A stretch of DNA of 45,567 nucleotides from Rickettsiales bacterium (lineage in GTDB: Bacteria; Pseudomonadota; Alphaproteobacteria; UBA8366). The translations under genes were made by a program, and so were the position numbers. The stretch lies in contig PBOZ01000047.1 in NCBI GenBank assembly GCA_002724555.1, positions 1-45,567 on the forward strand, given 5' to 3'. The notes under the pieces are model-generated. The model was not told where the DNA came from. It made no database searches and worked only from the letters and a program-made list of their open reading frames with translations. Below, piece by piece: positions 1 to 45,567 of this stretch (the first letter of the stretch is position 1; every line of letters begins with the position of its first letter).

Positions 1-14
1 GATTGTAGATTGAT

Positions 15-641
15 ATGGACGATACATTTCCCCAAGCAGATGCGGCATCATTTGGACCAGACGTGGTGTTAGATGCCCCGGCATATGTTGATCCGACGGC
101 CAGGCTCTTTGGGAAAATCAAAATTAAAGAAAATAGCAGTTTATGGCCATACGTAGTTATTCGTGCCGAAGATCTGGAAGTTGGGGTTGGGCGGTATGTC
201 AACGTTCAAGATCATGCAATGATTCACATCGGTTATGGAACAGGTACACAGATCGGTGACTTTTGTTCAATTACGCATAAGGCAACGATCCACGGAGCGA
301 CAATTGGGGAAAACACGCTGGTTGGGATAAACGCGACCGTGATGGATGGGGCTGTGGTGGGAGCTAATTGTATTATTGGTGGCCATTGCATTGTGCCGGA
401 AGGTCAAAACATCCCGGACAATTCGATAGCCCTAGGCAGTCCGGCTAAGGTTATCCGTACACGCAATAATTTTATCGCCAACCGGCGTAATGCTTTGCTC
501 TATTATTGGAATGCAATGGCTTTTAGGCGTGGCGACCACCGCGGTTGGGCGGCTCCGGAATTTGTAAATTGGATAGAAGCCCGGATGTCGGAAATAGAGC
601 AAGAATTTCAAGAGCGCTACCCCGAGGATGCAAAAGGGTAG
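15..641 (+). CDS. gamma-class carbonic anhydrase family protein
   Basis: This 208-residue protein is a left-handed beta-helix protein of the gamma carbonic anhydrase family. Hexapeptide repeats run from about residue 30 to 145. Three histidines lie where the family binds its metal: His67 in the QDHA stretch, and His88 and His93 in a THKATIH stretch with the expected five-residue spacing. The C-terminal 60 residues are charged and helical. An in-frame TAG at 6-8 makes the ATG at 15 the first possible start; no strong ribosome binding site is visible. The stop codon lies inside the terminator hairpin at 636-661. Family members hydrate CO2 or act as metal-binding scaffolds, so activity is likely but not shown. 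The gene converges on the selenoprotein gene, with no sign of functional linkage. Confidence 0.9.
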   Translation: MDDTFPQADAASFGPDVVLDAPAYVDPTARLFGKIKIKENSSLWPYVVIRAEDLEVGVGRYVNVQDHAMIHIGYGTGTQIGDFCSITHKATIHGATIGENTLVGINATVMDGAVVGANCIIGGHCIVPEGQNIPDNSIALGSPAKVIRTRNNFIANRRNALLYYWNAMAFRRGDHRGWAAPEFVNWIEARMSEIEQEFQERYPEDAKG

Positions 642-661
642 ATCGCCAAGGCAATCTACCC
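636..661. terminator. bidirectional terminator between convergent genes
   Basis: An 8-bp perfect stem (GGGTAGAT with ATCTACCC) encloses a 10-nt loop. Read on the minus strand it is followed by TTTTG; on the plus strand by TGTTT. It sits between the carbonic anhydrase and the minus-strand selenoprotein gene, and the stop codon of the former (639-641) is part of the stem. Confidence 0.7.
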
Positions 662-669
662 TGTTTACA

Positions 670-2403
670 TCAAATTACGCACATATCCCCGCTGGGGCCG
701 AGCTCCAGTTCTGCTTCCGTGACTAAGTTCTCCCAATTCGTGGGTTTTCCGATTTCGCGACAAATGACCGCCGGCGACATAGCTTGCATCCAGAAGTTAT
801 GTGTCGGATGCGCACCGCCTGCGACAATAACGATGATCTGGTCCGACGATTTTGATATGGGCCATAATTCTTCATTTGCTGAAGCGATCGTCTCGGGTTC
901 GGCAGCGGCTTCGATCCATTGCTTGAGGCCTGTTTCGCGGACGACCGATTGCGGTACTTTCGAATGTTCCCAAAGGAATTCCTTGACCGCTTGCTTTGAT
1001 GTCCAGCCGAGTTTGTTCAGCTGCATTGCCACGGGGCGGGGTATCAAAAGCGCGCCTGGAGTGCCATTTGCCCAGCCGTGGGCATAGTGCACACAGGAGC
1101 TTCCGAGATAGCTCGCTACCCGCCGTAGACTCTGTTCAGCCTCCTCCATCGGCTCTTCCTTGCCGACACCCCGTCGCACGATGTTGGAGGCGCTGGTGCC
1201 GACATAAACAGTTACCATGTTTATGTCTTCTGACTTTCCACCAAAATCCTTACTGACTGGCTGCCAGCCTGCTGGCAAGCCCTCCTCATCTTCTGCAAAG
1301 ACGGCATTCGTGTAACGCATGCCGCCAAAAATTGCCATTGTTCCGACACCTGCTAAAGCGCCTCCAACATTCTGCTGCAAGAGACGTAAGGCACGTCCGA
1401 TACTGGCGCCCGCTGGATGCTGAGGGTCGGGGCCTAACAAGCCAAAACCGGAATTGAGACGGATTTCTTTTGCTATCGGGCCGTTGACGATAATCACGGG
1501 GAAGGTGCTCCCAGACGTCGCCTGCAACTTGTCGTGCTCAAGTGCTGGGTCGAGGAAGGCATCGACAGCGGCAATTAAAACAGGCAGGTATTCCGGTCGC
1601 CCACCCGCCATGGCCAAAGAGACGGCGATCGTCTCAACTGTTGCGATACCGCCTTTTGGCATGATTTTGCCAACAATATGGTCGCGTGGTAGTTCCGTGC
1701 CTTTTAAGATCCATTCGACACGTTCGCTGGTCGGCGGACTGACTGGTAGACCATCGCCCCAGGTGTTTCGCAGAAACAGTTGGTTCATCTGGTCCGTTGC
1801 GGCTTCGTACCCGTTTGCCTCGATACGGATTTTGTCAGGCTGGCGCATGCCTGTTTCTGTTGTCTTCGGTTGCCAATTGGTTAACCCAGCACAGAAATCG
1901 GCAGCACGTGCCTCGACTGGTGAGATGTTGCTGTCTACCAAGAACTGGTCAATTGGGAAATCGACCATTGAAAGTTCACGATCGAGGCCCAATCCGGCAG
2001 CGCCGTTGTAGAGGACACCTAAGAAATCAGTTCGGGCGAGGGTAACAGTAGGGATGCCCCTGCTTTCAATACGAGCGGCAACACGGCCGCATGCTGTCGC
2101 GCAGGCGCCTCAAGAGGCGTTCCCTATAACTACCGCGTCGACCCCGCTGGCTTCTATTTGATCGACGGCCGCTTCCGTATCCATCAATGTATTGCCCATT
2201 GGGAATTCGGACTCGGCGATTAGTGTTGCCGTTGGGTATTGCTTAGCCAACCAATTTCTAAGCATTGGCAGCATCCGGTGGGCTTGCCACATATCGTTCG
2301 AGATAAAACCGATTGTTTTGCCGTCTAAGCTATCAAGGCGTGGCGCATGCAGCTGCGTGACCTCCGAAGAGCCTGACGGGTCGAAGACTTCTAAAGCGTC
2401 CAT
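670..2403 (-). CDS. UGSC-family selenoprotein with in-frame TGA (Sec98) and fused C-terminal domain
   Basis: I read one 577-residue gene interrupted by an in-frame TGA at 2110-2112. The first 97 codons end in VVIGNAS; after the TGA the same frame continues Gly-Ala-Cys and runs open to 670. Sec98 and Cys101 would form a redox pair in a U-x-x-C arrangement. This matches the UGSC selenoprotein family, known mainly from marine bacteria, with Ala replacing Ser. Residues 1 to about 150 form the UGSC-like domain. Residues from about 190 to 577, beginning near a WGDGLPVSPP stretch, form a second domain I cannot name. Both halves read as real protein, which argues against a simple frameshift or recent nonsense decay. 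The ATG at 2403 has a GAGG ribosome site six bases upstream. A candidate bacterial SECIS lies at 2075-2112. Without Sec decoding only the 97-residue stub would be made. A selenium-free alternative is a recent nonsense mutation of a Cys homologue; the hairpin and the motif position make that less likely. Confidence 0.85.
2075..2112 (-). promoter_or_regulatory. candidate bacterial SECIS element after the Sec codon
   Basis: In the mRNA the UGA (2112-2110) is followed after 19 nt by a perfect 5-bp GC stem (GCGGC at 2090-2086 with GCCGC at 2079-2075) closing a six-base loop, CGUGUU. A G occupies the second loop position, and the loop begins 24 nt after the UGA. The general bacterial SECIS model as I recall it asks for a short apical loop with a G in its first two bases and a UGA-to-loop spacing of roughly 16-37 nt. 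All three conditions hold. A weaker lower stem (C-G and G-U beyond a 2x2 internal loop) can extend it. Confidence 0.65.
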
Positions 2404-2734
2404 TTTACCCTCGTCTAAATTTTATAGCGTTGTTTTTAAGGTATCACGCGGCGGCACTGTCGCAAAGCCAACCGTTTTGGTGGAGATCAACACTTGATTG
2501 CTATACAGATGTTATTTGTGAGTTATGGAAGCCGGGTACATCGTGTGCCTGTTGATGGTTATCGGCGCCGAGGCCACCTTATTCGTCGTGTCGCCTATTG
2601 CAATCTGATTGGCTATTCTGAGTATTCTGCACATGCAAGATTGAGTAAGCTCGATTTTAAGCTATTGAATTTTCCGGTCTAACACGCTCAATTCTGCCAG
2701 CACTTAATTAACTCTAGGTGGGAATGCGCGGGTT
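2404..2734. other. divergent intergenic region
   Basis: These 331 bases separate the selenoprotein gene (minus) from the ABC exporter operon (plus). They should hold both promoters. A TATAAA about 25 bases upstream of the selenoprotein start on the minus strand could be a -10 box, but no convincing -35 accompanies it. A 62-codon open frame at 2494-2682 shows no family resemblance and I leave it out. Confidence 0.4.
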
Positions 2735-3688
2735 ATGGTGACGTTGATCCAACTTGACGGGCTGACAAAACGCTTTGACGACCTGCTTGCGGTCGACAAT
2801 GTCTCGTTGACCGTGGAGGCGGGCCAAGTTCTTGGGTTCCTTGGCCCGAACGGGGCTGGCAAAACGACTACCATGCGAATGGTCGCTGGGTTTATGGAAC
2901 CAAGCGCTGGTACGGCGGTCGTTTGCGGTCACGACGTAATTCAGGAATCTGTCGCTGTGCGTCGTAATATTGGTTTTCTCCCGGAAGGTGCGGCGACTTA
3001 TGGTGATATGACGGCTCGTTCCTATTTGGAGTTCATAGCTGAAATCCGCGGTTTTGATGGAGGTGAGAAACGCCGCCGTGTCCGTCGCATCGTCGAAACG
3101 GTGGCGATTGAGAACGTATTACATCAACGAATTGAAACCTTGTCCAAAGGATACAAACGGCGCGTCGGCTTAGCCCAATCGCTGTTGCATGACCCGCCTG
3201 TCCTAATATTAGACGAACCAACAGATGGTCTCGATCCAAATCAAAAACGCCACGTGCGTGAATTGATACGAGACATTTCCCAAAATAAGGCGATTGTCAT
3301 CTCGACGCATATTTTGGAAGAGGTTGATGCGGTCTGTGACAGAGCCGTTGTTATCGCGCGGGGCGCGTTGCTGGCGGACGGTACACCGGAGCAATTGCGG
3401 GCGCGTGCGCCTCAACACAACGCCGTACTGGTGAGCGTGGCGGCTGATAGGGCACAAGAGGTCGGTGCTGCGGTTCAAGAGATTGCCGGTGTTTCTAAGG
3501 TTGAGACGGTTACGTCAGGCGAAGATTCCACGCGTCTCAGACTACTCTCATCAGACCGGCGTAACTTGGCGCCGGCTGTAGGTGAGTGGTTGCGTTGCAA
3601 AGGTATACCGGTCGATGAATTGCTGGTAGAGCGTGGCTCTTTGGATGATGTCTTCCATACGATTACGGAAGGCGATGGGTATGCGTAA
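2735..3688 (+). CDS. ABC transporter ATP-binding protein, GldA-like
   Basis: This is a cytoplasmic ATPase of 317 residues. Walker A GPNGAGKTT is at residues 37-45, the signature appears as LSKGYKRR at about 136-143, and Walker B VLILDEP is at 156-162 followed by the D-loop. A C-terminal domain of about 90 residues follows, as in GldA/NatA-type ATPases of ABC-2 exporters. An AGGTGGGA stretch about 11 bases upstream favours the ATG at 2735. The gene opens a four-gene run with a permease, a GldG-like protein and a DUF4340 protein, and its end overlaps the permease start. Family members energise export or surface-assembly systems; the substrate here cannot be read from sequence. Confidence 0.95.
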   Translation: MVTLIQLDGLTKRFDDLLAVDNVSLTVEAGQVLGFLGPNGAGKTTTMRMVAGFMEPSAGTAVVCGHDVIQESVAVRRNIGFLPEGAATYGDMTARSYLEFIAEIRGFDGGEKRRRVRRIVETVAIENVLHQRIETLSKGYKRRVGLAQSLLHDPPVLILDEPTDGLDPNQKRHVRELIRDISQNKAIVISTHILEEVDAVCDRAVVIARGALLADGTPEQLRARAPQHNAVLVSVAADRAQEVGAAVQEIAGVSKVETVTSGEDSTRLRLLSSDRRNLAPAVGEWLRCKGIPVDELLVERGSLDDVFHTITEGDGYA

Positions 3689-4415
3689 CGTTTTTCTGAT
3701 CGCGAAGCGCGAGCTCAAGAGCTATTTCGCCACACCTGTGGCTTTCGTGTTTATCGTTATTTTTCTGGCACTGACGGGCTCCTTCGCCTTCTATATGGGT
3801 GGATTTTTTAGCCGCGGGCAGGCGGACCTCGAACCTTTCTTCGCCTACCATCCCTGGCTCTATCTGCTCTTCATACCGGCCATCTCTATGCGCCTTTGGG
3901 CGGAAGAGCGTAAAACAGGTACAATCGAGAATTTGATGACACTCCCCATTGCGACGTCGGAGGCCGTAGTAGGAAAGTTCTTGGCAGCATGGTTGTTCTC
4001 TGGAATTTCCCTGTCTTTGACTTTTCCGATCTGGATCACTGTGAACGTCCTAGGCGAACCAGACAATGGTGTCATCATAGCGAGTTATGCTGGGAGTTTA
4101 TTGATGGCGGGTGGATTTCTCGCTATTGGTTCTTGTCTCTCGGCGGTTACTAAGAACCAGGTCATTGCATTCATCGCAGCGGCTACAATTTGTTTTCTCT
4201 TCACGATGAGTGGTGTTGACCTCGTGCTGAATTTCTTCCGGGGCTGGGCGCCAGATATTCTCGTTGACACGGTCGCGTCTTTCAGTTTTCTCACGCATTT
4301 TAATTCTGTCACGAAAGGGGTGATCGAAGCGAAAGATCTTGTATTCTTCGCGTCGCTTATTGTCTTTTGGCTGTTTGCAAATGTTGTCGTTGTCGAACTT
4401 AGGAAGGCGCGATAA
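3681..4415 (+). CDS. ABC-2 type permease, GldF-like
   Basis: This 244-residue integral membrane protein begins MRNVFLIAKRELKSYFATP, the typical amphipathic start of ABC-2 permeases, and has about six hydrophobic segments. It has the RLWAEERKTGTIENLMTLP stretch that commonly precedes the second membrane pair in this family. I chose the ATG at 3681, with GGAAGG about seven bases upstream. The ATG at 3675 is too close to that site, and the longer open frame from 3633 would add 16 unlikely residues. The gene overlaps the end of the ATPase gene and is two bases from the next, so translational coupling is likely. It should be the membrane partner of the upstream ATPase. Confidence 0.9.
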   Translation: MRNVFLIAKRELKSYFATPVAFVFIVIFLALTGSFAFYMGGFFSRGQADLEPFFAYHPWLYLLFIPAISMRLWAEERKTGTIENLMTLPIATSEAVVGKFLAAWLFSGISLSLTFPIWITVNVLGEPDNGVIIASYAGSLLMAGGFLAIGSCLSAVTKNQVIAFIAAATICFLFTMSGVDLVLNFFRGWAPDILVDTVASFSFLTHFNSVTKGVIEAKDLVFFASLIVFWLFANVVVVELRKAR

Positions 4416-4417
4416 GC

Positions 4418-6298
4418 ATGATGGGGAATCTTGACAACAAACTTCGCGCCTATTGCGGTTTGGTTTTGGCGGCTATTGTATTCATCTCGGCAAACATTTT
4501 TTCAAATGAGGCACTCAATGGTGTCCGCGTCGACCTAACTGAACGTTCGCTCTTTACGATTTCCGGCAGCACGAAAACGGTAATTGCCTCTATCGATGAA
4601 CCCATTCTTCTGCGCCTCTTTTTTTCCAAGGAGGTTGGTGAGGTAAATCCCGATTTAGCGACCCACTTTGATCGGGTTCACGGGTTGCTGAAACAGTATG
4701 TATCCCTTTCGAATGGCAAAATCCGTCTCGAGCTGCACCACCCGACGCCCTACTCAAAAGATGAAGATAGGGCCCTGGCCTATGGGTTGCGCGGTGTTGC
4801 CACGTCCGAAGCAGGGGATCCCGGCTATTTTGGCCTTGCAGGGATTAACAGTACGGATGACCAGGCAGTCATTCCTTTTTTTGCGCTGGAACGGGAGAGT
4901 TTTCTAGAGTTTGACCTGACCAAAGTGGTTTACACGTTGGTCAATCCTGTTAAGAAAGTTGTTGGGGTAATCAGCACCTTACCAGTCCATGGCCGTCATG
5001 CGCCACCTTATGGGACGACGCCGCGCTGGCCCGTCATGGGTCAGTTAGACCCGCTCTTCAATATTCATGCGCTCAATGCAGAAATTCGGGTCATTCCGCC
5101 CGATGTCGACTTGTTGATGTTGGTGCAGCCAACTCGCCTGACCAAGGAGACCTTGTATGCCATCGAACAATTTGTCCTCCGCGGTGGCCGGGCGCTGATC
5201 TTTGTCGATCCTTACGTTGAAGCACAAAGCATTACGGCGCGCAGTGGGCGTGAGCTTGGTCGTGACAACATCAACTTACTACTTGCTAACTGGGGCGTCG
5301 TCATGGCTCCGGATAAGATTGCGGCCGATGTTGATGCAGCGCGTCGGATTAATATGCCGGTCGACGGCCGACTGCAGGTACTCGACTACGTCGTTTGGCT
5401 ATCGCTACAACCTAAACACTTTAACCGACGAGACATCGTGACTGCAGAGATGAGCCGCATCAATTTGGCAACACCCGGCATTCTCGAACCCACGCGCCTG
5501 CCGAAGACAGAAGTCACGCCATTGATGACTACAGGCAACAATACGATGCGTATCGACGTGGCTCAGGTGGCAAAGCCGGATCCAGATGCGATTGGAATGT
5601 TTCGAGATTTTAGACCGGAAAATGAATCACACATGATTGCGGTTCGGCTCACCGGCGATGTGAAGAGTTCGTTTGCAGACGGCCCACCAACTAACGCTTC
5701 GCAGGCTTTTAAGGAGGATCATTTAGCACGTTCTGCAAAGCCGATTGATGTCATCGTTGTCGCGGATGTTGATATGCTACACGAAAAATTCTGGGCCGAC
5801 ATTCGGATCGAGGGGGACCAGCAAGTTCCAACACCCTTCGCAAATAATGCTGACTTCGTTGTAAATGCGCTTGATACGCTAGCTGGTGGAGAGGATTTGG
5901 TCGGGCTAAGAGCTAGGCGGGAGTCTAGCCGGCCATTCGTTTATGTGGACAATATTCGACGGGATGCTGAGCGGCGGTATCGTTCAAAAGAACGTGCCCT
6001 TATCGATCGCATTAATAAAACGCAAATTGAGATAGATGCCTTGGTCGCTCGTGAAGGCGCATCGGTCGGTGCCGACGTGCTGAGTTCCACCGAACGGTCA
6101 CAGATTGACCAACTGCGTCGAGATGTTGTTACGATGCGCCAGGAGTTACGTCAGGTACAGCATGCGCTGCGCGAAGATATTGAGCGTCTAGATGCAACCT
6201 TGAAGTTTTTCAATATTGGCGCGGTTCCGATCGCGTTAGCGATCTTGAGTTTGTTGATGATCGGCGTTGGGCGTTATTGGCGGAGAACGGTGATCTGA
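4418..6298 (+). CDS. GldG-family ABC transporter auxiliary protein
   Basis: The 626-residue product has one hydrophobic segment near residues 12-31, a large soluble domain of about 480 residues, a predicted coiled coil at about 525-595 rich in Arg, Glu and Leu, and a second membrane segment near 600-620 ending RYWRR. This two-anchor layout, with the DLTERSLFTIS stretch after the first segment, is that of the GldG/uncharacterised ABC-type transport protein family. The large domain should face the periplasm. The gene starts two bases after the permease stop, and its TGA overlaps the ATG of the following DUF4340 gene. The family works with GldA/GldF ABC-2 complexes; outside Bacteroidetes its role is not established. 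Confidence 0.85.
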   Translation: MMGNLDNKLRAYCGLVLAAIVFISANIFSNEALNGVRVDLTERSLFTISGSTKTVIASIDEPILLRLFFSKEVGEVNPDLATHFDRVHGLLKQYVSLSNGKIRLELHHPTPYSKDEDRALAYGLRGVATSEAGDPGYFGLAGINSTDDQAVIPFFALERESFLEFDLTKVVYTLVNPVKKVVGVISTLPVHGRHAPPYGTTPRWPVMGQLDPLFNIHALNAEIRVIPPDVDLLMLVQPTRLTKETLYAIEQFVLRGGRALIFVDPYVEAQSITARSGRELGRDNINLLLANWGVVMAPDKIAADVDAARRINMPVDGRLQVLDYVVWLSLQPKHFNRRDIVTAEMSRINLATPGILEPTRLPKTEVTPLMTTGNNTMRIDVAQVAKPDPDAIGMFRDFRPENESHMIAVRLTGDVKSSFADGPPTNASQAFKEDHLARSAKPIDVIVVADVDMLHEKFWADIRIEGDQQVPTPFANNADFVVNALDTLAGGEDLVGLRARRESSRPFVYVDNIRRDAERRYRSKERALIDRINKTQIEIDALVAREGASVGADVLSSTERSQIDQLRRDVVTMRQELRQVQHALREDIERLDATLKFFNIGAVPIALAILSLLMIGVGRYWRRTVI

Positions 6299-7332
6299 TG
6301 CGTGCACGGACATTTAATATTTTGATTTTGCTCGTAATTGTGAGCGTTGGGTCTGCGATGTATATCGTCTCACGTAGCGTCGAAGATCCACGGTTCAAAA
6401 AGATTGGGCAACCGGTCTTTCCGGGCCTCATTGATCAAGTAAACAAGGTTACAGAGCTTAATATCATCAGCTCAAAAGGGAATATCACGGTTCGGCGAAG
6501 GGATAAGTCTTGGCGCGTCGTCGAGAGTAGGGATCACCCGGCCGACCCTAAAGAAGTCTTTAAAGCGATCGTTGGTATTGCTGAGCTGAAATACTTTGAG
6601 CCGAAAACAGAACGAAAAGAAAAGTTGGCGCGTCTTCGATTGGGTGATCCGACTTTGCCGGGCTCTAGTTCGAAACGCGTGACCCTAAAAATTGGAAATC
6701 AGATCGTTGCTGATGTTGTCGTTGGACGAGAGAAATTATTTTTACCTGGGCTGACTGTTGGCGGTGTTTATTTCAGACTGCCGCAGGGAAATGAAAGCTG
6801 GCTAGCGCGCGGTAATCCCGAAGCTGGCGGCCTTCCAAAAGACTGGCTCGCAAGGGAAATCGTTAATATAGCTCCAAAGCGCGTTAGGAGTGTCACCGTT
6901 CGTCATAAAGACAATGAGATTATTCAGATTTCAAAACTGAAAATTGGGGCGCCGAAATTTGTCCTGTCCGACATGCCCGTTGGTATGAAAGTAAAGTATC
7001 CTAGCGATTTAGAATTTTTAGGTGCGATCCTCGAACGATTAGAAATGAACGATGCGCGTTATGCTGCGGATCAGACCATCGACTGGGATGGGTCGATTGT
7101 GGCCGAAGTTGAAACATTCGACGGGATACGGGCGTTTGTCGAAACAGTTAACAGGAAAGGCATCGACTGGCTACGAATCAAATTGGAAGCATCTTCACTC
7201 GAAGCGCAAAAAGAAGTCCGTGATATAACAGAACGAACGTCGGACTGGGTTTATATGATGCCTAAATATGAGGTGGTCCCCATACAGCGACGCATGCAGG
7301 ATTTACTCATTCCTGTGGATACTCGTTCCTAA
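6298..7332 (+). CDS. DUF4340 domain-containing protein
   Basis: This 344-residue protein has an N-terminal membrane segment (residues about 4-22), then a repeated beta-rich region with WRVVESRDHPADPKEVFKAI, as in DUF4340 proteins. The start is the ATG at 6298, which overlaps the upstream stop (TGATG), and translation is probably coupled. DUF4340 proteins are usually encoded last in GldA-F-G type exporter clusters in Proteobacteria, as here, and are thought to be periplasmic or envelope partners. No catalytic residues are evident, and its molecular function is unknown. Confidence 0.85.
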   Translation: MRARTFNILILLVIVSVGSAMYIVSRSVEDPRFKKIGQPVFPGLIDQVNKVTELNIISSKGNITVRRRDKSWRVVESRDHPADPKEVFKAIVGIAELKYFEPKTERKEKLARLRLGDPTLPGSSSKRVTLKIGNQIVADVVVGREKLFLPGLTVGGVYFRLPQGNESWLARGNPEAGGLPKDWLAREIVNIAPKRVRSVTVRHKDNEIIQISKLKIGAPKFVLSDMPVGMKVKYPSDLEFLGAILERLEMNDARYAADQTIDWDGSIVAEVETFDGIRAFVETVNRKGIDWLRIKLEASSLEAQKEVRDITERTSDWVYMMPKYEVVPIQRRMQDLLIPVDTRS

Positions 7333-7508
7333 TTCTCAACGTGCAGCTTTATGGCAGTGTCTTAATGTGCGCGTGAAGGCTGTGGGTAATCACTGTTTAC
7401 AACTACAGTTGCAAAAGCTTTGTAACTATTTCGTTTCAATAATTAATGCGCGTGGGCTACTGATCGCTCGATGGCGTAAATAATTAGGCCATTTTGGCAT
7501 GTCCAGGC

Positions 7509-7517
7509 TGCTATAAT
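7509..7517 (+). promoter_or_regulatory. candidate extended -10 promoter
   Basis: TG-C-TATAAT is a perfect extended -10 element about 95 bases before the hydrolase start at 7612. No -35 box is visible at normal spacing, which extended -10 promoters can tolerate. Confidence 0.35.
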
Positions 7518-7611
7518 ATCTAGGTGCTAATCTACTGTCGTTGGTGCAATGGTCTACAATCTTTGTTAAGTGTACTTGGAAGGTTTCTAAAATGTGACGG
7601 GGGTATGCGAG

Positions 7612-8523
7612 ATGCCAAGCGACGATATCAAGGCCGTTCGTGAGATGATCGCGGCGCAACCGCCGCGGAACGAGATGACGGTGCCTGAACGACGGGCGAG
7701 TATGGACGGGTGGAACGAATTGCATCCAGTGCCTGACGGTATCCAGGTTGCGGCGGCGCGTGTCGCAGATGTTCCCGTCGAGTGGATTGGTGCTCCGAAC
7801 GCCCGCGAAGGCGGGCTTTTGCTTTACCTTCACGGCGGTGGCTATGTCTTAGGTTCGCCGTCATCGCACCGTCACTTCGTTGCAAAATTATCCGAGGAGA
7901 CTGCATTACAGGCACTGCTTGTTGATTATCGTCTCGCACCTGAAAACCCGTTTCCAGCCGCTGTCGAGGACGCGACTGCAGTATATGCCTCACTAGTAAC
8001 GCACGGATACGAACCAAAAGACATTGTCGTTGTTGGCGACTCGGCCGGGGGTGGGCTTTTGCTGTCGATGATGCTGGCGGCGATAGACGCCAATGTACCG
8101 GTTCCGGCGGCCGGCGTTTGTATTAGCCCATGGACGGATTTGACAGGTAACGCTGAAAGCCTAAGGAAAAACGCTTTAGTTGATCCAACTGTTAGCAAGG
8201 CGTCACTCGATTTTTTTGCTCAACAATATTTAGGTACAGAAGATCCAGCGCAGCCGTTAGCTTCACCACTCCATGGAGACCTCACAGGTTTGCCACCCCT
8301 TTTGATACAAGTTGGCAGTATTGAGGCTTTACTGGATGATGCCGTGGTCCTAGACGAACGAGCGAAGGCAGCCGGCGTGTCCTCAACACTTGAGGTGTGG
8401 GACGAGATGATTCATGTTTGGCACCGTTACTTCCCATACCTCCATGAAGCTCGCGAAGCGAATACCCGCATTGGTGAATTTGTGCGTGATATAATGTCGG
8501 GTAGTGCGGCAGTTTCTGAATAG
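7612..8523 (+). CDS. alpha/beta hydrolase, HSL-type esterase
   Basis: This 303-residue serine hydrolase has the HGGG oxyanion-hole motif at residues 74-77 and the nucleophile elbow GDSAGG with Ser144. A likely acid is near Asp242 in a GSIEALLDD stretch, and the likely catalytic His is His268. This is the hormone-sensitive-lipase (family IV) layout, with normal length. I prefer the ATG at 7612 to the GTG at 7594 because a GGGGG tract lies about 8-13 bases before it. The gene stands alone between the ABC module and the lyase gene. Members hydrolyse short acyl esters; the natural substrate is unknown. Confidence 0.9.
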   Translation: MPSDDIKAVREMIAAQPPRNEMTVPERRASMDGWNELHPVPDGIQVAAARVADVPVEWIGAPNAREGGLLLYLHGGGYVLGSPSSHRHFVAKLSEETALQALLVDYRLAPENPFPAAVEDATAVYASLVTHGYEPKDIVVVGDSAGGGLLLSMMLAAIDANVPVPAAGVCISPWTDLTGNAESLRKNALVDPTVSKASLDFFAQQYLGTEDPAQPLASPLHGDLTGLPPLLIQVGSIEALLDDAVVLDERAKAAGVSSTLEVWDEMIHVWHRYFPYLHEAREANTRIGEFVRDIMSGSAAVSE

Positions 8524-8659
8524 TCCTTGGGCTTAAAAGTCTCCATACCTGCCAGAGAGTCAGAGCCGGCATTTATGGATGGCCAAACTTAAATTTACAT
8601 GGCGGGCATGTCCTAAGACGCATATGCAGGGGGTGGTGTGATTTACGACATCGCAGCAC

Positions 8660-10009
8660 CTAATTGGTGCACCTAGTGAGGACTCGGTCCACCATTTGGC
8701 CTGCTAGGCCTATGTAGTTGCTGGGGTCGCACATCGCCGCGAGTTCCTGGTCGTTCGTATGTTTGGTAATCTCTGGCATACCTCGTAAGACATCTAACAA
8801 GCTGGTGTCGCGTTCAATCGCCTCCCGACAGGCTTCGTAGACGATATCGTGGGCGGTTTGCCGCCCGAGGGTAGATGCGAGGCCCATCATAACGGCTTCC
8901 GAGACGATCAACCCATGGGTCGCGTCGAGGTTCTTGAGCATCCTGTCTTCCTCTACTTCCAGGCCTGGCAGGATGTTGACTGCATGCATCAGTGCGGCTG
9001 ATGTGGCAATAAAGGCTCTAGGTAGGGCGATCAGTTCGAATTTATACGGTCCGCTGGCCCGCTCGTGGTCTTGGACCATACCCCCCAGCATCATTTGTAC
9101 ATCCGCTCGAACGGTCTCGGCTGCTACGATCATCATCTCCGTGCCGACTGGGTTTCGTTTTTGCGGCATGGTGCTGCTGGAGCCGCGTCCTGGGAGGAAG
9201 GGCTCGTAAACCTCCCCAATCTCGGTCTGCATCATAAGCGCGATATCGCAACCGATTTTCGCCAGAGTTCCCGTAACCAGCCCGAGAAATGTGACCGCTT
9301 CCGTCAAGGTGTCACGCATTGTGTGCCAAGTTGCCTCAGGCGTGCGAAGGCCGAGTTCTTTCATCAAACTGTCTTGGATGGCGAACCCATGTTCGGTCAG
9401 AGATGCAAGCGTGCCAGCCGCACCGCCGAATTGTCCGACAAGGACGCGGGGTTTGATCTCGGCCAACCGGGTACGATGTCGTTCGATGCCGGAAAGCCAG
9501 ATGGCAACCTTGAAGCCGAATGTGACGGGCAGGGCGTGCTGGCGGTGGCTACGCCCGGCGATCGGGGTGTCTCGATAATTTCGTGCGAGATCTTGTAAAG
9601 TGCGTGATATTTTTGCCAAATCTCGCTCGATTACCTCAAATGCCTGACGCACTTGGAGCACCAGGGCCGTGTCCATGATGTCCTGCGTCGTCGTGCCGTA
9701 ATGTGCCCATTCGCCAAGTCCTTCCGGAACCGCGGCGACAATTTCCTCGACGACGGGAAGTATTGGTGCACCAACAACTTGGGTTCGTTTCTCATATCTC
9801 TTTAGGTCTATATTCGGGAGATGGGCGTGTTCGATAATGGCATCAGCGGCCTCTTGCGGAATAATGCCGAGGTCGGCTTGCACCTTGGCCAGGGCTCGTT
9901 CGACTTCTAAGTATGCGCTGATCGTGCCACCATCAGAAAATATGGCACGCATTTCGTCGCTGCCGAGTAGATCCTTGAACATGATGGATTCGTGTGCGGT
10001 CGAGGGCAT
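8660..10009 (-). CDS. aspartase/fumarase-superfamily lyase (adenylosuccinate lyase / CMLE-like)
   Basis: The 449-residue protein carries the superfamily signature with the catalytic serine loop (GRGSSSTMPQKRNP), the upstream THxT-like WAHYGTTTQDI motif and the second RSHRQHALP motif. These place it among adenylosuccinate lyase and 3-carboxy-cis,cis-muconate cycloisomerase relatives. Members add or eliminate groups across C-C double bonds through a carbanion. The purine purB gene is usually elsewhere and the context here is not purine synthesis, so a catabolic or sulfonate role is more likely (inference). It lies 93 bases downstream of the HxlR gene on the same strand and may share its transcript. 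Confidence 0.85.
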   Translation of the reverse strand: MPSTAHESIMFKDLLGSDEMRAIFSDGGTISAYLEVERALAKVQADLGIIPQEAADAIIEHAHLPNIDLKRYEKRTQVVGAPILPVVEEIVAAVPEGLGEWAHYGTTTQDIMDTALVLQVRQAFEVIERDLAKISRTLQDLARNYRDTPIAGRSHRQHALPVTFGFKVAIWLSGIERHRTRLAEIKPRVLVGQFGGAAGTLASLTEHGFAIQDSLMKELGLRTPEATWHTMRDTLTEAVTFLGLVTGTLAKIGCDIALMMQTEIGEVYEPFLPGRGSSSTMPQKRNPVGTEMMIVAAETVRADVQMMLGGMVQDHERASGPYKFELIALPRAFIATSAALMHAVNILPGLEVEEDRMLKNLDATHGLIVSEAVMMGLASTLGRQTAHDIVYEACREAIERDTSLLDVLRGMPEITKHTNDQELAAMCDPSNYIGLAGQMVDRVLTRCTN

Positions 10010-10102
10010 CTCTGGTCTCCGGTTGAGGTCGTGGGGCGCGCAGTATTCCCCAATCTGCGATGTTGGTCTAATGCGATGAAAATAGATAGCACTGCGATAG
10101 TG

Positions 10103-10558
10103 TTAAATGCCTTTTACGCCCATAGTGCGGCGCACGCTGATCTTATCAGACTTCACTTCCCGTCCGTCTGAAAGACGGCAATAACGGAGACCAACTGTTT
10201 CGCCGGTTTCTTTCTCTGTGATTTCGACATCGGCGCCACCTGCCGGTTCGCGCCACTTTTGGCCCCATTCGGCGAGTGCGAGTATGGTGGGTCGAAGTTC
10301 TAATGCTTTGGGCGTTAAGCAGTAGACAAAACGTCGTGAATTGGGGATTGAGCGTCTTGCTAGCAAGTCGCCCTCAACCATGCGTTTAAGGCGCTTGGCC
10401 AATAGGTTGCGGGATATGCCGAGCTCCCTCTGTAGCTCATCGAACCGCTTTGGTCCGCTCAAAACATCACGAATTATTAACAGCGTCCATTGGTCGCCAA
10501 CCACGGAAAGTGTATGTGCGACGGGACAGTTTTGGCGCGTGTAGCTTCGAATGCTCAT
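10103..10558 (-). CDS. HxlR-family winged-helix transcriptional regulator
   Basis: The 151-residue protein begins with CPVAHTLSVVGDQWTLLIIRD, the hallmark of HxlR regulators, followed by the winged helix with RFDELQRELGISRNLLAKRL. Cys11 is the conserved cysteine that can sense electrophiles or oxidants in some family members. The C-terminal 50 residues are longer than the minimal domain. It is divergent from the MATE exporter with only 51 AT-rich bases between, which fits local control of that exporter, of itself and perhaps of the lyase downstream (inference). Confidence 0.9.
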   Translation of the reverse strand: MSIRSYTRQNCPVAHTLSVVGDQWTLLIIRDVLSGPKRFDELQRELGISRNLLAKRLKRMVEGDLLARRSIPNSRRFVYCLTPKALELRPTILALAEWGQKWREPAGGADVEITEKETGETVGLRYCRLSDGREVKSDKISVRRTMGVKGI

Positions 10559-10609
10559 AATACATTATAATAAGTTTACTTTTTGAATGAAAGAAATTAA
10601 GTATAAAAA
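10559..10609. promoter_or_regulatory. AT-rich divergent promoter between HxlR regulator and MATE gene
   Basis: These 51 bases must hold both promoters. They contain an inverted TACTT...AAGTA pair and a TATAATAAG stretch. An HxlR operator is plausible here but I cannot define it. Confidence 0.4.
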
Positions 10610-11974
10610 ATGAACTTAACTCGTGCGGGAAAATTCACCCAATTAGATCTTATGTTGCGAGCGCCTGTTCCGGAAATGCTTTGGCGGTTAGCGGGGCCCA
10701 ATGTGGTTGCAATTACCGTGCTGACGGCGGTCACATTCGCGGACGCTTGGTATGTTGGCCGATTGGGCACTGTCGCTCTGGCGAGTTTAGCTTTGGTTTT
10801 TCCTTTTCAAACCTTAATGCAAATGATGGCCGGTGGTTCCATTGGTGGCGGCGTGACATCGTCGATGGCGCGGGCTCTGGGTAAGGGTAATAACGATATG
10901 GCCGCGAAAGTTCTTTGGCACGCTGTTCTAATTGGAATTGCAATGTCGATCGTTTTTGCGTTTGTTTTTGGCCTTTTTTCGTCGCCTATTTTCGCTTTGC
11001 TTGGGGGTAAGGGGATAGCCTTGGAGGGAGCGGTCGCCTATGCCCAAATTGCATTTGGGGCGGCGATTGCAATCTGGATGCTGTATGTATTTTCAGCTGC
11101 TCTTCGCGGCATGGGGGATACGTTGACGCCGTCGCGCGCTATTACAATCGGCAGCGTTGTTCAGGTCGCCCTTTCTGGTGCCTTGACATTGGGGTGGGGC
11201 TTCTTCCCTGATTTCGGTGTGACTGGCCCCGCGATCGCAATGATTATCTGCCAGGGAAGCGCTGCGCTTTATATGGCGTACTACTTGGCCTCTGGGCGTG
11301 CTCGTGTCCGTCTGATGCCGCAAAAAATTGAAGGAGCCATTTTCCTGGACATTTTGAAGGTCGGTGGGATTGGGCTCTTCAACAGTTTCTTCATGGCCGC
11401 AACGGTTATTGTGGTGACAGGTTTCATCGGAGCTTATGGGACTGAGGCGCTCGCGGGTTACGGGCTCGGTGCCCGGTTGGAATTGATGTTGGTTCCCTTG
11501 TCCTTCGGTATCGGGGCGGCGTTGACGGCCGCTGTCGGTGCGAATTTTGGCGCTCAGCAGTACGCCCGCGCGCGACGAGTTGCATGGGTTGGCGCGGCAA
11601 CAACATTCGTTGTCACCGGTGCGATAGGAACGGCAGTTGCCATTGTACCGGGTCTTTGGCTTGACATGTTTACGGACGAGGCCATTCCCTATGGCTACGG
11701 TGCGTCGTATCTATCTATCGCCGGTCCCTTCTACGCGTTGTTTGGCGCCGGTCAGGCACTTTATTTCGCCAGTCAGGGTACTGGGCGCGTCCTGTTGCCT
11801 GTCTTGGCTTCAGGTGTTCGGTTCTTTGTCGTCATTGGTTTTGGAAGCCTTGCGGTGGCAGCTGGCTGGAACATCACCACCCTGTTTTGGATTGTGGCGC
11901 TTGGTCTTGTATTAATTGGTATCGGCCAAGCGCTTTGCCTTTTCACACCAGGCTGGCGGCCGCAGAGGAATTGA
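10610..11974 (+). CDS. MATE family efflux transporter
   Basis: This 454-residue inner-membrane protein has about 12 hydrophobic segments and the two-fold repeat of MATE exporters, with the conserved PNVVAITVLTAVTFADAWYV region in the first helix and GYGLGARLELMLVPLSFG in the second half. Family members expel cationic drugs or metabolites in exchange for Na+ or H+. The gene is divergent from an HxlR regulator, a common arrangement for inducible exporters, and ends four bases before the convergent thioesterase gene. The substrate is not predictable. Confidence 0.93.
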   Translation: MNLTRAGKFTQLDLMLRAPVPEMLWRLAGPNVVAITVLTAVTFADAWYVGRLGTVALASLALVFPFQTLMQMMAGGSIGGGVTSSMARALGKGNNDMAAKVLWHAVLIGIAMSIVFAFVFGLFSSPIFALLGGKGIALEGAVAYAQIAFGAAIAIWMLYVFSAALRGMGDTLTPSRAITIGSVVQVALSGALTLGWGFFPDFGVTGPAIAMIICQGSAALYMAYYLASGRARVRLMPQKIEGAIFLDILKVGGIGLFNSFFMAATVIVVTGFIGAYGTEALAGYGLGARLELMLVPLSFGIGAALTAAVGANFGAQQYARARRVAWVGAATTFVVTGAIGTAVAIVPGLWLDMFTDEAIPYGYGASYLSIAGPFYALFGAGQALYFASQGTGRVLLPVLASGVRFFVVIGFGSLAVAAGWNITTLFWIVALGLVLIGIGQALCLFTPGWRPQRN

Positions 11975-11978
11975 ATTT

Positions 11979-12401
11979 TCAGTCTTTGATCACGTTCGTT
12001 AGGAATGTGCCCCGACCGCTCGCCAACATTTTGCCATCTGGGTCATACACTTCCGCTTCTGCTGTGGAATAGACACGGCCAAGTTTAACAATGCGGGCCT
12101 TGGCGATCATGTCGCACTTGATGGCAGCGCGGTGGTAGTCGACACGTATATCAATCGTGGGGACCGCCATACCGGCCCAAGCCATAATGGCGTAGTCTGC
12201 GGCCATGTCGATAATCGTGGCGAGGATACCGCCATGCGTATAATGGCGCTCCGGATGAACCATCATCTCCTCACGAAAGGGAATGTGGAAGGTGACCTCC
12301 TCGTCCGTCAAATCTGTCACTTCGACACCCAGCCACTGATGATAGGGCCCCATCTTGATGCGTTCGTTTAACTCGGCAAGCGTCGCCTTGTGTTGGTTCA
12401 T
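11979..12401 (-). CDS. PaaI-family thioesterase (hotdog fold)
   Basis: The 140-residue product has the hotdog-fold pattern of PaaI/YbgC-like acyl-CoA thioesterases, with the HTHG-type motif here as HYTHGGILATIIDMAADYA. His-Gly and the following Asp are positioned as in PaaI. A strong TTAGGAG ribosome site precedes the ATG at 12401. It lies eight bases after the dehydrogenase gene on the same strand, so the two form an operon. Such enzymes release CoA from aryl- or acyl-CoA intermediates, which suits the CoA-transferase and acyl-CoA dehydrogenase nearby. Confidence 0.88.
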   Translation of the reverse strand: MNQHKATLAELNERIKMGPYHQWLGVEVTDLTDEEVTFHIPFREEMMVHPERHYTHGGILATIIDMAADYAIMAWAGMAVPTIDIRVDYHRAAIKCDMIAKARIVKLGRVYSTAEAEVYDPDGKMLASGRGTFLTNVIKD

Positions 12402-12409
12402 GATTTCTC

Positions 12410-13417
12410 CTAAGGCTCAATGATAATTTTGCCGAAAACTTCACGGTCTTCAATCATGCGTATGCCTTCTGCGCCCTGCTCTAACGGAAGGATCGTCTCG
12501 ATGGTGGGTTCCATCGAGCCATCCTGGATATAGCCCATCAATTTGGTTAGATCTTCTTTAGTCCAGCTATTTGAGCCGCAGATCTTTAACTCAAAGGTCC
12601 AGATGTAACGGATATCGGTTTTTGGATCAAAGCCAGCTGTGGCACCACACGTCAGCAGCCTTCCGCCACGTTTCATGCATTTAAAAGAATTCACCCAAGT
12701 ATCGCCGCCAGTAAAATTGACGACGACATCCACGCCTCCATCGTAAGTCCGTCGATGCGGCTTGCCATACATACCATTGACCTCCTTGCGGAAATCAACT
12801 TCGTTGTAGTTAAGAACGTGGTCGGAGCCCATTTCTTTGAGACGATCGAGTTTATCTTGCGAGCCCGCGCACGAGATGACCTCCATCCCCATTTTTTTTC
12901 CAAGTAAAACGCAGCAAGTACCAACACCGCCGGATGCACCAAGGACCAGCATTTTCTCGCCAGCTTTCACATTGCCGTTTTCGAACATCATTCGGTGAGC
13001 TGTGCCATAGGCGACGGGCAGCGCAGCTGCCTGAGCAAAGGATACACCATCTGGAATTGGTATAAGCTGATGGGCGCGCACACGACAGAGCTCTGCCATT
13101 CCACCGTCGCAAGTTTCCCCCTGAAGTCCGCCTTCAACCCGGTTGATTGGGTCGACAAGGACGCGGTCTCCCTTTTTCCATCCTTCGACATCTGGACCAA
13201 TCTCCGCGACTTCACCCGCGACATCCAAGCCCGGTATCACCGGCAGGTTAAGCGTGATCCCTGGCATGCCGCGGCGTGTGAAGACGTCGTGGTAATTCAG
13301 AGACGTGGCTTTCACCCGAACTAAAATATCACCTGGACCGATCTCCGGGTCGCGATAATTTGCCTCGTAAATGAGCTGTTCCTGCTCGCCATGTTCATAA
13401 AGGACGACCGCTTTCAT
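12410..13417 (-). CDS. MDR-family zinc-binding dehydrogenase / quinone reductase-like
   Basis: This 335-residue medium-chain dehydrogenase/reductase has a GroES-like N-terminal domain (residues about 1-130, with PGLDVAGEVAEIG) and a Rossmann domain with GASGGVGTCC near residue 160. The catalytic-zinc Cys-His set of true alcohol dehydrogenases is not evident, so an NADPH quinone or enoyl reductase role is as likely as alcohol oxidation. An AAGGGA site lies nine bases before the ATG at 13417. It heads a two-gene operon with the thioesterase. Confidence 0.87.
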   Translation of the reverse strand: MKAVVLYEHGEQEQLIYEANYRDPEIGPGDILVRVKATSLNYHDVFTRRGMPGITLNLPVIPGLDVAGEVAEIGPDVEGWKKGDRVLVDPINRVEGGLQGETCDGGMAELCRVRAHQLIPIPDGVSFAQAAALPVAYGTAHRMMFENGNVKAGEKMLVLGASGGVGTCCVLLGKKMGMEVISCAGSQDKLDRLKEMGSDHVLNYNEVDFRKEVNGMYGKPHRRTYDGGVDVVVNFTGGDTWVNSFKCMKRGGRLLTCGATAGFDPKTDIRYIWTFELKICGSNSWTKEDLTKLMGYIQDGSMEPTIETILPLEQGAEGIRMIEDREVFGKIIIEP

Positions 13418-13688
13418 ATCCGCATTCCCTTCAATTTTGCAGCAGGGAATTTAGTTGGTGCGGGGCCGTCCGTCCATGGCGAGCTGCCTGTAGTCTCAAC
13501 GTTTAGGATAAAACTCTCGAAACAACCCAATATCTGAACCCAAAGATGGATATCTAAAACATCATGTTGTATCGATTTTGACGTCTATTAGTTACAGAAA
13601 TAGAAGCCAATTCGATCCATGACACGAATGGCGACAAAACTGTGTCACATCTGTCGTGGCATAATCTATACTTATCGTCTGAAATTGG

Positions 13689-14885
13689 TTAGTTTTCGAT
13701 CAACGCGCCAGAGGATTTCAATGCGTCAATCGTGGTGCTATCGAGACCAGCTTCTTGGAGTATTTCGCGGCCATGTTCTCCCAGTCTGGGCGCTGGCCCC
13801 TTCGCTTCGGCCCGTTTGCCGTCAAACCAGAGAGCCTGATGGGCCAGTTCGATCTCGCCAACACCTGGTTGATCAACAGTCAGCATACCGCCAAGTGCTT
13901 CGACCTGCGGATCAGCTTTGACTTTATCCAAGGTATTTACAGGCGTAGCCGGTACACCATTGGCACGCAATGCGTCGGAGACTTCTTGAGCGGTCCGGCT
14001 TGAGACATATTCCTCCACAATGGCTTCGGTTTCCGGTCGGTTTTCAACGCGCTTGGCATTGGTGGCGAAGTTGGGGTCGTCTGCCAGCTCCGCATGGCCC
14101 ATCGTGTTGGCTAGGTTGCGAAACATTCTGTCATTGAGGCAGGCGATGGCGACATCGGCGTCCTTTGCCTCAAAAGTTTGATAGGGGCAGAAATTAGGAT
14201 GGCCACGGCCCATTTTTCCGGGTGGATTGCCGGTCGCTTGCATCGCAGGCCACATGTAACTGAGGCTCGCAATTTGACCTTCGAGAAGTGAGGTCTGCAC
14301 TAACGACCCTTTACCTGTCCGATTGTGTTTAAAAAGCGCAGAGACAATGCCAAGCGCACCATGCAAGGATGCGGTAATGTCCATCATAGGCCCGCCGATC
14401 CGGGCGGCGGGTCCATCCTCGTGCCCTATCATACTCATTTGGCCAGAGAATGCCTGGATAAAAAAGTCCATTGCTGGATCGTTGGCGCGGGGACCCTTGT
14501 GCCCGAAACCTGAAATTGCACAATAAATGACGTCCGGGTTCATCGCTTTAACCGCTTTGGGGCCGACCCCTAGTCGATCCGATACGCCGGGGCGGAAATT
14601 CTCAAGCACCACATCGGCGCCCTCGCAGATTTTGAGGTATGCATTTACTGCCTCTGGGTTCTTTAGATCTAGGGAAATACTCCGTTTGGAACGATTGATT
14701 GCCGCGGTGAAGGCGGAAAAATCACTGCCTCCGATAAATGGCAGGTAACGTCGGGTTTCATCACCTTCTGGCGACTCTACCTTGATAACGTCGGCGCCAA
14801 GATCACTTAGCAAAAGTCCGCAATATGGGGCAGCAAGAACGATACCCAATTCTACGACCTTGATTCCTTCGAGTGGCTTCTGCAT
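13689..14885 (-). CDS. CaiB/BaiF (family III) CoA-transferase
   Basis: The 398-residue protein starts PLEGIKVVELG and has SDLGADVIKVESPEGDETRR and RSKRSISLDLKNPEA, all standard for family III CoA-transferases. The likely catalytic aspartate is in the GGPMMDITASLHG stretch. Members move CoA between carboxylic acids (formyl/oxalate, carnitine, mesaconate, succinyl types). It is divergent from an acyl-CoA dehydrogenase across 120 bases, a common pairing in which the transferase activates the acid that the dehydrogenase oxidises (inference). The acid is unknown. Confidence 0.92.
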   Translation of the reverse strand: MQKPLEGIKVVELGIVLAAPYCGLLLSDLGADVIKVESPEGDETRRYLPFIGGSDFSAFTAAINRSKRSISLDLKNPEAVNAYLKICEGADVVLENFRPGVSDRLGVGPKAVKAMNPDVIYCAISGFGHKGPRANDPAMDFFIQAFSGQMSMIGHEDGPAARIGGPMMDITASLHGALGIVSALFKHNRTGKGSLVQTSLLEGQIASLSYMWPAMQATGNPPGKMGRGHPNFCPYQTFEAKDADVAIACLNDRMFRNLANTMGHAELADDPNFATNAKRVENRPETEAIVEEYVSSRTAQEVSDALRANGVPATPVNTLDKVKADPQVEALGGMLTVDQPGVGEIELAHQALWFDGKRAEAKGPAPRLGEHGREILQEAGLDSTTIDALKSSGALIEN

Positions 14886-14909
14886 ATCTAATCACCAAAC
14901 ATGTTTAAA

Positions 14910-14925
14910 CCGGATAAAATTCCGG
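14910..14925. promoter_or_regulatory. inverted repeat, possible operator in divergent promoter region
   Basis: CCGGA-TAAAAT-TCCGG is a perfect 5-bp inverted repeat with a 6-base AT spacer. It lies 24 bases from the CoA-transferase start and near a 10-bp palindrome, AAACATGTTT, at 14897-14906. Both fall in the 120-base divergent gap, so either could bind a dimeric regulator. Confidence 0.35.
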
Positions 14926-15005
14926 CGACCGAAGCTAAAATAGATTTGTGCCGCGCCCGACCAAGGTATGCCTGTGCGTGGGCCGAAAAAAATGTGGAGA
15001 GTGAG

Positions 15006-16172
15006 ATGGCTATGCAACTGACCGAAGACCAGGAATCGATCCGCGAGACTGTGGAGCGCGTCTGCCTCGAATTTGAGGACGATTACTGGTTGGAGCATGA
15101 TGAAAGCGGGGAATTTCCGGAAGAATTTTACCGCGCGATGGCGGCCGGCGGCTGGCTCGGCATTGCGATGCCAGAAGAATACGGCGGTGCTGGTCTAGGT
15201 GTTACCGAGGCTACAATTATGATGCACACGGTGGCAAAAACGCGCGGCGCAATGAGTGCAGCCTCCTCAATCCACATGAACATCTTCGGTCCTCATGCCA
15301 TTACCGTTTTTGGCACAGATGAACAGAAGCAACGGTGGATCCCAGGCCTTGTCGCTGGCGAGTATAAGTCGTGCTTTGGTGTTACAGAGCCTAATTCGGG
15401 CCTCAACACTGCTAATCTGCAGACCCGTGCTGAACGCACCAATAAGGGATGGGTTGTCAACGGGCGCAAGATTTGGACCTCGACCGCCCAGGTTGCCGAT
15501 AAGATTTTGCTGATTGCTCGCACAACACCTCAGGAAGATTGCAAGAAGCCGGTCGATGGCCTCAGTCTTTTTTTCACTGATCTTGACCGTAAGTATTGCG
15601 ATGTCCGCCGTATCCCAAAGATGGGTCGCAAGGCTGTCGACTCCAACGAAATCTTTATCGACGGGCTGCCTATTTCGGAAGAAGACTTGATCGGTGAGGA
15701 AGGTAAGGGCTTCCGCTATCTGCTGCACAGTCTCAATCCAGAACGGATCCTGGTTGGATGCGAAGCCATTGGTATTGGTCAGCAAGCCTTAGAACGGGCA
15801 TCAAATTATGCGCGTGACCGGGTTGTCTTTAATCGTCCAATTGGCCAAAATCAAAGTATCCAACACCCCTTGGCTGAATGCTGGATGGAGTTGGAAGCTG
15901 CGCAGTTGATGGCGATGCATGCGGCAAAGCTTTATGATGCGGGTGAGGAGTGCGGTGCGGAAGCTAACTCAGCTAAATACCTTGGCGCTGAGGCCGGCTT
16001 TAAGGCATGCACCCAGGCGATCATGACCCACGGTGGCATGGGCTATGCTAAAGAGTTCCACGTTGAGCGATTGCTCCGCGAAGTAATGATTTCGCGCATT
16101 GCACCTGTCAGTCCCCAGATGATCCTGAATTATATTTCTGAGCGGGTTTTGGAACTGCCCCGGTCGTATTAA
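15006..16172 (+). CDS. acyl-CoA dehydrogenase family protein
   Basis: The 388-residue product has the full acyl-CoA dehydrogenase layout: N-terminal helices, FGVTEPNSGLNT near the flavin site, and C-terminal GGMGYAKEFHVERLLREV. I chose the ATG at 15006, which has GGAGAGTG just upstream; the open frame from 14901 adds 35 residues without resemblance. The position of the usual catalytic Glu in a YEGTSQ motif reads APVSPQM here. That motif, ending LPRSY, is common in one proteobacterial subfamily, so the base may lie elsewhere or the substrate may be atypical. It is divergent from the CoA-transferase. Confidence 0.9.
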   Translation: MAMQLTEDQESIRETVERVCLEFEDDYWLEHDESGEFPEEFYRAMAAGGWLGIAMPEEYGGAGLGVTEATIMMHTVAKTRGAMSAASSIHMNIFGPHAITVFGTDEQKQRWIPGLVAGEYKSCFGVTEPNSGLNTANLQTRAERTNKGWVVNGRKIWTSTAQVADKILLIARTTPQEDCKKPVDGLSLFFTDLDRKYCDVRRIPKMGRKAVDSNEIFIDGLPISEEDLIGEEGKGFRYLLHSLNPERILVGCEAIGIGQQALERASNYARDRVVFNRPIGQNQSIQHPLAECWMELEAAQLMAMHAAKLYDAGEECGAEANSAKYLGAEAGFKACTQAIMTHGGMGYAKEFHVERLLREVMISRIAPVSPQMILNYISERVLELPRSY

Positions 16173-16470
16173 GAAATTTTACTCACGCGATCCATTCTCC
16201 ACTGGTGAGAATAGGAAGCGTGAAAATACACACGTTTTAGCCTTTTTTGCGGCTCGGCGCCGAGTCCGTAAAAAAGGCCCCATGAAGCTAATTTGATATC
16301 GCGAATTTGTTTGATTTCGAATAAACCAAATTTTTTGCGGTTGGCCGTATATGCGATTGTGGTTCGGTGTATTTGATAATCTTGGGTAAACGTTTTTCTT
16401 TGGGCTTTGCGTTTGAGGTTTGCCAAATACATTCCTTGCGAAATAAACGCATGTTAAAGGAACAATTTAG
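16173..16470. other. structured intergenic region before the MaoC-ComA pair
   Basis: These 298 bases contain the large palindrome at 16240-16278 and a second inverted repeat at 16304-16332 (AATTTGTTT with AAACCAAATT, one-base bulge). There is also a direct repeat of TTTTTTGCGG followed by similar bases, at 16243 and 16331. An AAAGGA ribosome site ends the region. No protein is supported here. Confidence 0.5.
16240..16278. repeat. long palindrome with inverted T-run/A-run polarity
   Basis: A left arm with six T (16240-16258) and a right arm with six A (16259-16278) pair over 19 bp, with one bulged T (16265) and one G-U pair, around a central CTCGGC/GCCGAG palindrome. In ordinary bidirectional terminators the A-run comes first and the T-run last; here the order is reversed on both strands, so neither transcript gets a trailing U-tract. 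It could be a cruciform, a protein-binding site or an mRNA hairpin. Confidence 0.6.
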
Positions 16471-16947
16471 ATGGCGACGAATTCTGATTTACGTACCATT
16501 GGCCTCGGGTTTTGTTGGCAGGATTACGAAGTCGGCGATCGGTTCCAAACAATTGGACGCACGGTGACAGAGGCGGATTTGGTAAATTTCATTAATACCA
16601 CCGGTATGACCGAGGTTATGTTCAATAATCTCGTCTATATAGAGGAAAAATCGGCCGTCAATGGGCGCGCAATACCGGGTGCGCTGACCTACGCCATTGC
16701 AGAGGGATTGTTGGTGCAGTCGACGATGCAACACACGGGGCTCGCCTTCCTCAATATGGAACTTGATGTAAAGGGTCCGACTTTTGTGAACGACACCTTG
16801 CATGTTGAGGTCGAAGTGCTCGAAGTTCGTCAAACTTCGAAGGGTAATCGGGGGTTGGTTCGAACGCGGAATGAAGTGAAAAACCAGCACGGTGAGACAG
16901 TGATCGTCTACACGCCGCTCCGCATGGTTGCTGGCCGGGAAGAATAG
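16471..16947 (+). CDS. MaoC-family dehydratase-like protein
   Basis: The 158-residue protein is a single hotdog domain of the MaoC type, with EVGDRFQTIGRTVTEADLVNF at the start and VKGPTFVNDTLHVEVEV in the second half. The family catalytic loop, normally Gly-Asp-x-Asn-Pro-x-His, reads GMTEVMF here, so the usual Asp and His are absent. Canonical hydration may not occur, or it may use another acid such as the Glu in that loop. It lies nine bases before the ComA-like gene, so the two are co-transcribed and probably work together. Confidence 0.85.
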   Translation: MATNSDLRTIGLGFCWQDYEVGDRFQTIGRTVTEADLVNFINTTGMTEVMFNNLVYIEEKSAVNGRAIPGALTYAIAEGLLVQSTMQHTGLAFLNMELDVKGPTFVNDTLHVEVEVLEVRQTSKGNRGLVRTRNEVKNQHGETVIVYTPLRMVAGREE

Positions 16948-16956
16948 CGGGTTATT

Positions 16957-17736
16957 ATGGTGTTTGAACTGCCACCGCGTGGGGTAAAGCCACGGAAACG
17001 GGGCCTGACGACGATGATCGACTTCGGGCCGGATGAGATGGGCTGGACTGGTGGGATAGGAGGCATTGAAAGCCTGCTTGAATGCGCAGCCGACTACATC
17101 GACCATGCTAAGATATACGCATTAAACGGCTTGTTACTGCCTGAAGAGGCCGTCCGTAAATCGGCGAAGCTATATCGCGATTATGACTGCCATCCTTTTG
17201 CGGGTGGGATGTTGTTCGAATATGCCTATGCAAAAAACGAGTTGGACGGCCTTGAAGCCCTATTGAAACGCGAAGAGCTCATGGGTTTTGAAGTCTCTGA
17301 GAATTACGTCACCCTTGAAAATGATGAGCGGAAAAGGCTGATCGAACGGTTTCAGAAGGCAGGTTTCGATATTGTCTATGAATTTGGCCGTAAAGCGCCG
17401 ACGGAGCCGATGAAACTCGATGAGCTTGGCGCTGTCATCCATTCGGTCGCAGAATGTGGCATCGAACATGTGATCGTCGAGCAGAGCGAGATCGATATGC
17501 TTGCCGATAGTTCAGCCACGGGCCTTCAGGACCTCCGGGCACAAAATTGGTTCGATCGTATTGTTATTGAGGCCGATCCTTACCGCTTCCCAACTCAGCA
17601 TGCGGAATTGATCAATACCTTCGGACGGGACGTCAATCTTTGCAACATCGCACCTGGCCAAGTCCTTCGTCTCGAAGGCTTCCGGCAGGGTATTGGCCGT
17701 GCTGTTGGCTATAATATCATGGATGGATTAATTTAA
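16957..17736 (+). CDS. phosphosulfolactate synthase (ComA) family protein
   Basis: The 259-residue protein has the ComA TIM-barrel pattern: GLTTMIDFGPDEMGW near residue 16, then YIDHAKIYALNG, FAGGMLFEYAYA, GFEVSENYV and VIEADPYRFP strands. Length matches the family. ComA adds sulfite to phosphoenolpyruvate to give phosphosulfolactate, the first step of coenzyme M synthesis in methanogens; bacterial homologues serve sulfolactate or bacterial coenzyme M pathways, or have unknown roles. Coupling to a MaoC protein is unusual for a coenzyme M role. The ATG at 16957 is 9 bases after the MaoC stop. Confidence 0.85.
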   Translation: MVFELPPRGVKPRKRGLTTMIDFGPDEMGWTGGIGGIESLLECAADYIDHAKIYALNGLLLPEEAVRKSAKLYRDYDCHPFAGGMLFEYAYAKNELDGLEALLKREELMGFEVSENYVTLENDERKRLIERFQKAGFDIVYEFGRKAPTEPMKLDELGAVIHSVAECGIEHVIVEQSEIDMLADSSATGLQDLRAQNWFDRIVIEADPYRFPTQHAELINTFGRDVNLCNIAPGQVLRLEGFRQGIGRAVGYNIMDGLI

Positions 17737-17773
17737 TAGAGTTGCCAAAGACGTCTTTTGTTGAATGGGTATG

Positions 17774-18175
17774 TCATACCTGACGCGGGTCGTCGACGAA
17801 TAGGTGTGGCTCTTCCCCTTTGGGGGTAGCGGTCATCAGAGTTACGCCATTGGCGGATTGGAAGCGATGCCAACAACCCTTAGGCACGACAACTACATTG
17901 CCAGCCGAGAGTTGTAACGTTTCGATGTCTTCCTCGAGAATGATTTCGAAATTTGTCGCCCCAGCGATAACATGAACGAGTTCGTCACCAGCCAGATGGC
18001 GTTCCCAGCCGGCGTTGCCGTCAAAGCCGCCAAAATAGAGGTTGGCGTTTTTGAAATCTCCAACGCCGAGAGAGCGAAAGGCTTCAAATACCTCATCTTC
18101 CGTGGTGTGTGGCCCGCGGTTGACGATCGGTTTTATCTGCCCAACAAGATCTTCTATATTTATGACTTCGATCAT
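17774..18175 (-). CDS. cupin domain protein
   Basis: The 133-residue protein is a small single-cupin barrel. The first cupin motif appears as GNAGWERHLAGDELVHVIAG and the second as GNVVVVPKGCWHRF, with histidines and a glutamate positioned to bind one metal. It converges on the ComA gene with 37 bases between and is divergent from the HAD phosphatase gene. Such proteins can be dioxygenases, isomerases or sensors; nothing here decides which. Confidence 0.8.
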   Translation of the reverse strand: MIEVINIEDLVGQIKPIVNRGPHTTEDEVFEAFRSLGVGDFKNANLYFGGFDGNAGWERHLAGDELVHVIAGATNFEIILEEDIETLQLSAGNVVVVPKGCWHRFQSANGVTLMTATPKGEEPHLFVDDPRQV

Positions 18176-18284
18176 AATTTTATTTCTCCAGTCATGGGTT
18201 GAAAGATTAATGGGTCCAAAAATTCATACATATAATTGAATTATTATATTGGTTTTAAATTTTGTGGAGTGAAAGCACTTTGGT

Positions 18285-18944
18285 ATGGCCACTGTTATTT
18301 TTGATCTGGACGGAACTTTGGTGGACAGTGCTGAGGTTCTGCGCAATGTCGGCAATATGGTTCTAGCCGAATTGGGTTTAGTGCTGATGGATACGAACGA
18401 GGCCCGAGGTTACATTGGCAATGGTGCACAAGTATTTGTAGAGAAGATGCTCGCGGCTCGCGATGCGCTGAATGTGGCAACTTTTGATGATATATTCGAG
18501 CGGTATTCTGATCGATACGCCGCGATGCCGGGCGACGCTAATATTCCGTGTCCACATGTTGACGAGATTTTACAACATCTGGCATCGCAAGGATTTCGGC
18601 TTGGGCTTTGTACTAATAAGCCGACAGCTCCAACGGACGCTCTTTTGGCGGCACACAATTGGGCAGCTCTCTTCGGCTCGGTGGTTTGTGGCGATACGCT
18701 GGCGCAACGCAAACCGCATCCGGAACCATTGCGCGAGGTGGCCCGTCAAATTGCGTCACCTCCGGTGATCTATGTTGGAGATAGCGAAGTCGACGCGCAG
18801 GCTGCTGCTGCCGCTGAATTTCCGTTTTTCCTTTACACTGAGGGGTTTCGTCTAGAACCTGTGAATTCACTCGTATTTGCAGAGTCTTTTCAGGATTTCC
18901 GAGAGCTACCCGATAAGATCGAAACATTTTTCGCGGCTTTGTAA
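18285..18944 (+). CDS. HAD-family hydrolase, phosphoglycolate phosphatase-like
   Basis: The 219-residue protein begins ATVIFDLDGTLVDS, with nucleophile Asp7 and general acid Asp9. It then has a helical cap domain (about residues 18-85), the motif II Thr in LGLCTNKP, and motif IV as YVGDSEVDAQAA. This is the layout of Gph and close relatives. It probably dephosphorylates phosphoglycolate or another small phosphoester. A GGAG site sits about 15 bases upstream of the ATG. It is not obviously part of the neighbouring operons. Confidence 0.88.
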   Translation: MATVIFDLDGTLVDSAEVLRNVGNMVLAELGLVLMDTNEARGYIGNGAQVFVEKMLAARDALNVATFDDIFERYSDRYAAMPGDANIPCPHVDEILQHLASQGFRLGLCTNKPTAPTDALLAAHNWAALFGSVVCGDTLAQRKPHPEPLREVARQIASPPVIYVGDSEVDAQAAAAAEFPFFLYTEGFRLEPVNSLVFAESFQDFRELPDKIETFFAAL

Positions 18945-19121
18945 GCGTTTTCGAGTGGCTGCGGTGTTGCAAATGATCTCAGTGAGAGCACTCAAGAGAT
19001 ACAAATTTGCCGAAGTAGCGTTGGAAGTTAAATACAATTAGCAGTTTTAAGTGGTCATGCTTTTTGCCGAAAACCCCGCACTCTAGCTCTTATTCCTTGC
19101 TGAATGAGGCGCGTTGAGACT

Positions 19122-20159
19122 TCACTCAGCGGCTACAATGCGGTAGTCCGCAATTTGAACTTCCTTACCGACATCCGCGTAGTCGCCTTCAGCACGGCGG
19201 CGGCGATATTCTCCCCAGTCGATGCTGTTATACAGATTTGGTTCGGCCGCGCATTCGAGTGGTTCGATAATTGCGCTGTAGTCTGGGTTATAGAAAAATG
19301 GGAAGGAGTACCGGTCCGTCTGCCTCATAGCCTGGACGCGGTGGAGTGCCGCACGGTATTGGTCATTGGACCAAACCTGAAACATGTCGCCAATATTGAC
19401 CACAAAGGCGTCTTTAATTGGTTCGACGTCGTACCAGTAGCCGTCTTTGAAGACTTGAAGGCCACCGACGTCGTCTTGAATCAGAATGGTGACAGCACCT
19501 GCATCACTATGATGATGAATACCCAAGTCGGCACCAGCCCTGGCTTCCTCTGGAATATCTGAAAGTGGATCTTCGACCGGATAATAATTCAGCCGAAGAA
19601 AGCTCGTGTGGGTTGGTTCAAAACTCTTTGTGAGGCGGCCCCGTGGTAAGCCAAGGCTGAGGCAGATAGCTTCCACGATAGTCTGTGACAGTTGCTCGCA
19701 AATATTGAAATGAGCACGCATGGCGTCCTCAAAATCCGGCTGGCCTACGGGCCACGGGGTTGCACCAGAAAAGGGGTTGCCCGTAAGCGTTCCTGGATCG
19801 ACTTCCGGACCAATATCGAAAATTTCTTTCTTATCCCTTTGGTTTTTTGTTAGTTCCCGGTCGAAAAAGCCCCAGGGGTTTTCGCTGCTCCGATTCAGCG
19901 TGCGTTTTACTGCGCGGGGAAGTGCAAAGAAATTGTGGATAGTGGCCCACACTTTTGAGAGGTGGTCTGGGTCGACACCATGATTAACGACCTGGAAAAA
20001 CCCCCAATCGCGACAGGCGTCACCAATTTCGCCGGCAATGCGTGTTGCCGTTTCGGTTCGTTGCATGCCTTCTGCACCACCGAGATTAATCACCGGAACG
20101 GATTGGCAGACGACGCTCGCATCTGCGACTGGGGCGAGGTCTGGGTTTTTGGCACTCAT
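19122..20159 (-). CDS. isopenicillin N synthase-family Fe(II) oxygenase
   Basis: The 345-residue protein has the DIOX_N domain (VPVINLGG ... GFFQVVNHGVD) and the double-stranded beta-helix core. The iron ligands His217 and Asp219 lie in HHHSDAG, the third is His273, and the Arg283-x-Ser285 pair binds the substrate or 2-oxoglutarate carboxylate. The family includes IPNS, ethylene-forming enzyme and many 2-oxoglutarate dioxygenases. It is 19 bases after the CmcJ-like gene and probably acts on the same molecule. True isopenicillin N synthesis is not indicated, since no ACV synthetase is present. Confidence 0.9.
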   Translation of the reverse strand: MSAKNPDLAPVADASVVCQSVPVINLGGAEGMQRTETATRIAGEIGDACRDWGFFQVVNHGVDPDHLSKVWATIHNFFALPRAVKRTLNRSSENPWGFFDRELTKNQRDKKEIFDIGPEVDPGTLTGNPFSGATPWPVGQPDFEDAMRAHFNICEQLSQTIVEAICLSLGLPRGRLTKSFEPTHTSFLRLNYYPVEDPLSDIPEEARAGADLGIHHHSDAGAVTILIQDDVGGLQVFKDGYWYDVEPIKDAFVVNIGDMFQVWSNDQYRAALHRVQAMRQTDRYSFPFFYNPDYSAIIEPLECAAEPNLYNSIDWGEYRRRRAEGDYADVGKEVQIADYRIVAAE

Positions 20160-20178
20160 CGCGCGCGTTTTCTTTGAT

Positions 20179-21009
20179 TTAGTTGGCCTCGAAGACTGCG
20201 AGCAAACGTGTCTCGACGCTGCGACGCGGTAGTGTATCTTTTGCCTGTTCTAGAAAATCGAAGGAGGTGTGCGGACAGTAGATCGAGTGGTCACCTTTGC
20301 GGCCATCCATTTGTTTCAACACAATCACTTCATTAGTTGTCATGTTCGGAAAGTAACACCACTTATGGGTTTCGCTGTGGACCGGGGCGGCTACCAAACT
20401 GTCGTTATTTCGGCCTGTATAATAGTAATCAATGACATCATCGAGTGGCAGGCTTTCCCAATCGATAAAGGTGAGCGGATTATTTTCAACCGGATGGTCG
20501 AAAGGTTGCCAGGTATTGTACCAAACGTAGACCCAATCTCTCTTTGGTTCTACACCATGAGTTTCAAGCACCGTTTCCGACATTTCCTGAAGACGCTTCA
20601 TGTTGTAGTCGCAATGTACAAAACGGGCATAACCATCATTGAAGTCGATGGGCTTCTCCGTTCGGATCAGATGGCTGCGGGCAAAGGCGTGACTGGCACC
20701 GGTTACACGCTGGATTAACGCTTCCATTTCATTGTGATATACGTGCTCTAGCTCATTGTCGTCTCGGAAATTTGCCACCGCACTATTGTGTTGCGTTAAG
20801 GTGAAGCCATTTTTATCGAGCGTTAGCTCACCCGCTTCAAGACGCGGTCGTGCGTCGTGAACTAAAACATCTTGGAAGGACGTATTGGCACGGCGGCTCT
20901 CGCGCGAACCAATCCGTGGACTGTCGTGCTTAGCTTTCCATTCGGCGTTGATGTAGCGTACTTTCGCTGGAACCGTTTGCTCTGCCAACTCTGAAATAGA
21001 ACTATTCAC
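20179..21009 (-). CDS. CmcJ/NvfI-family oxidoreductase
   Basis: The 276-residue protein matches the CmcJ/AsaB/NvfI group. It has RxRRANTSFQD-like N-terminal residues, FVHCDYN with the His132-x-Asp134 iron ligands, a VWYNTWQPF segment, and a C-terminal CPHTSFD with a candidate third ligand, His247. The start is the GTG at 21009, decided by an AGGAGG site six bases upstream. Members include the CmcJ subunit of cephamycin C7 hydroxylation and fungal oxygenases; many homologues in marine bacteria are uncharacterised. It leads a two-gene operon with the IPNS-like gene. Confidence 0.88.
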   Translation of the reverse strand: MNSSISELAEQTVPAKVRYINAEWKAKHDSPRIGSRESRRANTSFQDVLVHDARPRLEAGELTLDKNGFTLTQHNSAVANFRDDNELEHVYHNEMEALIQRVTGASHAFARSHLIRTEKPIDFNDGYARFVHCDYNMKRLQEMSETVLETHGVEPKRDWVYVWYNTWQPFDHPVENNPLTFIDWESLPLDDVIDYYYTGRNNDSLVAAPVHSETHKWCYFPNMTTNEVIVLKQMDGRKGDHSIYCPHTSFDFLEQAKDTLPRRSVETRLLAVFEAN

Positions 21010-21086
21010 CGTTCCCTCCTAATTAATCATTCACGGTCACTTATATCATAATATAGCGTGAGTTGCCCAATTGTCTGGAGCAAAAG

Positions 21087-21431
21087 ATGGAAGTTAAGCC
21101 TTACGACCAAGCGAAGATTGCCGGGCGAGAGACCGTCATGGAAGGGGCTGATATGCGGGTCAGCGTGCTGACTCTAGGGACCGGTGACAGTATTCCGTGG
21201 CATTATCACAATGAAATCACTGATGTTTTTGTCTGTCTCGAAGGACCTTTGGTGGTAGAGACACGGGCGCCTAGGAATAATTATGTCTTGTACGTTGGTG
21301 ACCGATGTGAGGTGGCGCCAAAGGTCGCCCATTATGTGCACGGCAAGGATAATAGGCCTGCAAAATTTCTTATTATTCAGGGTGTTGGTGTCTATGACAA
21401 CATTCCTGTGGGCGGCGCGTTAAAGGAATAG
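21087..21431 (+). CDS. small cupin domain protein
   Basis: The 114-residue product is a compact cupin with IPWHYHNEITDVFVCLEG, giving the HxH and downstream acid of a metal site, and a second motif around CEVAPKVAHYVHGKD. The ATG at 21087 has GGAG seven bases upstream; the TTG at 21063 is a poorer start. It opens a plus-strand run with a hydrolase and a racemase-like protein, divergent from the oxygenase pair. It may handle an intermediate of the same pathway or stabilise a metal-bound substrate; the function is open. Confidence 0.85.
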   Translation: MEVKPYDQAKIAGRETVMEGADMRVSVLTLGTGDSIPWHYHNEITDVFVCLEGPLVVETRAPRNNYVLYVGDRCEVAPKVAHYVHGKDNRPAKFLIIQGVGVYDNIPVGGALKE

Positions 21432-21451
21432 AGGAATAGGGGGACAGAGAA

Positions 21452-22294
21452 ATGCCGAACGAAGGTCTGACTACAACGACACAAGAGATCGATATTCTGG
21501 CTGGCAACAGTCGTGAGCTCATTTTGCGCCTCCGTACACCACCTGGGGTCGGCCCGTTCCCAATTGTCCTCGACCTTCATGGCGGCGCTTGGTGCAAAGG
21601 TCATATCGACGATTGCGATTTGCGTGACAAAACGCTGGCAAACGCAGGCATCGCCGCAGGTGCGCTCGACTTTCGGCATGGAGCAGATGGCTATCCGACT
21701 TCCAATCAGGACATAAACTATGCAGTTCGTTGGGTGAAAGCGAATGCTGCTAATTTGAACTTGGATCCAGCGCGGGTTGGTATCGTCGGCCAATCAAGCG
21801 GGGGTCACCTTGCGATGCTGGCCGGGATGCGGCCGGCCGATCCGCGTTATTTGGAGATCCCCTTGGAAGGCGTTGATGCAACAGTGAAAGCGATTGTAAT
21901 GGTCTGGCCGGTAATCAATCCGTTGTCGCGTTATCGCCATGCGCACCGTGAGCGGCTAACTGGCAATCCAGCGGCGTGGGTTGGTGATATTCCGGAGCGT
22001 CACGATCTCTATTGGGTGACGGAGGAAAATATGACAGACGGCAATCCGATGTTGGCGTTGGAGAATGGTGAGGTGGTTGAGATACCGCCGGCGTTGTGGA
22101 TACAAGGCTCGCCCGACCCGGTTCATGACTATCGCGACTTAGATAGTGGCGCTGACTTAAACGAACCAAACCGCTTTGTGCGAAATTACAAGAAAGCGGG
22201 TGGGGAGATCGAAATGTTCCGTTTTGAAAAGGCAATGCAAACGGAGATGACGGCGATCGAGCCGACGGTTGCGTTCTTTCAGAAGCATCTTTGA
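21452..22294 (+). CDS. alpha/beta hydrolase lacking the usual catalytic histidine
   Basis: The 280-residue protein shows the oxyanion motif LHGGAW (residues 42-47), the nucleophile elbow GQSSGG with Ser115, and an acid candidate Asp222 in GSPDPVHD. The segment after it, where the catalytic His normally sits, reads EMFRFEKAMQTEMTA and has none; the only later His is His279 at the end. The family includes carboxylesterases and kynurenine formamidase-like enzymes. It may be impaired or use another base. It starts 20 bases after the cupin stop, with GGGG before its ATG. Confidence 0.85.
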   Translation: MPNEGLTTTTQEIDILAGNSRELILRLRTPPGVGPFPIVLDLHGGAWCKGHIDDCDLRDKTLANAGIAAGALDFRHGADGYPTSNQDINYAVRWVKANAANLNLDPARVGIVGQSSGGHLAMLAGMRPADPRYLEIPLEGVDATVKAIVMVWPVINPLSRYRHAHRERLTGNPAAWVGDIPERHDLYWVTEENMTDGNPMLALENGEVVEIPPALWIQGSPDPVHDYRDLDSGADLNEPNRFVRNYKKAGGEIEMFRFEKAMQTEMTAIEPTVAFFQKHL

Positions 22295-22395
22295 ATTTTT
22301 AATAATCCCGTTCCCTGGCAAGCGCAACAGGGGGCTTCTACAATACTCTTCGCTCGAAGCCTTTCTTAGATTAAGCCCTTGGTTGGACTGACGAT

Positions 22396-23175
22396 ATGAA
22401 AATTTGGTTGCAAAGCGGCAGCGGTTTATCCGCGGATGGTGGTACGCCTTATGGCACGCTTTACGAAAATGCTGTCCAGCGAAGACTTTCTGTAATAGCG
22501 CGGCCTGGAACAGAGATTGATACTTTTGGTATTGGTGCGACACCATTCGGTAAGGACCGTTATCATGCCGCAAAGTATAAGGTTGTAGCTGGCGTGATCG
22601 AAAGCGCGCTTCGGGCGGAACCAGAGGGGTATGACGGCGTTGGTGTTATTAATACCTTCGACCATGGGTACTACGAGTTGCGCGAGCTTCTCAGTATCCC
22701 AGTTGTTTTCATAACTGAAAGTACACTTTATCTCGCTTGTCAACTTGCTCCAACTTTTGCCGTCATTGGGCACAACCGCCAGATTGAGTTACAGGTCGAG
22801 GATTTGGCTCGGCGATATGGGCTTGGTTCCCGAATGATTGCGGGGGAGAGCTTAGATCTGACCTATGATGACTTCCCACGGATGTATGACGACCCATCGG
22901 ACTATCTCGAAAAATTCATAATAGCAGCCCGCGCCGCGATTAAGCGCGGCGCGGGAGCCTTTCTGGTTGCCGGCAATCCGCTCAACATGTTTCTCGTCGA
23001 CCAAAGCCTAACCGAAGTTGACGGCGCCCCGGTAGTGGATGGACTGATCGCAACAGTCAAGACGGCAGAGATGTTGGTCGATCTTAAGGCTGCTGGGGTC
23101 GATCGCGGGAAAAATGGCCTCTTTAAATCACCCAGCAATGAAGATTTAGTGAAACTCCGCGGCCTCTTTGAGTAA
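22396..23175 (+). CDS. Asp/Glu/hydantoin racemase-superfamily protein without catalytic cysteines
   Basis: The 259-residue protein has the two-domain pattern of the Asp/Glu racemase superfamily, closest in style to hydantoin racemases and maleate isomerase-like proteins. The first catalytic Cys position in the VINTFDHG stretch is Thr87, and the second, in FLVAGNPLNM, is Asn194. The only cysteine is Cys115. A two-base racemisation is therefore unlikely, and another reaction such as isomerisation or hydrolysis is possible (inference). It is the third gene of the plus-strand run and converges on the aldehyde dehydrogenase with two bases between. Confidence 0.8.
   Translation: MKIWLQSGSGLSADGGTPYGTLYENAVQRRLSVIARPGTEIDTFGIGATPFGKDRYHAAKYKVVAGVIESALRAEPEGYDGVGVINTFDHGYYELRELLSIPVVFITESTLYLACQLAPTFAVIGHNRQIELQVEDLARRYGLGSRMIAGESLDLTYDDFPRMYDDPSDYLEKFIIAARAAIKRGAGAFLVAGNPLNMFLVDQSLTEVDGAPVVDGLIATVKTAEMLVDLKAAGVDRGKNGLFKSPSNEDLVKLRGLFE
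22928..22955 (+). repeat. perfect 11-bp GC inverted repeat inside the racemase-like gene
   Basis: CCCGCGCCGCG (22928-22938) pairs perfectly with CGCGGCGCGGG (22945-22955) around the loop ATTAAG. It encodes an Ala/Arg-rich helix, so codon bias may explain it. No U-tract follows. Confidence 0.5.
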
Positions 23176-23177
23176 CC

Positions 23178-24623
23178 TCATTCGCTCGGGGCCCAGCCAG
23201 ACACAGCTTTCAGCTCTAGAAATTCTAGTAGGCCGTGTTCCCCACCTTCGCGGCCATTCCCAGATTGTTTATAGCCACCGAATGGGGTGCCGGATACCTG
23301 TGCTGAGCCGTTTAGGTGCACCATGCCAGCACGCAGACGACGCGCGACCTTGTGGGCACGATCAAGGTCTCCACTTTGCACATAAGAGGCGAGGCCGTAG
23401 GGAGTTTCATTGGCGATATTTATGGCTTCCTCCTCGCTGTCAAAGGGGATCATTGAAAGAACTGGGCCAAAAATTTCTTCTCGCGCTATGGTCATGTCGT
23501 TGTTGACGTTGGCGAAGACCGTCGGACGAACGAAATAACCTCGATTGAACCCTTCCGGGCGGCCAGGCCCGCCTGCTACCAATTCCGCACCCTCTTCGAT
23601 GCCTTTCTCGATTAGGCCTTGGACCTTGTCGTATTGTGTTTGGCTGACGAGCGGACCGATGTGATTGCCATCTTCGGCGGGGTCTCCGACGCCCGTGCCT
23701 TCAGCGATCTCTTTCGCGACAGCGACGGCCTCTTCGTAAGCCGAGCGCTCGACAAGCATACGCGTTGGCGCGTTGCAGGACTGCCCCGTATTGTTGAAGC
23801 AGTGGCGCGCACCAGATTTAACCGCTCGTTGGATGTCCGCGTCGGCAAAGACAATATTTGGGCCTTTGCCGCCAAGCTCCAGTGCAACACGTTTCACTGT
23901 ATCTGCGGCCCCTTTAGTGACGGCAATACCGGCGCGGGTTGACCCGGTAAAGCTCATCATATCGATGCCAGTATGGCTGCTCATTGCTTCACCAACGTCT
24001 GGGCCGTCTCCATTTACCAAATTAAAAACACCGGATGGAAAGCCGGCTTCGTCGATAAATTCGGCAAATAACATAGAAGACATTGGAGCGATCTCTGATG
24101 GCTTTAAGACGACGGTGCAGCCTGCGCCGAGAGCGGGGACCACCTTTAAAGTCACCTGGTTCATTGGCCAATTCCATGGCGTGATCAGGCCGCACACTCC
24201 GATCGGCTCATAAATAATATGTTGGTTGTCGGCTCCCTCACGCAGTGGATGCTCAAACGAGAAGTTTTTGAGTGATCGGATAAATGTTTTTATGTGCCCA
24301 AGCCCAGCCGCCGCCTGCGCGTTGGTGGCAAGCTTCATTGGCGCGCCCATTTCCATTGAGATCGCTTTCGCCATCTCGTCTATACGCGATTGATAAATTT
24401 CGGCGAGTTTTTCGATCAGCGATATCCGATCTTCGACCGGCGTGTCAGCCCAACCCAAGAAGGCTTTATTCGCAGCCGCTACCGCCGCATCAACATCTGT
24501 TTTGCTACCGAGTGAGATTGTTGCATACGCGGTTTCATCCGCTGGGTTGATGACATCGAGTTCGTTTGTTGTGGCAGGTGCCACCCATTTTCCGTCGATA
24601 TAGAAATCCGTCATTTTGTTCAT
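23178..24623 (-). CDS. NAD(P)-dependent aldehyde dehydrogenase
   Basis: The 481-residue enzyme has the complete aldehyde dehydrogenase set: TPWNWP near 148-153, the cofactor lysine Lys174 in KPSE, FTGSTRAG, Glu249 in LELGGKGPN and nucleophile Cys283 in NTGQSCNAPTR. I chose the ATG at 24623, with AGGAG seven bases upstream; the open frame extends 24 residues further without family resemblance. It is the last gene of the minus-strand operon LLM-RidA-RidA-ALDH, 77 bases after the second RidA gene. It probably oxidises an aldehyde released by the upstream enzymes. Confidence 0.92.
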   Translation of the reverse strand: MNKMTDFYIDGKWVAPATTNELDVINPADETAYATISLGSKTDVDAAVAAANKAFLGWADTPVEDRISLIEKLAEIYQSRIDEMAKAISMEMGAPMKLATNAQAAAGLGHIKTFIRSLKNFSFEHPLREGADNQHIIYEPIGVCGLITPWNWPMNQVTLKVVPALGAGCTVVLKPSEIAPMSSMLFAEFIDEAGFPSGVFNLVNGDGPDVGEAMSSHTGIDMMSFTGSTRAGIAVTKGAADTVKRVALELGGKGPNIVFADADIQRAVKSGARHCFNNTGQSCNAPTRMLVERSAYEEAVAVAKEIAEGTGVGDPAEDGNHIGPLVSQTQYDKVQGLIEKGIEEGAELVAGGPGRPEGFNRGYFVRPTVFANVNNDMTIAREEIFGPVLSMIPFDSEEEAINIANETPYGLASYVQSGDLDRAHKVARRLRAGMVHLNGSAQVSGTPFGGYKQSGNGREGGEHGLLEFLELKAVSGWAPSE

Positions 24624-24700
24624 GGAAATGCTCCTGCCACGAGAGTTGTTTCTTGTAATATTGCTGTTTATTCGCTTGTCGCAATGACTGGCCAACGAAA

Positions 24701-25060
24701 TTATCGAGCTGCGTACATTCGGATTTCGATTAATGAGTTAGGATGCGCCATATCGGCGCGCACGCAGGAGCGTGCGGGTGGGTTTTTAGGATCAATCCAG
24801 TCGGCCCAGACGGCGTTAACGGCTTGGTAGTCAGACATATTCTTTAGCCAGAATTGAACAAACAGTACCTTGGAAATTTTGGTCCCCGCCTCAGCCATAT
24901 GTCTGTCGAAGACATCAAATATTTCACGCGTTTGGCCCGTAATATCGAGTGAGAAATTATTAGCTGTGCAGCAGGTGCTAAACCAGTCACCTCTCGCCAT
25001 GCCGAGGCAGATTGACGGGCGTCCTGGTCCTTTGATGATGTCGTAGCGCTCTATTTTCAT
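24701..25060 (-). CDS. RidA family protein (second of tandem pair)
   Basis: The 119-residue protein belongs to the RidA/YjgF/UK114 group: small trimeric proteins that hydrolyse reactive enamines or imines or bind small ligands. The active-site PPARSCV motif retains the key Arg and Cys, and the later Glu in IEIRMYA is present, so imine deaminase activity is plausible. It starts four bases after the preceding RidA gene. The two copies differ clearly, so they are old paralogues or separate acquisitions. Confidence 0.9.
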   Translation of the reverse strand: MKIERYDIIKGPGRPSICLGMARGDWFSTCCTANNFSLDITGQTREIFDVFDRHMAEAGTKISKVLFVQFWLKNMSDYQAVNAVWADWIDPKNPPARSCVRADMAHPNSLIEIRMYAAR

Positions 25061-25064
25061 AGAT

Positions 25065-25430
25065 CTAATTTTTAATTACACCAGTCGCGGTAATTTCAAC
25101 TTTGCAGTCGGGGTGGTAGAGCTCGCCACTGACGCAGGTTCGGGCGGGTGGCGCTGCGGGATCTACCCAGTCGTTCCAGGCTGCATTCATGTCCTGAAAA
25201 TGTTCCATATTCGCAAGCCAGATGTGTACCGTCAGGATATTTTCTCGGTTGGTGCGGGCTTCAGCAAGCAATCCATCAATTGTGCGCAAAACGTCGCGTG
25301 TTTGCATTTCTGTACTTTGAGATAGGTCACCAGCCACGATACCGGATAGGAGCACGGTGTCATTGTGAATGATGCAACGGCTCATCAGTGGTCCGTACTC
25401 TGAGGTAACGCCGATACGTTCGATGGTCAT
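25065..25430 (-). CDS. RidA family protein (first of tandem pair)
   Basis: The 121-residue protein is a second RidA-group member with PPARTCV carrying the family Arg and Cys, and Glu in VEITATG. It lies nine bases after the LLM oxidoreductase and four before the other RidA. In the Rut pyrimidine pathway a RidA protein (RutC) follows an LLM monooxygenase (RutA); the same coupling is seen here, so it may process an unstable nitrogenous product of the flavin enzyme (inference). Confidence 0.9.
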   Translation of the reverse strand: MTIERIGVTSEYGPLMSRCIIHNDTVLLSGIVAGDLSQSTEMQTRDVLRTIDGLLAEARTNRENILTVHIWLANMEHFQDMNAAWNDWVDPAAPPARTCVSGELYHPDCKVEITATGVIKN

Positions 25431-25439
25431 TTCTAAATA

Positions 25440-26525
25440 TTATTCGGCCGCGGCGTTAAATTCGATGAAAGCCGGCATGATTTCCTCACCAAAACGGCGC
25501 ATAGACGCCAAGTTTTTTTCATGGCTCATGTCACCGAATCCGGTCTGGCATAGTAAATGCCGAACACCGACATCACGTAACTCAGCAACCTGTTCCTTCA
25601 CTGTTTTAACGGATCCATATAATGACCCAGTCTCAAGAACGAAGGGAATGGCAGTTGAGTTTGGCACTGCTGGATCGGTCCAACTGTTTAGCATAACGGG
25701 ATCGATCTCAAAGTCCGATGGATTATACTCCTCGCGGACATGCATCATGTGCTCTCGGGTGTGCAAAAGAAGCTCGGAGAGCTCCTCTTCCGCCTGGGCA
25801 TCGGTCTCCGCGACATAGACGTTTCGCCAAAGTGCGCTCTGCTCCAGCAGGCGAATTCTCGTTTTTTGATCATGGCCGCCCTCCTTGAGACCTGCCTCGT
25901 AGAGTGCCCAGCGCTCTTTTATTTTATCAACTGGAAGACGCGCTGTAAGAATTGGAACGCCAAGTTTGCCGCATTCTGTAAACGAGTTTGGTGAAATTAC
26001 GCTGCGCCAGAGCGGGGGTCCCGGCTGTTGCACGGGACGCGGGCGCAGGGCAGGTACATGAACGTCGTAGTACTCGCCCTTGAATGTGAGAGGCGATTCC
26101 GTCCATATACGGTTTAGTATTTCGGTCGCCTCTTCCATGCGCTTTCGGCTGTCATGACTGCGTAGCCCGTGCCCGACGAATTCGTATTCGTTGTAGACAG
26201 TTCCCTTTCCGACACCCACGTCGATCCGTCCGTGACTAAGGTTATCTAGCAGCGCCAATTGTGTGGCGAGGCGAACAGGATGATGGAATGGCATTTGCAC
26301 AACGGCAAAGCCGATACGAATGCGTTCCGTCTTCATCGCAAGGGCGGATGCAAATGTCAGCGCGTCGTTATAGACGCTTTCGCCGGTAAAGTAATGCTCG
26401 GTCAGCCATACATCTTCAAACCCAAGCTGCTCAGCTTCTTGGACTTGAGCAATCTGTTGGTCGATGCGCACCTCATCTTCATCAGGTGAGGGGGAAAGGG
26501 CGAGGGTAAGCCAGCCGAATTTCAT
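25440..26525 (-). CDS. LLM-class flavin-dependent oxidoreductase
   Basis: The 361-residue protein is a TIM-barrel luciferase-like monooxygenase: MKFGWLTL start, EQLGFEDVWLTEHYF, TERIRIGFAVVQMPFHHPVRLA and GRIDVGVGKG in order. It probably uses reduced FMN delivered by a separate flavin reductase, and none is encoded nearby. A GGAG site precedes the ATG at 26525. It is the first gene of the minus-strand operon with two RidA proteins and an aldehyde dehydrogenase, divergent from the amidase. Oxidative opening of a ring or a C-N, C-S or C-C bond is typical of the family. Confidence 0.9.
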   Translation of the reverse strand: MKFGWLTLALSPSPDEDEVRIDQQIAQVQEAEQLGFEDVWLTEHYFTGESVYNDALTFASALAMKTERIRIGFAVVQMPFHHPVRLATQLALLDNLSHGRIDVGVGKGTVYNEYEFVGHGLRSHDSRKRMEEATEILNRIWTESPLTFKGEYYDVHVPALRPRPVQQPGPPLWRSVISPNSFTECGKLGVPILTARLPVDKIKERWALYEAGLKEGGHDQKTRIRLLEQSALWRNVYVAETDAQAEEELSELLLHTREHMMHVREEYNPSDFEIDPVMLNSWTDPAVPNSTAIPFVLETGSLYGSVKTVKEQVAELRDVGVRHLLCQTGFGDMSHEKNLASMRRFGEEIMPAFIEFNAAAE

Positions 26526-26595
26526 GGGACGTCTCCGTAGACAGATTAGGAACAGGAGTTAACCACGATCGATCCAGATTGTCGAAGTGAGGATT

Positions 26596-26624
26596 TTGGT
26601 AGTACTCGGTTTTCTTAGCATAAT
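26596..26624 (+). promoter_or_regulatory. candidate sigma-70 promoter of the amidase gene
   Basis: TTGGTA (26596-26601) and CATAAT (26619-26624) are separated by exactly 17 bases. Transcription would start near 26631, leaving a leader of about 42 bases. The -10 box lies within the palindrome at 26615-26629. Confidence 0.5.
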
Positions 26625-26629
26625 GCTAA
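26615..26629. promoter_or_regulatory. perfect palindromic operator candidate in divergent promoter
   Basis: TTAGCAT-A-ATGCTAA is a perfect 15-base palindrome in the 147-base gap between the LLM operon and the amidase. It covers the predicted amidase -10 box, the place a repressor would bind. No regulator gene is encoded in the island. Confidence 0.55.
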
Positions 26630-26672
26630 AGGTAGGCTACTTTGTCAGCAGATTGATTAGGGAATTTTTGGA

Positions 26673-28139
26673 ATGAGCGGAAAATCTGACGCATTACATT
26701 ATCGCAAGGCAGTCGAACTCGCGATAATGATCCGTTCGAAGGAGATCAGCTGTACTGAACTGCTTGAGCACTTTCTAGCGAGATGCGGTACCTACAATGA
26801 CGAACTCAATGCAATCATTGTATGGAAGGTCGATGATGCTCGTGCACGGGCGCGAGCCGCTGATGAAGCTTTGGTGAGAGGCGAATGCTGGGGGCCGTTG
26901 CATGGTGTCCCCATGACAATCAAAGAGAGTTACGACTGGATTGGAACGCCGACTACTTGGGGTGTGCCTGACCTCAAAGATAACGTAGCGAAGACCAATT
27001 CTGTGGTTGTTGATCGGTTGTTGGCGGCTGGCGCTAATCTTTTTGGCAAAACCAATGTGCCACTCCTGCTTGGCGATTGGGAAACTTTTAATGAAATTTA
27101 CGGTACCACAAATAACCCCTGGGACCTCTCGCGGGTGCCGGGCGGGTCCTCTGGTGGGTCCGCTGCAGCGTTGGCTGCAGGTATGACAGCACTCGATGCC
27201 GGCAGCGATATTGGCGCGTCGATACGGAACCCAGCGCACTATTGTGGGATTTATGGGCACAAGCCAACTTGGGGTCTTGTGCCAATGCGTGGACAAGCGA
27301 TGCCAGGGGTCTTGTCGCATTCCGATATCTCAGTCGTCGGCCCGCTGGCACGCAGTGCAGAAGACCTGGCGGCAGCGCTCGAAGTGATGTCGGGACCAGA
27401 CCTGCTAGAGGCGGATGGCTACCAGCTCAATCTGGCAAAACCAGTAAAGTCTAAACTTTCGGAATATAGAATTGCCGTCATGACAAGTGATGAAAACTGT
27501 CCGGTCGATAGCGAATATACTGACCGGATTCAGGTGGTGGCGGATGCTTGTGCTAAGGCGGGAGCAACGGTTGACGATACGGCAAGGCCGGATATCGATC
27601 TTGCAAAGTCTCATGATATTTACATCCAGCTCTTGCGGGGGGTGACGACGGCACGGCTTTCAACTTCTGTGTTTGAGGCGAATAAGAAGCAGGTTAGCGC
27701 GTTAGCGGAAGTCGATGATAGTTATGAAGCCCGAAATCTTCGGGCATCTGTTCAGTATCATCGTGACTGGATGGCATCCAACGAAGAACGTACGCAAATG
27801 CGCTGGGCTTGGCACGACTTCTTTCAAGAGTGGGATGTGCTACTTTGTCCAACTGCCTCTTCGGCTGCCTTTCCCCACGATCAGAAGGGAGAACGCTGGA
27901 ACCGAATGATTTTGGTCAACGGCGAACCGCAAAGCGCAGTGGATCAACTTTTTTGGGCGGGAATGTCCGGGGTCGTGTTGTTGCCATCAACTGTGGCGCC
28001 TGCGGGCCTTACGCGCTCCGGTTTACCGTGTGGTGTCCAGATTGTCGGTGCTGCGATGCACGATTTACGCACTATCGATTTCGCCCGTTTACTTGCGGAT
28101 GAGATTGGCGGTTTTCAGGCGCCGCCTGGTTACGATTGA
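26673..28139 (+). CDS. amidase, amidase-signature family
   Basis: The 488-residue enzyme has the Ser-cisSer-Lys triad of the amidase signature family: Lys84 in PMTIKES, the cis-Ser in GGSSGGSAAAL (Ser159/Ser160) and the nucleophile Ser183 in SDIGASIRNPA. Length is typical. It hydrolyses an amide to acid and ammonia; the substrate is unknown. AGGGA lies nine bases before the ATG. It is divergent from the flavin oxidoreductase operon and likely shares its control through the palindrome between them. Confidence 0.93.
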   Translation: MSGKSDALHYRKAVELAIMIRSKEISCTELLEHFLARCGTYNDELNAIIVWKVDDARARARAADEALVRGECWGPLHGVPMTIKESYDWIGTPTTWGVPDLKDNVAKTNSVVVDRLLAAGANLFGKTNVPLLLGDWETFNEIYGTTNNPWDLSRVPGGSSGGSAAALAAGMTALDAGSDIGASIRNPAHYCGIYGHKPTWGLVPMRGQAMPGVLSHSDISVVGPLARSAEDLAAALEVMSGPDLLEADGYQLNLAKPVKSKLSEYRIAVMTSDENCPVDSEYTDRIQVVADACAKAGATVDDTARPDIDLAKSHDIYIQLLRGVTTARLSTSVFEANKKQVSALAEVDDSYEARNLRASVQYHRDWMASNEERTQMRWAWHDFFQEWDVLLCPTASSAAFPHDQKGERWNRMILVNGEPQSAVDQLFWAGMSGVVLLPSTVAPAGLTRSGLPCGVQIVGAAMHDLRTIDFARLLADEIGGFQAPPGYD

Positions 28140-28356
28140 TCCTCGAGGTTGATCAGTGGATTAACCAAGAGCGGGTCAGTTTGATGGGTACGGGTTCCAG
28201 AGACTTAAAATTCAAGTCAAATAGCTTTCTAAAAATTTGTGGCGTGTGGCCGAGAACGGCATCAAGTATTTCGGCAGCCCCTTTCGGGATTGTCCCACTC
28301 AATCGGTAGGCGGATGTAGCTTATAAAATTCTTTGAGTGCGATAATCAGGTTAATC

Positions 28357-29259
28357 TCAAATGCGATAATAGCGTTTGGCATTATCGTGAAATAGTTTTC
28401 GCTGTGCCACCTCTCCCAGACGCACCGTAATCTGTTTGAAGCCATCAAAAATTGTGTCGTAGTCAGCCACCAGACTGTCGACAGGGAAATTGCTTGCAAA
28501 CATACACCGGTCTGCGCCGAAGATTTTGATCGTGTCTAGCACGATATTTTCATTGAGTTTGGCGGTCCATGGCCTACCAGGGACACCGATACCTGAAATT
28601 TTAACGGCGGTATTCGGCTCAGCTGCCAGGGCCTGCATGCCCGCCCGCCAGCCAGAGAGGCCATCTTCACTTCGATTAGAAGGCAGGCCTGTATGGTTGA
28701 GAATGATTGGTGTATCAGGAAAATCGTGAGCCAGTGTGGCCGCTTCCTCAAGATGCCACCATGGAACCTGTAAGTCATAGTGGAGACCGTATTTCTTCAG
28801 CAATGCATAGCCTTCGCGAAACAGAGGGTCGCTCATTGTTCCTGGCGCTCCCGGCACAATTGATGCCGGATCTTTAGCGGCGTTGGGTTTCTGTCGAACC
28901 CCGCGTATCAATGGATATTCTGCATGACCCTTAAGAATGGCGTCGATATCATCGCGGCAAAACCATGCCTGTCCGACAATGGCATTAGGGATACCGTCTT
29001 TTTCCGCTATCTGGTGCAGCCAAATGGTCTCGGCGATGGGGTCGGATTTCTCGTATTCCGCTTCCATATGGACTGAGGCTACGATGTTTTGGCGAATATT
29101 ATGATGCCGGAAATTTTTTGGCAGATAATTTTTGCAAATCGACTGATAATTGCCGTAGCGGAATGTCGGGATTAATGCGTCCTGCAACCAGGGGTAACGC
29201 CCCTTATCTAGGTCCCAGAGATGATGATGAGCGTCGATTATTGGTAATGGGTTTGCCAC
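28357..29259 (-). CDS. amidohydrolase (metal-dependent, COG3618-like TIM barrel)
   Basis: The 300-residue protein begins with PIIDAHHHLWDL, containing the His11-x-His13 metal motif of the amidohydrolase superfamily, then HMEAEYE, a PIILNHTGLP strand with a metal-ligand histidine, and MFASNFPVD near the C-terminus with the conserved Asp. It belongs with 2-pyrone-4,6-dicarboxylate lactonase and L-rhamnono-lactonase-type hydrolases. The start is a GTG at 29259, since the ATG at 29264 is out of frame; no good ribosome site is seen. It converges on the amidase across 217 bases. It may open a lactone or lactam of the same pathway (inference). Confidence 0.88.
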   Translation of the reverse strand: MANPLPIIDAHHHLWDLDKGRYPWLQDALIPTFRYGNYQSICKNYLPKNFRHHNIRQNIVASVHMEAEYEKSDPIAETIWLHQIAEKDGIPNAIVGQAWFCRDDIDAILKGHAEYPLIRGVRQKPNAAKDPASIVPGAPGTMSDPLFREGYALLKKYGLHYDLQVPWWHLEEAATLAHDFPDTPIILNHTGLPSNRSEDGLSGWRAGMQALAAEPNTAVKISGIGVPGRPWTAKLNENIVLDTIKIFGADRCMFASNFPVDSLVADYDTIFDGFKQITVRLGEVAQRKLFHDNAKRYYRI

Positions 29260-29311
29260 GACATGGGCCCGATGAGAGTTCTAACAGTATGAAATACGGG
29301 CAACATTATAA

Positions 29312-30784
29312 TTAGAAAAGTGCCCGCAACCCCCAGAATAAAGCACCCGCCAACACAGCTGTGGCTGGCACAGTAACAACCCAGGCAGACGCAATCGTTA
29401 AAACGTGTTGGCGTCGGACAAGACGACGGCGTTTTGCGCGTTCCTCTGGATCCACCTTTTCCGAGGGCTTAAGGCCTTTGCGTATACGTCCGTGATTTAG
29501 GTGCGTTCTGCGTGCCGTTTGCCATTCTCGAAAAAATCCCACGCCGAAGACAGCACCCACAGCAATATGAGTGGAGCTTACGGGAAGGCCGAGCGCTGAG
29601 GCGATCAAGACAGTTATGGCGGCTGAAAGCGCCACGCAATAGGCGCGCATTGGGTTCATTTTTGTAATTTGGTCGCCGACCATGCGAATCAGACGAGGCC
29701 CAAACAAGGCAAGGCCAATGGATATTCCGATGGCGCCGATACCCATGACCCAGAGAGGAATTGATACCTTAGTTGCAATCTCTCCAGAAGCGGCCGCAGA
29801 GACAATGGCAGCAAGCGGTCCAACGGCATTTGCGACGTCGTTGGAACCGTGTGCGAAAGAGAGGAGGGCGGTGGAACATATCAAAGGGACGGTAAAGAGT
29901 GTGCGTATTGATTTGTTTCGGTTTTCCATGCCGGTCGCACGCCGGTCAATGTAAGGTTTGAGAACGAGATAAGTAATCGCACTGACTGCAACAGCGGCGG
30001 CAGTGATCATCCATGGTTCTGGCTTCCAGACCCGTTTTAGTCCCTTCAGCATTAAGTAGGCAGCAAAGACACCCGCCATTATGGCGACGAGCACAGGCAC
30101 CCACCTTTTGGCGCCCGCAATCTTATCCTCTTGATATACGATGAAGGTTTTTATGAAGGCGAGAAAAAGCGCCGCAATGATGCCACCAAGGACGGGTGAG
30201 ATAACCCAACTGGCCGCGATCTTGCTCATGGTGCCCCAATTAACAATGGCGAACCCGGCGGCGCCAATACCGGCGCCCATAACACCGCCGACAATTGAAT
30301 GGGTCGTTGAGACAGGCGCGCGGACATAGGTTGCGATGTGTATCCACAGTGAGGCCGCGAGTAGAGCCGAGAGCATTGCCCAAATAAAGGTCAGTTCATT
30401 TTCAAAGGATTCTACTGAAATGATATTTTTAGATATGGTTTTGACGACATCGCCTCCGGCGATGAGTGCGCCAGCAGCCTCAAAAATAGCGGCAATGGCG
30501 AGTGCAGCCGAGAGGGTCAGCGCTTTCGAGCCAACTGCAGGTCCCATATTATTTGCGACGTCGTTGGCGCCAATGTTCATCGCCATATAGGCGCCGCATA
30601 CACCAGCGGCTATAACGAAGGGACCATATGCATCATGATTATTTGATACCGATGCTATCAAAAACACGATCACAAGAAATAGCAGGGCAAATCCTGTTTT
30701 AGCCAGAAAATGCTGACTACCGGCTGCCGCTGCTTCTAAATAACGAAGTTTGGAGAGATCTTTTGTGAGCGTTTCTTTAAACAA
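29312..30784 (-). CDS. pit: inorganic phosphate transporter, PiT family
   Basis: The 490-residue membrane protein carries both copies of the PiT signature: GANDVANNMGPAVGS at residues 72-86 and HGSNDVANAVGPLAA at about 312-326. About ten hydrophobic segments and a central soluble loop match low-affinity, cation-coupled phosphate carriers. It is the last gene of the phosphate locus, 177 AT-rich bases downstream of phoB. That gap is long enough for its own promoter. Pit usually works when phosphate is plentiful, so its place beside the starvation genes is worth noting. Confidence 0.92.
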   Translation of the reverse strand: MFKETLTKDLSKLRYLEAAAAGSQHFLAKTGFALLFLVIVFLIASVSNNHDAYGPFVIAAGVCGAYMAMNIGANDVANNMGPAVGSKALTLSAALAIAAIFEAAGALIAGGDVVKTISKNIISVESFENELTFIWAMLSALLAASLWIHIATYVRAPVSTTHSIVGGVMGAGIGAAGFAIVNWGTMSKIAASWVISPVLGGIIAALFLAFIKTFIVYQEDKIAGAKRWVPVLVAIMAGVFAAYLMLKGLKRVWKPEPWMITAAAVAVSAITYLVLKPYIDRRATGMENRNKSIRTLFTVPLICSTALLSFAHGSNDVANAVGPLAAIVSAAASGEIATKVSIPLWVMGIGAIGISIGLALFGPRLIRMVGDQITKMNPMRAYCVALSAAITVLIASALGLPVSSTHIAVGAVFGVGFFREWQTARRTHLNHGRIRKGLKPSEKVDPEERAKRRRLVRRQHVLTIASAWVVTVPATAVLAGALFWGLRALF

Positions 30785-30961
30785 TTTGGCACCATAATAT
30801 TTGGATCAATGTTTGAAAGGCGCCGCTAACATGTCGCTGAAAAATCAAAAAAGTAACAATAAAAAATTAGTACATGTAAGTAACTGTAAAAAAGCAAAAA
30901 AATATTTTTCAATACCCAGTAAAACTTAACCTCAAAAGTTATGAATAAGCCGAATCGGACA

Positions 30962-31657
30962 TTACCCATTTTCATCGATGGAGTATCCGAACCCTCTTAC
31001 GGTGCGGATGATATTGGGCGAATTGTTTCTATTGAGAGCTTTACGAAGTCGGCGAATATGGACGTCCACAGTTCTGCTCTCAACGTAAATATCTCGGCCC
31101 CACGCCCGGTCTAAAAGTTGTTCGCGAGAAAAAACTTGATGTGGGCGTTCCATCAATACCCGTAGCAGCCGAAATTCGGTTGGCCCAAGATTAACGATTG
31201 TATTTCCGCGCAGAACACGATGGTTAACTAGGTCGATACAGATGTCAGAATATTGCAGTTTTTCTTTTGTTAATTCGGGATGTGAGCGCCGCAAGACCGC
31301 TTGGACGCGCGCAATCATCTCGATTGGTGAATAGGGCTTCACCACGTAATCGTCAGCCCCGTTTTCAAGACCGCGAACGCGGTCTGCCTCTTCCCCCCGT
31401 GCTGTCAACATAATGACAGGCAGGGATTTTGTCCTTGGTTGTGCTTTCAGCCGGCGACAAATTTCAATCCCGGAGATATCCGGTAACATCCAGTCAAGGA
31501 TAACTAAGTCTGGCTCTTCTTCTTCCACCAAAATAAGTGCATCTTCGCCAGAAGGTGCCGTGGATGTCCGGAACCCCTTATCCTCTAAGTTATAACGGAG
31601 AACTTCGACTTGGGCTGCCTCGTCTTCCACAATCAATATAAGAGGCTTCATGGTCAT
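30962..31657 (-). CDS. phoB: phosphate regulon response regulator PhoB
   Basis: The 231-residue protein has a receiver domain with acidic pocket Glu11/Asp12, phosphoacceptor Asp55, Thr85 and Lys107, then an OmpR-type winged helix from about residue 130 with the FRLLRVLMERPHQVFSREQL stretch. Its start overlaps the phoU stop (ATGA), so the two are translationally coupled. The kinase PhoR is seven genes upstream. Phosphorylated PhoB should bind a Pho box and activate pst. Confidence 0.95.
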   Translation of the reverse strand: MTMKPLILIVEDEAAQVEVLRYNLEDKGFRTSTAPSGEDALILVEEEEPDLVILDWMLPDISGIEICRRLKAQPRTKSLPVIMLTARGEEADRVRGLENGADDYVVKPYSPIEMIARVQAVLRRSHPELTKEKLQYSDICIDLVNHRVLRGNTIVNLGPTEFRLLRVLMERPHQVFSREQLLDRAWGRDIYVESRTVDVHIRRLRKALNRNNSPNIIRTVRGFGYSIDENG

Positions 31658-32403
31658 TCGGCCTCTTTTAAATTCTTGCCATCTTCAAGTGTCACAATTG
31701 TCGAACTTGAGTTGTCTTCTTTCGGGCGTTCGTCTGCGGGCATCTTGCCATGAACCATAAAATGCACTTGCTCAGCGATACCCGTGGTGTGGTCTCCGAC
31801 CCGCTCAATGTTTTTTGCAACGAAGAGCAAGTGCGTACAAGGCGTGATGTTGCGAGGGTCCTCCATCATATAGGTTAATAGCTCTCGGAATAAGCTGGTA
31901 TGCAGCAGATCGACTTCGCGATCACGTTTTCGGACGTCATCGGCTTTGTTGGCATCTCGCTCGATATAGGCATCCAGCGTGTTTTTGATCATCTCTTGAA
32001 CCAACTCTCCCATCCGGGACAGCGAATTCAGCGCTCCGTCCATCAAAGGGTTTTCGTCGAGACCGATGGTTCTTTTTGAAATGTTTTTCGCGTAATCACC
32101 AATCCGTTCGATGATACTAGAAATTTTGATTGCCGATATAACGATACGAAGGTCGTCGGCCATCGGTTGGCGCAAGGCAAGAATTTTTACGGTAAACTCG
32201 TAGATGGCTTCCTCAAGAGCATCGATCCGCTTGTCGGCTGGAACGATCCGTTCAGCTGCTGCGACGTCTCGCATACACAAAGCCTGGATACTTTGATGCA
32301 GCTGTAATTCTGCAAGGCCGCCCATCTCTGCGATCATGTTATCGAGTTTGAGGAGGTCGGTATCGAAGGATGAAACGATGTGGTCGCTATTTTCATTGCT
32401 CAT
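31654..32403 (-). CDS. phoU: phosphate signalling protein PhoU
   Basis: The 249-residue protein consists of two PhoU three-helix repeats, with MAEMGGLAELQLHQSIQAL at the start and ERIGDYAKNISKRTI and ERVGDHTTGIAEQVHFM as the two metal-binding helix motifs. It links Pst transport state to PhoR and restrains the Pho response when phosphate is sufficient. It lies 17 bases after pstB and overlaps phoB. Confidence 0.95.
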   Translation of the reverse strand: MSNENSDHIVSSFDTDLLKLDNMIAEMGGLAELQLHQSIQALCMRDVAAAERIVPADKRIDALEEAIYEFTVKILALRQPMADDLRIVISAIKISSIIERIGDYAKNISKRTIGLDENPLMDGALNSLSRMGELVQEMIKNTLDAYIERDANKADDVRKRDREVDLLHTSLFRELLTYMMEDPRNITPCTHLLFVAKNIERVGDHTTGIAEQVHFMVHGKMPADERPKEDNSSSTIVTLEDGKNLKEAE

Positions 32404-32420
32404 CTTAGAAGTGCCCCTGG

Positions 32421-33245
32421 TTAACCAAATCGGCCAGTAATGTAGTCTTGTGTTCTTTGCTCTCGCGGATTGGTGAATATTAGTTCTGTATCACCAAATT
32501 CTACCAAATTACCCAGATGGAAGAACGCTGTCCTTTGAGAGACCCGAGCCGCTTGTTGCATTGAGTGGGTAACGATAACGATCGTAAAATTCTCACGTAA
32601 TTCGTCGATCAATTCTTCTATTCTTGCAGTTGCGATGGGGTCTAGCGCTGAACATGGCTCATCCATCAAGATGACTTCGGGGCTCACAGCAATTGCGCGT
32701 GCAATGCATAGACGTTGTTGCTGGCCCCCAGAAAGACCTGTCCCAGGTTCTTGCAGTCGCTCCTTTACTTCGCCCCAAAGGCCAGCGCGTCGCAAACTGT
32801 TCTCGACAATTTCATCTGTTTCACTACTTCCGGATACAAGACCATGAATTCGCGGACCATAAGCGACATTGTCGTAGATCGACTTTGGAAACGGATTTGG
32901 TTTCTGAAATACCATGCCAACCAAAGCGCGAAGTTGCACGACATCGACGTCGCTGCTGTTTATATCATTGCCGTCCAACTTAATTGTACCGGTAACGGTG
33001 CAACCCTCAATCACGTCGTTCATGCGGTTCATGCATCGCAGAAACGTCGACTTACCGCAACCGGATGGCCCGATCAGGGAAGTTACAGCTTGGGAACCGA
33101 TCTCTAGATCAACACCGAATAGCGCCTGTTTGCCACTGTAGAAAACATCCACGCTGCGCGCCGTTATTTTAGGTTTGAGATTACGGTCTACGACAGGCGC
33201 GGAATTATCAAAATTTTGAACTGATGAGTATTTATGTGCTGACAT
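32421..33245 (-). CDS. pstB: phosphate ABC transporter ATP-binding protein PstB
   Basis: The 274-residue ATPase has Walker [10 protein letters not shown] at residues 59-67, the [19 protein letters not shown] stretch specific to PstB, signature LSGGQQQR at 171-178 and Walker B VILMDEP at 191-197. I chose the ATG at 33245, which overlaps the pstA stop (TAATG); the longer open frame adds 43 unrelated residues. Confidence 0.95.
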
Positions 33246-34558
33246 TACCAATGTTTCTCGAATTTTTGACGCAAGATTTGTGCAGTTAGGTTCATACAAA
33301 CCAGAAAACCAATGAGAACGATGATTGCAGCTGAAGTCCGTTCGACAAATGCTCGCTCCGGACTGTCCGCCCATAGGTAGACTTGCACAGGCAACACGGT
33401 TGCTGGATCGGTCGGACTTTGCGGGACATCAACGATAAACGCCACCATGCCGATCATCAGCAGTGGTGCACTCTCGCCTAACGCGCGCGCCATGCCAATG
33501 ATGGTACCCGTCAGTATGCCGGGCATTGCTAGCGGTGCAACATGGTCGGTAACAACCTGCATGCGGCTGGCCCCCACGCCGAGCGCAGCTTCTCGGATCG
33601 ACGGTGGCACCGATTTGAGTGCAGCCCTAGAGGCAATGATGATTGTTGGTAAGGTCATTAGAGCAAGAACCATTCCGCCCACCAGAGGTGCGGACCGCGG
33701 CAAACCGAAGAAGTTTAAAAAAACCGCGAGACCAAGCAGGCCAAATACGATAGATGGCACTGCCGCTAGATTATTGATGTTTACTTCGATGATGTCGGTC
33801 CAGCGATTTTGCGGAGCAAACTCTTCGAGATATATCGCAGTCATAACGCCAAACGGGAAGGAAAGTAGAAGCGTGATGGCAAGGGTGAGAAGAGAGCCAA
33901 TGACAGCGCCCAAAACACCGGCCTGTTCCGGATCCCTGCTGTCGCCCGCCGTAAAAAAGCGTGTGTTGAAATCAGCCCTTATTAAACCGGCCTCGCGCAA
34001 GTTTTCATACCAACTGATTTCTTTGTTGTTTACACGACGCTCAGTCTCCGGACGGGTGGTGTCGATACCGCCTTTGTTAAGGATATCGATATTGGCTGCT
34101 GCGGAAATCCATATTGCTTGGGTCTTGCCAATAAGTGATGGATCTTTCTGAACCATCCGATAAAGCTCAAACGGCGACCCTGCACTTACGATTCGATAAA
34201 GCTTCCGTTTGTCTCGTCTTTTCTGAACATTTGGGAATTGCTTTCGTAAGCTCGTCTTAATTAAACGACCGTAGTCTGCGCCGCGGAGGGTTTGTTCGTC
34301 CCGTTTCCCTGTCGGATCAATTACGTCTTCGTCAAAATATATTTCAAGTTTTACCTCAGTTTGGATAAAGGCAGTGTGACCTTTATAGATTATGTTGCCG
34401 AGCATAATTACTAGGAAAGCCAAAGCTGCACAGACAGCTAATAAACCATATAATTTAAAGCGTTGTTCTGCCGCATACCGTTTTTTTAAACCCCGGCGAA
34501 CAATATTTGCGGTTTCGCGTGAGGGGCGGAGACCGCTGTCCATTATCGTATCATTCAT
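33245..34558 (-). CDS. pstA: phosphate ABC transporter permease PstA, long form
   Basis: The 437-residue permease is much longer than the roughly 290 residues of E. coli PstA. After the first membrane segment comes a soluble insert of about 150 residues, as in PstA proteins with a DUF3333-type domain. It is followed by the five-helix permease core with the [13 protein letters not shown] coupling motif. The ATG at 34558 overlaps the end of pstC by eight bases; the open frame from 34642 is less likely. Confidence 0.93.
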
Positions 34559-35933
34559 ATTTTTCTCTGTATTTCTGCACGACCCGCAACGCGATAAAAT
34601 TGAGGCACAGTGTGATCGCGAATAGAGTGAGGCCAAGTGCAAAGGCAGCTAAGGTCTTTGCGCTATCAAATTCTTGGTCGCCAACGAGTAAAGTAACAAT
34701 TTGAACGGTTACGGTAGTAACGGCTTCAAAGGGGTTGGCTGTTAGATTTGCCGAGAGACCTGCCGCCATTACTACGATCATCGTTTCGCCTATGGCCCGG
34801 GAAACGGCTAGTAGCACGCTGCCTACGATACCAGGAAGGGCGGCCGGTAATATGACCCGTAAAATTGTTTCGGACCTTGTTGCACCCAAGCCATAAGAGC
34901 CATCGCGCATGGCTTGCGGCACGGCGGTAATTACGTCATCGGAAAGCGAAGAGATGAAAGGGATGATCATGATCCCCATCACGACACCAGCTGCTAATGC
35001 ACTTTCTGACGAGATAGAAAGCCCAAGTAAACCGCCGCTATCACGCAAAAATGGAGCGACCGTAAGCGCGGCAAAAAACCCATAAACGACGGTTGGAATG
35101 CCCGCTAGTATTTCCAAAAGCGGTTTGGCAATCTCGCGAAACTTTGAGTGTGCATATTCAGCTAAGTATACGGCGGACATCAGCCCTATAGGCACTGCAA
35201 CGATCATTGCGATAAAGCTGATGAGGGCTGTACCGGCGAAAATTGGTACGGCCCCAAATGAACCATCGGACGCGACCTGATCCTCTCGCAACGCGATTTG
35301 TGGGCTCCATTCAAGACCGAAAAAAAATTCGATGGGAGTTACTTTTTCAAAAAACCGAATTGATTCGAAGATAAGTGATAAAACGATCCCAATGGTTGTT
35401 AGAATGGCAATAGTCGACGCGATGATTAGAAGGATCATTCCGACACGCTCAACAAGAATTCGAGCCCGGAAATGGGGAGCAATATACTTTATCCCCAAAG
35501 TTAGTCCGACTATGGCGAGATTAAGAATTAATATGAATTGCGCAGTTCCGCTTGTCCGCGATACAGCACTGTATCTTTCGGCTGCTATTATGACGGCGGG
35601 GTCTGCTTCGCTGATTCCGATGTTTCCGGCCGCAATGTTGCGAACATCATTCATCAACAGATTAAGTTGCGCTTGAGATTGATTTTGAAATTCTACCGGT
35701 AGTTCAGATAACACGAGTGTGGTGACGATTAATGGCTCTGAAATGATCCAAATAAAAATGATTAATAACGATGGAATGCTGCACCAGATTGCTACGTATA
35801 GGCCATGATAGATTGGCAGAGAATGAAGTTTACTGAGGTGGCCTTCGCTGGCTTTAACGGCGCGGTTTCGCCCCATCCGGAAACCGAAAAAAGTCAGAGC
35901 GATAAGGACGATGAAGATAGTGTAAGATTGCAT
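34551..35933 (-). CDS. pstC: phosphate ABC transporter permease PstC, long form
   Basis: The 460-residue permease exceeds the roughly 320 residues of E. coli PstC because of two extra N-terminal membrane segments and a soluble insert (about residues 80-125). The permease core follows, with the coupling motif YGLGATRSETILRVILPAALPG. This form is typical of Alphaproteobacteria. It pairs with the long PstA. The gap to pstS is 92 bases and holds a strong hairpin; the ribosome site before its ATG is weak. Confidence 0.92.
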   Translation of the reverse strand: MQSYTIFIVLIALTFFGFRMGRNRAVKASEGHLSKLHSLPIYHGLYVAIWCSIPSLLIIFIWIISEPLIVTTLVLSELPVEFQNQSQAQLNLLMNDVRNIAAGNIGISEADPAVIIAAERYSAVSRTSGTAQFILILNLAIVGLTLGIKYIAPHFRARILVERVGMILLIIASTIAILTTIGIVLSLIFESIRFFEKVTPIEFFFGLEWSPQIALREDQVASDGSFGAVPIFAGTALISFIAMIVAVPIGLMSAVYLAEYAHSKFREIAKPLLEILAGIPTVVYGFFAALTVAPFLRDSGGLLGLSISSESALAAGVVMGIMIIPFISSLSDDVITAVPQAMRDGSYGLGATRSETILRVILPAALPGIVGSVLLAVSRAIGETMIVVMAAGLSANLTANPFEAVTTVTVQIVTLLVGDQEFDSAKTLAAFALGLTLFAITLCLNFIALRVVQKYREKYE

Positions 35934-35986
35934 TTATTATTTTGCGGGTGCGTCAGATATGAATTTGATTTTCTACCAAAAGAGGG

Positions 35987-36018
35987 GTGAGCAGCCGGGG
36001 CGGACCCCAGCAGCTCAC
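35987..36018 (-). promoter_or_regulatory. stable UNCG-type hairpin between pstS and pstC
   Basis: In the mRNA a 14-position stem (one U-U mismatch and one G-U pair) closes with G(UCCG)C, a tetraloop of the UNCG class. It begins seven bases after the pstS stop codon and is followed by CCCTCTTTT. Such hairpins often protect the upstream message or partly stop transcription, raising the binding protein over the permeases. Confidence 0.65.
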
Positions 36019-36025
36019 TTTATTT

Positions 36026-37072
36026 TTACATAGACAGATTGTTCAGTGACATGCCGTCGTTCTTGAACCGTTTGCGCTCGTCACCTGGCATTGGAATTAA
36101 GCCACGGTCGGATAGATAACCCTCGTTGCCCCACGCTTTATCACTTGTGAACTCAGCCACGTATTCTTTCATACCTGGAATTTTGCCGACATGTGCCTTT
36201 TTCACATAGAAATAGAGTGGACGAGAGACCGGATATTTCTGTTTTGCGATATTCTCGAACTCAGGTGCAACGCCGTTGATCGGACTGCCTTGAATCTTAT
36301 CAGAATTTTGATCTAGGAAGCTGTATCCGAAAACCCCAAAGGCATTGGGGTTGGCTTCTAGTTTTTGGACTATGAGATTATCATTCTCTCCCGCTTCAAT
36401 GTAAGCACCGTCTTCGCGAATGCCTCGGCATAAGGCTTTATATTTTTTCTTGTCTTTCTTCTTCATCGCTTTCAGCGTCGGGAATGTCTTGCAACCGCCT
36501 TCAATGGCAAGCTCGTTGAAGGCATCACGCGTGCCAGAAGTCGGCGGTGGACCAAGGACTTCGATCTTTGTATTTGGTAATGATGGATCGATGTCTTTCC
36601 AGGTCTTATTCGGATTGGCGATTAGTTTACCGCCTTCCTTATTGTTTTCCGGAACTTGTTTAGCTAGCGCCAGATACAGTTGCTTTAAAGTAACTTTCAT
36701 TTGTGGTGCTTTTTTGGAGTTCGAGAAAACTATTCCGTCATAGCCGATTTTAATCTCGATTATTTCATTGATACCATTCTTGGCACATTTCGTGACCTCG
36801 GACTTCTTTATCCGGCGCGAAGCGTTTGTGATATCGGGATGCTCGATGCCAATACCAGAACAGAATAGTTTCAGGCCGCCCCCGGAACCTGTGGATTCGA
36901 TCTTTGGCGTCTTAAAACCGCTAATTTTGCCGAATTGTTCAGCGACTACCGTGGCGAAAGGATAAACCGTTGAGGATCCAACAATGTTAATTTGGTCGCG
37001 TGCTTCGGCAGCGTTCGCCATTACAAATGCGGCCATGGCACTAATGCTATAAAATGTTCGTTTCATTTTCAT
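36026..37072 (-). CDS. pstS: periplasmic phosphate-binding protein PstS
   Basis: The 348-residue protein has an N-terminal signal peptide (KMKR, a hydrophobic core, and an Ala-x-Ala type site ending near residue 24). The phosphate-binding loops follow: IVGSSTVYPFA at about 30-40, TGSGGGLKLFCSG, and PTSGTRDAF. I chose the ATG at 37072, with GAGAAAAA upstream; the open frame from 37123 would place charged residues before the signal. It should feed PstCAB and be the most expressed gene of the operon. Confidence 0.95.
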   Translation of the reverse strand: MKMKRTFYSISAMAAFVMANAAEARDQINIVGSSTVYPFATVVAEQFGKISGFKTPKIESTGSGGGLKLFCSGIGIEHPDITNASRRIKKSEVTKCAKNGINEIIEIKIGYDGIVFSNSKKAPQMKVTLKQLYLALAKQVPENNKEGGKLIANPNKTWKDIDPSLPNTKIEVLGPPPTSGTRDAFNELAIEGGCKTFPTLKAMKKKDKKKYKALCRGIREDGAYIEAGENDNLIVQKLEANPNAFGVFGYSFLDQNSDKIQGSPINGVAPEFENIAKQKYPVSRPLYFYVKKAHVGKIPGMKEYVAEFTSDKAWGNEGYLSDRGLIPMPGDERKRFKNDGMSLNNLSM

Positions 37073-37154
37073 TTTATTTTTCTCGTCTGTGGTTAGAGCA
37101 ACGATGACCAGGACGTTGGTCACCGCGAAAATATTCAGACGCAGTTTCTTTTCT

Positions 37155-37172
37155 ATGACTGTTTTGTTACGA
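37155..37172 (-). promoter_or_regulatory. candidate Pho box upstream of pstS
   Basis: Read on the minus strand, TCGTAACAAAACAGTCAT matches 13 of 18 positions of the enterobacterial-style Pho box (two 7-bp repeats separated by AAAA); the second repeat is nearly perfect. It lies 82 bases before the pstS start, in the 105-base gap after phoR. Confidence 0.5.
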
Positions 37173-37177
37173 TTTTA

Positions 37178-38248
37178 TTACGAAGGCAGAGTTGCTTCTG
37201 TATTTTCTTCGCTGGGTAAGTAAACGCGGAAAATGGTACCTTCTCCGACGATGCTGTCGATTGCCAATCGACCTCGATGGCGATTGACGATGTGCTTTGC
37301 TATAGCCAATCCCAACCCCGTCCCACCCATTGTTCGAGAGCGGCCCTTGTCCACACGATAAAATCTCTCTGTGAGACGCGGGAGATGCTCCGCTGAAATT
37401 CCATCACCTTGGTCCGCTACTGAGACCATAATTCCGGGTCCACCTCGGTCGGGGATTCGAGAAATTCTTTCAATATCGACACTAATACTTGTGTTCTCTG
37501 GACAATATTTAACCGCGTTATCGATCAAATTAAGGAAGACTTCCATCAATTCATCGCGATTTCCCAGGACTGGATACTTTCCGTTTAATGTCGGGAGATT
37601 TACGTCTATATGACGCTCTGCCGCTCGCCCCGATAGGGTGTCGTGAACCTCTGCCAACAACTCAAAAATATCGACGGTTTCGTCCGGCAAAATATGTTCG
37701 CTGGCCTCAACCTTTGATAATGAGAGGAGGTCATCAATTAGCCGTGCCATTCGTTTCGATTCGTTATCCATTATTCTCAGAAATCGGTCACGGGCATCCA
37801 CATCGTCTCTTGCGGCGCCCCGTAGGGTTTCTATGAAACCGATAAGAGAAGACAGCGGTGAACGCAGTTCATGACTGACGTTGGCCACAAAGTCTGCACG
37901 CATTTGGTCAGCGTTCCGTGTTGCGGTCGTGTCATGCATAGTTAATATGGCGTCGGCTGTACTTTCGTTCGTCGCCGTTAGAGATGCGATCTGGATGTCA
38001 AAGCTGCGCCAGACTGATGCCAGGAGCGAAATGCTGATTTGGCGTTTTTGTTCATCAGCGATTACTGCATTTACGGCATCGAGTATTTCCGGATGCCGAA
38101 GTGCGATTGCGAGCGACCTTCCCGCAATTTCTGCCCCGAGTAATTCTTTGGCGGCGCTATTTGCAGCGACAATTGTTTTTTGCGAATCAAGCAAGAGCAC
38201 TGGGTTTGGGAGAGCGTCTAAAATTACCATAGTGGTGGCAATTTCCAT
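37178..38248 (-). CDS. phoR: phosphate regulon sensor histidine kinase PhoR, no membrane segment
   Basis: The 356-residue kinase has a PAS-like domain at about 6-105, the dimerisation helix with His126 in FVANVSHELRSPL, and the ATPase domain with Asn244 (N box), DQGDGIS (G1, about 279-285) and GGTGLGL (G2). Most PhoR proteins have one or two N-terminal membrane helices; I see none, so it may be held at the membrane through PhoU and PstB. It precedes pstS and heads the locus, though the Pho box suggests a second promoter for pst. Confidence 0.88.
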   Translation of the reverse strand: MEIATTMVILDALPNPVLLLDSQKTIVAANSAAKELLGAEIAGRSLAIALRHPEILDAVNAVIADEQKRQISISLLASVWRSFDIQIASLTATNESTADAILTMHDTTATRNADQMRADFVANVSHELRSPLSSLIGFIETLRGAARDDVDARDRFLRIMDNESKRMARLIDDLLSLSKVEASEHILPDETVDIFELLAEVHDTLSGRAAERHIDVNLPTLNGKYPVLGNRDELMEVFLNLIDNAVKYCPENTSISVDIERISRIPDRGGPGIMVSVADQGDGISAEHLPRLTERFYRVDKGRSRTMGGTGLGLAIAKHIVNRHRGRLAIDSIVGEGTIFRVYLPSEENTEATLPS

Positions 38249-38420
38249 CGAATTTTAGCCTTTCTATACCCAGTGTTGCGTAAATTATCAGCGTTGAAAG
38301 AATAAATTCCACTAAATTCTGAAATGCACCTATTTATCCGCGAACAACGCTTGAGCCCCTTTTGGGTGGGCGTTACATTGCCGCTCCAAAATTCTACAGA
38401 AATCAGCCGGGAGACACGGA

Positions 38421-38696
38421 ATGTCGGAAGTCGGTGGTGTAGCGGGTGATCGCCTTCGCTCGTTTATTGAGCGAATTGAGCGCCTTGAAGAAGAAAGAGT
38501 GACAATTGCCGTAGATATTCGCGAAGTCTATGCCGAGGCGAAGGCAAGTGGATTTGATCCCAAGATCATGCGGCAAGTTGTGAAACTCCGGAAAATGGAA
38601 TCTGCGGACCGGCAGGAGCAGGAAGCTATTTTGGAAGTCTACAAAGAGGCATTAGGCATGGAGGTACCAGCCTCGCCGCAGCCTGTGGATGTTTGA
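38421..38696 (+). CDS. gapR: GapR-family (DUF2312) nucleoid-associated protein
   Basis: The 91-residue protein matches DUF2312: [15 protein letters not shown] (an N-terminal coiled-coil helix), [30 protein letters not shown], and a C-terminal helix. In Caulobacter GapR tetramers clamp overtwisted AT-rich DNA ahead of forks and polymerases. The family is essentially alphaproteobacterial and is the best single taxonomic marker in the window. A GGGAG site precedes the ATG. It is divergent from phoR. Confidence 0.92.
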
Positions 38697-38887
38697 GGTT
38701 AATTATTAGGGGGTCAGTGCATTTTGGCATAAGCCAATCTGTTGGCATGGTGGACGCTGAAGTTGCGGCCGTTGTAAAAAACAATCGGCTGTTGGACCTG
38801 ACCGAGGCTTCGTGGCGTACTGTTTATGGGGTTACCGTAACAAAAGTTTGTGAGGGATCGCAAAATAGCTAAAACGACGAAGTTTAA

Positions 38888-39430
38888 TCAGATGTTGTCT
38901 TGCCAAGGCTTCACTTTGTCGAATTTTTTTGCAGCTTCAGGCAGTCCAGGTGATTTGGTGATGATGCCAAGTGCATTGAAGTTTTCGACGCTGTTTTCAT
39001 CGATTGTGACGCCCTTCTCTTCAATTTTGTTTGCAACAGCCGCCGCAATATCATTGAAGCCTTCAAGTCGGGAATCAATTTTTGTCTTATTTTTTCCTTT
39101 AAATAACGTAAGCTCCATCCAGCCAGCGTCTCTGTCCCGCTTGACCGTGAAAAAGCGCAATTTAGCGCTTGAAAGGTCGTCCCACGCAATTTCTCGGCGG
39201 CGCAGGCCATAAAACCGGAGGCCATGCGGCTCGATCCGAATTACGGTTGAATGTCTTGACCAAGTTTGAACCGCGAAGCCGAGGAAAAGCAGAAAGATGC
39301 TGCCGATAATAAAGAACATGACCGGCACTGAGCTTGCGCTAAAAAGAAACATACCGAAAAATAACATGCCTGCCACAGCACGAATATAATCGCCTCGCAG
39401 TTCAGAAATGGGATACCGGTAACCGTCCAT
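38888..39430 (-). CDS. membrane-anchored protein with a PH-like soluble domain
   Basis: The 180-residue protein has two adjacent hydrophobic segments (about residues 18-54) and then a beta-rich region beginning VIRIEPHGLRFYG and RREIAWDDLSS, which resembles the bacterial PH-like domains of small membrane proteins. I cannot assign a family firmly. The ATG at 39430 overlaps the stop of the deacetylase-like gene (TGATG), so the two are translated together and likely act together at the envelope. Function unknown. Confidence 0.75.
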   Translation of the reverse strand: MDGYRYPISELRGDYIRAVAGMLFFGMFLFSASSVPVMFFIIGSIFLLFLGFAVQTWSRHSTVIRIEPHGLRFYGLRRREIAWDDLSSAKLRFFTVKRDRDAGWMELTLFKGKNKTKIDSRLEGFNDIAAAVANKIEEKGVTIDENSVENFNALGIITKSPGLPEAAKKFDKVKPWQDNI

Positions 39431-40200
39431 CAGGTCTGCTCCAACAAAGTTTCTACGGGCATCCATTTGCAAGCCGAATTGTGCAAAGTGACCTCTAACA
39501 GGCGCTCTAGGAAGCGCCAAGTCTCTTTGTCGTGATTAAGGTGGTGGGTCATTAAGCCGATAGCCTTTTTTGAGCAATTTTTGTTATGGCGACGCTCTGA
39601 TAATTGGTTACTTAGGGCGATCAGTGCAACATCCTCTCCGACAAAGCCGCGGGTACCTCTCCAATCGATTAAATCAATGTGCGTGTTGATTTGTTGCAAT
39701 TCGATGCCGGGCTTTTCGCAACCAAATGCCGAAACCGCACAAAATCCTAATTCTGAAACAAGAGGAATGAGATGGTCGTCTATCCTATTCCAGGGTGGTA
39801 CGAAAATTGGCTGAACCGATTGGATGAATAGTTCTTGCAGGCGAGTGTATCCCCGATTGATTTCATTTAAAATTTCTTTGTTGGGACGATGCCGTCCATA
39901 CTCCGATTTCTTTTCATTCGCAGGTGCGTAATTGCTATGTGAATATCCATGCTGAAGAATGGATATATCTGAGCGATGACCGACGCAACTGGCCAATCCT
40001 TCCAAGGCTGGTTCTGGAATGACGGCTAGTGCGATTGGCGTCTCACTTGATAGCGTAAGCAACGTTCTTAGGGGTGGTGTGTCGTCTACTGCGTCATCAT
40101 CACGCCACCAAAGCGTAGCTTTGAGCGATGTTTCAGCCCAAGCATCAAGTTCTGCCTGAAATCTGGACCATGGGTCCTTGCTACCTTTGTTCTCCTGCAT
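39430..40200 (-). CDS. polysaccharide deacetylase-like protein (NodB-type fold)
   Basis: The 256-residue protein shows a NodB-like pattern: WWRDDDAVDDTP (the acidic metal and base region), LQHGYSHSNYAP with the His-x-x-x-His zinc pair, and VPPWNRID. No signal peptide is visible, so it may be cytoplasmic, unlike secreted chitin or peptidoglycan deacetylases. It is coupled by overlap to the membrane protein downstream. It may act on a lipid-linked or nucleotide sugar, or on another amide. Confidence 0.75.
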   Translation of the reverse strand: MQENKGSKDPWSRFQAELDAWAETSLKATLWWRDDDAVDDTPPLRTLLTLSSETPIALAVIPEPALEGLASCVGHRSDISILQHGYSHSNYAPANEKKSEYGRHRPNKEILNEINRGYTRLQELFIQSVQPIFVPPWNRIDDHLIPLVSELGFCAVSAFGCEKPGIELQQINTHIDLIDWRGTRGFVGEDVALIALSNQLSERRHNKNCSKKAIGLMTHHLNHDKETWRFLERLLEVTLHNSACKWMPVETLLEQT

Positions 40201-40571
40201 TCTCTATTTATATCGCCGCGCCCGCTAAATTCCCAGATGTGGCCATGGATACGTTTATGTGTGGGACAATTTGTGCCATTCAAATATTACCAAGTTTGGT
40301 TGGTGATACGTACCGCGTCGTTTGTTCTGGCTTTAGGGGAATTGGCCTGCTTCCGAGTGTGCGAAGGATAATTAAGTCTTTCAGGTTCTTAGGCTTAGGG
40401 AGTTTGGCGCGTTAGTATTTAGTAGGCCGTGCGAGTGGCATTCACAAATTTGCGTGTTTGTGAGTGACCTTGGGACCTTATTTGATAATTTTTCGGGTTA
40501 TGGCTTGGCCAATCGCGTTCTGCTCGTGTGTTGAGGGTCGCACAATTGAAGGTGTAATTACGGCCTCGTAA
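40201..40571. other. 371-base gap with one hairpin
   Basis: This gap separates the deacetylase-like and histidine phosphatase genes. The only structure I see is a 10-bp inverted repeat with one G-U pair at 40439-40466 (CATTCACAAA with TTTGTGAGTG, 8-base loop). It has no U-tract on either strand, so it is a poor terminator. No coding or tRNA-like sequence is supported. Confidence 0.5.
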
Positions 40572-41165
40572 TCAAGGTGTTGTGAGGGGCACATTTAACT
40601 CTTCGATTGATGGATGCCCATCGCTGCTTAGCCGGAATAAATGGGTGCAGTCATCGGCTAACGTATCCGGCCATGCGGTTTTTTGATCCCAATTTGCAGC
40701 AAGGGAGTAAGTCGCCCGCACAATCCCACGATGACAAACAATTACGGTCGGCTGCATAGTGTCTGCAACTTCAGAAAAAAACGACAGCAATCGTGTTTGG
40801 ACGTCGCGTTGGCTCTCTCCGTCTGGCCCCTTAAAGTCGAGCCCACCGGCCCGCCAGGCTTCACCAGGATGACCAATTTCGGCGCGTAGTTCGGAAATTG
40901 TCATCCCTTCCCAGGCCCCCCAATCCATCTCAACGAGCCGCGCGTCCATCTTGCTTGGCGGATGTCCAGAGAGGATTGAAGCAGTTTCGACCGCTCGGGA
41001 GAGCGGGCTTGAAACCCAGTCAAATCCGTTAAGAAGTTCTGGAACATGCCAAGATTGGACTGTTGAACGGCCGCCCTCGCTAAGCGGGACATCGGTCGTG
41101 CTTTGAACTCGGCCACCTTCGTTCCAATCCGTTGCGGCGTGTCGTATGAGCGCAATCAATGTCAT
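40572..41165 (-). CDS. histidine phosphatase family protein (phosphoglycerate mutase-like)
   Basis: The 197-residue protein begins MTLIALIRHAATDWNEGGR, with the RH(A)xT catalytic motif and phosphoacceptor His9. Then come LSRAVETAS, LVEMDWGAWEG with the general acid, and CHRGIVRA with the second histidine. This is the cobC/phosphoglycerate mutase-like superfamily and may be a broad or alpha-ribazole-type phosphatase. The ATG at 41165 has GGAAGG about six bases upstream; the longer open frame from 41231 is unlikely. Confidence 0.87.
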   Translation of the reverse strand: MTLIALIRHAATDWNEGGRVQSTTDVPLSEGGRSTVQSWHVPELLNGFDWVSSPLSRAVETASILSGHPPSKMDARLVEMDWGAWEGMTISELRAEIGHPGEAWRAGGLDFKGPDGESQRDVQTRLLSFFSEVADTMQPTVIVCHRGIVRATYSLAANWDQKTAWPDTLADDCTHLFRLSSDGHPSIEELNVPLTTP

Positions 41166-41666
41166 GCCGCACCTTCCATCCTCAAATCTTGCAACAACCG
41201 TAGGCATTTTGTTCGGCGACTGAGCTCGCACATCGGTTTGCAGCGCTTTTTAGGTAGCTACCTGCGACATATCCAAGCTCGTCTTGGGGTGATGCAATAG
41301 CGTATCTCCCGCTTGGGAGAAAGAGGGAGTGGCAAGGTGTTGCCAAAATTTCGTTAGTTCCGCTGACGACAATACTTGCGATGCCTGACCTATACTCCAC
41401 TGTATTCATTATCATATCCGTCACGATATTCTGCAAAACTAATGATATGTATGCGCTATTGCCGGGTGGCAGGTTTTTATGAAGGGATGAATGGATTTTC
41501 TCGCAGCAGAGGTAGAACCGCTTGCTCAATAAATTTCCAGTATGATAATCGAGGTGATCCCGAGGCCCCTGAGGCATTTGGACTTCATCGCAGTTCGCAA
41601 TCCCGAGGCCCAGACCGAAAACCATAGACCGAAAAATAAATTCACGATTTAGGAAAATAGAATTCA
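41166..41666. other. 501-base gap with short palindromes
   Basis: This divergent gap lies between the histidine phosphatase and methyltransferase genes. It contains a perfect 12-base palindrome, AGGTAGCTACCT, at 41252-41263, about 87 bases before the phosphatase start, and a 6-bp hairpin at 41305-41320. A 12-base direct repeat, ATCCCGAGGCCC, occurs near 41568 and 41602. The long minus-strand open frame across it has no family resemblance. Confidence 0.4.
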
Positions 41667-42155
41667 ATGACCCGCCTCGATGCCGCAATTCGCCGCCTGC
41701 AAGCCCAACGTATGTGCCTCGATGCTGCTGTCGCGCAGATAGCCGGCAAGCCGGGTATTGTCCTCGAATTGGGATTGGGCAACGGCCGTTCCTACGACCA
41801 CTTGCGAACCGCACTTCCTGATCGGCAGATTTTCGTCTTTGACCGAAATAAATCACCGCACCCGGATTGCATACCGCCTGATGAAAATATGTACCTTGGT
41901 GAGATGGATGAGATGCTGAAATCGGCAGCACGCGATCTTGGTCCGAACGCAATTATGGCTCATGCAGATATTGGATATGGTGATGCTGTGAAGTCCGCAA
42001 AAAACGTCGCATTGATCGGGCCACTCATCATGCCCCTCCTTTGTCCGGGTGCTGTCATCGTTTCAGATAGAGCGTTGAATTTTCCTGAAGTTGAAGCGAT
42101 GGACCTCCCGGAGGGTGTGCCTGACGGGTTATACTTTATGCAGCGGCGCCTCTGA
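41667..42155 (+). CDS. class I SAM-dependent methyltransferase-like protein
   Basis: The 162-residue protein has the methyltransferase motif I as IVLELGLGNGRSYDHLR, then an acidic strand end in IFVFDRNKS and IMAHADIGYGD. It is short for a full methyltransferase and lacks an obvious substrate domain. It is two bases from the MFS gene, so they form an operon with the reductase. The methylated substrate is unknown. Confidence 0.8.
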   Translation: MTRLDAAIRRLQAQRMCLDAAVAQIAGKPGIVLELGLGNGRSYDHLRTALPDRQIFVFDRNKSPHPDCIPPDENMYLGEMDEMLKSAARDLGPNAIMAHADIGYGDAVKSAKNVALIGPLIMPLLCPGAVIVSDRALNFPEVEAMDLPEGVPDGLYFMQRRL

Positions 42156-42157
42156 TC

Positions 42158-43405
42158 GTGGCGATCGGAGGCAATGCAGCCCGAATTATAAAAACCCTCT
42201 TTGCCGAAACAACCTTTGGCAGTTTGTGGTATTCGGGTGCGATTACCAGCACGATGCGTTGGTTAGAATCGCTCGCTGTTGGTGTTTACGTCTTCGACCT
42301 CACAAATTCGCCGATCATGGTTGCGGTTTTCCTCTTCTTACGTTGGGCGCCGCTGGTCCTATTTGGCGCGTGGGTTGGCGTTATTGCCGACCGAATTAGC
42401 CGTAAGGCCATATTATTTGGTGGCCTCGTAACAATGTTTGTCGTCTCGCTTGGCTTGGGTTTCCTGACGGTATTGGGTCTTGTTGAGCTTTGGCACATAG
42501 GGATTGGCGCGTTTATTAGCGGAGTGTTTACGTCGACAGACTACTCAACCCGGCGGGCAATGATCGGCGAGGCAGCCGGTCTCGATAGGGTTGGCGTTGC
42601 AATGGCATTCGACACCGGAACAACCAACGGAACGCGAATGCTCGGCCCTGCCATTGGCGGGTTTATGCTTCAGTTCTTTGGATTGCACGGCGCTTACTTG
42701 CTTGGCGCCTTTCTCTTTGCGACAGCAGTCCTGTTAATTTGGCGTATGCCCTACCGCCAGACACAGACGGATGAAGCTGCACCGAAAGTACTGAGAAATC
42801 TTGTCGAGGGCCTTCGTTATGCGCGAAGTGAACCCATGGTCTTGGGTGTTTTGATGATCACCATCATCGTAAATGCCTTTGGTTTCCCGTTTGGGAATAT
42901 CCTTCCTATCATCGGACGCGATACTTTGGGGCTCAGTGCATTTCCCGTCGGCGTTCTTGCAGCGTCAGAGGGCCTAGGCGCATTACTTGGAGCGATAGGT
43001 GTTGGGATGGCGGTACGGCCATCGCGGTATGGGAAATTTTTTATCTGCGGCTCATTCATTTTTCTGGCCGGTATATTTTGTTTTTCTCTATCGCCGTACT
43101 TTTCGACCTCGTTGGTTACACTTCTGATTGCCGGTTTCGGAGTTGCGGGCTTCTCATCAATGCAAAGCACCATACTGCTGTCCGTCACGCCACCGGAAAT
43201 TCGCGGTAGGGTGATGGGCCTTCTCGCTGTCAGTGTTGGTACTATGCCGCTCGGAATTCTGTACGCCGGTTTTCTCGCAGATTGGCTTGGTGCGCCCATC
43301 GGCTTAGCATTGGTGGCAGGACAGGGTTTATTTTTATGGTTGTTGGCAGCCTTGTATTGGCGGCGCAATGTAAAATTGTTACCAACTGGTGGGCCAAATA
43401 TATAA
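42158..43405 (+). CDS. MFS transporter (EntS/MFS_3-like)
   Basis: The 415-residue membrane protein has about 12 hydrophobic segments, the loop motif GVIADRISRKA between helices 2 and 3, and STDYSTRRAMIGEAAG, which is typical of the enterobactin-exporter-like MFS_3 group. It starts with GTG at 42158, two bases after the methyltransferase stop. It probably exports a small metabolite. The reductase gene starts 14 bases after its end. Confidence 0.9.
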   Translation: MAIGGNAARIIKTLFAETTFGSLWYSGAITSTMRWLESLAVGVYVFDLTNSPIMVAVFLFLRWAPLVLFGAWVGVIADRISRKAILFGGLVTMFVVSLGLGFLTVLGLVELWHIGIGAFISGVFTSTDYSTRRAMIGEAAGLDRVGVAMAFDTGTTNGTRMLGPAIGGFMLQFFGLHGAYLLGAFLFATAVLLIWRMPYRQTQTDEAAPKVLRNLVEGLRYARSEPMVLGVLMITIIVNAFGFPFGNILPIIGRDTLGLSAFPVGVLAASEGLGALLGAIGVGMAVRPSRYGKFFICGSFIFLAGIFCFSLSPYFSTSLVTLLIAGFGVAGFSSMQSTILLSVTPPEIRGRVMGLLAVSVGTMPLGILYAGFLADWLGAPIGLALVAGQGLFLWLLAALYWRRNVKLLPTGGPNI

Positions 43406-43419
43406 AAGGAAAAACGGGT

Positions 43420-44430
43420 ATGCAGAATGCAAACCGTCAGATCAGATTAAAACAACGGCCTATCGGAATTGCCGGGCCGGATAATTTTGAGGCGTCGGTC
43501 GAGCCGGTGCGTCAACCTGCAGACGGCGAGCTATTGGTAGAAAGTGTCTACCTATCTATCGATCCAGCAATGCGGGTCTGGATCAATGAAAATCCCGGTT
43601 ACGTGCCTGCTGTTGAGATTGGCGGTGTCATGCGTGCGGGCGGTGTAGGTCGCGTATTGGAAAGCCGGGTTGCTGGGTTTGAACCGGGCGACTACATACA
43701 AGATCGACTTGGTTGGCAGAGCCATCCGACGATTACGGCAAGTGGTACGCACAAGCTCGATTTATCTTTGGGTTCGATCGAAGATTGGATTGGCCCATTG
43801 GGTACGACGGCATTGACCGCTTGGTTTGGCATACGGGATGTGGGGGCACTTTCTTCTGATGACCGTGTTCTCGTGTCGGGTGCTGCTGGGGGTGTGGGTC
43901 AAATGGCTGGCCAGTTTGCCAAACTGGAAGGGTGTCAGGTCGTTGGTGTGGCCGGCGGTCCGGAAAAGTGCCAGTACCTCACAAATGATCTAAATTTTGA
44001 CGCTGCCATCGATTATAAGGCGGAGCACGATATAGAGTTGGCTGTCGCGCAGGTCTTTCCTGATGGTGTCGACCTCTTCTTTGACAATGTAGGTGGTGAA
44101 ATTTTGGAAGCGGCCTTGCTGCACCTCCGTTCGTGTGGCCGGATTGTTATGTGTGGCCGGATTTCACAAACGGCTGCAGAAAGTCAATTCGGTGTAACTA
44201 ATACCGGCCTCCTGATCGGGAAACGTGCTCGCATGCAAGGATTTATTGTCTCCGACTATAACGGTCGGTATGACGAAGCGCGCCAATGGATATCCAAGAA
44301 ATTGAAATCCGGCGAGTTGAAACAGCGTTTGCATATCTTGGATGGCTTAGACGCTGCGCCTAATGCTCTGTCGATGCTGTTTAAAAGTCAAAACACCGGC
44401 AAGCTTGTCGTGAGGGTTTCGGACGCCTAA
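43420..44430 (+). CDS. NADP-dependent MDR oxidoreductase (leukotriene B4 dehydrogenase-like)
   Basis: The 336-residue reductase has the PTGR/curA-type pattern: RQIRLKQRPIGIAGPDNF, VYLSIDPAMRVWI, the cofactor loop SGAAGGVGQMAGQFAK and FFDNVGGEILEAAL. These enzymes reduce alpha,beta-unsaturated carbonyls with NADPH. The ATG at 43420 has AAGGA upstream; the open frame from 43282 overlaps the MFS gene and is not supported. Its stop overlaps the convergent exonuclease gene. Confidence 0.88.
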   Translation: MQNANRQIRLKQRPIGIAGPDNFEASVEPVRQPADGELLVESVYLSIDPAMRVWINENPGYVPAVEIGGVMRAGGVGRVLESRVAGFEPGDYIQDRLGWQSHPTITASGTHKLDLSLGSIEDWIGPLGTTALTAWFGIRDVGALSSDDRVLVSGAAGGVGQMAGQFAKLEGCQVVGVAGGPEKCQYLTNDLNFDAAIDYKAEHDIELAVAQVFPDGVDLFFDNVGGEILEAALLHLRSCGRIVMCGRISQTAAESQFGVTNTGLLIGKRARMQGFIVSDYNGRYDEARQWISKKLKSGELKQRLHILDGLDAAPNALSMLFKSQNTGKLVVRVSDA

Positions 44431-45221
44431 GCCAAGTTAAAATCGACGATGACTGGGGCATGATCCGAGGCCCGCTCCCAACCGCGCGCTTCGCGAAGCA
44501 CGCCGGCGCTTTTGAGTGACTTTTTCAGCGGTGGCGTGACCCATACGTGGTCGAGGCGACGCCCTTTGTCAGCGGCGTCCCAGTCGCGAGCGCGGTAACT
44601 CCACCAGCTGTAAAGCGTTTCGTCGGCTGGGATGAAGTGGCGAACGGCATCAATCCAGCTGTTGCTTTGCTGCACGATCTTGAGATTTTCTACCTCGATG
44701 GGTGTGTGGCTGACCACTTTTAGAAGTTGCTTATGCGACCACACATCGGTCTCTAGAGGTGCAATATTCAGATCACCAACCATGATCAACTTGTCATTGG
44801 TTTTGCGGTTCTGGGTGAACCAATCCGCCATCTCCTCGAGAAAGGATAGTTTATGAGCAAACTTCTCATTTTCGTCAGGATCTGGAACATCGCCGCCGGC
44901 CGGGACGTAAAAGTTATGGATTTCGACGCCGCCCTGCACTTTTACCGATGCATGGCGGCAATCCTGCTTGTCACACCAATTTTGGCCGTCTGTAGCCTCG
45001 AATGGCAGTCGTGAGAGGATGGCCACCCCATTGTAGCCCTTCATGCCGCGGAAATGCATATGCTCGTAGCCAAGTTCTTTAATATCCTTGATAGGGAACT
45101 GATCGTCGTGAACTTTAGTTTCTTGCAGGCAGACGACATCGGGTTTTGTTTCGGCCGTCAATTTTGCCAGTAGAGGCATACGCAGTCGAACTGAGTTAAT
45201 ATTCCAGGTGATGAGGCGCAT
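44427..45221 (-). CDS. xth: exodeoxyribonuclease III
   Basis: The 264-residue enzyme has the complete exonuclease III/AP endonuclease motif set: WNINSVR with Asn7, CLQETK with catalytic Glu34, FYVPAGGD, VGDLNIAP with the Asp-x-Asn pair, LDHVWVT, and SDHAPVIVDF with the catalytic histidine. It repairs abasic sites. Its 3' end overlaps the convergent reductase gene. It lies 18 bases after the FAH-family gene on the same strand. Confidence 0.93.
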   Translation of the reverse strand: MRLITWNINSVRLRMPLLAKLTAETKPDVVCLQETKVHDDQFPIKDIKELGYEHMHFRGMKGYNGVAILSRLPFEATDGQNWCDKQDCRHASVKVQGGVEIHNFYVPAGGDVPDPDENEKFAHKLSFLEEMADWFTQNRKTNDKLIMVGDLNIAPLETDVWSHKQLLKVVSHTPIEVENLKIVQQSNSWIDAVRHFIPADETLYSWWSYRARDWDAADKGRRLDHVWVTPPLKKSLKSAGVLREARGWERASDHAPVIVDFNLA

Positions 45222-45239
45222 CTAACTTTTCCGTGAATT

Positions 45240-45567
45240 TCAGTCGATAGTTATATTGAGATCGGTCAATCGATCGACATGCCCAACGAGGTGGTCGCCT
45301 TTTACCACGGCGGACACGCCGGACGGCGTGCCGGTCATGATGAGATCGCCTGGGTGCAATTCGATCAGTCCCGAGAGATAAGAAATTGTTTCTTCTACAT
45401 TCCAAATGAGTTGATTGACATCGCCTTTCTGTCGAACCTCATCATTGACCGCTAGTGTGACACTGCCGGAGGAAAAGTGGCCGGTGGAATGCGCCGTGTG
45501 AATTTCACTCATCGGTGCCGACCGATCAAAACCTTTCGCCATGTCCCAAGGGCGGCCCAAGTCCTTA
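45240..45567 (-). CDS. fumarylacetoacetate hydrolase family protein (5' end beyond window)
   Basis: Only the C-terminal 108 residues or so are present; the frame is open to the window edge. GHFSSGSVTLAVNDEVRQKG, NVEETISYLSGLIELHPGD and LIMTGTPSGVSAV are standard for FAH-family hydrolases and decarboxylases of the FahA/COG0179 type. The residues upstream of the apparent internal TTG (DLGRPWDMAKGFD) fit the family, confirming truncation by the window. It probably heads an operon with exonuclease III. Confidence 0.88.
   Translation of the reverse strand, partial: KDLGRPWDMAKGFDRSAPMSEIHTAHSTGHFSSGSVTLAVNDEVRQKGDVNQLIWNVEETISYLSGLIELHPGDLIMTGTPSGVSAVVKGDHLVGHVDRLTDLNITID

Follow-up and report, generated by a model that had tools for sequence, protein, structure and literature searches.

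Organization of the gene

The locus described here raises a simple question: does an in-frame TGA separate two genes, or does it encode selenocysteine (Sec) within one? It lies in a stretch of 45,567 nucleotides (the window; contig PBOZ01000047.1 of the Rickettsiales bacterium assembly GCA_002724555.1), where the minus strand from 2403 to 670 forms a single frame, with an ATG at 2403-2401 and a TGA stop at 672-670, whose sole interruption is a TGA at 2112-2110 (codon 98). With this TGA read as Sec (U), the gene at 670-2403 gives a protein of 577 residues, Sec included, with one internal TGA. The codon is set in VVIGNAS-U-GACATACG (in a longer stretch, VVIGNASUGACATACGRVAARIES), and Cys101 and Cys105 come after the proposed Sec. 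A plain listing of open reading frames (ORFs) on the minus strand yields two entries, a stub of 97 residues at 2403-2110 and, from an internal TTG, an ORF of 440 residues at 1992-670. The first-pass annotation of this DNA, which names no strand, had placed two frames, 2113-2403 and 670-2109, in phase and split only by the TGA at 2110-2112, and had predicted just such a stub and internally started protein from routine gene callers; the ORF listing and the read-through translation agree with it on both counts. By splitting the gene, standard gene calling conceals residues 1 to 97, the Sec, and the connection to a C-terminal partner domain.

An open frame is also what would be seen if the TGA were decoded as some other amino acid, by a change of code or a suppressor tRNA, and nothing beyond the open frame favors that reading, which we regard as exceedingly improbable. 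TGA is the stop codon of 14 of the 38 window ORFs of at least 200 residues and of three of the fused genes themselves, a tRNA-Sec with anticodon TCA is present, and the residue that exchanges with the TGA is Cys. TGA as an ordinary sense codon was ruled out because it terminates many window ORFs. Whether the terminal TGA (672-670) could encode a further Sec was also considered: the gene's own stop is TGA and most orthologues have TAA or TAG there, and since 24 of the 27 fused genes stop with TAA or TAG, this candidate was rejected.

Conservation of the TGA and exchange with cysteine

A scan of the 60 nearest genomes recovered 25 full-length homologues, spread over 20 other genomes that all belong to two families of the same order, and a scan of named genomes added one more (L044). 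When their translations were aligned with that of the window gene, each of the 26 (45 to 91% identical) had a single TGA, aligned with codon 98, and Gly-x-Cys directly follows it in every homologue and in the window gene. Divergence at codon positions 1, 2, and 3 is 0.31, 0.20, and 0.58 before the TGA and 0.28, 0.20, and 0.56 after it, which is coding-like on both sides, and divergence in the C-terminal domain is likewise of the coding type. Since 26 homologues in other genomes share the same single TGA, it is neither a chance occurrence nor a sequencing error, the latter being a possibility that the first-pass annotation had itself raised.

Across 385 genomes of the class, matches to the Pfam UGSC family (PF24696) number 101, distributed over 38 genomes; 96 of the matches contain one TGA and 5 contain none. 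One of these five is a fragment that stops short of the site; the other four (L139 to L142) are informative, and all have Cys at the Sec position, placed by alignment for L139, L140, and L141 and by motif for L142. The suggestion that Cys would take over in species that lack the selenium machinery is borne out as to the position of the Cys, which is exact, but only in part as to the loss of machinery: two of the three Cys-only genomes (G366 and G403) are without selA, but the third (G287) has it.

A true stop at codon 98, whether between two proteins, in a decaying gene, or through sequencing error, would find some favor in the internal TTG, which could initiate a second ORF, and in three selenium-decoding genes not found in this assembly (see below). 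Against it stand the recurrence of this TGA in 26 independent homologues, divergence of the coding type on either side of the codon, Cys in place of TGA in uninterrupted homologues, and the presence of selC. We consider a true stop very improbable.

SECIS-like hairpin and synonymous constraint

Synonymous variation among the orthologues averages 0.55 over the gene and falls to 0.19 at codons 104 to 115 (2059-2094, minus strand), the lowest of 477 segments of twelve scored codons each. This minimum lies just past the TGA and overlies a SECIS-like hairpin, GCGGC-CGUGUU-GCCGC at 2075-2090 on the minus strand, whose loop G is about 26 bases 3' of the UGA. In the form GCGGC-CGUGYU-GYCGC the hairpin recurs in every orthologue aligned, altered by a single wobble change, and it is also the alifold consensus. 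Because the stem hardly varies, there is no covariation signal to be read from it. The single-sequence folding energy of the region is unremarkable (z = 0.20) and uninformative for a SECIS element. An alternative, longer stem (CAGCAUG/CGUGCUG) is favored by some single folds but is missing in some orthologues, and it was set aside.

Selenium-decoding machinery

If the gene is decoded as proposed, a selenium-decoding apparatus is implied elsewhere in the genome, as the first-pass annotation pointed out. The host genome (G000) is a metagenome-assembled genome of 2.56 Mb in 110 contigs, 65% complete. It contains a tRNA-Sec gene (selC; anticodon TCA, 79.8 bits), but selA, selB, and selD were not found in it, so that within this assembly the implication holds for the tRNA only. 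It holds more fully among relatives. In the two genomes of the same genus, selA, selB, and selD all score above the cut-offs, and among the 22 other genomes of the two gene-bearing families (f1 and f2), selA is found in 22 and selB above its cut-off in 19. Among 36 relatives in which the protein has no match, selA is also missing from 34; G050 and G057 have selA and selB although the selenoprotein gene is absent. Class-wide, the TGA form occurs in 34 other genomes; selA is present in 33 of these, and the exception (G054) is 77% complete. The gaps in the host genome probably reflect the incompleteness of its assembly. Absence of both selB and selC had been put forward as grounds for giving up the selenoprotein reading; because selC is present, those grounds fall away, with selB not found.

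Among the relatives (loci L149, L150, and L151), selD itself carries an in-frame TGA in some, in others SelD is contained in a frame of about 760 residues, perhaps an Ndh-SelD fusion, and G003 and G007 have both kinds.

The UGSC domain

Residues 5 to 157 (1933-2391, minus strand) match PF24696 at 77.3 bits, well above the cut-off of 25, and the same family is matched by 20 of 20 aligned members. The first-pass annotation had taken codon 98 for the site where UGSC proteins carry Sec, followed by Gly-Ala-Cys, and both the Pfam match and the UGAC motif agree. The score against the NCBIfam equivalog NF041046 is 44.9 bits, under its cut-off of 125; by these profile scores, the protein is a divergent, fused branch of the UGSC family that stands outside the equivalog.

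An AlphaFold2 (AF2) model of the fused protein has a mean pLDDT of 79.7. Its UGSC part shows alternating beta and alpha elements, with Sec98 between a strand (90-96) and a helix (99-113). Foldseek searches with the whole model returned weak matches that include Rossmann, flavodoxin, and periplasmic-binding folds, none with E below 0.001, and there was no thioredoxin fold among the top 50. The modeled topology and the lack of thioredoxin among those matches argue against the thioredoxin-like (Trx-like) fold proposed for UGSC in 2008 (PMC2398784), the domain appearing rather to be Rossmann/flavodoxin-like. The PDB was searched by sequence with three queries (whole protein, UGSC domain, and partner domain), and none produced a match below an E of about 0.1.

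The partner domain

The first-pass annotation was silent on the two-domain architecture of the protein and on the linkage of its second domain to UGSC. Residues 190 to 577 (673-1836, minus strand), which end in GDMCVI with a conserved Cys575, constitute a domain whose profile is found in 38 of the 385 class genomes, exactly the 38 that have UGSC. Among 30 loci fetched through UGSC alone (L099 to L128, mostly with 1.5 kb of flank), the partner domain adjoins or is fused to UGSC in 28; in the remaining cases it lies about 0.9 kb farther upstream (L117) or on another contig (L116, in G108). We used this set in place of a wider count (37 of 39) that included partner-fetched loci and duplicates. 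From these sequence comparisons, the C-terminal part of the window protein is a partner domain tied obligately to UGSC, which elsewhere is the product of a neighboring gene.

The host genome itself has four more, stand-alone UGSC genes with an in-frame TGA, on contigs C98, C1, C82, and C56 (L129, 5701-6228; L130, 6867-7382; L132, 7459-7968; and G000:C56:20767-21261). Each has a homologue of the window C-terminal domain immediately upstream on the same strand, and in three pairs the UGSC gene starts 11 to 30 bases past the partner stop.

Pfam offers no match to the partner domain up to E = 10, nor does NCBIfam over the domain, and the partners of the four host-genome pairs have neither over theirs. 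Modeled alone with AF2 it reaches a pLDDT of 86.5 and a pTM of 0.88, yet Foldseek finds nothing for it below E = 0.001 and no convincing PDB match. In some of the stand-alone partners the N-terminus bears a thioredoxin-like segment containing CPTC or CETC, which matches TIGR01068 weakly (E = 0.0024, below cut-off). At the C-terminus, many partners have a CxDC tail, and the fused proteins have a conserved C-x-I or similar ending. These C-terminal and thioredoxin-like cysteines suggest thiol recycling of the Sec.

Genomic context and paralogues

The window gene is flanked by a convergent gene for a hexapeptide-repeat protein (15-641) and a divergent ABC transporter cluster, and the gene order around the fused gene is the same in the same-genus genome G001. 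Between the ends of the two convergent genes there is an inverted repeat, GGGTAGAT...ATCTACCC (636-661), that looks like a terminator shared by them. Farther along the window, at 30962-38248 on the minus strand, the ORF sequences read as a gene run resembling a Pst/Pho phosphate-uptake operon.

The gene immediately upstream of the fusion in several genomes of family f2 (loci L043, L045, L046, L050, L137, and L138) codes for a GMC oxidoreductase (choline-dehydrogenase-like, 633 bits) and may hint at what the enzyme acts on. Near the stand-alone pairs of the host genome, a reading of the sequences, as distinct from family scans, picks out CoA-transferases, a Rieske oxygenase, a P450, GMC oxidoreductases, and an amidase. 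Such neighbors may point to candidate substrates for a UGSC enzyme.

Additional copies of the fusion occur among the relatives. A second, distant fused UGSC-partner protein with a TGA, 31% identical, is encoded in the same genus (L039/L134; G001:C34), and paralogues resembling it are found in G007, G017, G026, G029, G032, and G038. The fused gene is tandemly duplicated at L135 (G004:C1, 7858-11334) and also in G005, G008, G009, and G010, with the TGA in both copies; these genomes represent two genera of a single family.

Proposed mechanism

The single frame, the conserved TGA, the constrained hairpin, the exchange of Sec with Cys, the co-occurrence with Sec machinery, and the obligate partner together indicate that the gene almost certainly encodes one 577-residue selenoprotein with Sec at UGA98. 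That this selenoprotein is also a two-component redox enzyme, fused in the window gene, is probable but held with distinctly less assurance. Two components are indicated by the occurrence of both domains in the same 38 of 385 genomes, by the adjoining or fused arrangement at 28 of 30 loci, and by the gaps of 11 to 30 bases in three pairs; a redox role is indicated by the invariant UxxC, the thioredoxin-like CxxC on some partners, and the conserved C-terminal Cys.

We infer the following scheme for how Sec is inserted in this organism, how the redox cycle runs, and what each domain contributes. UGA98 would be decoded as Sec by tRNA-Sec and SelB, guided by the hairpin just downstream. The UGSC domain would place Sec98 at the end of a Rossmann-like beta-strand, near Cys101 and Cys105, and the C-terminal partner domain would hold or activate the substrate, completing the active site. 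The selenolate would reduce a small organic substrate and form a selenenylsulfide with a nearby Cys, which could then be reopened by thiols, either the conserved Cys575 or the N-terminal CxxC segment of many stand-alone partners. Several observations sit less easily with this scheme: the selA, selB, and selD genes not found in the host genome, the near-invariant stem and unremarkable folding energy of the hairpin, the retention of selA in the Cys-only G287, and the low score of the thioredoxin-like segment.

Alternatively, the Sec might serve as the carbon nucleophile of a reductive cleavage like that of glycine or proline reductase (GrdB/PrdB with GrdE/PrdA), and not take part in a thioredoxin-linked reduction of an oxidized group. 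The obligate two-component arrangement and the neighborhoods resembling small-molecule catabolism would suit such chemistry, and one fused orthologue (L026) matches the Gly_reductase family PF09338 around the Sec motif (E = 7e-5). That match, at 21.9 bits, falls short of the cut-off of 22.2; only 2 of 20 members reach E ≤ 1, PF07355 gave no match, and the partner domain matches no Grd or Prd family. We think a glycine reductase-type reaction, the chief alternative, rather unlikely, and prefer the two-component redox enzyme.

Comparison with known systems

In the GOS ocean metagenome, UGSC-containing proteins ranked among the selenoprotein families with most members (255 sequences), and fusions of UGSC with a domain termed Unknown_1 were reported in the same study (Zhang and Gladyshev 2008, PMC2398784), so this type of fusion is already known. 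From a comparison of architectures as described in the text alone, the window C-terminal domain is likely Unknown_1. A 2026 review still counts UGSC among the selenoproteins whose functions are largely uncharacterized (PMC13188914). With the known UGSC selenoproteins (PF24696; NF041046; PMC2398784) the window protein shares the UxxC Sec motif, the domain, the Sec/Cys exchange, and a link to bacterial Sec machinery, seen as tRNA-Sec in the host genome and as selA, selB, and selD in its relatives; it differs in having UGAC instead of UGSC and in matching NF041046 only below cut-off. We found no description of an obligate UGSC-partner pairing or operon in the literature searched, and we propose that the strict pairing, the two-component hypothesis, and the non-thioredoxin fold model are what the present analysis adds to the 2008 work. 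The strict pairing, the tight gene pairs, and the fusion offer a concrete handle on UGSC function.

Thioredoxin-fold selenoproteins have the UxxC redox motif in common with the window protein, whereas the model of its UGSC domain has a Rossmann/flavodoxin-like topology in which the Sec follows a central parallel strand.

In the GrdB/GrdE and PrdB/PrdA reductases, a UxxC-type selenoprotein works with a second subunit. The window protein resembles these glycine/betaine/sarcosine and D-proline reductases in pairing a UxxC selenoprotein with a second component and, in one orthologue, through the subthreshold PF09338 match, but differs from them in its partner domain. As a tentative proposal, which we put forward with rather little confidence, UGSC and its obligate partner could represent an unrecognized class of two-component selenoenzymes, present in multiple copies in selenium-using alphaproteobacteria and serving the catabolism of small organic molecules, with a partner fold absent from the PDB; the window gene would then be a natural fusion within a counterpart to the glycine and proline reductases.
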